A stretch of DNA of 45,217 bases, taken from positions 1 through 45,217 of the IMG/VR virus record IMGVR_UViG_3300046780_000312. One strand, written 5' to 3'. The DNA comes from a virus. The position numbers were made by a program, and so were the translations under genes. The notes under the pieces were generated by a model. The model saw nothing but the letters and a program-made list of their open reading frames with translations, was not told the DNA's origin and ran no database searches. Within the stretch, counting starts at the first letter, position 1. Every line of letters begins with the position of its first letter. Positions 1 to 45,217 of this stretch are shown here, in pieces.

Positions 1-411
1 GTGTTCCTGGCGTCCGAGAAGAAGGCCGCCGACGAGCGCAAGACGCAATTGCAGAAGCAGGCCGCCGAGAGGGCGCTCTCGATGTCGCGCGCCGATGCCG
101 GGCTGGTGCCGAAAGAGCAGGCCGAGGCGATGGCGTTGCGCGAGCGCATGAACCGCAAGGTCAAGTGGCAGGTCAGCCTGCCGTTCGTCGGCGATAGCGG
201 CGGCACCGCCGACGAGGGGTTGAAGATCGACGGCCGGGTCTTCTACCACGGGCAGGAGGTCACGACGACCTATGCCGAGTGGCTGTCCTGCCGCGAGATG
301 CTGTACCGCCTGCGGCAGCATGAGATGGATTTCGAGGGTCGGGGCCGGCTGCATCACCTGCGCCGCGACATCTCCGAGCATGGCATCAACAGCATGATGA
401 GATCGGCGTGA
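1..411 (+). CDS. C-terminal part of a virion-region protein spanning the circular join
   Basis: This is the 3' part of the gene that starts at 44830; the frame continues because 45091 and position 1 are the same base of the circular genome. The joined protein is 223 residues. The GTG at position 1 is an internal valine codon, not a start. The part here is charged and helix-rich near its start, then ends in a mixed domain with a Cys at the LSCREM motif. It lies between the capsid genes and the head-tail connector genes, so a head-completion or assembly role is likely by position only. I do not recognise the family. Confidence 0.75.
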   Translation: MFLASEKKAADERKTQLQKQAAERALSMSRADAGLVPKEQAEAMALRERMNRKVKWQVSLPFVGDSGGTADEGLKIDGRVFYHGQEVTTTYAEWLSCREMLYRLRQHEMDFEGRGRLHHLRRDISEHGINSMMRSA

Positions 412-914
412 GCGACGACAAGACTTTCTCGGTGCCGGCGACCGCGATCCCCGGCATGCGCGTGACCTATCAGGTGCAGATCGGCGATGGGCAGGCCATC
501 GCCTACGAGGTCGGGGTCGATGCGACGACCAGCCGCGAGGATCTCGACGAACTGTTCGACCGGGTGGGCGGTGCGGCGGCGCGGCGCAAGGCAATCTTTG
601 ACTTACCGCTGACGCAACTCAGCCTGAACGGCGCCAAGCAGATGCTGGTGCAGCAGCGCAAGGAGCGCGCCAAGGCCATCGCGACCCAGGAACTGCATGT
701 CCTCAAGATGAGCGAGAACCGGCGCAATCAGGCACAGGCGACGCAGGTCGATGTCATGGCGGTGGCGCAGTTCGACCAGCGCATCATGCAGCTTGAGCGC
801 CAGATCGTGCAGGACGAGCGCATGGTCGAGTATCTTCAGGCGATCATCGCGGGCAAGGAGCCGCCGGAACTGTTCCCCGTCGCGGCCAACGACCTTGCGA
901 TGGCGGCAGAATGA
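408..914 (+). CDS. Hypothetical head-tail region protein with coiled coil
   Basis: This is a 168-residue protein whose GTG start overlaps the previous stop (GTGA). The first half is mixed alpha/beta. The second half is a long charged helix (about residues 80-145, rich in Gln, Arg, Glu) that probably forms a coiled coil. It sits between the join-spanning gene and the connector gene and is probably cotranscribed with both. No enzyme motif is visible. A structural or assembly role is inferred from position. Confidence 0.7.
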   Translation: MSDDKTFSVPATAIPGMRVTYQVQIGDGQAIAYEVGVDATTSREDLDELFDRVGGAAARRKAIFDLPLTQLSLNGAKQMLVQQRKERAKAIATQELHVLKMSENRRNQAQATQVDVMAVAQFDQRIMQLERQIVQDERMVEYLQAIIAGKEPPELFPVAANDLAMAAE

Positions 915-917
915 GTC

Positions 918-2129
918 GTGCTGACAGCGGGTCAGATCATCGGCGAGGCCGGGCAGCGGGCTAAGGTTCCGGGCTACGTCACGCAGGGGCTGCAAAACCT
1001 CAACTCGGTCCTCTCGGGGCTGTGCCAGCATCACGACCTCGCCCTCGCGCGCGGCGAATACAACTTCAATTTCAACCCGTCCCTGACGACGCTATTCGGC
1101 AGCGGTCCTTACCCATTGCCGCTCGATTACCTGCGCACCTCGGGCACGACGGGCGCCGAGGGCTGGCAGGGCAGCGCGTGGTATCTCTACCCGACCCCGG
1201 CCCTTCCTGCGGGCCAGCCGATGCGCATGACGCCGATCGACCTCGCGGCGTTCGACCTCTACCCGAAATTCCCGAGCCAGAGCCTGCCGGAATTGTGGGC
1301 GACCGATATGGGCGGCCCGCTGTCGCAGCGCATCGTCTCGTCGCAGACCGCGATCCTCGGCGGCACGACCCTGATCGGCCTCTCGGATGTCTCGCGCCTG
1401 TCGAGCGGCCTTGCGATTGCCGGCGATGCGATATTGCCGGGCACGACGATCTCGGGTGTCGCGGGCTTCTCGCTGGTCACGACCGGCAACTCGCATACCA
1501 GTACATTGATCGACAACATCCCCTCGACGGCGGGCGTCGTGGTCGGCCAGCCGGTGCGCGGGGCGCAGATTCCGCCATACACCTACGTCGCCGCAATCCC
1601 CGGCGGCGGCACGTCAATCACCTTGTCTCAGGCCGCATTTGGGACGCAGGTCGGGACCGATCTGGTTTTCGAGGGCGGCGCGGCGACGCTATCGCAGGCT
1701 CCGACCATCGCCATTGCGCAAGCCTCGGTCTTCCTCGGCATCGCCCCGGTCGGCTACGCCTACCCGCCGCCGCTCGGCACCTATCCGGTGACGATCCGCT
1801 ACCAGCGCCAGATGCCGCCGATTGTGGATCTGAACACGGTGCCGTGGTTTCCCGAGTCGGGCTATCTGATTACCGCGACCGCCGCGCGCCTGACCGAAAT
1901 CAGCGACGACGCCCGCACGGACATGATGGAAGCCCGTGCCGCCCGCCGGTTGCAGAAGTATCTGGAACTGAGCGACGACAAGACCAACCGCGCGCAAACT
2001 ATACAACTAGACGCAAGAACATATGGCGGCGGCACCCCGTACTCGCGGGCTAGAAATACCAAGGTCGCCGGGTGGATGGTATTGTTGACAATGGCGTTGG
2101 GTGGTATGGTGGCGCTCCCGTTATGCTAG
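918..2129 (+). CDS. Head-tail connector / tail-tube A-like protein with inserted repeat module
   Basis: This 403-residue protein resembles the connector proteins that follow the capsid genes in P22-like and T7-like podoviruses. The N-terminus (TAGQIIGEAGQRA) and a C-terminal block (VTIRYQRQMPPIVDL, then DDKTNRAQTIQLDART) fit that family. Residues about 152-254 are an insertion with a G-x-x-V-x-G-x-x-I-x-P-x-T-x-I type repeat, also found in the gene at 2766. In relatives I would expect the protein to stop after NTKxxGW. Here it runs 17 residues further, up to the start of an inserted HNH endonuclease gene. The codons from about 1995 on (ACT, ATA, CTA, AGA, ACA) differ from the rest of the gene. 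Confidence 0.65.
   Translation: MLTAGQIIGEAGQRAKVPGYVTQGLQNLNSVLSGLCQHHDLALARGEYNFNFNPSLTTLFGSGPYPLPLDYLRTSGTTGAEGWQGSAWYLYPTPALPAGQPMRMTPIDLAAFDLYPKFPSQSLPELWATDMGGPLSQRIVSSQTAILGGTTLIGLSDVSRLSSGLAIAGDAILPGTTISGVAGFSLVTTGNSHTSTLIDNIPSTAGVVVGQPVRGAQIPPYTYVAAIPGGGTSITLSQAAFGTQVGTDLVFEGGAATLSQAPTIAIAQASVFLGIAPVGYAYPPPLGTYPVTIRYQRQMPPIVDLNTVPWFPESGYLITATAARLTEISDDARTDMMEARAARRLQKYLELSDDKTNRAQTIQLDARTYGGGTPYSRARNTKVAGWMVLLTMALGGMVALPLC
2085..2111 (+). promoter_or_regulatory. Putative promoter for the HNH endonuclease
   Basis: There is a perfect TTGACA at 2085-2090 and TATGGT at 2105-2110. The 14-bp spacing is short for sigma-70. The 11-mer GTGGTATGGTG here is identical to the -10 region of the early promoter at 32028-32055, which supports it as an autonomous promoter for the inserted gene. 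Confidence 0.35.
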
Positions 2130-2140
2130 GAGCGACCGCA

Positions 2141-2761
2141 ATGCCAAGCAGCAAAGACCCCATAATTAACAGGCAGAAAGCTAACGAGTATCGGCTTGCT
2201 CATCCTGAGTGGCACCGCAAGGCGAACCGCGAATGGTCCGCCAAGAAGCGAGCTAGCGACCCCGCCTTTGTCGAGCGGGAGCGTTTGGGGGCGCAGCGTC
2301 GCCGGGAGAGGTATACCGAGGAGGAGAAGGCCGCGAGGGCGGTATATCAGAAGGCGTGGGTCGCCGCTCATCCAGAATACAACCAACAGAAGCTGGCGGC
2401 GTCTTATCAGGCGAACCCCGCCCGACATATGTTCTGGCGGGCGAAGTCGCGGGCGAATGAGTTGGGCGTGGCGTTTTCGATCGAGATAGATGAGGTTGCC
2501 ATACCGGAGGTATGCCCCGTTCTTGGGACGCCGCTTCGTCCGACCGGCCGCGCCGAGGCAAGGGGTGCCTCCCCCTCTATTGACCGGCTACTGCCGTCTC
2601 TTGGGTACGTCTCGGGAAATGTGCGGGTTATCTCTCAGGCCGCCAACTGTATCAAAGGGAATCGGACCATTGATGAGATGAGGGCGAAGGCGGCTTTCCT
2701 GAGAAAGCAACTCGCTGGGGTTGAGGCGGTCGTGGCCTACCTCGAAAGAGAACTCGGCTAA
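2141..2761 (+). CDS. HNH-type homing endonuclease
   Basis: This 206-residue protein probably cuts DNA to spread its own gene. The N-terminal third is basic with repeated HPEW/HPEY-type segments, like the DNA-binding arms of phage HNH enzymes. The C-terminal domain has CPVLGTPL, then SIDRLLPSLGYVSGNVRVIS and ANCIKG, a pattern typical of phage HNH endonucleases. The ATG at 2141 is preferred because AGGAG (2128-2132) lies 8 bases upstream, overlapping the stop of the connector gene. Base composition and codons are less GC-rich than in neighbouring genes, indicating acquisition. It separates two virion genes that would normally be adjacent. Confidence 0.8.
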   Translation: MPSSKDPIINRQKANEYRLAHPEWHRKANREWSAKKRASDPAFVERERLGAQRRRERYTEEEKAARAVYQKAWVAAHPEYNQQKLAASYQANPARHMFWRAKSRANELGVAFSIEIDEVAIPEVCPVLGTPLRPTGRAEARGASPSIDRLLPSLGYVSGNVRVISQAANCIKGNRTIDEMRAKAAFLRKQLAGVEAVVAYLERELG

Positions 2762-2765
2762 GAGC

Positions 2766-5282
2766 ATGGCCTCGTCGCTGCGCAACAGCCAGCCCATGAA
2801 CTTCACGGGCAGGACGCTGAGCGACGCGCTCGACGGCACCAATGCCCAGCGCGGCGCCCTGGCGCGGCTCACCAACCTGATACCGGACCCCCGCACCCTC
2901 GGCCTCTGGGTCTGCCGCCCGGCCTGGGTCGAGTTGACGCCCTTCACCGGGTTCAACGCGCCCGGCTTCATCTCCGCGCTGCGGGTGGTCGGCGACATCG
3001 CCTACGGGATGATCGCCAGCGCGCGCTTCCCGACGCATGATGAGCCGTTCGCCTACAGCCTGACCGGCGGCGCCTTTCTGACGATCACCGGTCAGACGAC
3101 CGCCAACACGCCGATCAGCCCGGCGACGACCGGAGACTGGACGCCGCCGATCATGAAGAAGGTCGGATCGCGCATCATCGTGACGCATCCCGGCTTTACC
3201 AGCGGTGCCGTCAAATTCGGCTGGTTCGACGTGTCGGGCTTTACGTCGGTTACGACCGGCAACACAGACGAGCAGCGCACCTTCATCGCCGATACCGATA
3301 CGGGTCACCAGCCCTACATCGTCGGCCTCGCGCCGGGAACCTTGCCGGGCGCCGCCGACACCGGGTTCACCGTCACCGGCACCGGGATTGCGGCCAATAC
3401 CACCATCGTCGATGTCGAGGACGTGAGTGTCGTCTTCGCCGCCGATACCAGCACCTCGGTCAATCTCGCCAATATCGCAATCAACGGCGCTCCGGACACG
3501 ACCGGGCTCTATGTCGGGCAGGTGGTGCAGGGCGCCGACATCGCGCCGAACTCGACGATTGCCACGATCAATCGCGGCGCCTTTTCCGCGACGCTCTCAT
3601 TGCCGACCACCGGCACCAACGCCGGGGAGGTGCTGGCGGCGCTAGGCCGCCAGATCAAGCTGTCGCAGAACACGACGGCGACCAACGACGGCGTGACCTT
3701 CACCTTCTTCAATCCGGCCGTCATCACCGGCAACCCGTCGATCGTCGGGGTGCAGCCGGGGATGAGTGTCGTCGGCGCGGGCGTCGCGCCCAACACCTCG
3801 GTCGTCTCGGCCATCACAACCGAGGCGCAGGTCACGGTCCTCCTGACCACCGGCACCAATATCGCGCTGGTTTATGTCGATCCTGGCGGCCTCTCGGTCG
3901 GCATGGAGGTGTCGGGCAACGGCATCCTGCCGGGGACGATGCTGCTGGCGAAGGGGGCCGGCGCGCCGCCAACCGCGATCACCCTGTCGAACCCGCCATT
4001 CCTGTCGGGATACTCGCTGCTCACATTCACCGGCGCGCAGATCACCGTGACGCCAGACCTGACTTCCACGGTTCTCGGCGCGGCCATCACTATCGCTGGC
4101 GGCACCGACGTTGCGCCGCTGTGGGGCGCCGGGGACACCTCGCCGAACCCATTGCCGTCCCAACCGGTCGGGGTCGGGCAGATGAACGGGCGGGCGTGGT
4201 ACGCGCTCGGCGACGACGGCATCGTCTTTTCCGACGCGCTGTTGCCGTGCATCGTCAGCAATACGACCGCGGTCCAGGCGCTATTGCCGGGCAACGGCAG
4301 GGCGTGCACCGCCATCGGGGAATTGCAGTTGACCTCGCTGGTCGGCGGCATCGTGCAGGCGCTGATCGTGTTCCAGGGCGACGGCGGGATGCAGCAGATA
4401 ACCGGCGACCCGACGACCAATAATCTGAGCATGAACTCGATGCCGGTGGCGACCGGCACGCACGCGCCGCTTACGATCTGCTCGGCAACTAAGGGGCTCT
4501 ATTTCGTCAGCCCCGAGGGCCTGCGCGTCATCAATTTCCAGGCGCAGGTGTCCGACCCTATCGGGCAGGACGGCTCAGGGGTGGTGGGGCCGTTCCTGAT
4601 GGTATCGAACCCGCCGACACCGGGCGGGCCGCCGGCTTCCCGCATGTGCGCCGCCGCCAATGGGCGCAATATCCGCATTACGGTGCCGACCGACACGGAC
4701 GTTTTCGCCGAATACTGGTTCGATATGACGCGCGGCATCTGGACCGGGCCGCACACTTCGACCGCGAGCCAGATCCAGAATTGGAGCAACAGCTTCGTCA
4801 TGGCCCCAACGGCGCAGACCGCGCTGCTGGTTCGCTCTGACGACACGCAGCGGGTCGGGTCGGCCTACGCCGAGCTTGGGCTTCCGCTCGATTGGGAATT
4901 TCAGACCTGCCTCCTGCCCGACACTGGGGCGATGGCGGAGAACTGCATCATCGAGAGTGCATTCGGCATCGCGTTGCCGGTGGGCGCGAGCGTGCAGGTC
5001 GATTTTCTGAACGAGGTCGGGCAGAACCTCGACGGGGTGACGCTGGCCGGCTGGAACGTGCCGCAGGCGCTGTGGGGGACAGGCCTCTTCGATTATACGG
5101 TGGCGGGACCGGCCTCGGGGGCGTACATGCAGCGCATGCTGCCGTGGAGCCAGCCGCTCGTCTTCAAGCAGGGCGTCTTCAATATCCGGGGCAACTCAAG
5201 CGGCGATCTGGTGATCGGCAACCTGTATTTCCGCTATCAGGTTCTGGGGTACATGATGCAGGGGTTGGCTAATGCGCCGTAG
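2766..5282 (+). CDS. Tail accessory / stabilisation protein (P22 gp10-like)
   Basis: This is an 838-residue virion protein. The opening (MNFTGRTLSDALD, LTNLIPDPRTLGLWVCRPAW) and later blocks (GMIASARFPTHDEPFAY, GLYFVSPEGLRVINF, SRMCAAANGRNIRI, EYWFDMTRGIWTGPH) match a family of podovirus proteins placed after the connector and compared to P22 gp10. Residues about 184-438 are an insertion of tandem V-x-G-x-G-I-x-x-N-T-x-I repeats, alternating with Thr/Ser-rich strands. The start at 2766 follows the endonuclease stop by 4 bases. An upstream in-frame extension is not used because the family begins here. Confidence 0.65.
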   Translation: MASSLRNSQPMNFTGRTLSDALDGTNAQRGALARLTNLIPDPRTLGLWVCRPAWVELTPFTGFNAPGFISALRVVGDIAYGMIASARFPTHDEPFAYSLTGGAFLTITGQTTANTPISPATTGDWTPPIMKKVGSRIIVTHPGFTSGAVKFGWFDVSGFTSVTTGNTDEQRTFIADTDTGHQPYIVGLAPGTLPGAADTGFTVTGTGIAANTTIVDVEDVSVVFAADTSTSVNLANIAINGAPDTTGLYVGQVVQGADIAPNSTIATINRGAFSATLSLPTTGTNAGEVLAALGRQIKLSQNTTATNDGVTFTFFNPAVITGNPSIVGVQPGMSVVGAGVAPNTSVVSAITTEAQVTVLLTTGTNIALVYVDPGGLSVGMEVSGNGILPGTMLLAKGAGAPPTAITLSNPPFLSGYSLLTFTGAQITVTPDLTSTVLGAAITIAGGTDVAPLWGAGDTSPNPLPSQPVGVGQMNGRAWYALGDDGIVFSDALLPCIVSNTTAVQALLPGNGRACTAIGELQLTSLVGGIVQALIVFQGDGGMQQITGDPTTNNLSMNSMPVATGTHAPLTICSATKGLYFVSPEGLRVINFQAQVSDPIGQDGSGVVGPFLMVSNPPTPGGPPASRMCAAANGRNIRITVPTDTDVFAEYWFDMTRGIWTGPHTSTASQIQNWSNSFVMAPTAQTALLVRSDDTQRVGSAYAELGLPLDWEFQTCLLPDTGAMAENCIIESAFGIALPVGASVQVDFLNEVGQNLDGVTLAGWNVPQALWGTGLFDYTVAGPASGAYMQRMLPWSQPLVFKQGVFNIRGNSSGDLVIGNLYFRYQVLGYMMQGLANAP

Positions 5283-6558
5283 CGTTCTCGCCCTCGCCGC
5301 GCTATTTGCCGTCCTGCTGCCGGCGGCGGCTGGCGCGACCTGCCCGGTCATCCCGTTCGTGTTCAGCCAGGGCTCGGTCTGGAATGCGGATCAGGTCAAC
5401 GCGAACTTCACCTCGGTCCGCAACTGCGTCGTCTCGGGCGCGGGCTCGGGCAATGTCATCGGCCCCAATAGCTCGGTCGTAAACCGTCTGGCGTTCTTCG
5501 ACAACACCACCGGGACATTGCTCAGCGACGGCATGGGCAGCGTGACAGGCTACTACTACCCGACAGCCAGCAGCCCGGCCCACATCTGGGGTGCCTCGTT
5601 CGCGCCAAGCCAAGACCCGGCGGCGGCGCTTGCGGTCGAAAAGTTCTACGATACCTCGCTTGGAGGGACGCCGATCACATGGGCGCGCCCGGCCCTCTAC
5701 TCGGTCTGCCATCTGATGGTGGTCGGGGCGGACACCACCAACAACAACTGCCGTGGTGGGTCGGCGGAGGGCATTGATACCGTTGGCGGCTTCGGCACCT
5801 TTGTCGAGGGCTTCAGGGGGGTGGGAGTTTCGACCTCGACCTCGGGCATTGGCGGCGGCGCCTATGGCGTGATCGGCTGGGGGCAGAGCTACAACGCTCA
5901 ATTCACGATCGGCTTCGAGGCGGAGACGATCCGAACGAATGGACCCGATGCGCCGGGGCCGAGGGGGTTCAATCCGTCCGCGCAGATGATGGTCGGGTAT
6001 CTCTTTTCAAACGGCGTGGCGGGTACGGGCAATCGCGCCGATGTCGGCTTCCTCATCAACCCGTTCAATTCAATAAAGACCAGCACCGGCTTTGCCTGTG
6101 GGCTCGCGACCATCGAACCGACCGCGGGGATTTGTTTCGGGGATTATGGCGGATCTGCGATCGGCCTCGACCTGTCGCTCGGGGGGCCGTCGCCGCACGC
6201 CCTGGCGGCGGTGCTTCTGAGCAACATGGACCCGATTCAAGGGTTCTATGTGGACAATACGACCCTATCCAACATGATGTTCATGGGGGCCGACAATGTT
6301 GTCCACCTCGGCGGCGTGGCGCCGAGCGCCCCGGTCAATGTAGACGGGAACCTCGGGGTTTCGGGGAACGCGGTCATCAACGGCAATGCCACTATTAGCG
6401 GTGGGGGAGCGTTTGCCGGCGGTAATTTCATTGTTGTCAGCGAGGCGGGGCCGGCGTTGGTGGCGGGTACATGGACAATATGGATGGACACCGGCACCGG
6501 GGAGCTAAAAGCATCGCTTGGCTCGGCGCCCTTTACGGTAAAGGTATTGGCCCCATGA
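5272..6558 (+). CDS. Tail fibre-like protein with N-terminal signal peptide
   Basis: This is a 428-residue protein whose ATG overlaps the previous gene by 11 bases. Residues 1-22 (Arg-Arg, then a Leu/Ala-rich core ending in AGA) look like a Sec signal peptide. It is followed by QGSVWNADQVNANFTSVRN, which resembles the docking segment in the genes at 6937 and 12444. The rest is Gly/Ser/Thr-rich with fibre-like repeats, including an alternating NVDGNLGVSGNAVINGNA segment near residue 355. A receptor-binding or fibre role is inferred. A signal peptide on such a protein is unusual. Confidence 0.65.
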   Translation: MRRSVLALAALFAVLLPAAAGATCPVIPFVFSQGSVWNADQVNANFTSVRNCVVSGAGSGNVIGPNSSVVNRLAFFDNTTGTLLSDGMGSVTGYYYPTASSPAHIWGASFAPSQDPAAALAVEKFYDTSLGGTPITWARPALYSVCHLMVVGADTTNNNCRGGSAEGIDTVGGFGTFVEGFRGVGVSTSTSGIGGGAYGVIGWGQSYNAQFTIGFEAETIRTNGPDAPGPRGFNPSAQMMVGYLFSNGVAGTGNRADVGFLINPFNSIKTSTGFACGLATIEPTAGICFGDYGGSAIGLDLSLGGPSPHALAAVLLSNMDPIQGFYVDNTTLSNMMFMGADNVVHLGGVAPSAPVNVDGNLGVSGNAVINGNATISGGGAFAGGNFIVVSEAGPALVAGTWTIWMDTGTGELKASLGSAPFTVKVLAP

Positions 6559-6794
6559 TACGCATTGCTATCGCGGCAACGCTGCTGTTCTCGGTTTCGG
6601 CTTTCGCGCAGGCGCAGCAGCAGCCGGACCCGCGCCTCGCCGGCCTGATGATGCAGGCGCAGTCCTCGCAAATTGCGCTGCTGCAAGGGATGGTCCGGGT
6701 GAACGAGGAGGATCTGGCGGCGGAGAGAGTGACGCTTGCTCCGGCACTCAACGCCTACCGCTGGTTCGCGACGCCGCTATGGAGGCTGCAATGA
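6555..6794 (+). CDS. Small secreted or periplasmic protein
   Basis: This is a 79-residue protein coupled to the fibre gene by ATGA. Residues 1-20 form a signal peptide (IRIAIAATLLFSVSAFAQA, predicted cut before QQQ). The mature part is short, helical and Gln/Ala-rich, with no Cys for lipidation. It is the last gene before a terminator-like hairpin. The family is unknown. Confidence 0.6.
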   Translation: MIRIAIAATLLFSVSAFAQAQQQPDPRLAGLMMQAQSSQIALLQGMVRVNEEDLAAERVTLAPALNAYRWFATPLWRLQ

Positions 6795-6795
6795 C

Positions 6796-6829
6796 AAAGG
6801 GCCGACCCGAAGGCCGACCCTCTTGTTTT
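6796..6829 (+). terminator. Rho-independent terminator-like hairpin
   Basis: The arms GGGCCGACC (6799-6807) and GGCCGACCC (6812-6820) pair at 7 of 9 positions around a CGAA loop and are followed by TCTTGTTTT. It lies directly after the stop at 6794. A second, perfect 10-bp hairpin follows at 6836-6845/6860-6869 (GCCCGCGCGG/CCGCGCGGGC) but has no T-tract. Confidence 0.55.
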
Positions 6830-6936
6830 CCCAACGCCCGCGCGGCCATCCCCCGATCACCGCGCGGGCCTAGTGTATCCGATGGTTATTCCGGGCGCAA
6901 TCCGCTATATCAGCGGCACTCGGCAGGAGGCTTAAC

Positions 6937-8196
6937 ATGAAGCGCGTTATCTCGATCTCTCTCGCGGTCGGGCTTGCGCTCGGCAGCGTCGCGGCCGGCG
7001 CCTCCTCGATCCCGTTCATCCGGGGGCCGCTCGACCCCGGCAACATGATAAACACGCTCAACGACCTGATCCGGTCGATCAATGCGAACGTGACCGGCAT
7101 CGGCGATCCGGCCGGCATGCAGACCGGAAACTTCATCGCCAACGGCGCGATGGCCGTCATCCAGCGCGGGACGGCCGATACGACCGGCGGCGTCGCCATC
7201 GGCGGCTGCGCGGCGGTCAACTACGTCGCCGACCGCTGGTGCGCCGACAGCAACCTCGCGGCATCGAACAGCCACGGGCAGGTCATCACAGCGGCCCCCG
7301 CACCCCCGATCGGCTTCCAGCGCTCGATGAAAATCTGGCGCTCGGCCGGCGTCACGACCCAGGCACACTGTGCGATGCAGGCGATCTCGTCCGGCCGTGC
7401 CGCCGTCATGCGCGGCAAGCAGGTGATGTTCTCGGCCTACGTTCAGCCGCTCGCCGGCCTGACCTCGGTCAGCGGCGCGGTCACTGCGGTCCTGGCGACC
7501 GGCACCGGCACCGACGAGGGCATGGCGACCCTGACCGCCGCCCCCGCCGTCACCCCGGCCTTTACCGGCCTCGTCACCAACACGCTGGCGGCGCAGACGG
7601 GTAGCCCCTCGTGGAACCTCGGCACTACGGCGGCGTGGACCCGCATCTACTCGGCCCCGGTGCTGATGCCGAACGACATGAACGAGGCGTCGATCTCGCT
7701 CTGCTTTACGCCGGTAGCGGCTGGCGCGGGCGCGACCGATGGCTTTGCCTTCACTGGAGTGCAGATCGAGGCGATCGGGGTGAACCAAGTCGCGCCGAGC
7801 AATTACCAGTTCCTGATCGGCTCGCTCGAACTGGAGGAGGCGCAGCGCTACTATTATCAAATCGCTGAGCCGGCGGCCTCGATCTCGGTCGGTTCCTCGG
7901 GCCAGGGCGCCAGCACGACGACCTGTATCCTCTCGATACCGCACCCGGTCGAGATGCGGGCCGCCCCGACCTTCGCGGCGATCGGCACGGCGCTGGCAAA
8001 TACGACATGGACCGTGACCCACGTCGTGACCAACACGGTGTTATCGACTCCATTCCTGGCGGCGACCACGGGCGGCAGTACCACGCGCGTGGCGAACCTG
8101 ACGGCGACCACAGGCGCGACGCTGACGGCGGGGCAGACATGCACGCTGACGGGCGCGGCGGGCGGCTCGATCCTGAGCTTCTCGGCCGATCTGTAG
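6937..8196 (+). CDS. Tail fibre/spike protein with signal peptide and docking motif
   Basis: This is a 419-residue protein with a strong ribosome-binding site (AGGAGG near 6925). Residues 1-22 look like a signal peptide (KR, then ISISLAVGLALGSVAAGA). The docking segment GPLDPGNMINTLNDLIRSIN follows. NFIANGAMAVIQRGTADTTG and NYVADRWCADSN are hallmarks of phage fibre proteins with a carbohydrate-binding beta-sandwich. It starts a new transcription segment after the terminator at 6796. Confidence 0.7.
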   Translation: MKRVISISLAVGLALGSVAAGASSIPFIRGPLDPGNMINTLNDLIRSINANVTGIGDPAGMQTGNFIANGAMAVIQRGTADTTGGVAIGGCAAVNYVADRWCADSNLAASNSHGQVITAAPAPPIGFQRSMKIWRSAGVTTQAHCAMQAISSGRAAVMRGKQVMFSAYVQPLAGLTSVSGAVTAVLATGTGTDEGMATLTAAPAVTPAFTGLVTNTLAAQTGSPSWNLGTTAAWTRIYSAPVLMPNDMNEASISLCFTPVAAGAGATDGFAFTGVQIEAIGVNQVAPSNYQFLIGSLELEEAQRYYYQIAEPAASISVGSSGQGASTTTCILSIPHPVEMRAAPTFAAIGTALANTTWTVTHVVTNTVLSTPFLAATTGGSTTRVANLTATTGATLTAGQTCTLTGAAGGSILSFSADL

Positions 8197-8243
8197 CCGT
8201 GAACACCTCGGGGGGCCTCTCCGGGGCGATCGGGAGAAAGGCC

Positions 8244-8393
8244 GTGAAGGGCAAGAGCAAAGTCCGAAAAGTCCTCCATGAGTTCAAGGAGGGCACCCTT
8301 CACAGCGGCTCCAAGACCGGCCCGAAGGTCAAAAACCGCAAGCAGGCCATCGCGATTGCGTTGAGCGAGGCGGGGCGGAGGAAGAAGAAATGA
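8244..8393 (+). CDS. DUF6496-like small basic protein
   Basis: This is a 49-residue, Lys-rich protein. The motif KVLHEFKEGTLHSGS, then KNRKQAIAIALSEA, is the signature of the DUF6496 family of short basic proteins found in bacteria and phages. Its function is unknown. I chose the GTG at 8244 because GGGAGAAAGG sits just upstream and family members begin close to this point; GTG at 8199 would add 15 residues. It overlaps the next gene by ATGA. Confidence 0.7.
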   Translation: MKGKSKVRKVLHEFKEGTLHSGSKTGPKVKNRKQAIAIALSEAGRRKKK

Positions 8394-9136
8394 GGGACGG
8401 GACCAAGGATGCGTGGCTGATCGCCGCCCTCGTTCTCGGGCTGCTGGCGACCTGCGCCGTCGCCAACGCGCAAGACCTGACCCCCAACCTCGTCGGCGGG
8501 CAGTATCACACGACGCCGCCGACCGCGACGAACGGCCAGCTTATCGGCATTCAGGTCGATAACCGTGGCGTTGTGCAGACCAGCGCCACCGTTGCGGCTG
8601 GGACGGCCATCATCGGCAAGGTCGGCATCGACCAAACGACGCCGGGGACGACGGACAGCGTTACAGTCAAGAGCGCAGCCTTTACATCGCCCGCGACCGT
8701 TACCCGCCCGGCCAACCAAACGCCCTATACTGGCGGCGATGTGGTGGGCGGCGCTATCACGTTTGCGTCGGCCGGGCCAACCGCTGGCGGCAATCTGATA
8801 ATCACCAGCGCCGAGCTTGAGCTTGACGTTACCGCCATCCCAGCCGGGATGACGAGTTTCAACCTCTACCTTTACAACGTCACCCCGCCAAGCGCGACCG
8901 CCGACAATTCGCCATTCGATCTCGCCGTTGGGGATCGGGCGTCGTTCATCGGTAAGATCGCGATGGGCTCGCCGGTTGACGAGGGCTCGACCTTGTATAG
9001 CCGCGTCGATCAGGTGCAGGCGCACATACTAGCCGCGAGCGGCTCGGTGTTTGGCTACCTCGTGACGGTGGGCGGGTATACCCCGGCAGCTAATTCCGAG
9101 GTTTACAAGGTCACGCTGCATGCCATCGCTCCCTAG
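8390..9136 (+). CDS. Fibre-cluster protein with N-terminal signal/anchor
   Basis: This is a 248-residue protein with an ATGA overlap to the DUF6496 gene. Residues 10-27 form a hydrophobic segment ending in AVANA, consistent with signal-peptide cleavage before QDLTPNL. The mature part is Thr/Ala-rich beta structure, with YHTTPPTATNGQLIGIQVDN near its start, a pattern I associate with phage decoration and fibre proteins. No catalytic motif is visible. It overlaps the next gene by 17 bases. Confidence 0.6.
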   Translation: MRDGTKDAWLIAALVLGLLATCAVANAQDLTPNLVGGQYHTTPPTATNGQLIGIQVDNRGVVQTSATVAAGTAIIGKVGIDQTTPGTTDSVTVKSAAFTSPATVTRPANQTPYTGGDVVGGAITFASAGPTAGGNLIITSAELELDVTAIPAGMTSFNLYLYNVTPPSATADNSPFDLAVGDRASFIGKIAMGSPVDEGSTLYSRVDQVQAHILAASGSVFGYLVTVGGYTPAANSEVYKVTLHAIAP

Positions 9137-10217
9137 GCTGCTGTGCCTCGCGGTCGCGGCGCTACTGCTTGCCGGCGATGCCTACGCTTACTCATCGACG
9201 ATGAGCGTCATTGGCGCATCGCGCGTGCTGCGTGGGGGCGAGGTTAAGGCGACCATAGACCAGGATTTCCAGAGGGCTCAATACTGGCAAGGCAGATACA
9301 GAAACGACGGAGAGGCCATTACTGTAACGCGAGCATCGGCCGCGACCAATCTTGTACCGACATCGCCATCCGGCTTTGCCTTTACGACGTATGCCAACAA
9401 CAACACCGCTCGGATAACCCCTGGCTTGGGCCTTCTGCTTGAGGAGGCGCGAACCAATCAACTGCTTAACTCCACGGCTCCGGTCACGCAGACGACGGGC
9501 GCTCTAGCCGCGACGGCGCAAATTCTTTGGGTAAATGGTTCTGGGTCGGCTGCGCTGTCGAACGGCACCGCGACGGGATGTACGGGGACCGCATCGCAAG
9601 GATCTCCAGTCACCTTCACTCCGACCGCCGGAACTTGCACGGTCACGAAGACGGGTTCGCTTAATGCCTTTCAGCTTGAGGCTGGAACATACGGCACATC
9701 GCTGATTGTGACGGCGGGTGCAACCGCGACCCGCGCCGCGGAGACTATAACCGTAACTTCCTTCCCCGTTCTCGGTGCAACTTACTCAATGTTTGCCAGG
9801 GGCGCACCATTCGCGCCCATCAATAATGCTGCGATCAACGAGTATGTGCTGTCTATCGACGACGCAACGAACAACAACCGGGCCTCGATGTATCGCGACG
9901 GGACAACGGCTGGGCCGGGGTTCATCGTTACTTCTGGCGGCGTTTCTGCAACTCAGCCAGCGCCAACGGGGACTTGGGCGCAAAACGCGAGCGGCAAGGT
10001 CGCCTTCGCGGTGGCGGCAAACGATTTGGCCGCAACATTTAATGCCTCTGCCATTTCCGCGGTCGGAACGGCAACGATGCCCGTGACGCCCACTACCGTC
10101 CGTCTTGGACAGCAGCCAAACGGCATTCGCTGGTGGGGTGGCTACATCGAGCGTATCGCGCTGTGGCCCACGACGCGGGTTCCAAATGGCGATCTCCAGA
10201 GGATCGCCGCGCCATGA
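9120..10217 (+). CDS. Tail fibre-like protein with head-spike-fibre-type domain and signal peptide
   Basis: This is a 365-residue protein. Residues 1-23 (RLLCLAVAALLLAGDAYA) look like a signal peptide. The middle part (LLLEEARTNQLLNST, then CTVTKTGSLNAFQLEAG, then TRAAETITV) matches phage fibre proteins with a head-spike-fibre domain followed by a concanavalin-like lectin fold. A sugar-binding adhesin role is inferred. It overlaps the upstream gene by 17 bases. Confidence 0.65.
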   Translation: MPSLPRLLCLAVAALLLAGDAYAYSSTMSVIGASRVLRGGEVKATIDQDFQRAQYWQGRYRNDGEAITVTRASAATNLVPTSPSGFAFTTYANNNTARITPGLGLLLEEARTNQLLNSTAPVTQTTGALAATAQILWVNGSGSAALSNGTATGCTGTASQGSPVTFTPTAGTCTVTKTGSLNAFQLEAGTYGTSLIVTAGATATRAAETITVTSFPVLGATYSMFARGAPFAPINNAAINEYVLSIDDATNNNRASMYRDGTTAGPGFIVTSGGVSATQPAPTGTWAQNASGKVAFAVAANDLAATFNASAISAVGTATMPVTPTTVRLGQQPNGIRWWGGYIERIALWPTTRVPNGDLQRIAAP

Positions 10218-10273
10218 CCCAGAAAATCAACGCGGCAGGTCTGGGCAAGCGGGACGAGGGGGTGGAACAGTGA
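10214..10273 (+). CDS. Possible 19-residue coupling peptide
   Basis: This short frame starts with ATGA overlapping the fibre-gene stop and ends with GTGA overlapping the endolysin start, so translating ribosomes could pass through it. It encodes MTQKINAAGLGKRDEGVEQ. It may be a translational coupler and not a functional peptide, or chance. Confidence 0.25.
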   Translation: MTQKINAAGLGKRDEGVEQ

Positions 10274-11052
10274 AGACAGGATTCGACTGTTTCGGCCCGG
10301 TGTCCGCTGCGACGCTGGGTCGGGCCGTGACGCACGGCTACTCGTTCGTCGCCCGGTATTATGGCTCGCCGGGAAGCAGCAAGCTCCTGCTGCCGGATGA
10401 AGCCCGGCGGATTACCGATGCGGGCTTGCGCATATTCTCGGTGTTCGAGCGCACGTCGGGGCGACCGTTGGAAGGCGGCCCCGCGGGGCAGGCCGATGCA
10501 ACGCTCGCGAAAACTCAGGCTCACGCGGCAGGCCAGACCCAAGGGTCGGTGATCTGTTTCGCCGTTGACCAAGACATCGACGTGAGCAAGCCGGCCATCC
10601 AGAGCGCGCTCTACGGCTACTTTGACGCAGTGAAAACCTCCTTGGCCGGCAAATATTTTGTCGCCGGATACGGCGGCGGCGATGTCCTCGACTACCTGCT
10701 GACCCACGACTTGATAACGGTCGCGTGGCTTGCCGGCGCGATGGGGTGGCGCGGGTCGCGGGCGTTTGACGCAGCGAAGCGCTGGCACCTGAAGCAGGGT
10801 GCGACGGTGAATGGCGGCGATCTCGGGATTGAGTATGACCCGAACGTCGCAGTGGACCTGGACACCATCGGCGCGTGGTGGTTGCTGGATGCTGGGCCAG
10901 TTAAGCCTCCCGCGCCGCCGCCCGTCGATGTCGAGAACGCGATCAGGTCGTTGCAGGCCGTCCTGCTGGCGGCCGGGCTCTACCACGGCACCGTTGACGG
11001 CGATCCCGGCCCGCTGACCATCGCCGCATTGCGGGCGTGGCGGGCGTCGTGA
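10270..11052 (+). CDS. Endolysin candidate: DUF1906 / Rv2525c-like glycoside hydrolase-like protein
   Basis: This is a 260-residue protein. Residues 3-205 match the DUF1906 TIM-barrel family (KTGFDCFGPVSA at the start, SFVARYYG, ITDAGLRIFSVFE, SVICFAVDQDID, YFVAGYGGG), used as the catalytic domain of many phage endolysins. The C-terminal 45 residues (AIRSLQAVLLAAGLYHGTVDG, then LTIAALRAW) look like a peptidoglycan-binding domain. It has no signal peptide, so a holin would be needed. GTG at 10270 is preferred: GAGGGGGTGG precedes it and the family starts here. It heads the lysis cassette. Confidence 0.7.
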   Translation: MKTGFDCFGPVSAATLGRAVTHGYSFVARYYGSPGSSKLLLPDEARRITDAGLRIFSVFERTSGRPLEGGPAGQADATLAKTQAHAAGQTQGSVICFAVDQDIDVSKPAIQSALYGYFDAVKTSLAGKYFVAGYGGGDVLDYLLTHDLITVAWLAGAMGWRGSRAFDAAKRWHLKQGATVNGGDLGIEYDPNVAVDLDTIGAWWLLDAGPVKPPAPPPVDVENAIRSLQAVLLAAGLYHGTVDGDPGPLTIAALRAWRAS

Positions 11053-11074
11053 CTGCGACCGAGGAGCCTGGGCG

Positions 11075-11368
11075 GTGGCTAGTGATGGCGCTCCGTCGCG
11101 GTGGCCCATCCGATGGGAGGTTCTCACGACGCTGGGTGTTGTCGTTGCGCAGGTGATTGGCGTCTCGGTCTGGCTTGGAACCGAGCATGCCGAGCAGACC
11201 GCCCTTGAGGCCCGGGTTACCCGCAACGAGCGAGACATGTCAGCCCGCCTCACGCGCCTAGAGGACGATCAGCACGCCTCGCTTCGCGATCTCGCCCAAG
11301 CGATGGAGAAGGTCAGTGGCAAGCTCGAGGATCTTCGCGTTCTTGTTGCTGAGCGTTTGCGTAAGTAA
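11075..11368 (+). CDS. Rz-like inner-membrane spanin
   Basis: This is a 97-residue protein with one N-terminal membrane helix (about residues 16-34) followed by a charged, heptad-like helix to the end. That is the layout of an i-spanin: cytoplasmic N-terminus, periplasmic coiled coil. The start is GTG at 11075 with GAGGAG 8 bases upstream. A proline-rich lipoprotein gene begins inside its 3' end in another frame, the classical Rz/Rz1 arrangement. It lies directly after the endolysin. Confidence 0.7.
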   Translation: MASDGAPSRWPIRWEVLTTLGVVVAQVIGVSVWLGTEHAEQTALEARVTRNERDMSARLTRLEDDQHASLRDLAQAMEKVSGKLEDLRVLVAERLRK

Positions 11369-11564
11369 CATGGCGGCATGTCAATCGATGCCCTCGATGT
11401 TCTACGACGCCCCGCCGCCCGCTCGGCAGACATATGCGTCCCCGCCGCCAAAGCCGCCGGTCAAGAAGCCGGCGCCCCCGGCCACCAAGAAGGCAATCGA
11501 GAAGGCAATCGACGAAATACAGTCCGAGGTTCGCGCGGTTCGCGATCAAGCCGGGGGGCAGTGA
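11316..11564 (+). CDS. Rz1-like outer-membrane lipoprotein spanin
   Basis: This is an 82-residue protein starting 53 bases before the end of the i-spanin gene, in a different frame. Residues 1-22 form a lipoprotein signal ending in the lipobox-like MAAC. The mature part is very proline-rich (YDAPPPARQT, SPPPKPPVKKPAPP) and then helical. The overlap, lipobox and Pro-rich linker together identify an o-spanin. It would join the i-spanin across the periplasm and disrupt the outer membrane at lysis, implying a Gram-negative host. Confidence 0.7.
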   Translation: MASSRIFAFLLLSVCVSNMAACQSMPSMFYDAPPPARQTYASPPPKPPVKKPAPPATKKAIEKAIDEIQSEVRAVRDQAGGQ

Positions 11565-11568
11565 CCTG

Positions 11569-11721
11569 ATGGACATCCTCCTTATCATCATCATCGTTTT
11601 GCTGGTTGGGGGAAGCGGATGGGGCTATACCCGGTGGGGCTATAACGGCGGCTTCGGGATCGCCGGCCTGCTGCTCGTCGTGTTGATCCTGTACCTGCTG
11701 CTCGGGCGAGGCCGGTTTTGA
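11569..11721 (+). CDS. Small two-helix membrane protein (DUF3309-like), holin candidate
   Basis: This is a 50-residue, almost entirely hydrophobic protein with two membrane helices (about residues 2-14 and 28-46) split by a Gly/Trp/Tyr-rich turn (GYTRWGYNGGFG). This resembles the DUF3309 small membrane family. Its position between the spanins and another membrane gene makes it a holin or lysis-accessory candidate. Confidence 0.6.
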   Translation: MDILLIIIIVLLVGGSGWGYTRWGYNGGFGIAGLLLVVLILYLLLGRGRF

Positions 11722-12011
11722 TTTTCCGATCCACCAACCGCCGCTTCGACGAGATCGAGTACCTTCTGCATCAGCTTCTAAGGCAAGGGAACCAGATCAT
11801 GGCCACTCTCCAAGACGTCCAGCAGGCAGTAACGGACGAGAAGACCGTCGAGGACTCGGTGCTGGCGCTGCTCACCCAGGTCGAGCAGATGCTTAAAGAC
11901 GCCATCGCGGCAAACGACCCGGCCGCGATGCAGGCGATCGTCGATCAGATCACGGCCAACAAGCAGACGATGGCTGACGCGGTTGCGGCAAACACCCCGA
12001 CCAAGCCCTGA
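11718..12011 (+). CDS. Hypothetical coiled-coil protein in the lysis cassette
   Basis: This is a 97-residue helical protein read from a TTG that overlaps the previous stop (TTGA). The central part ATLQDVQQAVTDEKTVEDSV is typical of small phage coiled-coil proteins encoded near lysis genes. An alternative start is ATG 11799, with AAGGGA 8 bases upstream, giving 70 residues; the two cannot be separated by eye. The function is unknown. Confidence 0.55.
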   Translation: MIFRSTNRRFDEIEYLLHQLLRQGNQIMATLQDVQQAVTDEKTVEDSVLALLTQVEQMLKDAIAANDPAAMQAIVDQITANKQTMADAVAANTPTKP

Positions 12012-12012
12012 G

Positions 12013-12444
12013 ATGAGCGACCAGCCACCGCCCGCCCAGATCACCTACACGACCAACCCGCTGCTCTCGCCGGCGGTGCTGGGGGCGCTGGTCACATTGA
12101 TCGCCAGCATCGCATCGGGCTTTGGCGTCAAAGTGCTGAACGATCCGGCCTTGCAGCAGCAGCTTATCGTGGTCCTGGGCATCGTCGGAACCGGCCTCGC
12201 GCATTGGGCGTGGCCGCATAACGACGGCAAGATGAGCCTCTCTGCCCCGCTCTCGACCCCCGCGCCGCAAGATGTGCCGGCGGGGGCGAGCGTCATCAAC
12301 GTGCCCGCCCCGGTCGATAAGATGCAGGTGGCCGACGTGCAGCCGCTGCCGAGCGGGACGCACGTTGTCGAGGTGGTTGATCCGGCCCCCGTGGGGGCGA
12401 CGGCTCCCTCGGCCCCGACCGTCGTCATCACCCCGGCCGGCTAA
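12013..12444 (+). CDS. Holin candidate with two membrane helices and a long soluble tail
   Basis: This is a 143-residue protein. Two hydrophobic helices (about residues 17-40 and 48-67, the second ending GLAHWAWPHND) form a hairpin like class II holins. Residues 70-143 are a Pro/Ala/Val-rich tail, longer than usual for a holin. It starts 2 bases after the previous stop and shares one base with the next gene. It is the best holin candidate here, together with the 50-residue protein at 11569. Confidence 0.55.
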   Translation: MSDQPPPAQITYTTNPLLSPAVLGALVTLIASIASGFGVKVLNDPALQQQLIVVLGIVGTGLAHWAWPHNDGKMSLSAPLSTPAPQDVPAGASVINVPAPVDKMQVADVQPLPSGTHVVEVVDPAPVGATAPSAPTVVITPAG

Positions 12445-15278
12445 TGCTCCGGCGCATCCTCGCGGTCCTGGGGCTGCTGGCGGCGACCTTTGCCGCGCAC
12501 GCCGACAGCGTGCATTTCCTGCAAGACATCCACGGGCCGCAAGACCCCTCGCAGTTTATCGCCCGCGAGAACACGCTGCGGCGAGAGATCAACTCCAACT
12601 TCATGCTTGGCGACGGGGGCAATCCGAGCCTGCCAAGCGCCCGCCTCAACCTTGGGGTCGGCATTCCGATTTCGGTGATTGACTTCGGCGCGCAGCACGA
12701 CGCGAAAACCTACGCTGATGGCGTCATCACCGCAGGCACCCCGGACCTTCACTCTGCCAGTGCCAATTTCACGGTTCAGGACGAGAAGAAGATCGTCCAG
12801 ATCGACGGCGCCGGTATGGGCGGGGTGACGGGGGCGCCGTTCAGCACGACGATCCTGACCTTCGTTGACGCCCACCACGTCATCCTGGCGGCGAACGCCC
12901 CTGCCACCACCCCGCTCTCCTACTTCGCGGCCGCCTCGGTGGCGACAACCGGGACCGCAGGCAGCTATGTCCCCGGCGAGACGGTCACGATAACCGGCGG
13001 CACATCGACGGTGCAGGCTGTCGGCAAAGTGCAGGACACGAAGGTCAGGACGGCGGCGATCAATGCGGCGGGGACGCTGGGCACGGACGGGGCTTGCGTT
13101 CTCCAGGGGACAACCGGCGTCGGCACCTACTTCGTTATCAATGCCACGATTGCTGGCGGCGCGATCTCGGCGCTGGGCAGCTTTACTGGCGTGCCCGGCG
13201 CTGGGCACTACCTCACGAACCCGACCTCGCTCGCAGCGGAGCCGATAACGAATGCGACGGGATATAACTGCGCTCCGACCGGAGCCACGCTGACCCTGAC
13301 GATGGGTGCCGAGGTCGTCAGCGTCCAGACCGCCGGCAGCTACTCGGTCGTGCCGGCCAATAGCGCCGCGACGGGGGCGGGGAGTATCTCCGGGGCTACC
13401 GGATTGACCCTGGATATTTCATGGAATGCCTCGGGCAGCTTCGTCTACGGCACCGACGATGCTCCCGCGCTGACCGCCGCAATCAACAAGCTGGCGTTCA
13501 ATTATGCGGCAGGTATTCTGTCCTATGTCTACGCTCCAGCCGGGGCGTACCTGATAAACGGCCCGGAACTGCCCACAATGCGCACTGGCGGGGGCATTAT
13601 CGGCGAGGGAACGGGGCGCACATATTTTATCTTCGGCTCGGATTATGTCGGCGACTTGTTTTCCTGGTCCGAGGCGTGGTGGGGCGCCAATGGAATCAAT
13701 GTTTCCCCCATTAACGGCCCCGTGGATGCCGTTACTCTGAATGCGGCGGGACCAAAAGCAATCGGGTTTTCGGTCACGGGAAACCGCAGGGCGGCAGGAC
13801 AGCAGAATGCCCTGATGTTTTACGACCGCAACGACGCGGTTCTGATAAATGACATTGATGTACTCTTCACCAACGGGCGATGCATCGGCGTCGGCACTAC
13901 CAAGTTTACGACCAAGGCCGACCAGAGAGAGTCGCGCTGGAGCAAGATACGGTGCTACGACAACGGACAGACAGGCGTGCCGACAGTTGAAATTTCCTCT
14001 AACGGTGCTGGTGCGGACGGTGCGGACGAGATATCCATCGACGACCTCGACATCTACGCGCCGTACGACAAGGGCGTGTGGGTCCACAACGTGGACGCCA
14101 GCGGTGTGCGGAACATCCGGTTCGGGCGTTTGCGCATCGAGGGACTGCAATGGAATGCCGCCAATGTGGCCGCCGACCTTCTGGTGGTTGGCGATCCGGT
14201 AAACACCGGGAGCATCCACGACATCTACTTTGAGAATGTCGAGATCATCGACCCGTACACCGGGCAGTATGGGTTGACCATAACCGGCCCATCGGCCGCA
14301 GCGCAGCCATATCAGATCCAGTTTACCGGGGCCTTCGGCGGCGGCATCCCGCTTGGCGGCGGGGTCAACGTCGTGGCCGGGCGCCTGCTTTACATAAACA
14401 TCCTGGGCATGTTTTCCTGGGGGGTCAACATCAAGCAGGCGGCGGCGCCGGAGGTTGGGGTGCCGTTTTTCCTGAACGGTTACGGTGCCGAGCAGAACTG
14501 GACATACAGCACGGCATTCCCTCGCTCGCTGGTGTCCAATCTGCATCGTGGTGGGCAACCCGGCCCCAATGCTTATATTTCTTCATCATTGCCCGACACT
14601 ACTGTGCTTGGGGGGAATGACCGCGGTGTCTCGTCGGTCGATCTCCAGACCGCTCGTATTCATGCCTCAGAAGTGGCAAGCGGTTCAATGTCCGTAATCG
14701 GCGGCGGGACGCAAAATAGTGCATCCGCTTTGCAAGCGACGATTTCGGGGGGATTTGCCAATCTGCTCACTGGGGTTCAAACGGCCATCCCTGGTGGGGT
14801 TAAGGGTTGGGACTATGGGCTCACTGGCGGCTTGTTCTACAGCAGTAACTGCCTGCATCAGGGCCGGAAGGGGTCGTGTCAGGCAAGTATCCTGGTGCTT
14901 GGCGCTGAGACGACTAGCGTTACTCCAAAACAAATGACATCGAATTTGTTGGCGGCAGATAGCACGAACTGCGTGAATATCCCAACGGCGAGTTCGTGGA
15001 ACGTGAAATTGCAGATTGTGGCGCGGAATACAAATAGTACGAATATAGCGTCGTGGCGCTCGATCAGCGGCCTGCTCTACCGAGAGGGGGCTAACGCCTT
15101 CTACGTTGGGCAGGCTACTGGCGCCACGACGCCCGACGATGCGCTTGGCACGGGATCTACGGCGACAATTCAGCTTTCAGCCGACACAACGAACCAGTGC
15201 CTGAATGTGTCGTGGACAGCGCCTAATACCGATGCGTGGAACGTGACGGCGCGGGTGGACATGGTGTCGGTGCAGTAG
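12444..15278 (+). CDS. Tail spike, beta-helix type, with signal peptide
   Basis: This is a 944-residue protein. Residues 1-20 form a signal peptide (LRRILAVLGLLAATFAAHA), followed by the docking segment HGPQDPSQF, NTLRREINSNF. A pectin-lyase-like beta helix begins with VIDFGAQHDAK (about residue 79) but is interrupted by about 250 Gly/Thr/Ala-rich residues before resuming at GTDDAPALTAAIN. The beta helix runs to about residue 720. The C-terminal part has head-like repeats (SVIGGGTQNSASALQATISG) and a terminal beta-sandwich similar to receptor-binding tips. It probably binds or degrades surface polysaccharide. Confidence 0.65.
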   Translation: MLRRILAVLGLLAATFAAHADSVHFLQDIHGPQDPSQFIARENTLRREINSNFMLGDGGNPSLPSARLNLGVGIPISVIDFGAQHDAKTYADGVITAGTPDLHSASANFTVQDEKKIVQIDGAGMGGVTGAPFSTTILTFVDAHHVILAANAPATTPLSYFAAASVATTGTAGSYVPGETVTITGGTSTVQAVGKVQDTKVRTAAINAAGTLGTDGACVLQGTTGVGTYFVINATIAGGAISALGSFTGVPGAGHYLTNPTSLAAEPITNATGYNCAPTGATLTLTMGAEVVSVQTAGSYSVVPANSAATGAGSISGATGLTLDISWNASGSFVYGTDDAPALTAAINKLAFNYAAGILSYVYAPAGAYLINGPELPTMRTGGGIIGEGTGRTYFIFGSDYVGDLFSWSEAWWGANGINVSPINGPVDAVTLNAAGPKAIGFSVTGNRRAAGQQNALMFYDRNDAVLINDIDVLFTNGRCIGVGTTKFTTKADQRESRWSKIRCYDNGQTGVPTVEISSNGAGADGADEISIDDLDIYAPYDKGVWVHNVDASGVRNIRFGRLRIEGLQWNAANVAADLLVVGDPVNTGSIHDIYFENVEIIDPYTGQYGLTITGPSAAAQPYQIQFTGAFGGGIPLGGGVNVVAGRLLYINILGMFSWGVNIKQAAAPEVGVPFFLNGYGAEQNWTYSTAFPRSLVSNLHRGGQPGPNAYISSSLPDTTVLGGNDRGVSSVDLQTARIHASEVASGSMSVIGGGTQNSASALQATISGGFANLLTGVQTAIPGGVKGWDYGLTGGLFYSSNCLHQGRKGSCQASILVLGAETTSVTPKQMTSNLLAADSTNCVNIPTASSWNVKLQIVARNTNSTNIASWRSISGLLYREGANAFYVGQATGATTPDDALGTGSTATIQLSADTTNQCLNVSWTAPNTDAWNVTARVDMVSVQ

Positions 15279-15281
15279 GCG

Positions 15282-15749
15282 GTGAAGACCAAGTACGGCT
15301 GGGAGCCCCTGCGAGCGGTCCTAGCCGAGCCGAACGCGGCCGACATGATCCGGGCCTATGTCGAGGAGCTTAGCCCCCTGCGCGGCGTCCTGCCGGTCAA
15401 GCCGGATTGGGACCGGCTGGCGAGGATGGAGGCCGAGGGTGCCTATCGCCTGTGGGCCGCGCGGGTGGACGGCACGCTCGCCGGCTTCATCTCGTTCTTC
15501 ATCGGGCCGCACCACAACTACGCCGACACGCTCAGCGCGTTGGATGGCGGTCACTATCTTAGCCCGACCTACCGGGACACGCCGGGGCATGTCGGGCTGC
15601 GGATGTGGAAGACCGCCGAAGTCGCGCTGCGGGAGCTTGGCGTGGGCTATGTGATGGCCCATGACGGCCAGCGGTCGCTGCTGCCCTTTTTCCTGCATTT
15701 GGGCTATCATCCGCGCGCGACCCTATATTGGAAGCTGCTTGATGGCTGA
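15282..15749 (+). CDS. GNAT-family N-acetyltransferase-like protein
   Basis: This is a 155-residue protein with a GNAT-like fold pattern: YRLWAARVDGTLAGFISFFI for the central strands, GHVGLRMWKTAEVALRELGV for the helix after the acetyl-CoA site, and LPFFLHLGYHPRATLYWKLL at the end. The usual Q/R-x-x-G-x-G/A pyrophosphate loop is not obvious, so activity is uncertain. GNAT-like proteins often sit beside internal virion genes in podoviruses. The substrate is unknown. GTG start. Confidence 0.6.
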   Translation: MKTKYGWEPLRAVLAEPNAADMIRAYVEELSPLRGVLPVKPDWDRLARMEAEGAYRLWAARVDGTLAGFISFFIGPHHNYADTLSALDGGHYLSPTYRDTPGHVGLRMWKTAEVALRELGVGYVMAHDGQRSLLPFFLHLGYHPRATLYWKLLDG

Positions 15750-16071
15750 TCTGTTCGACAATCCGCTGTCGCCTGCCGAGGTCGCAATGCTGCCCGACAA
15801 GATGATCCGGCGGTATTGGGCGGCCGAGATCAGCGATGGCGTGGTGGGTCTGTCCGCACTCGACAGGACCGACGTGCGGCGCGAGTGTCGTTCCCGGCTG
15901 GCGTGGGCGCGCGATCTATCGCCGGGGCAAGAGGCCCGCTACGTCGGCATCTCCTCGGCGCTTCTCGGCAAGCGAGTCGCGGTAGAGGCAGTGGGCGACG
16001 GCATCTCGATCGGCGTTTCGGGGTTTACCGACCGCTTTCTCGTCGATCGGTCCGAGTTGGAGGCGATCTGA
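15742..16071 (+). CDS. Hypothetical protein of the internal-virion operon
   Basis: This is a 109-residue protein whose ATG overlaps the GNAT gene by 8 bases. The N-terminal half is helical (LSPAEVAMLPDKMIRRYW) and the C-terminal half is beta-rich (KRVAVEAVGDGISIGVSGF). I do not recognise the family. Overlap on both sides suggests coordinated expression with the ejection proteins. Confidence 0.6.
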   Translation: MADLFDNPLSPAEVAMLPDKMIRRYWAAEISDGVVGLSALDRTDVRRECRSRLAWARDLSPGQEARYVGISSALLGKRVAVEAVGDGISIGVSGFTDRFLVDRSELEAI

Positions 16072-17468
16072 TGGGTCCGATGGGATCGAGTGGCAGCGGC
16101 GGCGGCTCCACGGCCAATGTGTTCACGCCACCCGGACAATCAGCAGTAGCCGGCCAGCTAGGCGACATCGTTGGGCCGCTAGCCGGCATGTCGATGAACG
16201 GCGGTGCGGGCACCCCGGGCGCGTGGTCCTATCCGCAGGCGCAGAGCCTCTATCCCGGCGGCTACAACGCGGTCAGCCAGTTCCTGACGGGCTCGCTCGG
16301 CGGCGGCCCACCGACAGCTTTCGACAGCCTGTCGGGCAATGCGCTCGGCGCAGCCGGGCGAGCGGGAGATTTCTACAACTCGATGTACCCGCAATTCGCG
16401 GGCGAGATCCCAGGCCTCGCGGCGGGGGCTGGCGGCGGGCTGCAATACCTCGATCCGCTGATGCAGAACGCCTTCAATCCGATGTACGGGCAGATGGTCA
16501 ACCAGACCGCCAGCAACCCGTACTTCAATCAGGCGATGGCGGGGGCGCAGCAGGGCGCGACCTATGGGCAGGGCGGCGCAGGGCAGATGTACAATGCCGG
16601 GACCGGCATTATGCAGTCGGCCTTCGACCCGCAATCGGCATTGCGCACGCAGCAGCAGCAGCGGATCACCGACACCTCGGCGGCGGCCAATGCGATGTCG
16701 GGGCTCGGCGACTCGCCCTACGGCGCATCCACCACGGCCAACGCGCTCGGCAATTTCGGCATCAACTGGGAGAATCAGCAGCTTGGGCGGCAGACCGCTG
16801 GCGCACAGGCGGCAGATCCGCAATTTACCGGCGCCTCGGCCCTGGCGTCAGGCGCGGCCGCTCTGCCGTCGAACACCTTTATGAGCCAGATCGGCAATGT
16901 GCTGAACGCGCTTACTCAGCAGAACAAGGCGGGTGCGCTAGGCGCTTCGGCCTTCCCTTCGCTGCTCAGCGGCGTCGGGTCGGGACTCGGGCAGGCGCAG
17001 GGATTGGCTTCCAACGTCGGGCAGAGCATCGGTCAGTTCGGGGCGCTGCCGTATCAGACCGGGGCGGGGATCGCGGGCAATGCACAGACCGGCCTCAGTA
17101 ATTTGCAAAACCAGCTTACCGGCGCGACGCAGCTCGGCAACAACCAGTTCGTGCTGCCGCAGCAAGTGATGCAGGACATGATGCAGTATATGGGCCTCGG
17201 GCAGACCGCCTCGGGCATCTCGGGCCAGCTTGGACAGTTGGGCTTTGACCAGACCGCGAAGGGCATCGGTGGTGCGCTCTCCGGGGCCAATATGCTGACC
17301 GGCGGTGGCGGAATGGGTGGCCTGTTCGCCCCCGGCATCAGCAGCACCGGAGTAACGGCTGGGACGGGCGCGCTTGAGGGGGCAATGGTTGACGAGGGGG
17401 CGTTGATGGGCCTGCCAACGAGCGGCGGAGGCCTGTTGGGCGGTCTGCCTGCTTTGGCTCTGTCGTGA
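16071..17468 (+). CDS. Putative internal virion (ejection) protein
   Basis: This is a 465-residue protein very rich in Gly, Ala, Gln, Ser and Asn, with long low-complexity amphipathic stretches such as GQMVNQTASNPYFNQAM and helical Gln-rich segments. Podovirus ejection proteins upstream of the large gp16-like gene often look like this. It starts with a TGATG junction. It is assigned by composition and gene order, not by a defined motif. Confidence 0.55.
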   Translation: MGPMGSSGSGGGSTANVFTPPGQSAVAGQLGDIVGPLAGMSMNGGAGTPGAWSYPQAQSLYPGGYNAVSQFLTGSLGGGPPTAFDSLSGNALGAAGRAGDFYNSMYPQFAGEIPGLAAGAGGGLQYLDPLMQNAFNPMYGQMVNQTASNPYFNQAMAGAQQGATYGQGGAGQMYNAGTGIMQSAFDPQSALRTQQQQRITDTSAAANAMSGLGDSPYGASTTANALGNFGINWENQQLGRQTAGAQAADPQFTGASALASGAAALPSNTFMSQIGNVLNALTQQNKAGALGASAFPSLLSGVGSGLGQAQGLASNVGQSIGQFGALPYQTGAGIAGNAQTGLSNLQNQLTGATQLGNNQFVLPQQVMQDMMQYMGLGQTASGISGQLGQLGFDQTAKGIGGALSGANMLTGGGGMGGLFAPGISSTGVTAGTGALEGAMVDEGALMGLPTSGGGLLGGLPALALS

Positions 17469-17476
17469 GGTAGGCA

Positions 17477-17689
17477 ATGTCACCGGTTCGATTGCGCTAT
17501 CTATTAGATAACCTTGAGGACGGCGAGTGGCATCGCTCGGGCTACAACGTGGGCAACAAGACCCTGCGGTATGCGCTTGAGGCTGGGATGATCGAGCAAT
17601 TCGGCAATCGCCGAGGACAGGGGCTTTGCCGGGATAGCTATCGCCTGATCGACCGGAATCCCGATCTCGGCGATCTCTGGGTGGAGTAG
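17477..17689 (+). CDS. Small winged-helix-like protein
   Basis: This is a 70-residue protein. RLRYLLDNLEDGEWHRSGYNVGNKTLRYALEAGMIEQF reads like a short helix-turn-helix or winged-helix core that binds DNA. The ribosome-binding context GAGGTAGGCAATG is nearly repeated before the gene at 17864. A regulatory role is possible but not shown. Confidence 0.55.
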   Translation: MSPVRLRYLLDNLEDGEWHRSGYNVGNKTLRYALEAGMIEQFGNRRGQGLCRDSYRLIDRNPDLGDLWVE

Positions 17690-17695
17690 TAGGCG

Positions 17696-17860
17696 ATGAC
17701 CCTCGGGACATGGTGTCAATCCACCCCGCCTTGCGGCTTCACCCGCCCATCTCTCAAAGGGACTATCGGCCCCTTCAGTCTTAGCGAGGCCCCCGATAGA
17801 GGCCCTGGACGGTCGTATCCCCGAGGGTGCCGCAAACGTTACACGAATACGTCGAGGTAG
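17696..17860 (+). other. Structured intergenic element with a possible 54-residue ORF
   Basis: In a region otherwise without gaps, this stretch has a perfect 9-bp long-range pairing: ACCCTCGGG (17699-17707) with CCCGAGGGT (17820-17828). It encloses a 7-bp hairpin CTATCGG/CCGATAG (17763-17769/17793-17799) and shorter stems near 17712-17736, so it could form a multi-branch RNA. An ATG at 17696 after TAGTAGG opens a 54-codon frame encoding a Cys/Pro/Arg-rich peptide (MTLGTWCQSTPPCGF...). Either a cis-acting RNA or a small gene is possible. Confidence 0.4.
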
Positions 17861-17863
17861 GCG

Positions 17864-19126
17864 ATGGCATTCAGTCTCGGGGCGCTCGGTGCCGGCCTCG
17901 GCAAGTTCGCCGAGGATTACCGGCAGCAGCAGGAATCGGCCCTGCGCCAGCAGCAGATGAAGATCCTGCTGCAAAACCAGCAGCGCGACCAGCAGGCCCG
18001 CGCGTTGATGGGGCAGGTTCTGGCGGCGGGCGGCATCCCCGGATTTGGCGGCGGCGGGATTGGCGGCGTGATACAGCAGACGCAGGCCCAGCCGATGGGC
18101 GGCCTGCAACCCCCGTCTGGGATGCCGATGCCCCCGGCGCCGTCCGGCCCGTCTGCGATGGTTCCTGGCGGTGAGACATGGGGGCGGGGACCGTCACCGG
18201 GCGGGACACCCGCCGCCCCACCAGCATCCGGGCCTCGCGTGCTGACCGAGGAGCAGCAGGACCAAATGGAGGTCACTGGCGGCGGCGAGATGACCCCAGA
18301 GCAAACCGACCAGATGTATCGAGCGGCGGGCGCGGGGGAGAGCCGCGTCGGCGTGCCGATGGGGCAGCCCCCGCAAAGCGAACAACCGCGCCCTACCTCG
18401 GTTTTGCCCGGGGACGACAAGGCCACGGTTGAGCGGAAGCTGGCGATGACGCCAGATGAGCCCGCCCAACCATCGGGGGACGTTATATCTTCCGGGGCCG
18501 CCCCAGCGGAATCGGCCCCCTCCGTATTCCAGCCGGTGCAGACGCAGGGGGAGATGTCGCAGGCACTCTCCCTGTTCCAGCACGTCGATCCCTCGGCAAT
18601 CGCCAAGCGCATCAAGGAGATCCGGCCCGACGCTTCCGACGAGGCTATAGGGACCGCGACGCAGGAACTCTACAAGATGGCGAGCGGCAATATCCGTGAG
18701 CAGCTTGCCGCCGCCTCGATGGCAAAATTCCTGTGGGGCGAGCAGGGGAAGAACCAGCGCTTCGCGCAGTCGCTGCCGCTCCGGCAGGGTCATCTCGACG
18801 TGGCCCAGGCCAACGTGGCCGAGCGCCAGAAGACCGGACAGCGCCTGACTGCGCAGTTTCAGGAGCGCGTCAGGCAGTTCAACTCCCGCCTGACCGAGTT
18901 GAGGAACAACCGCAGCGCGACCGATCGCAGGACCGGGCTCTCGGCCCTGCTGCGCGACGTGGAGAAGTCGCTGTACCCCGGCTTCGGCGTGCCGCAGCCC
19001 TCCGACGAGGAGAAGGCGGCGCTGGGACAGCAGCGGGTCGAGATCCAGAACGAGCTTCGCAAGAACGCCGGGATGAAGCCGCTGGAGGCCCCGGCAGCAG
19101 CCCCGATACCGGGGCCGACCGAGTGA
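17864..19126 (+). CDS. Putative internal virion protein, Gln/Pro-rich
   Basis: This is a 420-residue protein. Residues 15-45 are a Gln-rich helix (EDYRQQQESALRQQQ). The middle is Pro/Gly-rich and disordered, and residues 215-400 are long charged helices. It lies immediately upstream of the gp16-like gene, as gp15-like or accessory ejection proteins do in T7-type viruses. Its function is inferred from order and composition. Confidence 0.5.
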   Translation: MAFSLGALGAGLGKFAEDYRQQQESALRQQQMKILLQNQQRDQQARALMGQVLAAGGIPGFGGGGIGGVIQQTQAQPMGGLQPPSGMPMPPAPSGPSAMVPGGETWGRGPSPGGTPAAPPASGPRVLTEEQQDQMEVTGGGEMTPEQTDQMYRAAGAGESRVGVPMGQPPQSEQPRPTSVLPGDDKATVERKLAMTPDEPAQPSGDVISSGAAPAESAPSVFQPVQTQGEMSQALSLFQHVDPSAIAKRIKEIRPDASDEAIGTATQELYKMASGNIREQLAAASMAKFLWGEQGKNQRFAQSLPLRQGHLDVAQANVAERQKTGQRLTAQFQERVRQFNSRLTELRNNRSATDRRTGLSALLRDVEKSLYPGFGVPQPSDEEKAALGQQRVEIQNELRKNAGMKPLEAPAAAPIPGPTE

Positions 19127-19127
19127 C

Positions 19128-22100
19128 ATGGCCGACCCATTCGATTATGGGGTTAACTACTTTCAGTCCCGGCTCGGACTAACCCCGGAGCAGGCGCGCG
19201 GCGCCGTCCGGTGGATGCAGAACGTCGAGAGCGGGCTTAACCCGACCATAACCAATCCGACCAGCGGGGCCTATGGCATCGGTCAATGGCTCGGTTCGCG
19301 CAAGGCTAACCTGTTTCGGAATTACGGCGCCTCGCCGACCATCCCCCAGCAGTTCTCTTTTGCTGCCGATGAGATGCTCGGGCCGGAAGCGGCGGCGCTG
19401 CGGGCCTTGCGTAGCACGGGCACCGAGGGTGACGCCTTCCGGTCCTTCGGCAAGAATTTCGAGCGGCCGAGCCCGGCAGAGTACGCCAAGGCGACGGGCG
19501 GATATTCCAGCGGAATGCGCTTGCCGTCAGGCAGCAGGCCCGAGGGCTACTACGACAGCGCGATGAACGTCACGCTGCGTCCCGAGCAGCAAGAGTTCCC
19601 GATGGCGGCCGCGCTCGATGCGCTGCTCGGCGGCAAGCCCTACGGCGATGCGCAGGCAGGCGAGGATCACCCGCTCCTGATGCTCGACTCCCTGCTCGGG
19701 CCGGGGCCGAGGGAGGGGAAGCCCGGCGAGCAGCGGGCGGCCGACGATCAGTTCATCGAACCGCCGCCCCAGCCATTGCCGGCACAGAACCTGTTTGAGC
19801 AGGAGCCGCTGCGGCAGACCGAAGTGAAGCCGATTGCGGGCGTTCCGCAGCGGGAGCCGCAGGCCATGCCGGCGGTTGAGACAGGCCCCTCGCCGCTGCT
19901 ACGGAGCCTCTTGGACGAGACGCAACCCATCGAGCCATTGGGCAAGGGCGCGGCGCCTTTGCCGACGCTACCGCTGGCGCAGGCCCCGACGAATCCCGCC
20001 TCGATGCTGGATCATCTTCTGGGCGGCCTCACCTCCTCGATGAGGGCCGGGACCAATGTCCTGCCGGAGGTGGGGCGCGGCGTCAGGCGCGGAGCCGAGG
20101 CCGGCTTTACCGGACAGCCGATAGAACGCGAGGGCGAGCCGCAGATCACCAGCCCGGCCGAGATGGCGGGGGCGGTGCCGGGAGCCATTGCCGGCGGCCT
20201 GCTCTCGCCGGCCCATGCCGGCGCCGAGGTGCTGCGGGCAACTATGTCGGGCGAGCCGGTGGCGGCGGGGGAGATGCTGACGGCAGGCATGGCCGGGATG
20301 CGCCCGCCGGTGTCGCGTCTGCCGGGCGGCGTTCCGGGCCAAATGCCGGCAATCCACGGTGCCGTGCGGGACGTGCTTGCGGATCGGGCAGGGGGGCGTG
20401 TTGTTTCTTTTGGCCGCTCGCCGCCAACCGCCGAGGAATTGGCGTCCAACCCAATGGCGGGGGTGCCCGGCCGCGAGCAACTAGGCAGACGGGGCGTAAC
20501 GCCTGGGGGGTTTGGCGACCAAGAGATCGTTGATATGGGGATGAACCCCGATCCGCGACTGATGCCAGACGCCATCCGTCCCGGAACAGTTGGCCGCCGC
20601 CGTCCCATCCGGGATATAGGTTCCGCGAACGAAGGGGCGCTCAACCTCAAGAAGATCGCCGATGATGTTAAACTCGCGGCCAAGGGCGTCGAGAAGCTGT
20701 TTTCGCCCTCCTCGGTGGATGCCTACTCGAAGGCCGGTGAAGCGCTGATCCGGCAATCTGTCGGGCGGGCGCGGCGGGCAAGCGAGCAGGCCGAGGCGCA
20801 GGTCGGGACGCGCGGGCCACTGACCAATCCGCCTGCCGCCGATATGGTCGAGGCGGCGCGGGAGCCGTGGCGGCCTCTGGTGCAGCGCTACGTGCCCGAG
20901 TTCGAGGCTTACATCCGCAGCAAGCAGCCGGGCTATGCCGGTCCTCCGGTAGCCGATCCCGCGCTGCTGCGGTTTCTCGATTTCGTCGAGACGCGCGGTA
21001 GCGGTGCCGCCTATACCGGGCCGCCCGAGTTGCGCCCCCTCGCCGACGTCCTGCGCAAGATCTACAAGGAGCGCGAACTCGCCATCGCGGCAGAGCCCTC
21101 GACCTCCGGCACGCACTTCGTCGATGACTACTACGCTCACCAGTACACCGACCCGGCTGGCGTTGCGCGCAGCATGGGCAGCGGGGCGAGGGGGCAAGGA
21201 TCGGGCCGCTCTCTGCGCCAGCGCACGATCCCGACGCTGCGCGAGGCCATCGACCTCGGCCACAAGCCGGTGACGGCCGATCCCATCGACATGACGATGC
21301 GCTACGTCACCAACATGGACCGCTACATCGCGCACAACCGCATCTTCCGCGTCGGGCAGGACAGCGGCATGATCCGCTTCTATGCCGGCGGCAAGGCGCC
21401 GGATGGCTGGAAGCCGCTGACGGGGCGGCTCGCCGAGCGAGCGGTGGCAACCGGCGGCATCCCCGGGGCGCTGGGCCTGACCGCGTATGCCCCCGATGGG
21501 TTTGCCCGCATCTACAACAATTCCGTCGCCCTCGGCTTCCTGGAGGGCGAGATGGGCGGCAGGGGATATCAGGCGGTCCTGCACGCGAAGAACGCAATGA
21601 CCCAATCCGTCCTATCCTTGTCCGGCTTCCACGCCCTGGCGATGGCACAGGAGGCATCGGCCTCGGCGTTGGCGTCCGGCATCGAGGGGCTGAAGACCGG
21701 CGACATCGCCTGGGGGCTGAAGCAACTCGGCCTCGGCGCAATTCCCGGGCTCAAAGCTGGCAAGGATGTGATCGGCACCGGGCGCAAGTTTGAGCGTCAG
21801 TACCGCGGGATTCAGGACTACGGCCCCGAGTTTGAGGAAGCGGCGAAGCTCTACGCCGAGGCCGGCGGGCGGGCTGTCGGGCGCGGGGCCGAGTATCAGG
21901 GCACGGCAGCCGACAACTACTTCAAGTCGTTCCGCCGCGGGCATCTGGCGCTGGATTTTAAGGCGGGGTTGAGCAAGGTCGGCGAGGGCAATCCGCTTTA
22001 CGCCCCAGGCCGCGCTATCGGCATGATCGGACGCGAGTTGGCCCGGATCAACGAGACGGTCACGGCGCCGCTGTTCGGCGTGCTGGTGCCGCGCCTCAAG

Positions 22101-23147
22101 GGGGCGGCATTCTACGAAGAGATAAGCCAGTGGCTCCGGCAGAACCCGAATGCCACGTACCCGGAGAGGCTGGCGCGCGCCCGGCAGTTGCAGGAGACGA
22201 TGGACGACCGCTTCGGCGAACTCGTCATGGACAACCTGTTCTGGGCCAAGCGTGCCAAGCAGGCGTTGCAGATCGCCGCCACCTCGCTCGGATGGGAACA
22301 CGGCTCGATCCGCTCTCTCGGCGGCGCGCCGGTTGATCTGGCGACGGGCGCCGCCGGCAAGGCCACAGGCAAGGCGGGTGCGGAAATCCTCTCGCCGCGG
22401 GTGCGCTATGCGATGGGCCTTACAATGGCAATCGCCCTGACCAACGCGACCTACCAGTATTTTATGACGGGCAAGACGCCGGGCGAGGGGAAGGGCGGCC
22501 TGCTGTCGCAAGGGGGTGGCCTCGATCTCATCGTGCCGCGCACTGGAGGCAAGACCCCGGAGGGGGCCGACGAGCGCTCCCTGCTGCCGGGGTTTGAGAA
22601 AGACATTCTCGGCTACATGCACAACCCGATCAACGAACTGGCCGGCAAGCTGACGCCGCTTGGCCGCCTCTCTGTCGAGGCGTTTACCGGACGGGACTAT
22701 TTCGGGCACGAGATCGCGCCGTTCCCGGCCTTCACCCCGGAGTGGTTCAAGGCGTATGGCAATCATGTCCTGAAGTCGGTAACACCGATCCCGATGAAGC
22801 AGGAGCAGCTAAAGGGGACGGCCATGGGGACCGCCCAACGCTACCTGGGCAACCGGCCCGCGCCCGAGCGCTGGCAGAACCCGATGCGCCAGGAGAAGAT
22901 GGAGACGGACTCTCACATCCGAGCGCTGAAGGGGCAACTGGCGGGGCTATACGCGCACGGCAACCGGGTGAAGCAAGATCCGAAGGAGGTCGCTCAGCAG
23001 GCCAAGGAGATCATGGCCCAGATCCAGAAATTGCAGGGCGACTACGCCCGCCATCTGCGCGAGAGCAAGAAGGACGAGTACCTCTACAAGCCGCTGAATG
23101 TCACGATCACCCCGAAGGATCTGCGGCACAGCATAGGCGGGCCTTAG
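19128..23147 (+). CDS. Large internal virion protein with N-terminal lysozyme domain (gp16-like)
   Basis: This is a 1339-residue protein, close to the size of T7 gp16. Residues about 9-125 form a phage tail-lysozyme domain: YFQSRLGLTPEQARGAVRWM, NVESGLNPT with Glu34 as the likely catalytic acid, and AYGIGQWLGSRKANL. The middle is Pro-rich and low-complexity. From about residue 500 it is long helical, with amphipathic segments able to line a channel. It probably enters the cell envelope during infection, opens the peptidoglycan and helps DNA transfer. It is the last gene of the internal-virion block. Confidence 0.7.
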   Translation: MADPFDYGVNYFQSRLGLTPEQARGAVRWMQNVESGLNPTITNPTSGAYGIGQWLGSRKANLFRNYGASPTIPQQFSFAADEMLGPEAAALRALRSTGTEGDAFRSFGKNFERPSPAEYAKATGGYSSGMRLPSGSRPEGYYDSAMNVTLRPEQQEFPMAAALDALLGGKPYGDAQAGEDHPLLMLDSLLGPGPREGKPGEQRAADDQFIEPPPQPLPAQNLFEQEPLRQTEVKPIAGVPQREPQAMPAVETGPSPLLRSLLDETQPIEPLGKGAAPLPTLPLAQAPTNPASMLDHLLGGLTSSMRAGTNVLPEVGRGVRRGAEAGFTGQPIEREGEPQITSPAEMAGAVPGAIAGGLLSPAHAGAEVLRATMSGEPVAAGEMLTAGMAGMRPPVSRLPGGVPGQMPAIHGAVRDVLADRAGGRVVSFGRSPPTAEELASNPMAGVPGREQLGRRGVTPGGFGDQEIVDMGMNPDPRLMPDAIRPGTVGRRRPIRDIGSANEGALNLKKIADDVKLAAKGVEKLFSPSSVDAYSKAGEALIRQSVGRARRASEQAEAQVGTRGPLTNPPAADMVEAAREPWRPLVQRYVPEFEAYIRSKQPGYAGPPVADPALLRFLDFVETRGSGAAYTGPPELRPLADVLRKIYKERELAIAAEPSTSGTHFVDDYYAHQYTDPAGVARSMGSGARGQGSGRSLRQRTIPTLREAIDLGHKPVTADPIDMTMRYVTNMDRYIAHNRIFRVGQDSGMIRFYAGGKAPDGWKPLTGRLAERAVATGGIPGALGLTAYAPDGFARIYNNSVALGFLEGEMGGRGYQAVLHAKNAMTQSVLSLSGFHALAMAQEASASALASGIEGLKTGDIAWGLKQLGLGAIPGLKAGKDVIGTGRKFERQYRGIQDYGPEFEEAAKLYAEAGGRAVGRGAEYQGTAADNYFKSFRRGHLALDFKAGLSKVGEGNPLYAPGRAIGMIGRELARINETVTAPLFGVLVPRLKGAAFYEEISQWLRQNPNATYPERLARARQLQETMDDRFGELVMDNLFWAKRAKQALQIAATSLGWEHGSIRSLGGAPVDLATGAAGKATGKAGAEILSPRVRYAMGLTMAIALTNATYQYFMTGKTPGEGKGGLLSQGGGLDLIVPRTGGKTPEGADERSLLPGFEKDILGYMHNPINELAGKLTPLGRLSVEAFTGRDYFGHEIAPFPAFTPEWFKAYGNHVLKSVTPIPMKQEQLKGTAMGTAQRYLGNRPAPERWQNPMRQEKMETDSHIRALKGQLAGLYAHGNRVKQDPKEVAQQAKEIMAQIQKLQGDYARHLRESKKDEYLYKPLNVTITPKDLRHSIGGP

Positions 23148-23248
23148 CGCTTGCCAATGGCATCGAGGACCACGACGAGGCCGAGCGACGAGCAGACGCA
23201 GGCGGATAAAAAGATCAGTGACTCTACCTGGGATAGCGCCCAATCCAT
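23144..23248 (-). CDS. Small antisense membrane peptide (34 aa)
   Basis: This short frame on the minus strand has an excellent ribosome-binding site (AAGGAGAAGCAATC before the ATG at 23248). It encodes MDWALSQVESLIFLSACVCS followed by more hydrophobic residues and a basic end, a single membrane helix. It converges on the gp16-like gene and overlaps its last 4 bases. The strong SD and hydrophobic character support it, but no family is recognised. Confidence 0.45.
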   Translation of the reverse strand: MDWALSQVESLIFLSACVCSSLGLVVVLDAIGKR

Positions 23249-23266
23249 GATTGCTTCTCCTTGGCT

Positions 23267-23319
23267 GAAGCTAAAGCTAGCTTCCCGGCAGGGCCGGGTC
23301 CACCTCGGACCGACCGAGG
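23267..23319. other. Three tandem perfect hairpins
   Basis: Three perfect inverted repeats lie side by side: GAAGCTA/TAGCTTC with a 4-base loop (23267-23284), CCCGGC/GCCGGG with a 3-base loop (23284-23298) and CCTCGG/CCGAGG with a 5-base loop (23303-23319). They sit between the late operon end and the PurD-like gene, upstream of the minus-strand peptide. They could be a transcription boundary or a protein-binding site. No T-tract follows. Confidence 0.45.
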
Positions 23320-23356
23320 CAATGTCGCAGGGTCAAGCTGCGCCGGGGTTTTCGGC

Positions 23357-23362
23357 TATATT
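23357..23362 (+). promoter_or_regulatory. Possible -10 box for the ATP-grasp gene
   Basis: TATATT is a strong -10 sequence in this GC-rich context, 18 bases before the GTG at 23381. No good -35 box is visible (CAAGCT at 17-bp spacing), and there is no clear SD, so the transcript would have a very short leader. Confidence 0.3.
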
Positions 23363-23380
23363 GCCAGGGTCCGGTGCCCT

Positions 23381-24709
23381 GTGAAGGTATTAATTTGCGA
23401 GCCCCACGCAGACGGCCTGCTCGATCTCGCGATCCGGGGCCATAACCTAGGGCACGATGTTTCCTACTGGTGCCGTGATTACGACCAATACCGTTGTCCC
23501 GTTGGGCGGGGACTCGTCAACCGCGTGCCGGATTGGCGGCCCCATGCCCGGCGTTCCGATCTCGTCATCCTCGGCAGTTTAGGCTATGCGCAGGCCGAGT
23601 TTGACCGCTTGAAGGCGGAAGGCGTCCCAGTTATCGGCGCTCCAGGGGTCGCGGGCGAGTGGGAGTTGAACCGGCTCGTCGGGATGCAGCAGTTCAAACG
23701 CGCCGGTATCCCGGTGCCAGCGTACCAGCAGTGCGCCGGTTACGACGAGGCTATCGCCATCGTCGCGCGTACAGACGAGGGGGTGGCTATCAAGCCATGC
23801 GGGGATGTCACCGACAAATCGCTGAGCTTCGTAGCAAAAACGGGTCGCGAGGCGGTGTGGCGTCTCCAGCGATGGAAGCGCGAGGGGAAGAAGTTTCCGC
23901 AAGGGTTTATCCTCCAAGAGCTAGTCAAGGGCGTCGAGTTCGCGGTCGGTGCGTGGTGCGGCCCCGGCGGCTTCGCCGATGGTTTTGAGGAGAACTTCGA
24001 GGAAAAGCGTCTTTTCGCTGGGGGTGTCGGGCCAAATTGCGGGGAGGCCGGGACCGTTATGCGCCTCGTCAAATCCAGCAAGCTCGCGAACAAGGTTTTG
24101 CAGCCCCTTGAGGATCGCCTCGTAAGCCTCGGCTATGTTGGCAACGTCGATGTGAATTGTATTGTCGATGACGAAGGGCAACCCTGGCCGCTTGAATTCA
24201 CGATGCGTTTCGGTTATCCAGCCGTGAATATTGAGCTTGCACTTCATTCTGAGCCCATAGAGTTTCTGGCCGGGCTGGCCGCCGGCAAGCCGCCGAAGTC
24301 ACGGCGATTGAACACCGTAGCGGTTGGCGTCGTCCTCGCCCTTCCGCCTTATCCGTTCGGCCATGAACGTCCGGATGAGGTGGTAAACGTCCCCATCTGG
24401 GGGGTAACCCCAGGCATCGAGGATAGCCTTCACTTCTGCAATGTCGCGGTAGGAAGTGCGCCGAAAGTCATGGGCGGTGGCGAGGGCGGAATTCAAGCTG
24501 AGAATCATCTTGTTACCTCCGGTTCCTACACGCTGGTGGCGACCGGAACCGGCTCTACGGTGGTCGAGGCCCGCCGCGGCGCGTACCGCACGCTGGACCG
24601 CCTGACGATCCCGGCATCGCCGTTCTGGCGCATAGATATCGGCAGCAGGCTCCGCGGCGATTTGGACAAGCTACAGACCCACGGTTTTGCGAAGGGTATG
24701 GAGTACTAG
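23381..24709 (+). CDS. PurD-like ATP-grasp ligase
   Basis: This is a 442-residue protein resembling phosphoribosylamine-glycine ligase (GARS). ATP-grasp features are GVAIKPCGDVTDKS with Lys138, FILQELVKGVEFAVGAW with Glu180, and WPLEFTMRFGYP with Glu272 and Arg276, the PurD-type metal/phosphate signature. The C-terminal VATGTGSTVVEARRGAYRTL and FWRIDIGSR match the PurD C-domain. The N-terminus lacks the usual G-S-G-G-R-E-H motif, so the substrate may differ from phosphoribosylamine. Such ATP-grasp genes occur in phages with unknown roles. It sits alone, after the virion genes. Confidence 0.7.
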   Translation: MKVLICEPHADGLLDLAIRGHNLGHDVSYWCRDYDQYRCPVGRGLVNRVPDWRPHARRSDLVILGSLGYAQAEFDRLKAEGVPVIGAPGVAGEWELNRLVGMQQFKRAGIPVPAYQQCAGYDEAIAIVARTDEGVAIKPCGDVTDKSLSFVAKTGREAVWRLQRWKREGKKFPQGFILQELVKGVEFAVGAWCGPGGFADGFEENFEEKRLFAGGVGPNCGEAGTVMRLVKSSKLANKVLQPLEDRLVSLGYVGNVDVNCIVDDEGQPWPLEFTMRFGYPAVNIELALHSEPIEFLAGLAAGKPPKSRRLNTVAVGVVLALPPYPFGHERPDEVVNVPIWGVTPGIEDSLHFCNVAVGSAPKVMGGGEGGIQAENHLVTSGSYTLVATGTGSTVVEARRGAYRTLDRLTIPASPFWRIDIGSRLRGDLDKLQTHGFAKGMEY

Positions 24710-24712
24710 CAT

Positions 24713-24937
24713 TCATCGGATCTTCGGTACGCTATCGTACCACTTTGATATCAAAACAATGGAAATTGCTATCGCTACTCCAGCCCCGCCGAGCAGCCAC
24801 ATGTTCCCTTCGGGACGAAGATAATCAATACCGATTAAGATCGCGCAGGCCACAAAGACGCTACTTGCTATCAACAAAATCCACCTCCACAAGCCATTGG
24901 CTTGAAGCCCATTAGGCTTAGTCGCTGGTTCATGCAT
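24713..24937 (-). CDS. Small two-helix membrane protein
   Basis: This is a 74-residue protein with ATG at 24937 preceded by GAGGAAA. It has two hydrophobic helices (about residues 18-36 and 43-63). It is the last gene of the leftward early operon and converges on the ATP-grasp gene, 3 bases away. A hairpin GGTACG/CGTACC at 24726-24741 lies in its 3' end and may help terminate the opposing transcript. The function is unknown; superinfection exclusion or membrane modification is possible. Confidence 0.6.
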   Translation of the reverse strand: MHEPATKPNGLQANGLWRWILLIASSVFVACAILIGIDYLRPEGNMWLLGGAGVAIAISIVLISKWYDSVPKIR

Positions 24938-24994
24938 CGCGTTTCCTCGAATATGATACGACGCTGAACCGCCCATAGGTCGGGCGGAAATCGC

Positions 24995-25513
24995 CTAAAC
25001 CGCCGATCCGGCCAGCCGTCGGAAGTCAATCACCAGGGAAATGGCCGACGTTTCGCCGATATTTATTTGGCAGTGCGGCGTCCTTTGGTTGACCATTACA
25101 ATGAGTCCCGGCGGCGGTTGCAACGTTTCCACCCCATAGTAGAGGGCCGCGCCTGGGTTTACCCTCAGCCTCATGATGGTCCGGTTGAAGCGGGCGAAGT
25201 AGGGTGTGTCCTCGCTCTGCCACGGCAGACAGACGCCGGCCGGCAGCAGTTCAAGGAAGATGCGGCCGAACTCGACGCCGCCCTGCTGCTCGCCGACGCG
25301 CTCGATCTGGCTGACGATCGCCTTTAGCTCGGGCCACTTGCCGAGGTCGCCGACATTGCGGTACTCGTCAACTCCGCGCTGCGTGCGGATAAACAGCATC
25401 TTCCGATGATCTTCCGGGTCGTCGCTGCCAATCTTGAACAAGCCCATGCGCCGCGGCAGGCTACTTATCAAATCGAAGGGGTCGAGGAAGGCCAAGGGCG
25501 CAAACTGGTTCAT
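24995..25513 (-). CDS. Asp/Asn beta-hydroxylase-like (cupin-fold) protein
   Basis: This is a 172-residue protein. The second half (PYFARFNRTIMRL, NPGAALYYGVETLQPPPG, IVMVNQRTPHCQINIGE, SAISLVIDFR) has the strand order and the N-x-x-x-P-H...N-x-G spacing of the aspartyl/asparaginyl beta-hydroxylase family. The first iron ligand pair (H-x-D) is not obvious, so it may be inactive or a different cupin. ATGA overlaps the upstream gene. Similar proteins occur in phage early operons with unknown targets. Confidence 0.45.
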   Translation of the reverse strand: MNQFAPLAFLDPFDLISSLPRRMGLFKIGSDDPEDHRKMLFIRTQRGVDEYRNVGDLGKWPELKAIVSQIERVGEQQGGVEFGRIFLELLPAGVCLPWQSEDTPYFARFNRTIMRLRVNPGAALYYGVETLQPPPGLIVMVNQRTPHCQINIGETSAISLVIDFRRLAGSAV

Positions 25514-25716
25514 TTTTCCCCGCTCGCGTCGGTGTCCGTGGGGAGGGCGCGGATCGAACTGGCGCAATGCTCTGCGACTGATGCCATGTCAGAGCCTCGT
25601 TCTCGATCCGCTCGCCCCTCACTCAAATACCCAATAGCGATCAAGTTACATTGCTTCGCCGCCCTTTCCCGCATCGCCTCTGCGCCAGCGCGCCGGGCTG
25701 CGGCTTCCGGGGTCAT
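25510..25716 (-). CDS. Small Ala/Arg-rich hypothetical protein
   Basis: This is a 68-residue, largely helical protein coupled by ATGA on both sides within the leftward operon. The opening MTPEAAARRAGAEAMRERAA is a pattern often seen in short phage proteins. No functional motif is visible. Confidence 0.6.
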   Translation of the reverse strand: MTPEAAARRAGAEAMRERAAKQCNLIAIGYLSEGRADRERGSDMASVAEHCASSIRALPTDTDASGEK

Positions 25717-26069
25717 GCCCCGTCTCCCTCAGTTGGGCCGGTCGGGAACCGGACGTTGAGCGGGTTGGGCTGCGGTGGCATCTGATCCAACAGCGCGTTA
25801 GGCGCCGCCTGTCGCGGGTTGTCGATGGCCAGAGAGACGACCTGCCCCTGCTGCCCCTCGATCTGCCGCAGCATCGCCCGCAACTTCTCGGCCGGCAGGT
25901 CGATGATCGAGAATCCGGTGAGGTCCGGCACCGCCGGGTTGTCGCGCGCCGCCGCCTGCACCGAGGCGGCAAGCGCCACCTCCCGGGCGTGGGAGGTGGT
26001 CACGTTGCTGAAGATCGAGCCGTCGGCAAAGACGAGGGTGACGGCGTAAGCCTGCATCGACACGGTCAT
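25713..26069 (-). CDS. Hypothetical protein of the leftward operon
   Basis: This is a 118-residue protein. The N-terminus is beta-rich (YAVTLVFADGSIFSNVTTSH), the middle helical, and the end proline-rich (QMPPQPNPLNVRFPTGP). It shares ATGA junctions with both neighbours, so it is cotranslated with the recombination genes. The family is unknown. Confidence 0.6.
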   Translation of the reverse strand: MTVSMQAYAVTLVFADGSIFSNVTTSHAREVALAASVQAAARDNPAVPDLTGFSIIDLPAEKLRAMLRQIEGQQGQVVSLAIDNPRQAAPNALLDQMPPQPNPLNVRFPTGPTEGDGA

Positions 26070-26398
26070 CTCGGGTCAACTCCCGGATAGGGGGAGGTCG
26101 GGTCGTAGGTGCGCCCAAAATATGGATCGGGGGGGCCGAGATGGCCGGTTTTTCGGCGGTTCTTGGTCATCATAGCCGCTTGGCGGTAGGTGATAGGGAC
26201 CGCTCCGAGGCTAATTGCTTCCGCCGCCTTACTCGATGCCACGTCGTAGTGTGATCCGCTGAGCGTGTCCTGGTGATGTCTCCGACTAACACCTATACGA
26301 TCCGCCATTGCATGCAGCTCAGCGTCGGTATCTGCCAGCATATGGCACATTTTCATTCGGCCGTATGGCGCTCGGAAGTCGTCCACGTAGACGGTCAT
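26066..26398 (-). CDS. DUF4031 domain protein
   Basis: This is a 110-residue protein. MTVYVDDFRAPYGRMKMCHM, then ADTDAELHAMADRIG and SHYDVASSKAAEAI, matches DUF4031, a small family common in phages and bacteria, of unknown biochemical role. The start at 26398 agrees with the family N-terminus and overlaps the ERF stop by ATGA. A longer upstream frame is antisense-like and not used. Confidence 0.8.
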   Translation of the reverse strand: MTVYVDDFRAPYGRMKMCHMLADTDAELHAMADRIGVSRRHHQDTLSGSHYDVASSKAAEAISLGAVPITYRQAAMMTKNRRKTGHLGPPDPYFGRTYDPTSPYPGVDPR

Positions 26399-27165
26399 TC
26401 GAAGGGCCTCAGCGAGCCGGTGCCGCGCGCGTCGTCGAGGAGCAGCGCCTTCCGGTCCTCGATGCGGTCGGAGAGGCTCTGCATCGACTGATCGGCGGTA
26501 CGCTCGCCCTCGGCCTCGACGATCTTGGCGTGGCACGCGGCCCACGCCGGCATCGTCGCGATTCCGTTGAGGTCGGGGACGGTGTTGCATGCCTTGATCG
26601 CATCGGCAATCTCACCCCACCGCTTGCGCGCCTCATCCTTGGCCGCAGACGAGGCTGTGGGGGCCTGTTCGCGTGCCGGGGTACGGTTACCGCCCCGAGG
26701 GGCTTCCTGCGCTGTAGCGCGCCCCTGAGGCCTTCCTACCGCCGCCTCGCCGTCGTCATCGTCGGGCGCGACCCCGGCCATCGCCGCCAGACTGTATCGG
26801 CGCAGGTAGGTGATGACCGAGCCGACGCCCTGCGCGTCGTACTTGGTGGGTTGGACGAAGACCGTGCTTTCAATCCACTGGCCCGAGGAGTGCGCGAGCA
26901 GGGTTACGACCCCGACATCGCCGCCGCGGTTGATCGGCATCTGGACGACGGCGATCCCGGCCTCGGTCAGCGGACCCCAGCACGCCTCCTTGACTGAGGC
27001 GAGGTCGGCGTAGCGCGACCTGAAGTGCGGGTTCTGATTGTCCTTGATCGCATTCTTGATCCCGGCCTGCGCCTTGGCGAGCGCGCCGAATACCTCGTTC
27101 GCCGGATTGCTCCATCGGTGCGTCGTGGCGATCTCGCCCGTCTCGGGGTTCATGTTCTCGCTCAT
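26395..27165 (-). CDS. erf: ERF-family single-strand annealing protein
   Basis: This is a 256-residue protein. Residues 18-140 match ERF recombinases: NPANEVFGALAKAQAGIKNA, NPHFRSRYADLASVKEA, AQGVGSVITYLRRYSLAAMAGV. These proteins anneal complementary single strands and can circularise or repair phage DNA. The Asp-rich DDDDGEAA is followed by a disordered linker and a helical C-terminal domain. AGGAAAAG precedes the ATG at 27165. The YqaJ-like nuclease two genes upstream is the likely partner exonuclease. Confidence 0.85.
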   Translation of the reverse strand: MSENMNPETGEIATTHRWSNPANEVFGALAKAQAGIKNAIKDNQNPHFRSRYADLASVKEACWGPLTEAGIAVVQMPINRGGDVGVVTLLAHSSGQWIESTVFVQPTKYDAQGVGSVITYLRRYSLAAMAGVAPDDDDGEAAVGRPQGRATAQEAPRGGNRTPAREQAPTASSAAKDEARKRWGEIADAIKACNTVPDLNGIATMPAWAACHAKIVEAEGERTADQSMQSLSDRIEDRKALLLDDARGTGSLRPFE

Positions 27166-27374
27166 GATCTTTTCCTATAGTGCGAGTTCTTCAGCCAGCG
27201 ATTGATGTACGAGCCGGGCGACGGGCTCGACAAAAGGTCTTGGTACGTCGCCTGCCCTGCATCCGGGTAGACGTACCGGCTACCGTTCTTGAACTCGACT
27301 ACGAGTTCCTGCGCATCGGCATCCCAGCCGACGCTCTCGACCGTGCTTGAGCGTACCGGCGTCATGTCAACCAT
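27162..27374 (-). CDS. KTSC domain protein
   Basis: This is a 70-residue protein with SSTVESVGWDADAQELVVEF, SRYVYPDAG, and SPGSYINRWLKNSHYRK. This is the KTSC domain, named for its conserved residues (here R-x-S replaces K-T-S) and found fused or next to nucleic-acid enzymes. It overlaps the nuclease gene by 8 bases and the ERF gene by ATGA, suggesting it works with the recombination pair. Confidence 0.8.
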   Translation of the reverse strand: MVDMTPVRSSTVESVGWDADAQELVVEFKNGSRYVYPDAGQATYQDLLSSPSPGSYINRWLKNSHYRKRS

Positions 27375-28344
27375 CGGATCTCTCCTTGTCGCGGGCGATC
27401 GTCATCGTGACCGCGCCCGCCTTGGTTTTCGACAGCTTGAAGTCGCCGCGCAGGACCGCGCCGACATCCTCGGGCACCAGCGCCTTCAACTCGTCGCGCA
27501 CGATGGCGTGGCGCTTGAACGCCGCCTCGGTGGCATGGAAGCTATAGATCAGCCGCACCGCGTCGGATGCCCAGTTAGGTGCGCTGCCGCCCTCCGGCGG
27601 CTCCCAGGTCTGCGTATCCGGGTCGTAGGTGCCGCCGTCGAGCGAGACGGTGCGCAGCTTCGGCTGCGGCGCGGGTGGGGCGACTTCAAGCACATGGTCG
27701 ATCGGCTCCTCGCCTCGCTCGACGTAATCCCAGAACCGGCGCTCGGCCTGGATCAGCTTCGCCTGATAGAGCGGATCGACCGGCTGCTCGATCCATTCCC
27801 ACTTGCCGTTGCCGATGAAGACCGAGAGGCCCCACCAATCAACGCCGAGGATGGTGGCGTTGTGCGTCCCCTGCGGCGTGTGGCGCAGCAGGAAGGCCTC
27901 GTCGGCCCGGCCGGTCCACTTGGCGTCCCAATAGCAGGGCTCGCCGCGCGAGGTGGTCGAGACGCCATCGAGATGGGCGCCCATGAAGGGGTGCCGCTTC
28001 GATACCGCCCACTCGCCGCGCCGCGTTACCTCCCGCCCGGTCTGGCTCGTGTACCAGAAGGCGTTGAGCGGCTCGGTGGCGTGGCCGAGCAGCCGGGTCA
28101 ATTCCAGCCGCTCCCGGGTGAAGTGCTTGAGGACGTGGAAATTTATGGCGGAGCTGCTCATCAGTTGATCGTAGAGGGTGGGCTCCACAATCACGCCCGT
28201 CTTGACCTGCCACAACTCACGCCATTTTCCCTCCATCACCTTCCCTGCATCCGAGCCGCAGACGTAGCGGCGACGGTAGGCGATCTGCTCGTCGGTCAGA
28301 CCGCTGGCGCCGGCTATCGCCAATTCCAGGGGATCGCTAATCAT
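27367..28344 (-). CDS. YqaJ-like PD-(D/E)XK exonuclease
   Basis: This is a 325-residue protein. YVCGSDAGKVMEGKWRELWQVKTG (residues 27-50, quoted only as a motif region) has the GSDA and ELW..KTG pattern of YqaJ-type viral recombinases. Glu91 (GHATEPLNA), Asp126 (GAHLDG) and Asp140-x-Lys142 (YWDAKW) can form the metal-binding site. The C-terminal third is extra. It would resect double-strand ends for the ERF protein. ATG 28344 overlaps the upstream stop by ATGA; a longer frame upstream lacks coding character. Confidence 0.7.
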   Translation of the reverse strand: MISDPLELAIAGASGLTDEQIAYRRRYVCGSDAGKVMEGKWRELWQVKTGVIVEPTLYDQLMSSSAINFHVLKHFTRERLELTRLLGHATEPLNAFWYTSQTGREVTRRGEWAVSKRHPFMGAHLDGVSTTSRGEPCYWDAKWTGRADEAFLLRHTPQGTHNATILGVDWWGLSVFIGNGKWEWIEQPVDPLYQAKLIQAERRFWDYVERGEEPIDHVLEVAPPAPQPKLRTVSLDGGTYDPDTQTWEPPEGGSAPNWASDAVRLIYSFHATEAAFKRHAIVRDELKALVPEDVGAVLRGDFKLSKTKAGAVTMTIARDKERSDG

Positions 28345-28538
28345 TTCGGCAACCCCCTCGCCAGATCGTTGGCGATCTGGCGCAGCAGAAAGATCATCTG
28401 CGCAACGTGGAGATTTTGGATACGCTCCTCCCGCGTCCACTCAATCGTGACGGTTTGGCCCCATTGCCCCGCGCTGTGTGGCAGGATGCCTATATACGGC
28501 CAACCGGCCTGTTCTTCGGTCAGGTTGGGCGCGTTCAT
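28341..28538 (-). CDS. Small hypothetical protein
   Basis: This is a 65-residue protein (NLTEEQAGWPYIGILPHSAG, then EERIQNLHVAQMIFLLRQIAN) coupled by ATGA on both sides. It is mostly helical in the second half. There is no recognised family. It is the second gene of the leftward early operon. Confidence 0.6.
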   Translation of the reverse strand: MNAPNLTEEQAGWPYIGILPHSAGQWGQTVTIEWTREERIQNLHVAQMIFLLRQIANDLARGLPK

Positions 28539-28765
28539 TTCAGCCCTCCCTTCGCCTCGGCAATCGCCTCGCGCAATTCGGCGATGCGGTGCATCGGCAA
28601 TGCGTTCGACAGGCTCATTTCGCGCTCGAAGGCCTCGACGCGCTGGATCAGCCGGCGCAATGCCCGAGACGAGGAGCCGTGCGCGTCGCCCTGCTCCAGC
28701 GCCGCCCGATACATCTCCGAGACCTGCCGGAAAATCTGATCTACGTAGCTGCTCTTAACGCTCAT
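28535..28765 (-). CDS. First gene of the leftward operon, helical hypothetical protein
   Basis: This is a 76-residue helical protein. GGGAGAA lies 8 bases before the ATG at 28765. It opens the leftward operon facing the divergent gene at 28847, so its promoter must lie in the 80-bp gap. No motif is recognised; its composition suggests a small alpha-helical bundle. Confidence 0.65.
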   Translation of the reverse strand: MSVKSSYVDQIFRQVSEMYRAALEQGDAHGSSSRALRRLIQRVEAFEREMSLSNALPMHRIAELREAIAEAKGGLK

Positions 28766-28782
28766 TGCTCATTCTCCCGCGC

Positions 28783-28835
28783 TTGACGACGCCTTGTCGC
28801 ACGATTTTAGAGTTGCGTCAACACAGAAATATGGT
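28783..28835. promoter_or_regulatory. Divergent early control region with operator-like motif
   Basis: This 80-bp gap separates divergent operons. On the plus strand TATGGT (28830-28835) with TTTAGA at 18-bp spacing could start the rightward operon. TTGACG at 28783-28788 is another -35 candidate. GTCAACACA (28817-28825), inside the small palindrome GTTG-CGT-CAAC, recurs at 32011 and, inverted, at 33852. On the minus strand it provides TTGACG. It is a likely binding site for a phage regulator. Confidence 0.5.
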
Positions 28836-28846
28836 AGGCTCCCGGC

Positions 28847-29143
28847 ATGGCGACAGATAACAAGACGCAACAACCGATAACGACGTTCGGCCGATGGCTT
28901 CAGAAGCGCGGCGACACGGCGTCACGATACGCCAAGCGGCAGCGGCGCGACATGCAGGCGGTGTACGCGCTGGCCGGCATCCGCGCGTCGCGCACGCCGA
29001 GCTTCTTCCGCACCGAGACGCTGGAGGCGGTGAGCGCCGACACCGGCATCCCGGCGACCCGGCTCTACGCCGAGGCGATGGACGCGCTGAAGCACGAGCC
29101 GCGATCCCCGCGACAGTACAACAGGAGGGTTAGCAATGAGTGA
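28847..29143 (+). CDS. Candidate early regulator, basic helical protein
   Basis: This is a 98-residue protein. The basic N-terminal part (RWLQKRGDTASRYAKRQRRD) precedes a helical core (VSADTGIPATRLYAEAMDAL) that could hold a helix-turn-helix. It is the first gene rightward of the divergent control region, the usual place for a Cro/repressor-type gene. The -10 candidate lies only 12 bases before the ATG, so the message may be nearly leaderless. There is no clear family match. Confidence 0.55.
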   Translation: MATDNKTQQPITTFGRWLQKRGDTASRYAKRQRRDMQAVYALAGIRASRTPSFFRTETLEAVSADTGIPATRLYAEAMDALKHEPRSPRQYNRRVSNE

Positions 29144-29456
29144 GCGGATCGCGCAGGCGATCTACGATGCCCCTAACGGCATCGATGACGACCAACTCGC
29201 CGACATGCTGATAGACGACGTCCGAATCACCGGAGCCGATGCGGCCGAGTGCCAATCCCAAGTCATGGCTGTTTGCATGCACGCCGCTCGCGCTGTCCTC
29301 GCCGCCATAGAGGCGTCCCCCATCACCGATGCTGAGATCCAGGCGGTTGCCAAGCGGCTTGCCGTGCAAAACGGCGCCTCAGCCTTCGATTGGAAGCACT
29401 GGTCCGATGATGCGCGCGAAGTGATTGCGGTCTACCGCATATGCCGCTCGCTGTGA
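29136..29456 (+). CDS. Hypothetical early protein
   Basis: This is a 106-residue helical protein with AGGAGG upstream of the ATG at 29136, overlapping the previous gene by 8 bases. It ends in the sequence encoding RSL, whose DNA is part of a 17-bp repeat found again at the end of the next gene. Function unknown. Confidence 0.65.
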   Translation: MSERIAQAIYDAPNGIDDDQLADMLIDDVRITGADAAECQSQVMAVCMHAARAVLAAIEASPITDAEIQAVAKRLAVQNGASAFDWKHWSDDAREVIAVYRICRSL

Positions 29457-29729
29457 GCGATCCGGCGATCCCGGTACAGACGAAGGTGGAGGACGACTTG
29501 TCGAAGCAACTGCCGACGCCGCAGCAGACCGCGATCCTGCGCCGCGCCTCGTTGCACAAGCTGACGGTCGAGTTTGTCGAGGGCAGGAAGCGGTACAGCT
29601 ACGGCGACGGCGTGCCGGTGAGGCGCGAGGACGCCGAGCGGCTGATAGCGCGGCGTTGGGTCGTGCCCGAGTCGCCGGGCCTGTTCGGCGACGAACCGCA
29701 GGTCTACGTGTACCGCTCGCTGTGAGCGA
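29444..29729 (+). repeat. 17-bp palindromic repeat at two gene junctions
   Basis: CCGCTCGCTGTGAGCGA occurs at 29444-29460 and 29713-29729, each across a stop/GTG junction. It includes the inverted repeat TCGCT-GTG-AGCGA, which could form a small hairpin over the start codon of the next gene. Confidence 0.65.
29453..29725 (+). CDS. Hypothetical early protein
   Basis: This is a 90-residue protein starting at GTG 29453 (GTGA overlap); ATG 29441 is an alternative adding four residues. The second half (VEFVEGRKRYSYGDGVPVRREDAERLIARRWV) reads like a small beta-rich domain with a helix. There is no recognised family. It precedes and is coupled to the RusA-like gene. Confidence 0.55.
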   Translation: MSDPAIPVQTKVEDDLSKQLPTPQQTAILRRASLHKLTVEFVEGRKRYSYGDGVPVRREDAERLIARRWVVPESPGLFGDEPQVYVYRSL

Positions 29730-30057
29730 GGAGCCATCCGTCCGGGTGCGGATGCCTTCGCCGCCGTCCACAAACAGCCTATACAGCGGCCGGCGGTTCA
29801 AGACCAAGGCATATAAGGGCTGGATCGATCACGCCGGGTGGGTGGTCAATCTGCAATCGCCCGCGGCGCTGCCGCCGGGTCGGCTACGGGTGCTGATCGA
29901 ACTGAACCGACGACACGATCCCGACAACCTGAAAGCCGTGCTGGATCTGCTCGTCACCCTCGGCATCATCGCCGACGACCGGCTGATTGACGACTACCGG
30001 GTCGTGCGCGTGCCGCAGGACCAGCCGATGACGGTCAGCATATGGCCGATAGCCTGA
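29722..30057 (+). CDS. rusA: RusA-like Holliday junction resolvase
   Basis: This is a 111-residue protein that probably cleaves branched DNA before packaging. PSPPSTNSLYSG, FKTKAYKGW, LRVLIELNRRHDPDNLKAVL and LIDDYRVVRV follow the RusA order; the acidic DPDN...K and DD residues match its catalytic set. The GTG start overlaps the previous stop by GTGA. A longer in-frame extension upstream overlaps two genes and is rejected. Confidence 0.8.
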   Translation: MSEEPSVRVRMPSPPSTNSLYSGRRFKTKAYKGWIDHAGWVVNLQSPAALPPGRLRVLIELNRRHDPDNLKAVLDLLVTLGIIADDRLIDDYRVVRVPQDQPMTVSIWPIA

Positions 30058-30142
30058 CCCCACGAGATTGGGGATGGATCGGCGGTTGACATAGGACGCG
30101 AGCGCGCCGCAATGTGTTCCCACAAGTTAATAGGGGGATGCT
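30058..30142 (+). promoter_or_regulatory. Leader with TTGACA before the DnaA-like gene
   Basis: TTGACA is at 30086-30091. The -10 region 17-18 bases on (GCAATG/CAATGT) is weak. A short CCCC/GGGG hairpin is at 30058-30073, and AGGGGG precedes the GTG at 30143. Confidence 0.35.
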
Positions 30143-30436
30143 GTGGAAACAGTAAATCAGATCAAGCGCGCGACATGCGATCATTTTGGCATAACGGCAA
30201 TCGAGATGGCCTCTGACCGGAGGTCGCGCAGACTGTCGCGGCCGAGGCAGGTTGCCATCATGCTGGCGGCCGAGATGACGCCTCTGTCGTTGCCGGCAAT
30301 CGGCAGGCTGTTCAACCGCGATCATAGCACCGTAATGCACGCGATTGGCATCATGAAGGTGCTGTGCGAGAGGGATTCTGCCTTTAGCGATGAGGTGGAG
30401 GCCGTCCGAAAGAGGGTTGCCTTAGAGCCGGCCTGA
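30143..30436 (+). CDS. Free-standing DnaA domain IV-like protein
   Basis: This is a 97-residue protein equal to the DNA-binding domain of the bacterial initiator DnaA without its ATPase. RRLSRPRQVAIMLAAEMTPL, LPAIGRLFNRDHSTVMHAI corresponds to the basic loop and the DnaA signature (R-D-H-S/T-T-V). It should bind DnaA-box-like sites, either to load replication at the phage origin or to compete with host DnaA. It precedes the DUF1376 replication gene. Confidence 0.8.
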   Translation: METVNQIKRATCDHFGITAIEMASDRRSRRLSRPRQVAIMLAAEMTPLSLPAIGRLFNRDHSTVMHAIGIMKVLCERDSAFSDEVEAVRKRVALEPA

Positions 30437-30451
30437 TGGAAGGTCGGACCA

Positions 30452-31228
30452 ATGCCCGGCTCCCGCCCAGACACCTGGATGCCGCTTTATATCGGCGATT
30501 ATCTCGCCGACACCATGCACCTGAGCCCCATCCAGCACGGCATCTATATGCTGCTCATAATGGCCTACTGGCGCAATGGAGGCCCCCTGCCTAACGACCC
30601 CGCGCAACTGGCCGCCATCGCAAGGTGCAGCCCAAAGGTGTGGTTAAAACAGTCGATTTTGGTTTCCCAAAAGTTTCACGTGAGCGACTCCTTTTGGGCG
30701 CACAAACGGATCGATGCCGAGCTTGCCTCAGCCGTGGCAAAAACCGAGGAAAGGAGCCGATCAGGCAGCGAGGGGGCGCGACAAAGGTGGCAAAAACAGG
30801 ATGGCTCAGCTATCGGTTTGCCATTGGCAAACGCATCGCAAAACGATGCACCTTCACCTTCACCTTCAGAAAGTAAGAAAGAAGAAACCCCCCTTACCCC
30901 CCAAGGGGGGCGAGTGTCAGCAAGCGAGGAGTTTGATGGATGGTGGCAGGAGTGTCCGCGCAAGGTCGGCAAGGACGCTGCGGCCAGGAAGTACCTGATT
31001 GCCCGGCGGCAGGCCGATGCCGAGACGCTGCTTGCCGGCATGCGGCGATACCGTGCCTCCGTCTCCGACAAGGAGCCGCAATACATCGTTCACCCGGCGG
31101 CATGGCTGCATCAGGGTCGCTGGAAGGATGAGGAGGCCGTCGCAGTCAACGGGCACGACAGCGGCCCGAAGGAGCCGGCGGTGATAACCCCGGAGCTTAA
31201 GGAGTGGATGGACAAATGGCATCATTGA
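30452..31228 (+). CDS. DUF1376 replication-module protein
   Basis: This is a 258-residue protein. Residues 7-70 (TWMPLYIGDYLADTMHLS, QHGIYMLLIMAYWRNGG, LAAIARC) are the DUF1376 winged-helix domain found in phage replication-initiator proteins. A disordered linker follows. The C-terminal domain (FDGWWQECPRKVGKDAAARK, YIVHPAAWLHQGRW) resembles helicase-loader partners. It probably recruits the host replisome, since no phage polymerase is present. The gene also contains a partial parS-like sequence at 30673-30683. Confidence 0.75.
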   Translation: MPGSRPDTWMPLYIGDYLADTMHLSPIQHGIYMLLIMAYWRNGGPLPNDPAQLAAIARCSPKVWLKQSILVSQKFHVSDSFWAHKRIDAELASAVAKTEERSRSGSEGARQRWQKQDGSAIGLPLANASQNDAPSPSPSESKKEETPLTPQGGRVSASEEFDGWWQECPRKVGKDAAARKYLIARRQADAETLLAGMRRYRASVSDKEPQYIVHPAAWLHQGRWKDEEAVAVNGHDSGPKEPAVITPELKEWMDKWHH

Positions 31229-31518
31229 CGCCGCACCCCTTCGCCGACACGCTCGCCAGGATGCGCCGAGAGGGCGGCGGATTCGCGAGCCTGACGGAGC
31301 ATCAGAAATGGGAGTGGCACGCCGACGTTTACGCATTCCGCCGGGTCATGCTCGGCATCTCTCCCGAGGAGAGACGCTCGCCGCCCGATTCCGAGGGGAG
31401 GTGGTTTAACGAGACTCTAATCGGGATTGCAGAGCGATTCTATCGCCACAAGCACGCCGGGCGGCGGCCCCCGGAGGTCGATGCCGGACCGCCGCCCTCT
31501 TACGGCTACAAGGACTAG
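31216..31518 (+). CDS. Hypothetical protein downstream of the DUF1376 gene
   Basis: This is a 100-residue protein overlapping the DUF1376 stop by 13 bases. It is helical with many Trp, Arg and Glu (EHQKWEWHADVYAFRRVMLG), ending in a Pro-rich tail. It may be a replication accessory by position. It converges on a minus-strand gene with overlapping stops at 31515-31518. Confidence 0.6.
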   Translation: MASLTPHPFADTLARMRREGGGFASLTEHQKWEWHADVYAFRRVMLGISPEERRSPPDSEGRWFNETLIGIAERFYRHKHAGRRPPEVDAGPPPSYGYKD

Positions 31519-31724
31519 CCGGGCTGGCGTTCGGCGATCTCGGCATCGAGCGAGCGCAGGGTAGCGGTCAGCGCTTCGATTATCTCGCCGCAGGAAGCGG
31601 CCGCCGGGGCGTTGCCGGCAATCTCTGCGGCAAGCTGCCGCGACAGCCACCGCAGCCGATCCAGCATCAGGTCCATGCGTGCTTCCGCCAGCGAGCGCCG
31701 GGGCAGGTCGAGATACTCGCTCAT
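31515..31724 (-). CDS. Small helical protein
   Basis: This is a 69-residue helical protein (EARMDLMLDRLRWLSRQLAA) with ATGA overlap to its upstream partner at 31721. It is the second gene of a two-gene leftward unit facing the early operon. It resembles the protein at 28535 in composition. Function unknown. Confidence 0.6.
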   Translation of the reverse strand: MSEYLDLPRRSLAEARMDLMLDRLRWLSRQLAAEIAGNAPAAASCGEIIEALTATLRSLDAEIAERQPG

Positions 31725-31912
31725 TGCCTGCCGCGCAGGAACTGCTCGGCCGTCTTGTCGATGAGCAGCAGAATGCGCTTGCACTCAGCCACGTTCCCGA
31801 CCGTGCGCGTGTTTGGCCGCGCTATCATCTGAGCAAGCATAATTTTGATGTCGCGGCATCCGCTGCGGACAAACTCCATCCGCTCGATGATCCGCGCTGA
31901 ATCGTCGCTCAT
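31721..31912 (-). CDS. Small helical protein, first of a leftward pair
   Basis: This is a 63-residue protein from ATG 31912; GGAGGAG lies upstream. An ATG at 31948 would add 12 residues but has no ribosome-binding site. IIERMEFVRSGCRDIKIMLAQ and CKRILLLIDKTAEQFL are amphipathic helices. It is probably transcribed from the minus-strand promoter at 31987-32015. Confidence 0.6.
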   Translation of the reverse strand: MSDDSARIIERMEFVRSGCRDIKIMLAQMIARPNTRTVGNVAECKRILLLIDKTAEQFLRGRQ

Positions 31913-31986
31913 GTCGTCCCACTCCTCCGGTTCAGCGTAGCCATGCACGCTGTCGTACCAATCTAGGTCACTGTGCGCGTTCCAAT

Positions 31987-32015
31987 AGCATGGGGCAGGA
32001 TTATTTCTGTGTCAA
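31987..32015 (-). promoter_or_regulatory. Leftward promoter TTGACA-17-CATGCT
   Basis: Reading the minus strand, TTGACA (32015-32010) is followed after 17 bases by CATGCT (31992-31987). It overlaps the operator-like inverted repeat shared with the rightward promoter. Confidence 0.45.
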
Positions 32016-32055
32016 CACAAAAAGATGTTGACGTCAGATTTCTGCGTGGTATGGT
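32008..32055 (+). promoter_or_regulatory. Rightward promoter with overlapping inverted-repeat operator
   Basis: TTGACG (32028-32033) and TATGGT (32050-32055) with 16-bp spacing give a good promoter for the 32084-32739 genes. A perfect inverted repeat GTCAACA-N8-TGTTGAC (32011-32017/32026-32032) covers the -35 box, and TGTGT-CA-ACACA lies at its left edge. A repressor bound here would control both directions. Confidence 0.6.
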
Positions 32056-32083
32056 GCGGCTGTCAAAACACGGAGAGCGACCC

Positions 32084-32275
32084 ATGGCCAAGCCGAAATT
32101 AACCCGCGATCAAAAGGCCGCACTCGCGGCATACGAGTATGCGCTACGGCAGGAAGATCGCTACCTCGGAAGCGTTTTCGTCAATCCGCCCGGGCAGCGC
32201 ACAATCGAGGCTAAGACCAAGGTTGCTTATGATCGCTGCAAATCGCTCGGCATGACGCACGAGCACGGCCTTTAG
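32084..32275 (+). CDS. Small basic early protein
   Basis: This is a 63-residue protein. ATG 32084 is chosen because it follows the promoter and an AAAACACGGAGA leader; an upstream in-frame extension crosses the promoter. It is basic and helical at the start (KPKLTRDQKAALAAYEYALR). It is the first of three small genes that each carry the same leader element. Function unknown. Confidence 0.65.
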   Translation: MAKPKLTRDQKAALAAYEYALRQEDRYLGSVFVNPPGQRTIEAKTKVAYDRCKSLGMTHEHGL

Positions 32276-32301
32276 CCATAAAACACGGAAGGAACCGAGC
32301 A

Positions 32302-32484
32302 ATGTTCGATCCCAACAGCCTAATCGGAATGCGCGTCGAGTTGTCGCCGTCTACCGATATGTGGATGCGCGGCGCGCGCTACGGCGAGATCGTAAAGGCC
32401 GGCAAGAGCGGCATGATGCATGTCAAGCTAGACGCTACCGGCCGCGTCGTTCGCATTCACGCCGATCTTATTCAGCCGATCTAA
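32302..32484 (+). CDS. Small SH3/KOW-like protein
   Basis: This is a 60-residue protein with GGAAGGAA upstream. MRVELSPSTDMWMRGARYGE, then HVKLDATGRVVRIHADLI, reads like a compact beta-barrel of the SH3/KOW kind, seen in small phage proteins. Second gene of the three-gene early unit. Function unknown. Confidence 0.65.
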   Translation: MFDPNSLIGMRVELSPSTDMWMRGARYGEIVKAGKSGMMHVKLDATGRVVRIHADLIQPI

Positions 32485-32502
32485 ACACGGAGAATCGGAA
32501 AA

Positions 32503-32739
32503 ATGGCTTATCCAACACGCGGCATCGAACTGGTTGTCCCGAGCAATGCCGAAACCGAGATTACCGGATGGCTAGCGACCGTGAATTTCAATCGCCGTGG
32601 CCATGATTACAGCGTGCAATATCTACGCTGCGGCCTCGGCATCGAGCGCGATGGCGAGAAGGTGCGCGCATGGGATGATTTACCGCCCGCCGTGCAGAAA
32701 ATCATTGTCAAGGCCAAAGCGAATTTTGCGCAAGCCTAA
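32503..32739 (+). CDS. Small early protein
   Basis: This is a 78-residue protein with GGAGAATCGGAAAA before the ATG. It is beta-rich in the first half (EITGWLATVNFNRRGHDYSV) and helical at the end. Third gene of the unit that ends at the terminator at 32763. Function unknown. Confidence 0.65.
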   Translation: MAYPTRGIELVVPSNAETEITGWLATVNFNRRGHDYSVQYLRCGLGIERDGEKVRAWDDLPPAVQKIIVKAKANFAQA

Positions 32740-32762
32740 GCGCTCGCGACAAGACGATGCAG

Positions 32763-32786
32763 CGCCAGCCTCCGGGCTGGCGTTTT
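32763..32786 (+). terminator. Rho-independent terminator
   Basis: A perfect 8-bp stem CGCCAGCC/GGCTGGCG with a TCCG loop is followed by TTTT. It ends the three-gene early unit and faces the convergent gene at 32797. Confidence 0.85.
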
Positions 32787-32796
32787 GCTGTGCGCC

Positions 32797-33318
32797 CTAT
32801 TCCTCCGCCTTCCCCGTCTCCGCCACCTTCAACTGCTCCAAAAGCTTCCCAACGGTGTCGTCACGCCGCCGCCGGAAAGCCTCCTCCATGACCTTAGCCC
32901 CAAGCCGCGTCATCCACCCCGCCGTGTCGCTGGCCAGCCTCTCCATCTTCGGATCGAAGAAGCCATCCGGATCAGCCCGCGCCAGCCTCACATAGCGCTC
33001 GCAAATATGCGTCCCGACCGCCAAGCCGCTCTGCATGCCTTGCAGCAGCAGCTCCCCCGCATGCTCCGCCTCCCGCTCTATCGGAACCATCGTCTCAAGC
33101 GTCTGTAACGCTTGTGTCCCGATCTTGATCGCCTCATCCGCCATGCTCATTACCTCGCGATGCCCCAACGGCCGACCGCCGTACCAAGGCAGTCCCATAG
33201 CGCGACGCAGCGCTTGCAGCAACCGCGAGCGCTCGTTGGCCCGTACTGTGGTGTCGTTGCGATGGCGTGGCCCGTTGTTGGTCCCGCCGTGCATGCGGCA
33301 GCGCCGACGGCCCGGCAA
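32797..33318 (-). CDS. HGGxSTG-family protein, N-terminus uncertain
   Basis: From the first canonical start (TTG 33318) the protein has 173 residues. GRRRCRMHGGTNNGPRHRN matches the HGGxSTG motif of a widespread phage and prophage family of unknown function, sometimes near packaging genes. In that family a Cys motif of the type CGAKTR...PC precedes it. Here the frame upstream encodes QFCGARSRRTGGLPC, but no ATG, GTG or TTG lies between it and an in-frame TAG at 33412-33414. The real start may be ATC 33393 or ATT 33381. The rest is helical. Confidence 0.65.
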   Translation of the reverse strand: MPGRRRCRMHGGTNNGPRHRNDTTVRANERSRLLQALRRAMGLPWYGGRPLGHREVMSMADEAIKIGTQALQTLETMVPIEREAEHAGELLLQGMQSGLAVGTHICERYVRLARADPDGFFDPKMERLASDTAGWMTRLGAKVMEEAFRRRRDDTVGKLLEQLKVAETGKAEE

Positions 33319-33538
33319 TGGCCTGGAGCGGCAAGGCAGGCCGCCCGTTCGTCGAGAGCGAGCGCCGCAGAACTGCGCAATGCCTTGCGTGATGTTGCTC
33401 CGTCGCGGTATCTACCCGCGTCTCAACCCGTTGATATCGCTAGCGTTTCCGGTCGGCGGTAGGTCAGCCTCGCTGCCCTATCTGCCCCCGTTCGGGGAAA
33501 CCCCCGGGGGCCAGGGGGGGCCGGTGAAAATTGATCTG

Positions 33539-33601
33539 CCCCTCGCAATCCGCACCGTTTTTTCGGTTTCCCCCTCGCAATCCGCGTCAATTTTTCGGTT
33601 T
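33539..33601 (+). repeat. Tandem 31-bp direct repeats ending in TTTTTCGGTTT
   Basis: Both copies begin CCCCTCGCAATCCGC and end TTTTTCGGTTT, differing at 4 of 31 positions. The 32-bp period is not a multiple of three, so the copies would be read in different frames, arguing against coding repeats and for a protein-binding array. Confidence 0.75.
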
Positions 33602-33851
33602 TCGGCTGACGGCAGAGGCATACTTTACCGGCTTCTGGCGGCGGCGATTTACCGTCGCTGACAATGTGCGCCGCTTTTTCGGTTTTGCCAAGCGCAAAAA
33701 CCGCTGACGCGCCCCGGCAGCACGGCAGCATCTTTTCTTGGGCTCGACGGGTTGTGGGGTGGAGAGACACGCTGCAAGGAACAGCGTGGAAGGAGCGCTT
33801 CGCGCAAGTCCATAGCAAGTTCTCCCCCCCTACCCCCCCTCATCGGTCAGT

Positions 33852-33882
33852 TGTGTTGACCTATCCGGGCGTTACGTAGGGT
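33852..33882 (+). promoter_or_regulatory. TGTGTTGAC element, possible rightward promoter/operator
   Basis: TGTGTTGAC (33852-33860) is the inverse of the GTCAACACA motif at 28817 and 32011. TTGACC with TAGGGT at 15-bp spacing could be a promoter. No rightward gene follows before 35325, so any transcript might be an antisense or origin RNA. Confidence 0.35.
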
Positions 33883-34067
33883 TGGCTGGGTAGTCACGGA
33901 CGGAGGGCCGCATTCTGCCCTCACCGTTGGCTCGACCGACGTATCGCAGAGGTGCCGTTTGCTGCGTCCTGCGCCGGGGCGCGTCTCTCGACGGGCCGTG
34001 CGCCGTGGAACCCCACAGGGAAAGGCTCACATAGGCCGTGATACGTATACGTGCGGCGAGCTTCCGC

Positions 34068-34535
34068 TTACATCTCTCCTCTTGACCGGAGGAGGGCGGT
34101 TCGCGCGCGGGCATCTGCCTCGGCCGCCAGTTCCCGTCCTCGCCGCATATTCGCGGCGTTCGAGAGAGCTTCCGCATTTTGCTGACGAAGCTCGGCGTCG
34201 CGCTTCAGACGGACCTGCTGGGTCCGCTTGATGGCAATGATCTGTGCGTTGGGTGGGCGTTGTTGCCGCTTGGCCGGTCTTCGGCTCTGGCCGGCATTCT
34301 CTTTCCGGCGGTCGCGGACCTTCCTGGCTTTCCCGTGCAGGCCGACCGCCTTCAGCCGCTCGATATCGGCGAGCAGGGCTTTCTTGGCCTTGAGCGGATA
34401 GAAGCGAATGTATTGGCTGGCATCGGTCTTGGAGGGGAACAGTCCCATCCGGTGCAGCATCATGTCTGCTGCGCGCCCGTTGTAGACGACAAGTATCCAT
34501 TGCCCCACATCAACGTCTTTGCTAAAGCGTCCCAT
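34068..34535 (-). CDS. Basic hypothetical protein
   Basis: This is a 155-residue protein. Residues 1-50 form a folded part (VGQWILVVYNGRAADMMLHR, DASQYIRFYPLKAKKALLAD); residues 60-155 are a highly basic helical tail rich in Arg, Lys, Gln and Ala. It may bind nucleic acid. Its ATG lies 3 bases after the stop of the 30-residue membrane gene, so it belongs to the leftward unit starting at 35118. Confidence 0.6.
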   Translation of the reverse strand: MGRFSKDVDVGQWILVVYNGRAADMMLHRMGLFPSKTDASQYIRFYPLKAKKALLADIERLKAVGLHGKARKVRDRRKENAGQSRRPAKRQQRPPNAQIIAIKRTQQVRLKRDAELRQQNAEALSNAANMRRGRELAAEADARARTALLRSRGEM

Positions 34536-34538
34536 GGG

Positions 34539-34631
34539 CTAGCCGATGGCCCGGTAGAGGAGCTTGACGCCGACCACGGCGAGCAGCACGAAGGCGGTCC
34601 ACAGAACCCAATCGTGCCGGCCCCACCTCAT
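34539..34631 (-). CDS. 30-residue single-pass membrane protein
   Basis: A very short gene coupled to its upstream neighbour by ATGA and 3 bases from its downstream neighbour. It encodes MRWGRHDWVLWTAFVLLAVV and ten more residues ending LLYRAIG: a positively charged start, one membrane helix and a basic end. The tight coupling on both sides supports it despite its size. Function unknown. Confidence 0.6.
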   Translation of the reverse strand: MRWGRHDWVLWTAFVLLAVVGVKLLYRAIG

Positions 34632-34822
34632 GTCGCCGGCACCATCTCAAGCACGTACATCGGCAAGCTGTCCTGGTGCAGCGCACTGTCGGCGCCGAAC
34701 CAGACGACGTGCAGCGCCAGCGCGTCATGATCGATGCAGCTGACCGTCATCACCGGCCCCCACGGGTTCCGCAGGCGCACCAGATCGCCGACCTTGAACG
34801 GCACGATATCAAGCTCGCTCAC
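34628..34822 (-). CDS. DUF2158/YodC-like small protein
   Basis: This is a 64-residue protein from GTG 34822 (GTGA overlap). FKVGDLVRLRNPWGPVMTVS, then LHVVWFGADSALHQDSLP, is the pattern of DUF2158 (YodC-like) proteins, small beta-barrels of unknown role frequent in phage early regions. Confidence 0.65.
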   Translation of the reverse strand: MSELDIVPFKVGDLVRLRNPWGPVMTVSCIDHDALALHVVWFGADSALHQDSLPMYVLEMVPAT

Positions 34823-35118
34823 CGCGGCCTCGCCGCCAGCATGGTGCGGTAAATTCTCCTGCGGCACCGATCCGTGACGCCGTGATGCGCCGCCCGGCCC
34901 TCCTCCATCATCTCGGGGGTCGGCTCCAGCGGCACCACCGCATGCCCAGCCGCCTCAAGCGCATCCAGGATTGAGGCGGCAAGGCGGGCGGCATCCGGGC
35001 CGAACTCGTCCCACCTAACCTTGTCGTAGGCATCCTTGCCCGCCAGCTCGCTGACAGCAGCCTGCGCCGCCGCCTTGCTTATCGCCGAGAGGGCTTGACC
35101 TGGGGTCGAAGATGGCAT
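34819..35118 (-). CDS. Hypothetical early protein
   Basis: This is a 99-residue helical protein from ATG 35118. The C-terminal motif VVPLEPTPEMMEEGRAAHH, then IYRTMLAARP, occurs at the ends of many short phage proteins of unknown role. It is the first gene of the leftward unit; its promoter would lie in the gap to 35325. Confidence 0.6.
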   Translation of the reverse strand: MPSSTPGQALSAISKAAAQAAVSELAGKDAYDKVRWDEFGPDAARLAASILDALEAAGHAVVPLEPTPEMMEEGRAAHHGVTDRCRRRIYRTMLAARPR

Positions 35119-35175
35119 ATGTCTGATCTCGTTGTTTTGCCTCGCACGCAGCAACACTAGCACCGAGCCCCGTGT

Positions 35176-35233
35176 TTGACAACATGGTTCGTTGCTCCCC
35201 GGAAAGGCCCGCCCAATCCCTCGGCGGGCCTTT
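35176..35233 (+). terminator. Strong hairpin terminator with an adjacent TTGACA
   Basis: A perfect 11-bp stem AAAGGCCCGCC (35203-35213)/GGCGGGCCTTT (35223-35233) with A and T flanks can stop transcription, best in the rightward direction (CTTCGTT tail). A TTGACA box lies at 35176-35181, just upstream. It sits between divergent genes, which is unusual, and would insulate the late operon from upstream rightward transcription. Confidence 0.75.
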
Positions 35234-35267
35234 CTTCGTTCCCGCGCGGTCTTCGTAAGTTTCCGGT

Positions 35268-35295
35268 AGATCGACCGATCTTTCCACGTTATGAT
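35268..35295 (+). promoter_or_regulatory. Possible late-region promoter with palindromic operator
   Basis: TATGAT (35290-35295) is a good -10 box 30 bases before the GTG at 35325. The expected -35 position is covered by the palindrome AGATCG-AC-CGATCT (35268-35281), so a DNA-binding activator or repressor may act here. Confidence 0.45.
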
Positions 35296-35324
35296 CCGTT
35301 GTCAGATGATCTTCGGAGAATGTC

Positions 35325-35594
35325 GTGGCTTTTCGCACAGAAGTTTTGTTCTCGGCCCAGATGCCGGACGATGAGATGGAGAGGACCGAGCTTATCGGGA
35401 AAGTCCTTCCGGACATCAGAGCGCTCCGGGAGCATATGAAGAAAGTCGGCCTGGATATTACGCTGACCGTTAAGACTGTCAATAGCGTCCCGGGCCGACC
35501 GCGCCGCCGCTCTGTGGTCGGGGATGCCCCGGCCTTTGCGGGGGCCGAGTACGCCGCTCGCCGTGCCGCCGAGATCAATGCGCCGGCCAAGTGA
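35325..35594 (+). CDS. First gene of the late region, hypothetical
   Basis: This is an 89-residue protein from GTG 35325 with GGAGAA 6 bases upstream. It is helical with an acidic stretch (AQMPDDEMERTELIGKVLPD) and a basic Pro/Arg-rich middle (SVPGRPRRRSV). It opens the rightward run leading to the terminase. Function unknown. Confidence 0.6.
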   Translation: MAFRTEVLFSAQMPDDEMERTELIGKVLPDIRALREHMKKVGLDITLTVKTVNSVPGRPRRRSVVGDAPAFAGAEYAARRAAEINAPAK

Positions 35595-35803
35595 TCGCCC
35601 GCTCCGACCACAACTTCGCCCCGGAGTGGCAGGCGGGCGGGTGCCTCTGCTCGCGCGGCCTGTGGGGCTATGGCTGGTGCCAGCTAACGGAACCCGGCCT
35701 CGACCCCTGGCTGCGGCTCGTCCCGCGGCTGGAAGGTGAGGACGCAGGTGGCGGCGAGCGCCAGGACGATGAAGATGGCAATCGCCATCTGGCGGGCGCG
35801 TGA
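35591..35803 (+). CDS. Hypothetical small protein, uncertain
   Basis: This is a 70-residue frame with GTGA junctions at both ends. It has a Trp/Cys-rich first half (WQAGGCLCSRGLWGYGWCQL) and a very polar end. The opposite strand at 35684-35788 could encode a membrane peptide, so the true coding strand of the second half is uncertain. The double coupling favours this frame. Confidence 0.45.
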   Translation: MIARSDHNFAPEWQAGGCLCSRGLWGYGWCQLTEPGLDPWLRLVPRLEGEDAGGGERQDDEDGNRHLAGA

Positions 35804-36006
35804 CACGGCAACCTCTGTGGCCGGAATGGCTGGAGCAGCATATCCGCCGCGTGACCGGGCCGGAAGACGAGGCAGACACGAATGTAAACGGCGATCCCGA
35901 CTCGACGGTTGGGGACGATGACGAATCGGGCTTCGAGGAGATGCACGGCGAGCCGGATATGGATTTCGATCCGGAGGATGACGACGAGGATGGCGAGGAC
36001 GAATGA
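35800..36006 (+). CDS. Highly acidic small protein
   Basis: This is a 68-residue protein with a short basic start (MTRQPLWPEWLEQHIRRVTG) and then a long Asp/Glu-rich tail. Strongly acidic small phage proteins can mimic DNA or act as anti-restriction factors; here that is speculation from composition. It is coupled by GTGA and ATGA to its neighbours. Confidence 0.55.
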   Translation: MTRQPLWPEWLEQHIRRVTGPEDEADTNVNGDPDSTVGDDDESGFEEMHGEPDMDFDPEDDDEDGEDE

Positions 36007-36317
36007 ACGCCGCCGCGAATAAGCTGACGTGGACCCCGGAGCGCATCGCGACCCTGCGGGAGAGCGTGGCCGCCGGCATGACCTACGCGCAGATCGGGAA
36101 GGCGATGGGCCTCTCTAAGAACCAGTGTTGCGGCAAGGCCGACCGGCTGGGGCTAAGGCTGGGCGCGGACGCCCCGGGATCGGCGCGCCAGCAATCCAGC
36201 CGGGGGTGGGCGGGGCCTGAGCCCCGGACCATCCATGACCGGCTGAACGAGATCCACGCCCGCCTCGACGCGGTGCTGGCCGAGACGCGGAACGTGGGCC
36301 GGTTGCCGGGCCGGTGA
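36003..36317 (+). CDS. GcrA-like helix-turn-helix protein
   Basis: This is a 104-residue protein. LTWTPERIATLRESVAAGMT, AQIGKAMGLSKNQCCGKADR, LGL (residues 8-51) matches the N-terminal DNA-binding segment of GcrA, the alphaproteobacterial cell-cycle regulator that acts with sigma-70 at methylated GANTC sites. The C-terminal part differs from host GcrA. It may tune late transcription or mimic GcrA. It supports an alphaproteobacterial host. Confidence 0.6.
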   Translation: MNAAANKLTWTPERIATLRESVAAGMTYAQIGKAMGLSKNQCCGKADRLGLRLGADAPGSARQQSSRGWAGPEPRTIHDRLNEIHARLDAVLAETRNVGRLPGR

Positions 36318-36508
36318 GCGGATGGCGTCATATAGAGTGTGCGCCCAAGGCGTTGCGAGTAGATCTGTGGGCGGTTCACGATAGCGGAATAGAGACGCGC
36401 ATCCCCAACGGGCATTGGGAGGAGAGCGAATGGTGGGGCGATTCCGGGCCAATCAGGCCGCCGTGGCGCGTTACCCACTGGATGCAGATACCGGGGCCGC
36501 CGCGGTGA
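36314..36508 (+). CDS. DUF551-like small protein
   Basis: This is a 64-residue Trp-rich protein. SGWRHIECAPKALRVDLWAV and WRVTHWMQIPGPP follow the DUF551 pattern (W-x-x-I-x-x-A-P-K ... V-T-H-W-M-x-x-P-x-P-P). The role is unknown. GTGA overlap with the GcrA-like gene. Confidence 0.65.
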   Translation: MSGWRHIECAPKALRVDLWAVHDSGIETRIPNGHWEESEWWGDSGPIRPPWRVTHWMQIPGPPR

Positions 36509-36515
36509 GCGCGTC

Positions 36516-36623
36516 ATGATGGTCCCGGATTTCTGGAGCGCCGCGGTCTTTCTGATGGTACTCGCGGGACTGTCCGGGGCGGCTGTCGTGGGCATCGTCT
36601 GGTTTCTGGTGTGGCTGCTGTGA
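36516..36623 (+). CDS. 35-residue single-pass membrane protein
   Basis: A very short gene starting ATGATG and ending in GTGA with the next gene. It encodes MMVPDFWSAAVFLMVLAGLS followed by another 15 residues, mostly hydrophobic (GAAVVGIVWFLVWLL): one membrane helix. It is placed just before the terminase block. It could be a small holin-like or membrane-targeting peptide; function unknown. Confidence 0.55.
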   Translation: MMVPDFWSAAVFLMVLAGLSGAAVVGIVWFLVWLL

Positions 36624-36820
36624 GCGACGCCGACATCGAGATCATCGACTGCTCCGAGTGTGGCCAACCCATCGAGACACGCTGGGCCAGGGACGGAAAT
36701 CACGGTCTTCTGCCGAGCGATGACTACCTGCTGATCGCAGATTGGGTTTTTCACCCAGATTGCTGGGATGCTGTTGTGAAGCGCGGCGAGCCACCGGATG
36801 AGGAAAGGCCGCGCGATTGA
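36620..36820 (+). CDS. Small zinc-knuckle-like protein
   Basis: This is a 66-residue protein from GTG 36620. CSECGQ and FHPDCW give a C-x2-C...H-x2-C set that can bind zinc. Its first residues (MSDADIEII) resemble those of the terminase that follows (MSDADVKTI), reflecting a short DNA repeat at both starts. It overlaps the terminase start. It lies where a terminase small subunit could be, but that is not shown. Confidence 0.6.
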   Translation: MSDADIEIIDCSECGQPIETRWARDGNHGLLPSDDYLLIADWVFHPDCWDAVVKRGEPPDEERPRD

Positions 36821-38898
36821 GCGACGCCGATGTCAAAACCATCGCCGAGACGATCTCCCGGCTCTCGGCCGACAAGTGGCTGGCGCACCAGATCGTCTTC
36901 CGCCACCGCCACCCGGACGGCTCGCCGCCGTTCCACCGCGAGATGGTCGCCGATTTCTGGTCAGACGACCGCTACTCGATCCTCCTCGCCTTTCGCGGCT
37001 CGGGCAAATCGACCATCGGTGAAGAGGATATCGCGCTCGCTGTCGTGCTGCGGCGCTATCACAACATCCTCATCATAGGCTCCAGCGAGGCCCGCGCCGC
37101 CGAGCGCCTCGCCTCGGTCGCCTTCGAGCTTCGCCACAACGCCTACCTGACCGACCATTTCGGCGATCAGATCGGGACGGTGGATCGCCAGACCAAGCTG
37201 GTGACGACGCACGGCGTCTGCATCCAGGCCCTCGGCCGCGATCAGGACATCCGCGGTATCAAGCATCTCGACTATCGCCCCGACTTCGTGTTCGTCGATG
37301 ACTTCGAAGACAAGGACAACGTGCTGACCCCGGAGGGCCGCATCAAGACGATGCGCTGGTTCCTGGCGGAATTGCTGCAAGCCTGCGACCCGCAGCGCAA
37401 GGTCCGCATCCGGGCGACGCCGATGAACGAGGACGCGGTGCCGCTGCGCCTTGCCCGCGAGGCCAAGTGGCCGATCCGCACCTTCCCGGTGGAGTATATA
37501 GATGAGTCGGGTGCGCGCTGCGCCTCGTGGCCCGACCGCTTCCCGCTCCACTGGATTATCCGCGAGCGCCGCATCTACGAGAGCGTCGGTGAGCTTGGGG
37601 TGTGGGACCGCGAGATGATGTGCCGCGCGGTCAGCGACGCCGATCAGGTGTTCAAGAAGGGGATGATCCGGGTCGAGCCGCGGGTCCGCTCGTGGCAGGC
37701 ATGCTACGCGATGATCGATCCGGCCCGGACAATCAACCAGCGCTCGGCGACCACCGGCTGGGCGGTCTGGTCCTGGCTGTCGAACCGTCTGGTGGTGTGG
37801 GGCGCCGATGCCCAGCTATTGCTGCCGGATGAGATTGTGGCGCTGGGCTTCGATATCGCGGAGCGCTTCGACCCGGTTTGGCTGGGCGTTGAGCAGGATG
37901 GGCTTGAGCAATTCCTGCTTCAGCCGTTCCGGCATGAAATGGTCAGACGAGGGGTATACCTACCGCTTAGAGGTGTCCGTGCGCCCCGGGGTAAGCTGGA
38001 CTTTATTCGGGGCCTCCAGCCCTTCTTCGCCAACCGCGAGGCCGAGTTCGCCCAGCCACTCCCGGCACTGACGGAACAGCTTCTCAACTTCCCAACAGGT
38101 AGGATCGACGCGCCAAACGCGCTCGCGTACGCCCTCACCATGCGACCAGGGCTCCCGATATACGATAATTTCCAGGCTGAACACGTCGCTGTCGATGCGG
38201 AATTTGCTTCCGGCCGCCCGCTCTTTCTCGCCGCCAATGCCACCCGGGCGATGACCGCTGCCGTCCTCTTGCAGGCTCATGATGGGGGCCTCACTGTTCT
38301 GGCCGATTGGGTCGCCGAGGGCAGTCCGGCGGAACTCGTTCACACTATATATATAGAGGCGTGTACGCGCGTCGATACGCAGCGCTTCGGGCAGGCGATC
38401 CCGAAGCCCCGTTCGTGGGACGAGATGCTCAAGATATCGGGGCCGAGCCAAGTCAGCCTGCGCACCCCGCCGGTCTGGGTGATGCCGCCGGTACACGGGG
38501 AGAAATATACCAATGTGGGGCTGGCTCAGGCGGTTCGCGGTCTACCGGCGGAGGTACGCTTTGGCGGCGACCAGCCCCAAGGCGCGCTCCATCTGCACGA
38601 TCTGCTTGGGCGTAGCTCCCGGGGAATGCCCGTGGTCGAGGTGGCCAGCACCGCCAAGTGGACTCTGCGAGCCCTTAGCGGTGGTTACACGCGTGCCCTT
38701 ATCCGGGGACGATTGCAGGACCACGCCGAGGAGGGGCCGTACCGCTTATTGATGGAGGGCCTCGAATCCTTCGTGGCGATCCTGCGGAGCGGGCTTGCGG
38801 AAAAGGACGAAACGGAGGATATGGAACAGCACTACGCCACCGATCATCTCGGGCGGCGGTACAAGACGGCGATGCCGCAACGCGACCGGAGGATCTGA
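36817..38898 (+). CDS. terL: Terminase large subunit
   Basis: This 693-residue packaging motor and nuclease starts at a TTG that overlaps the previous stop (TTGA). Walker A is FRGSGKST (59-66), Walker B FVFVDDFED (157-165), and ATP-coupling motif ATPMNED (about 200-206). The RNase H-like nuclease has Asp301 (AMIDPART), Glu359/Asp361 (GVEQDGLE) and Asp431 (RIDAPNALAYAL). Most such enzymes end near residue 470; here about 220 more residues follow, including FLAANATRAMTAAVLLQAHD and repeated Asp/Gly segments, of unknown role. Portal and capsid genes follow. Confidence 0.85.
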   Translation: MSDADVKTIAETISRLSADKWLAHQIVFRHRHPDGSPPFHREMVADFWSDDRYSILLAFRGSGKSTIGEEDIALAVVLRRYHNILIIGSSEARAAERLASVAFELRHNAYLTDHFGDQIGTVDRQTKLVTTHGVCIQALGRDQDIRGIKHLDYRPDFVFVDDFEDKDNVLTPEGRIKTMRWFLAELLQACDPQRKVRIRATPMNEDAVPLRLAREAKWPIRTFPVEYIDESGARCASWPDRFPLHWIIRERRIYESVGELGVWDREMMCRAVSDADQVFKKGMIRVEPRVRSWQACYAMIDPARTINQRSATTGWAVWSWLSNRLVVWGADAQLLLPDEIVALGFDIAERFDPVWLGVEQDGLEQFLLQPFRHEMVRRGVYLPLRGVRAPRGKLDFIRGLQPFFANREAEFAQPLPALTEQLLNFPTGRIDAPNALAYALTMRPGLPIYDNFQAEHVAVDAEFASGRPLFLAANATRAMTAAVLLQAHDGGLTVLADWVAEGSPAELVHTIYIEACTRVDTQRFGQAIPKPRSWDEMLKISGPSQVSLRTPPVWVMPPVHGEKYTNVGLAQAVRGLPAEVRFGGDQPQGALHLHDLLGRSSRGMPVVEVASTAKWTLRALSGGYTRALIRGRLQDHAEEGPYRLLMEGLESFVAILRSGLAEKDETEDMEQHYATDHLGRRYKTAMPQRDRRI

Positions 38899-39392
38899 TG
38901 GCAAAATCGGACAAGAGCGACTACATCGACGACACGCCGCACGATCCGTCCGATCCGCCGGTCGAGGTGATGACTCCCGAGAAGGTGGCGCGGCTCGACG
39001 AATTGCGGCGCATGGCCGCCCTCGCGCCGCTCGACGAAGCGGCTGCGGCCGAGCTTGCGGCCCTCGAAAGATCCCCGCTGCCTCCCGGCCCGACCGACGA
39101 GGAGGCGGCCCGCATGGCGGAACTCCGCGCGGCGCAGACGGCGGGACAGATCACCGACAAGGACAAGACCGAACTCGACGCTCTGGCGGTCAAGGAGGCC
39201 GACGCCGCCGGCCACGTCAGACCGGAGATCGCGGTTGCCGCCGCCCCCATCGACCCGACGCACGCGATGATCGGCGATGTGCTGGCGTTCCTCGAAAGCA
39301 TCGTGGACACGGTGCCGATGCTGGGCTCGATGCGCGGCCGGATCAATATGCTGAAGGCCGGTTTCGCCCGCCTGATCGCGCCGAAGCCGTAA
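38898..39392 (+). CDS. Hypothetical protein between terminase and portal
   Basis: This is a 164-residue protein with GGAGG upstream and a TGATG junction. It is Ala/Glu-rich and helical, with two similar segments (EKVARLDELRRMAAL and EEAARMAELRAAQTAG) that look like an internal repeat. The C-terminal part is more hydrophobic (VLAFLESIVDTVPMLGSM). It may be a head or packaging accessory. Family not recognised. Confidence 0.6.
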   Translation: MAKSDKSDYIDDTPHDPSDPPVEVMTPEKVARLDELRRMAALAPLDEAAAAELAALERSPLPPGPTDEEAARMAELRAAQTAGQITDKDKTELDALAVKEADAAGHVRPEIAVAAAPIDPTHAMIGDVLAFLESIVDTVPMLGSMRGRINMLKAGFARLIAPKP

Positions 39393-39395
39393 CCT

Positions 39396-41609
39396 GTGGC
39401 CGACGACGAGCCGCAGGATCAGCCCGAGGAGGGGGGCGAGCTAGAGGAACGCTCGGCCCCTCGCCGCGACCAGGATCTGCTCGGCCGCCGCAACGCCAAC
39501 GCCAAGGGCGGCATCCGCGTCCGCCTCGACGAACTGTTCGGCGACGTGGAGAAGGGCTTTCAGGATCAGGCCGACCGCGCCGACGCGATTGCCGATTACT
39601 GGGACTGTTACAACTGCGTGGCGAATGGGAATAGATATTACAACGGCATAGCCGACATCTATTTCCCGATCATCCACGATGCCATCGAGGCGCGGGTCAC
39701 GCGCTTCGTCAACCAGTTGTTTCCGCAGGGCGGGCGCTACGTGCAATGCATCGCCGCTGATGGCAGTACAGAGAACGCCCTCGTCGCCCTGCTCGATCAC
39801 TACATCGACGGGCGCGAAGCCAAGACGCAGGTGGTCGAGCCGCTGATCCGCAACGGCGACGTCGAGGGGCAATACAACCTCTACGTCGATTGGGCCGAGG
39901 TCGAGCGGCAGATTGTTTCACGTGAAACACATGGCCCCAAAGACCCGGAAACCGGCATGGAAGCGCCGGGCGACGAGATCGAGGACATCGCGGAAGAAGA
40001 TGTGATCGAGGGCTTCCCGGTGCTGGAAGTCCTGCACGACAGCGATGTCCTGGTGTTGCCGGTAACCGCCGACACCGAGGACGAGGCGCTGGCTCGCGGC
40101 GGCAGCGTCACCATCGTGCGGCGCTGGGGCAAGTCCGACATCGATCGCCTGCGGAAGCAGGGCGAGATCCGCGAGGACGAGGCCAAGATCCTCAAGGACG
40201 AGATGGGCAAGGTCGCGAACGGCGCCGACAAGGATATCGAGAAGCGCCTGCTTGAGGCCGCGCACATCAAAAAGGGCGGCAAGGAATGCACCGTCTGGGA
40301 AACCTGGACGATGCTGCCGTTGAAGGACGGCAAGTATAACGAGGACGGGGAACCCCGCCTCTGCCGCGTCTTCCTCGGGCCGCAGCGGGCGCTGCTCGGC
40401 GCCAAGCGCAACCCGTACTGGAACGACCGCTGCCCGCTGCTGTCGCGCCCGGTAAAGAAGATGTCGGGGGCCTTCAAGGGGCCGTCCCTGATCTCCTACG
40501 TGGACAGCCTGCAATACGAGGCCAACGACGCCGCCAACGAGGGAGCCGATGCCGCGACCCTCTCGGCCGCGCCGATCGTCGCCCGCGATCCGGAAAAATA
40601 CAATGGCCCGCTGGTATTCAACATGGGGGCGATCTGGGACATCGCGCCGGGGGCCGTAGAACTGCTTACCTTCCCCGACCTGACGCCGCGGGCGATGACG
40701 CGGGTGCAGATGGCGATCCAGCAGATATTCCAGACGCTCGGCGTCAACCCGTCGATGCTGCCGCAGCAGACCCGATCCGGCAAACCGAACCAAGCGCAGG
40801 TGGCGCAGGAGCAGGCGGTCGATCTGCTGACCACGGCGACCGCCGTGACGGTGATCGAGCGCGGCATCCTGACCCGCGCCACCGCACTGATTGTCGATTA
40901 CGACTACCAGTTCCGCGACCGCGACATCACGATCCGCATGTACGGCTCCGAGGGCAAGCGGGCGGTAATGCAGGAGGTCGGCCCCCTCCAGAACCGCCAC
41001 GGCTTCACCTTTACGTGGCGCGGCGGCGAGCAGGTGCGCCAGAACGCGATGACTCAGCAGCAGGGCACCGGCATGATGAACGTGCTGCGCGGCATGCGGC
41101 AGGATCTGATGGCCGAGGGGTATATGCTGCGGATCGGCCCCCTCGCTGCGCAGTGGGTTACGAATGCTTTCGGCCCAGAGCAGGGCTCCAACATTCTGGT
41201 TGACCAGCGCGATCAGTTGACGATCCCGCAGGGCCAGGAAAACGAGATGCTGCTGGACGGCTTCATGGTGCCGGTCCACCCGCTCGACAACGACGAGCAG
41301 CACATCCCGGTGGCGATGCAGGCAATTCAGCAGACCGGCGATCCGCACGGCACACTGCGCGTCCACCTCCAGGCTCACCTCCAGCAGCGGCAGGCCAAGG
41401 CGCAGGCCCAGATGATGCAGAAGATGGCGCAGCAGATGCAGGGCGCGGGCGGCGGCCAACCCGGTATTCCGGGCGGCCCGCAGCGCCCGGGCATGCCGCA
41501 GCAGGGCGCCAACCCCGCCGGCCCGCGCCTCATCAAAGGCCCGCCGGGTGCCGTTCATCCCGACAACGCCAGCCGCGCCGGCGGCCTTCAGATGCCGAGG
41601 AAGTACTAG
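39396..41609 (+). CDS. Portal protein
   Basis: This is a 737-residue protein resembling podovirus portals of the P22/N4 kind. RNANAKGGIRVRLDELFGDV, then DIYFPIIHDAIEARVTRFVN near residue 95, an acidic middle, and RCPLLSRPVKKMSGAFKGPS, QQIFQTLGVNPSMLPQQTRS are typical. The C-terminus is Gln/Met/Pro-rich (the barrel and tail region). It forms the 12-subunit DNA entry ring. Codons 173-178 (ATT GTT TCA CGT GAA ACA) contain an exact parS sequence and are unusual for this GC-rich gene. GTG start 4 bases after the previous stop. Confidence 0.8.
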   Translation: MADDEPQDQPEEGGELEERSAPRRDQDLLGRRNANAKGGIRVRLDELFGDVEKGFQDQADRADAIADYWDCYNCVANGNRYYNGIADIYFPIIHDAIEARVTRFVNQLFPQGGRYVQCIAADGSTENALVALLDHYIDGREAKTQVVEPLIRNGDVEGQYNLYVDWAEVERQIVSRETHGPKDPETGMEAPGDEIEDIAEEDVIEGFPVLEVLHDSDVLVLPVTADTEDEALARGGSVTIVRRWGKSDIDRLRKQGEIREDEAKILKDEMGKVANGADKDIEKRLLEAAHIKKGGKECTVWETWTMLPLKDGKYNEDGEPRLCRVFLGPQRALLGAKRNPYWNDRCPLLSRPVKKMSGAFKGPSLISYVDSLQYEANDAANEGADAATLSAAPIVARDPEKYNGPLVFNMGAIWDIAPGAVELLTFPDLTPRAMTRVQMAIQQIFQTLGVNPSMLPQQTRSGKPNQAQVAQEQAVDLLTTATAVTVIERGILTRATALIVDYDYQFRDRDITIRMYGSEGKRAVMQEVGPLQNRHGFTFTWRGGEQVRQNAMTQQQGTGMMNVLRGMRQDLMAEGYMLRIGPLAAQWVTNAFGPEQGSNILVDQRDQLTIPQGQENEMLLDGFMVPVHPLDNDEQHIPVAMQAIQQTGDPHGTLRVHLQAHLQQRQAKAQAQMMQKMAQQMQGAGGGQPGIPGGPQRPGMPQQGANPAGPRLIKGPPGAVHPDNASRAGGLQMPRKY
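39914..39929. promoter_or_regulatory. parS: Exact parS consensus (ParB-binding site)
   Basis: TGTTTCACGTGAAACA, a perfect 16-bp palindrome, is identical to the chromosomal parS consensus bound by ParB across most bacteria. It lies inside the portal gene. No ParA or ParB gene is visible in the window, so the host ParB would be the ligand. Confidence 0.85.
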
Positions 41610-41867
41610 ATGAACGGCAAGCTGTGGACGGGCAAGGAGATCGAGATCCTGCGGCACGATACCGAGAACCACGTCCCCCGCGCGGAAACGGCGGTCAAGC
41701 TGGGGCGCACTGCGGCGGCGGTTAACTGGAAGATGTCGGAGCTTGGCCTGCTCTACCCGATCGAGACTGAGTTGGAGCGTCACGACCGACTCTTTCGCCA
41801 GAGATGGAAGCGCAAATTGCCGGCGATGAAGGCGGCAATCCGCGAGGCGGTCCTGCAATCCGCTTGA
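41610..41867 (+). CDS. Small helix-turn-helix protein after the portal
   Basis: This is an 85-residue basic protein starting right after the portal stop. KLWTGKEIEILRHDTENHVP, then ETAVKLGRTAAAVNWKMSEL, resembles the GcrA/SANT-like DNA-binding helices of the protein at 36003. The end is Arg/Lys-rich. It may regulate the promoter at 41864, which overlaps its own 3' end. Confidence 0.6.
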   Translation: MNGKLWTGKEIEILRHDTENHVPRAETAVKLGRTAAAVNWKMSELGLLYPIETELERHDRLFRQRWKRKLPAMKAAIREAVLQSA

Positions 41868-41894
41868 CAATATAGAGCGTCGGTGGAATAGGCT
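41864..41894 (+). promoter_or_regulatory. Promoter candidate for the scaffold-capsid operon
   Basis: A perfect TTGACA (41864-41869) overlaps the stop of the helix-turn-helix gene. The -10 is weak: AATAGG at 17 bp or TAGGCT (41889-41894) at 19 bp spacing. It gives a leader of about 90 bases before the ATG at 41988, containing two direct repeats. Confidence 0.5.
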
Positions 41895-41903
41895 GATAGC
41901 TAC

Positions 41904-41972
41904 ATCGAGTGGCCGGACGTAACTGGCCCGCGCGCACAGCGTCAGAGTGCGTATCGAGTCGCGGGACGTAAC
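41904..41972 (+). repeat. 20-bp direct repeat in the capsid-operon leader
   Basis: ATCGAGTGGCCGGACGTAAC (41904-41923) and ATCGAGTCGCGGGACGTAAC (41953-41972) match at 18 of 20 positions, 49 bases apart. They lie between the promoter and the scaffold start, in DNA or RNA of the leader, where an activator or RNA-binding protein could bind. Confidence 0.65.
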
Positions 41973-41987
41973 CCACGGGAGTTGAGA

Positions 41988-42779
41988 ATGTCGGACCTGC
42001 CTGATCCCCAATCCGGGGACGAGGAGATTGATCTTGAAGGCGAAGAAACCGAAGGCGATGCCGAAGGCCCCGGCGGCGATGAAGATGCCGAAGGGGATGC
42101 CGGCGATGATGGGCAAGGGCAAGAAGAAGGCGAAGGCGATGTAGAGCCGCCTGCGCGGCAGGGGCGCAAGTCCCAGGCGCAGCGCTGGCGGGACCGGGCA
42201 GAAAGGAACGAGAGGGAGCTTCAGGCTCTCAAGAATCAGTTTCAGGGCTTCACGCAAGCCTCGCAGCAGACGCGGCAGCAGCCGGACCCGGCGCAGGCGC
42301 GGCAGCAGGCGGAGTACCGGCAAGCCCAGTTGGAGATGATGAGCCCGCTTCAGCAGGCGGAGTTCATCGCGAACGAGAAGGCACAGCAGTTTCAGCAGGC
42401 GATGCTCTTTCAGAGCCTGCAAACCGAGGACCGGCTTGATAAGCGCGATTTCGACTTTGCAGCGAGAACCAGTACGGCCCGTGCCAGATACAAGGCTGAG
42501 GTCGAGCAGGAGCTTGCCGCCGAACGACAGGCGGGGAACCTGCGCGCCACTCGCGAGGGCATCTATCAGCGCTTGCTCGGTCGGGATGTTGACGAGCGCA
42601 CCAGCCGCGCATTGCCGAAGCAGCGGCGCGATGCGGCGGGGCGCGTGGCGCGGCAGCAGACCCGGCCCGGTGGGGCTCGCGGCGACGGTGCCGCGGGTGG
42701 CAGGCGTCCCGCAGCGGGAACGCCGGAGCATGACGACATGCTCGTCGAGCAGTATTTCAAAGAGGGCGGCAGGCTTTAG
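41988..42779 (+). CDS. Scaffold protein
   Basis: This is a 263-residue protein between portal and capsid, the usual scaffold position. Residues 1-55 are extremely acidic and Gly-rich (GDEEIDLEGEETEGDAEGPG). Residues 60-200 form long Gln/Arg/Glu-rich helices likely to be coiled coils, and the C-terminus is basic then ends EQYFKEGGRL. Scaffolds have this layout and guide capsid assembly. ATG 41988 follows GGGAG. Confidence 0.65.
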   Translation: MSDLPDPQSGDEEIDLEGEETEGDAEGPGGDEDAEGDAGDDGQGQEEGEGDVEPPARQGRKSQAQRWRDRAERNERELQALKNQFQGFTQASQQTRQQPDPAQARQQAEYRQAQLEMMSPLQQAEFIANEKAQQFQQAMLFQSLQTEDRLDKRDFDFAARTSTARARYKAEVEQELAAERQAGNLRATREGIYQRLLGRDVDERTSRALPKQRRDAAGRVARQQTRPGGARGDGAAGGRRPAAGTPEHDDMLVEQYFKEGGRL

Positions 42780-42794
42780 GCGGGGGCTTGCCAG

Positions 42795-42813
42795 CCTCCG
42801 TCTTGGACGGAGG
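42795..42813 (+). promoter_or_regulatory. Perfect hairpin sequestering the capsid ribosome-binding site
   Basis: CCTCCGTC (42795-42802), loop TTG, GACGGAGG (42806-42813): a perfect 8-bp stem whose right arm is the GGAGG Shine-Dalgarno sequence, 6 bases before the capsid ATG at 42820. It could throttle capsid translation until opened, or be an RNase processing site. Confidence 0.75.
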
Positions 42814-42819
42814 ACTTAG

Positions 42820-44172
42820 ATGGCCGTTACCGTAAACGTATCAAGCCAGTATGCCGGCGCCATCGAGCGCAAGATCGACCGGACGGCCTTGCAGGTCGCC
42901 CAGCGCTACCTCGTCCTCTACCAATTCGCCGACAAGCGCACGCTGGAACACGGTCGCGGCACGGTCTGGACCGCGATCAGGTGGAACCGCCTCCCATTGG
43001 CACAGGCCCCGATCGCCGAGGGCGTGCCGCCGCCGCCGAACCAGCTTACCTTCACCCAGGTTGCCGGCGTCGCCCTCCAGTGGGCCGGAAGAATTGTCTT
43101 CACCGATGTCGCGACGATCACGATTCAGCAGGATCTCCTGCGCATTGCCGGCGAACGCCTCGGCATGCAGCTCGCCGAAACCAAGGAGCGCAATGGCTAC
43201 AACGCGCTGATGGCCGGGACGCAGGTCAACTACGTCGCGTCGGCCGGCGCTCGCGCCTCTCTCGTCGTCGGCAACAACCTCGACCCGCAGACCGTGACCC
43301 GCACCGCGACCAACCTCCAGGTCGTTGGGGCGCCGTTCTGGAACGGTCAGACCGGCGAGACAATCCAGCGCTCTATCGACTACAACGTGAATCAGGCCGA
43401 CAAGACCTCGACCAAGGCGGCCGAGCATCTGGTGGCGATCGGCGATCCGCGCACCCTTCAGGATTTCCGCAACAATCCGCTGGTGGTGCAGACCTACCAG
43501 TACTCCGACCATGTGAAGCTCTACACCAACCAGCACGGCTATTGGGGCAGCATGACGTTCGTCACGTCGAACATTCTGCCGAACTGGACCGGCCGGGCGC
43601 AGGTCAACGGGGCCAACGCGGTGGGTTCGCTCGCCACCGCCACCTATACGGTGCAGGTCACGGGCTGGGATAACCAGAATTTCTACGAGAGCCAAATCTA
43701 CCAACTCTCGGCCGACGTTGCGGTCACGACCGGCGGCATCGTCCTGACCATGCCCTCGACCCCGGGCTTCACCTACGCGGTCTATGTCGGGCAAGGCTCG
43801 GCGGCCCCGACGCAGAATCTCGGCGTCACGTCGAGCGGCCCGACCACCGGCCCCTACGCCGGGCAGGCAATCATGATCCCGCCCTCGACCGTCGTGACGA
43901 TCACCGATATCGGCTTGTTCCAGATCCCGCCCGCCGCCCCGGCGACCGCGGCGGGGACGGTCTACCCGACCTTCGTCTTCGGCAAGGAAGCATTCGCCTG
44001 CCTGAAGCTGGAGAGCGTCGAGTGGAACCGGCTATACAACGCCGACAAGTCGGACCCGCACAACCAGTTGCGGGTGATCGGCTACAAGTACATGGAAGGT
44101 TGGGTAATTCTGAACCAGCAGTTCATGGCAAGAATTGAAAGCACCGCGTCCTCGACCGGCGCCTTCGCGTAA
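42820..44172 (+). CDS. Major capsid protein, N4-gp56 family
   Basis: This is a 450-residue protein. EHGRGTVWTAIRWNRLPLAQ, APIAEGVPPPPNQLTF, ALQWAGRIVFTDVATITIQQ and the end VYPTFVFGKEAFACLKLE, SDPHNQLRVIGYKYMEGWVI match N4-gp56-type major capsid proteins with the HK97 fold. Residues about 255-380 are an Ig-like insertion (TYTVQVTGWDNQNF, TYAVYVGQGSAAPTQN) that may decorate the shell. The ribosome-binding site sits in a hairpin. Confidence 0.85.
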   Translation: MAVTVNVSSQYAGAIERKIDRTALQVAQRYLVLYQFADKRTLEHGRGTVWTAIRWNRLPLAQAPIAEGVPPPPNQLTFTQVAGVALQWAGRIVFTDVATITIQQDLLRIAGERLGMQLAETKERNGYNALMAGTQVNYVASAGARASLVVGNNLDPQTVTRTATNLQVVGAPFWNGQTGETIQRSIDYNVNQADKTSTKAAEHLVAIGDPRTLQDFRNNPLVVQTYQYSDHVKLYTNQHGYWGSMTFVTSNILPNWTGRAQVNGANAVGSLATATYTVQVTGWDNQNFYESQIYQLSADVAVTTGGIVLTMPSTPGFTYAVYVGQGSAAPTQNLGVTSSGPTTGPYAGQAIMIPPSTVVTITDIGLFQIPPAAPATAAGTVYPTFVFGKEAFACLKLESVEWNRLYNADKSDPHNQLRVIGYKYMEGWVILNQQFMARIESTASSTGAFA

Positions 44173-44183
44173 GGAGTAAGAGC

Positions 44184-44498
44184 ATGGCACTTCGCGTGCG
44201 CGTCTACGTGGACGTGGATTTCGTCGGCCCCGGCACCGGCTCGGCGCTGGTGGGCGGCCTCAACGCCAACGATCCCGCCTACGGGCAGAGTCTCTTGGCG
44301 GGGGATACGGCGGTGGCGCAGACCATCCGCTTCCAGACCTCGCAGCAGGTTCCGGGGGCGGCGGGCTCGACCACCCTCGCGAACCTGCTGACGGCGCTCA
44401 ACAACGCCGCCAGCACCATCGCCGGCTCCAGCGGCACGCCGATCATCAATGCGGCAACGCTGGCGCAGATCAACGCCTGGAATACGGGCTCGCCCTGA
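44184..44498 (+). CDS. Hypothetical head protein
   Basis: This is a 104-residue protein with AAGGAG upstream. VRVYVDVDFVGPGTGSAL and the helical end (NLLTALNNAASTIAG, AQINAWNTGSP) resemble small head-completion or decoration proteins following N4-gp56 capsids. Family not firmly recognised. Confidence 0.6.
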   Translation: MALRVRVYVDVDFVGPGTGSALVGGLNANDPAYGQSLLAGDTAVAQTIRFQTSQQVPGAAGSTTLANLLTALNNAASTIAGSSGTPIINAATLAQINAWNTGSP

Positions 44499-44499
44499 G

Positions 44500-44817
44500 A
44501 TGGCCGTAGGAACCGCCGGCACCACGGCAGCAACGACGCTCAGCGCCATCACTTGGTCGGGCGATCAGGCGGTGCTGCTGCCTGCCGATCTCGCGACCGC
44601 GAACTATGCGATCCTCGACGACCAGAACGTGGCGCACGGGCACGCCGCGGTCCTGGGCCTAGGCGGGGTGGTGCGCGAGGGCAAGCTCATCATTCCAAAC
44701 CGCTACGGTTCGCTGGTTATGCTGCCGGGCGATGTCGTCGCCTGGGACGTGACCGGTTGGCCGGTCCTGATCTCGGCGCGGGCGATTGCCGGCGGCGGCT
44801 GGCACTTCGCGCCATAA
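44500..44817 (+). CDS. Hypothetical head-associated protein
   Basis: This is a 105-residue beta-rich protein starting 1 base after the previous stop. VVREGKLIIPNRYGSLVMLP, GDVVAWDVTGWPVLI suggests a compact beta-barrel, as in capsid decoration or head-tail adaptor proteins. Function inferred from position. Confidence 0.55.
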   Translation: MAVGTAGTTAATTLSAITWSGDQAVLLPADLATANYAILDDQNVAHGHAAVLGLGGVVREGKLIIPNRYGSLVMLPGDVVAWDVTGWPVLISARAIAGGGWHFAP

Positions 44818-44829
44818 GGGAAAATACGT

Positions 44830-45217
44830 ATGCCGATGTCGGAAGAGAAGCGGGCCGAGCTTAGCCGCAAGATGCGCGCGCGCCACGCGGCCAAAAAGGC
44901 CGAGGAGGCGGTTGTAGCTGAGGTGGTCGAGACGGTCGTCACCGATTGGGACGCGGAAGATCGTGGCCCTGCCGTCGAGATAGAGGCGGAGCCGGTACCC
45001 GTATCCGAGCCGACCTCGCGCTACGACGTGTTCTATGCCTCGCTCTCCGACGAGACGCGCGAGTTGCTCTCCGACGCCGAGCTGCGGGCGGTGTTCCTGG
45101 CGTCCGAGAAGAAGGCCGCCGACGAGCGCAAGACGCAATTGCAGAAGCAGGCCGCCGAGAGGGCGCTCTCGATGTCGCGCGCCGATGCCGGGCTGGTGCC
45201 GAAAGAGCAGGCCGAGG
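44830..45217 (+). CDS. N-terminal part of the join-spanning protein
   Basis: The ATG at 44830 has AAGGG upstream. The first 87 residues lie before the repeat begins at 45091; the frame continues at position 1 and ends at 411, giving 223 residues. The N-terminus is basic (MPMSEEKRAELSRKMRARHA), followed by an acidic Val/Glu-rich linker and SRYDVFYASLSDETRELLSD. Likely a virion or assembly protein by position. Confidence 0.7.
   Translation, partial: MPMSEEKRAELSRKMRARHAAKKAEEAVVAEVVETVVTDWDAEDRGPAVEIEAEPVPVSEPTSRYDVFYASLSDETRELLSDAELRAVFLASEKKAADERKTQLQKQAAERALSMSRADAGLVPKEQAE
45091..45217 (+). repeat. 127-bp terminal redundancy equal to bases 1-127
   Basis: The last 127 bases are identical to the first 127. 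An exact overlap of this size is typical of a circular contig from a k=127 assembly graph, and less likely a real terminal repeat. The unique length is then 45,090 bp. Confidence 0.9.

Follow-up and report, generated by a model that had tools for sequence, protein, structure and literature searches.

The Portal Locus and Its parS Site

The DNA analyzed here, referred to as the window, is a linear IMG/VR virus record of 45,217 bases with a GC content of 64%. The features on which the argument depends are the following.

30452..31228, + strand: primosomal or replication-initiation protein gene (DUF1376; phrog_9327, E 2.1e-40; PF07120)
36003..36317, + strand: GcrA-family cell-cycle regulator domain (PF07750, E 1.4e-8, above the cut-off; 3.0e-10 in another search)
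36817..38898, + strand: terminase large subunit gene, terL (phrog_38, E 4.5e-45)
39396..41609, + strand: portal protein gene, 737 aa, containing parS (AlphaFold and Foldseek fold match)
39914..39929, no strand: parS, TGTTTCACGTGAAACA, a palindromic 16-mer present once in the record
39915..39928, no strand: 14-bp core of parS, GTTTCACGTGAAAC, the conserved part, equal to the ParB footprint of Jalal et al. (2020)
42820..44172, + strand: major capsid protein gene (phrog_1357, E 3.4e-19)

The protein encoded at 39396..41609 has no confident match in Pfam or PHROGs, and a profile built from 26 portal relatives had a single, weak hit, a portal protein of solved structure. Its AlphaFold model (pLDDT 73.7), when searched with Foldseek, matched the portal of cyanophage A4 (E 5.8e-16) as well as those of N4, T7 and PaP3. 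The gene is preceded by terL and followed by the major capsid gene. Fold and position together identify it as a podovirus-type portal, the function that the initial annotation had given it.

The primosomal or replication-initiation gene indicates that the phage possesses its own replication module, and the window also encodes an ERF annealing protein, a YqaJ-type exonuclease and a RusA-like resolvase. Three 31-bp direct repeats at 33539-33685, which are 74-87% alike and have T-rich tails, lie in a part of the early region with few genes and are candidate iterons of a replication origin. A small ORF directly after the portal (41610-41867) weakly matches phrog_323 (D5-like transcription regulators), as does the ORF with the GcrA domain. 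Searches of the window for tRNAs and Rfam families were empty.

The 16-mer TGTTTCACGTGAAACA is present as a single copy, as first reported, and no further match with three or fewer mismatches was found in the 45,217-base window; shuffled sequence gave a mean of 0.06 matches at three mismatches. No other perfect palindrome in the window exceeds 12 bp. At equal base frequencies, one given 16-mer would turn up in 45 kb with a probability of about 1e-5, in agreement with the value originally proposed; at the composition of the window the probability is about 2e-6. The 14-bp core is the site present in the ParB-parS crystal structure (Jalal et al., 2020; PMC7383237). The reading frame across parS is ATT GTT TCA CGT GAA ACA, or IVSRET, and VSRET forms portal residues 174-178, which close a predicted beta-strand ahead of a loop. 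The codons had been described as atypical of their surroundings, and this holds for TCA, CGT and ACA, which make up 4.7% of Ser, 6.9% of Arg and 8.9% of Thr codons, respectively, in ten large ORFs of the window.

Conservation of parS Among Portal Relatives

Portal relatives were taken from 67 loci in IMG/VR. By hand tally, 50 of them carry parS at the same place, 38 exactly, six with one mismatch and six with two. The 14-bp core is unbroken in 47 of these 50 portals, at protein identities down to 35%. Dereplication left 24 portals with pairwise amino acid identities from 35% (median 56%), and the addition of two far relatives, L194 and L195, gave an alignment of 26 rows. The TCA, CGT and GAA codons of parS are invariant in all 26, although TCA and CGT account for merely 6.5% of Ser and 7% of Arg codons in the 24 dereplicated genes. 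Across 94 four-fold degenerate columns, parsimony counted a mean of 5.8 changes. Two columns were unchanged, and both are in parS, in its TCA and CGT codons. Similarly, the four-codon segment at 39915-39924 has one change, compared with a mean of 19.9 (sd 6.6) for such segments and six for the next lowest.

The limits of this conservation coincide with the edges of the ParB footprint. In the 26 rows, 13 core positions carry 2 bits of information and the remaining one 1.76 bits. Information is lower at the first and last positions of the 16-mer and, in general, further out; the T immediately 5' of the 16-mer is also invariant. The outermost base pair of the 16-mer drifts among relatives, and the final residue of VSRET, threonine, has its wobble base beyond the core and is encoded by ACA, ACC, ACG and ACT. 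The VSRE residues are kept within the portal clade, and other codons for VSRET occur among the 50 portals as single departures alone (L033 and L045).

Invariant core codons next to a free threonine wobble are characteristic of DNA that a protein binds, rather than of a peptide motif. The initial annotation had suggested selection on DNA rather than protein and had asked whether related portals spell these residues with random synonymous codons. The opposite was seen, with rare codons fixed at parS, and its suggestion is strongly supported. Judged from these alignments, the parS in the portal is a DNA element under selection. It matches TGTTTCACGTGAAACA with the core intact and is maintained at the DNA level, two properties expected of a chromosomal-type parS.

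Other sources of constraint were considered. An antisense ORF at 39918-42731 on the minus strand was rejected since it is broken at differing places in relatives. An RNA or DNA hairpin was likewise rejected, as the core has no compensatory changes and variation is confined to the outer positions, where it is often one-sided.

A different outcome is that the site is specified by the protein, with the VSRET motif under selection and the DNA match a by-product. Conservation of VSRE in the clade is what this would predict. However, it would not explain why the rare TCA and CGT codons, along with GAA, are fixed in 26 portals while their neighbors wobble, or why the third base of the threonine codon, outside the core, varies freely. 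Sister portals also carry other residues at this place, and unrelated proteins encode VSRET with identical codons. The explanation is therefore scarcely credible.

Relocation and Loss of the Site

In the sister clade L049-L053, whose members are nearly identical copies of a single phage, the portal is 42% identical to that of the window, has other residues at the parS place and carries no site there. In these genomes the exact 16-mer is located in terL, within the part encoding the C terminus, where it is read GTT TCA CGT GAA ACA. The far relatives L194 and L195, reached through the L049-L053 terminase, carry parS in the portal at the corresponding place. There is one parS per genome in records of the lineage.

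Not all relatives possess the site. Where sequence was available, no site within two to three mismatches was found in L047, L048, L054-L059, L065, L066, L068, L193 and L196, and relatives at 35-42% identity include some without parS at this threshold. Thus, parS is dispensable in some backgrounds and can be lost. In a quick portal tree, its distribution requires few changes. The sole record with a tyrosine integrase, G020 (L055), is without parS, and no integrase was found in the parS-bearing records.

Phage Partition Genes and the Probable Host

The initial annotation saw no ParA or ParB gene, and profile searches confirmed this for the window. Among the 29 records of the group, which are linear contigs and possibly incomplete, none matched ParB_N (PF02195), TIGR00180 or the ParA-type AAA_31 family (PF13614), while controls were detected. 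The records thus have neither a recognizable parB nor a recognizable parA gene of a phage-encoded ParABS system, and parS would be an orphan of the phi29 and SGI1 type, a site on an element without ParAB. No repressor or other non-lytic indicator was found.

The motif GANTC occurs 52 times in the window compared with 195 expected, an approximately four-fold depletion. Ratios of observed to expected range from 0.02 to 0.45 in eight relatives, and the ratio is 0.65 in phi29. In the relative G021, GANTC is nearly absent (3 vs. 141 expected). The depletion suggests that the host has methylation or restriction of the CcrM/HinfI type. A GcrA match is present in four of the 29 records. Together, the GcrA domain and GANTC depletion point to a probable host among the Alphaproteobacteria with a CcrM-type system. 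A search of INPHARED and GTDB contigs for an isolate or prophage found no portal relatives, and no host can be assigned from the matches of the terL, capsid, ERF and primosomal proteins because of their distance. The ParB of the alphaproteobacterium Hyphomonas has been assayed on this exact 16-mer (PMC6650430).

Occurrence of parS in Other Phages

Exact parS was found in at least 120 IMG/VR stretches, compared with seven and five for two palindromes of the same composition. In a phage collection it was present in 286 records and a shuffled palindrome control in none, but these 286 are not independent events because many are close copies of each other. Given the shuffles, the control palindromes and the unchanged four-fold columns, chance is ruled out as the origin of the portal parS. 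ParB_N matches were lacking in 42 of the 46 parS-bearing IMG/VR records searched.

The carriers include Listeria P100-like, Microbacterium, Arthrobacter, Gordonia, Lactobacillus and Ruegeria phages, the phi29-like B103 and Goe1, and Microviridae. Within coding sequences parS is mostly read as VSRET, the same codons spelling these residues in unrelated proteins, and one frame is closed by the internal TGA. In Arthrobacter phage Ranunculus the site is within an unrelated portal; elsewhere it lies in lysozyme, primase-like or scaffold-like genes or is intergenic. Gene 15 of B103 and of Goe1 contains the exact 16-mer, read as VSRET. In phi29 (L228), four copies of TGTTTCACGTGGAACA, each one mismatch from parS, lie at 10445, 15903, 17243 and 18760, in connector gene 10, lysozyme gene 15, an intergenic position and gene 17. 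A dozen parS-like sites, mostly TGTTTCACGTGGAACA, are spread across 9 kb of the viral contig L154 (4988-13878). Exact parS is also present in tiny ssDNA phages (Microviridae, gokushoviruses and Spiroplasma phage 4), in which partition is hard to picture.

The scaffold-like and primase-like families (L121/L179 and L159/L176, with relatives L233-L237 and L290-L298), unrelated to the portals, carry the core in VSRET codons within clades of close relatives. In the scaffold-like family parS is kept in close relatives alone and its outer base drifts. In the primase-like family it is kept at 74-76% identity and absent in L301 (71%) and L299/L300 (45%). Gains in these families therefore look repeated and younger. 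Overall, we tentatively propose that orphan parS sites which borrow the CTP-dependent ParB clamp of the host may be a general feature of bacterial viruses that has evolved repeatedly, in tailed and ssDNA phages and in lytic and temperate ones alike. The sites would usually be coded as VSRET, with the lineage of the window as the most deeply conserved case found. This is possible, but it falls slightly short of an even chance.

Proposed Function and Alternatives

ParB forms a CTP clamp on loading at parS and passes DNA on to ParA and SMC. The portal parS is very probably a loading site for host ParB, as had been suggested from its sequence. Host ParB is well supported as the likely ligand because the conserved bases are identical to its footprint, a phage ParB is lacking, the site recurs in unrelated phages and phi29 provides a precedent. 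Upon entry of the phage DNA, host ParB-CTP would bind the 14-bp core, close as a clamp and slide across the region of the portal and capsid genes. The phage partition complex would then be treated like a chromosome origin by the ParA of the host and perhaps by SMC. The phage genome would thereby be placed and partitioned if lysis were not immediate, as in starved or slowly dividing cells, during lytic deferment or in episomal carriage.

The benefit to the phage is less certain than the ligand. Silencing of late genes, tethering to the segregation machinery of the host and titration of ParB had all been put forward. Titration is unlikely because there is one site per genome. By analogy, tethering or segregation appears the best supported of these roles. 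Partition is preferred because of spore entrapment by phi29, the case of SGI1 and the stabilization of plasmids by a single parS together with the chromosomal par operon (PMC7022226). Whether partition or tethering is the benefit seems evenly balanced, and by a small measure we favor the complete reading, in which the element would be a functional parS for chromosomal ParB and the genome would be placed or partitioned by host ParABS during delayed lysis.

Two alternatives retain host ParB as the ligand. ParB or SMC might be recruited for compaction, for protection from nucleases or SMC-like defenses, for self-marking or for polar positioning during replication. That ParB at parS loads SMC is established, and parS also occurs in strictly lytic and small ssDNA phages, for which partition of daughters is a less obvious benefit. 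Nevertheless, such non-partition ends are fairly unlikely. It is unlikely that the benefit instead lies in the timing of expression, with ParB spreading to slow or block the late operon until lysis is favorable. The position of parS early in the late operon, in the portal or, after relocation, in neighboring terL, would suit this role, and genes close to parS can be silenced when ParB is overproduced (reviewed in PMC7022226). However, natural parS sites often leave their neighbors unsilenced (PMC7022226), and in other phages the sites are not consistently tied to a late promoter, being found in lysozyme, primase-like and scaffold-like genes and between genes.

The remaining alternative replaces the ligand, making the palindrome a site merely resembling parS that is read by a phage protein, either as a terminase pac site or by a phage regulator. 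The terL-portal region is a common place for packaging sites. Yet relatives with a homologous terminase lack parS or carry it in another gene, unrelated phages carry the core in genes distant from packaging, and conservation follows the ParB footprint base by base, all of which make a phage reader very unlikely.

Overall, a conserved centromere copy in the portal gene of uncultured viruses suggests that a segregation protein is borrowed from the host. If so, host chromosome segregation would be a common target of phages, beyond phi29 and sporulation, and the persistence in slow-growing cells of phages that have neither integrase nor partition genes would be explained. The 14-bp site would serve as a simple marker for finding such phages. 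The question can be tested with phages whose parS and host ParB are both available in the laboratory, such as the Bacillus phages B103 and phi29 and Ruegeria phage DSS3P8.

Comparison With Known Systems

Orphan parS sites on mobile elements are already known from phi29 and SGI1. In published open-licence papers, no account of orphan parS in phages beyond phi29 was found, and the deep conservation and breadth of phage parS seem unreported in the literature searched.

Some alphaproteobacterial phages defer lysis under the control of CtrA, and some encode GcrA (PMC9437464). As proposed for the lineage of the window, their development is tied to cell-cycle proteins of the host. In contrast, this deferment acts through a transcription factor, and the window has no TTAA-N7-TTAA site, for which reason CtrA sites were rejected as deferment partners. 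The phage-plasmids P1 and N15 and mycobacteriophage RedRock have their own parABS (PMC7157519). Their genomes are partitioned by ParB on a cis site, as would be the case here, but they supply ParA, ParB and the centromere themselves, whereas neither gene was found in the lineage of the window.

The genomic island SGI1 is a closer parallel. Its parS-like sites bind the ParB of IncC plasmids, which stabilizes SGI1 (PMC10954446). Like the lineage of the window, it is a mobile element without ParAB that carries sites for the ParB of another replicon. It differs in having two sites, a plasmid system as its target and an experimentally demonstrated effect, while the proposed target here is the chromosomal system. 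PMC9437464, citing Meijer et al. (2005), describes the use of host ParB (Spo0J) by phi29 for spore entrapment. Phi29 and its relatives, like the lineage of the window, have no ParABS of their own and carry parS-like sites in late structural genes. Phi29 is lytic, and its sites also lie in lysis gene 15 and elsewhere. It carries four sites and infects a sporulating bacterium, whereas the lineage of the window has one site, in an unrelated portal, and probably a non-sporulating alphaproteobacterial host.
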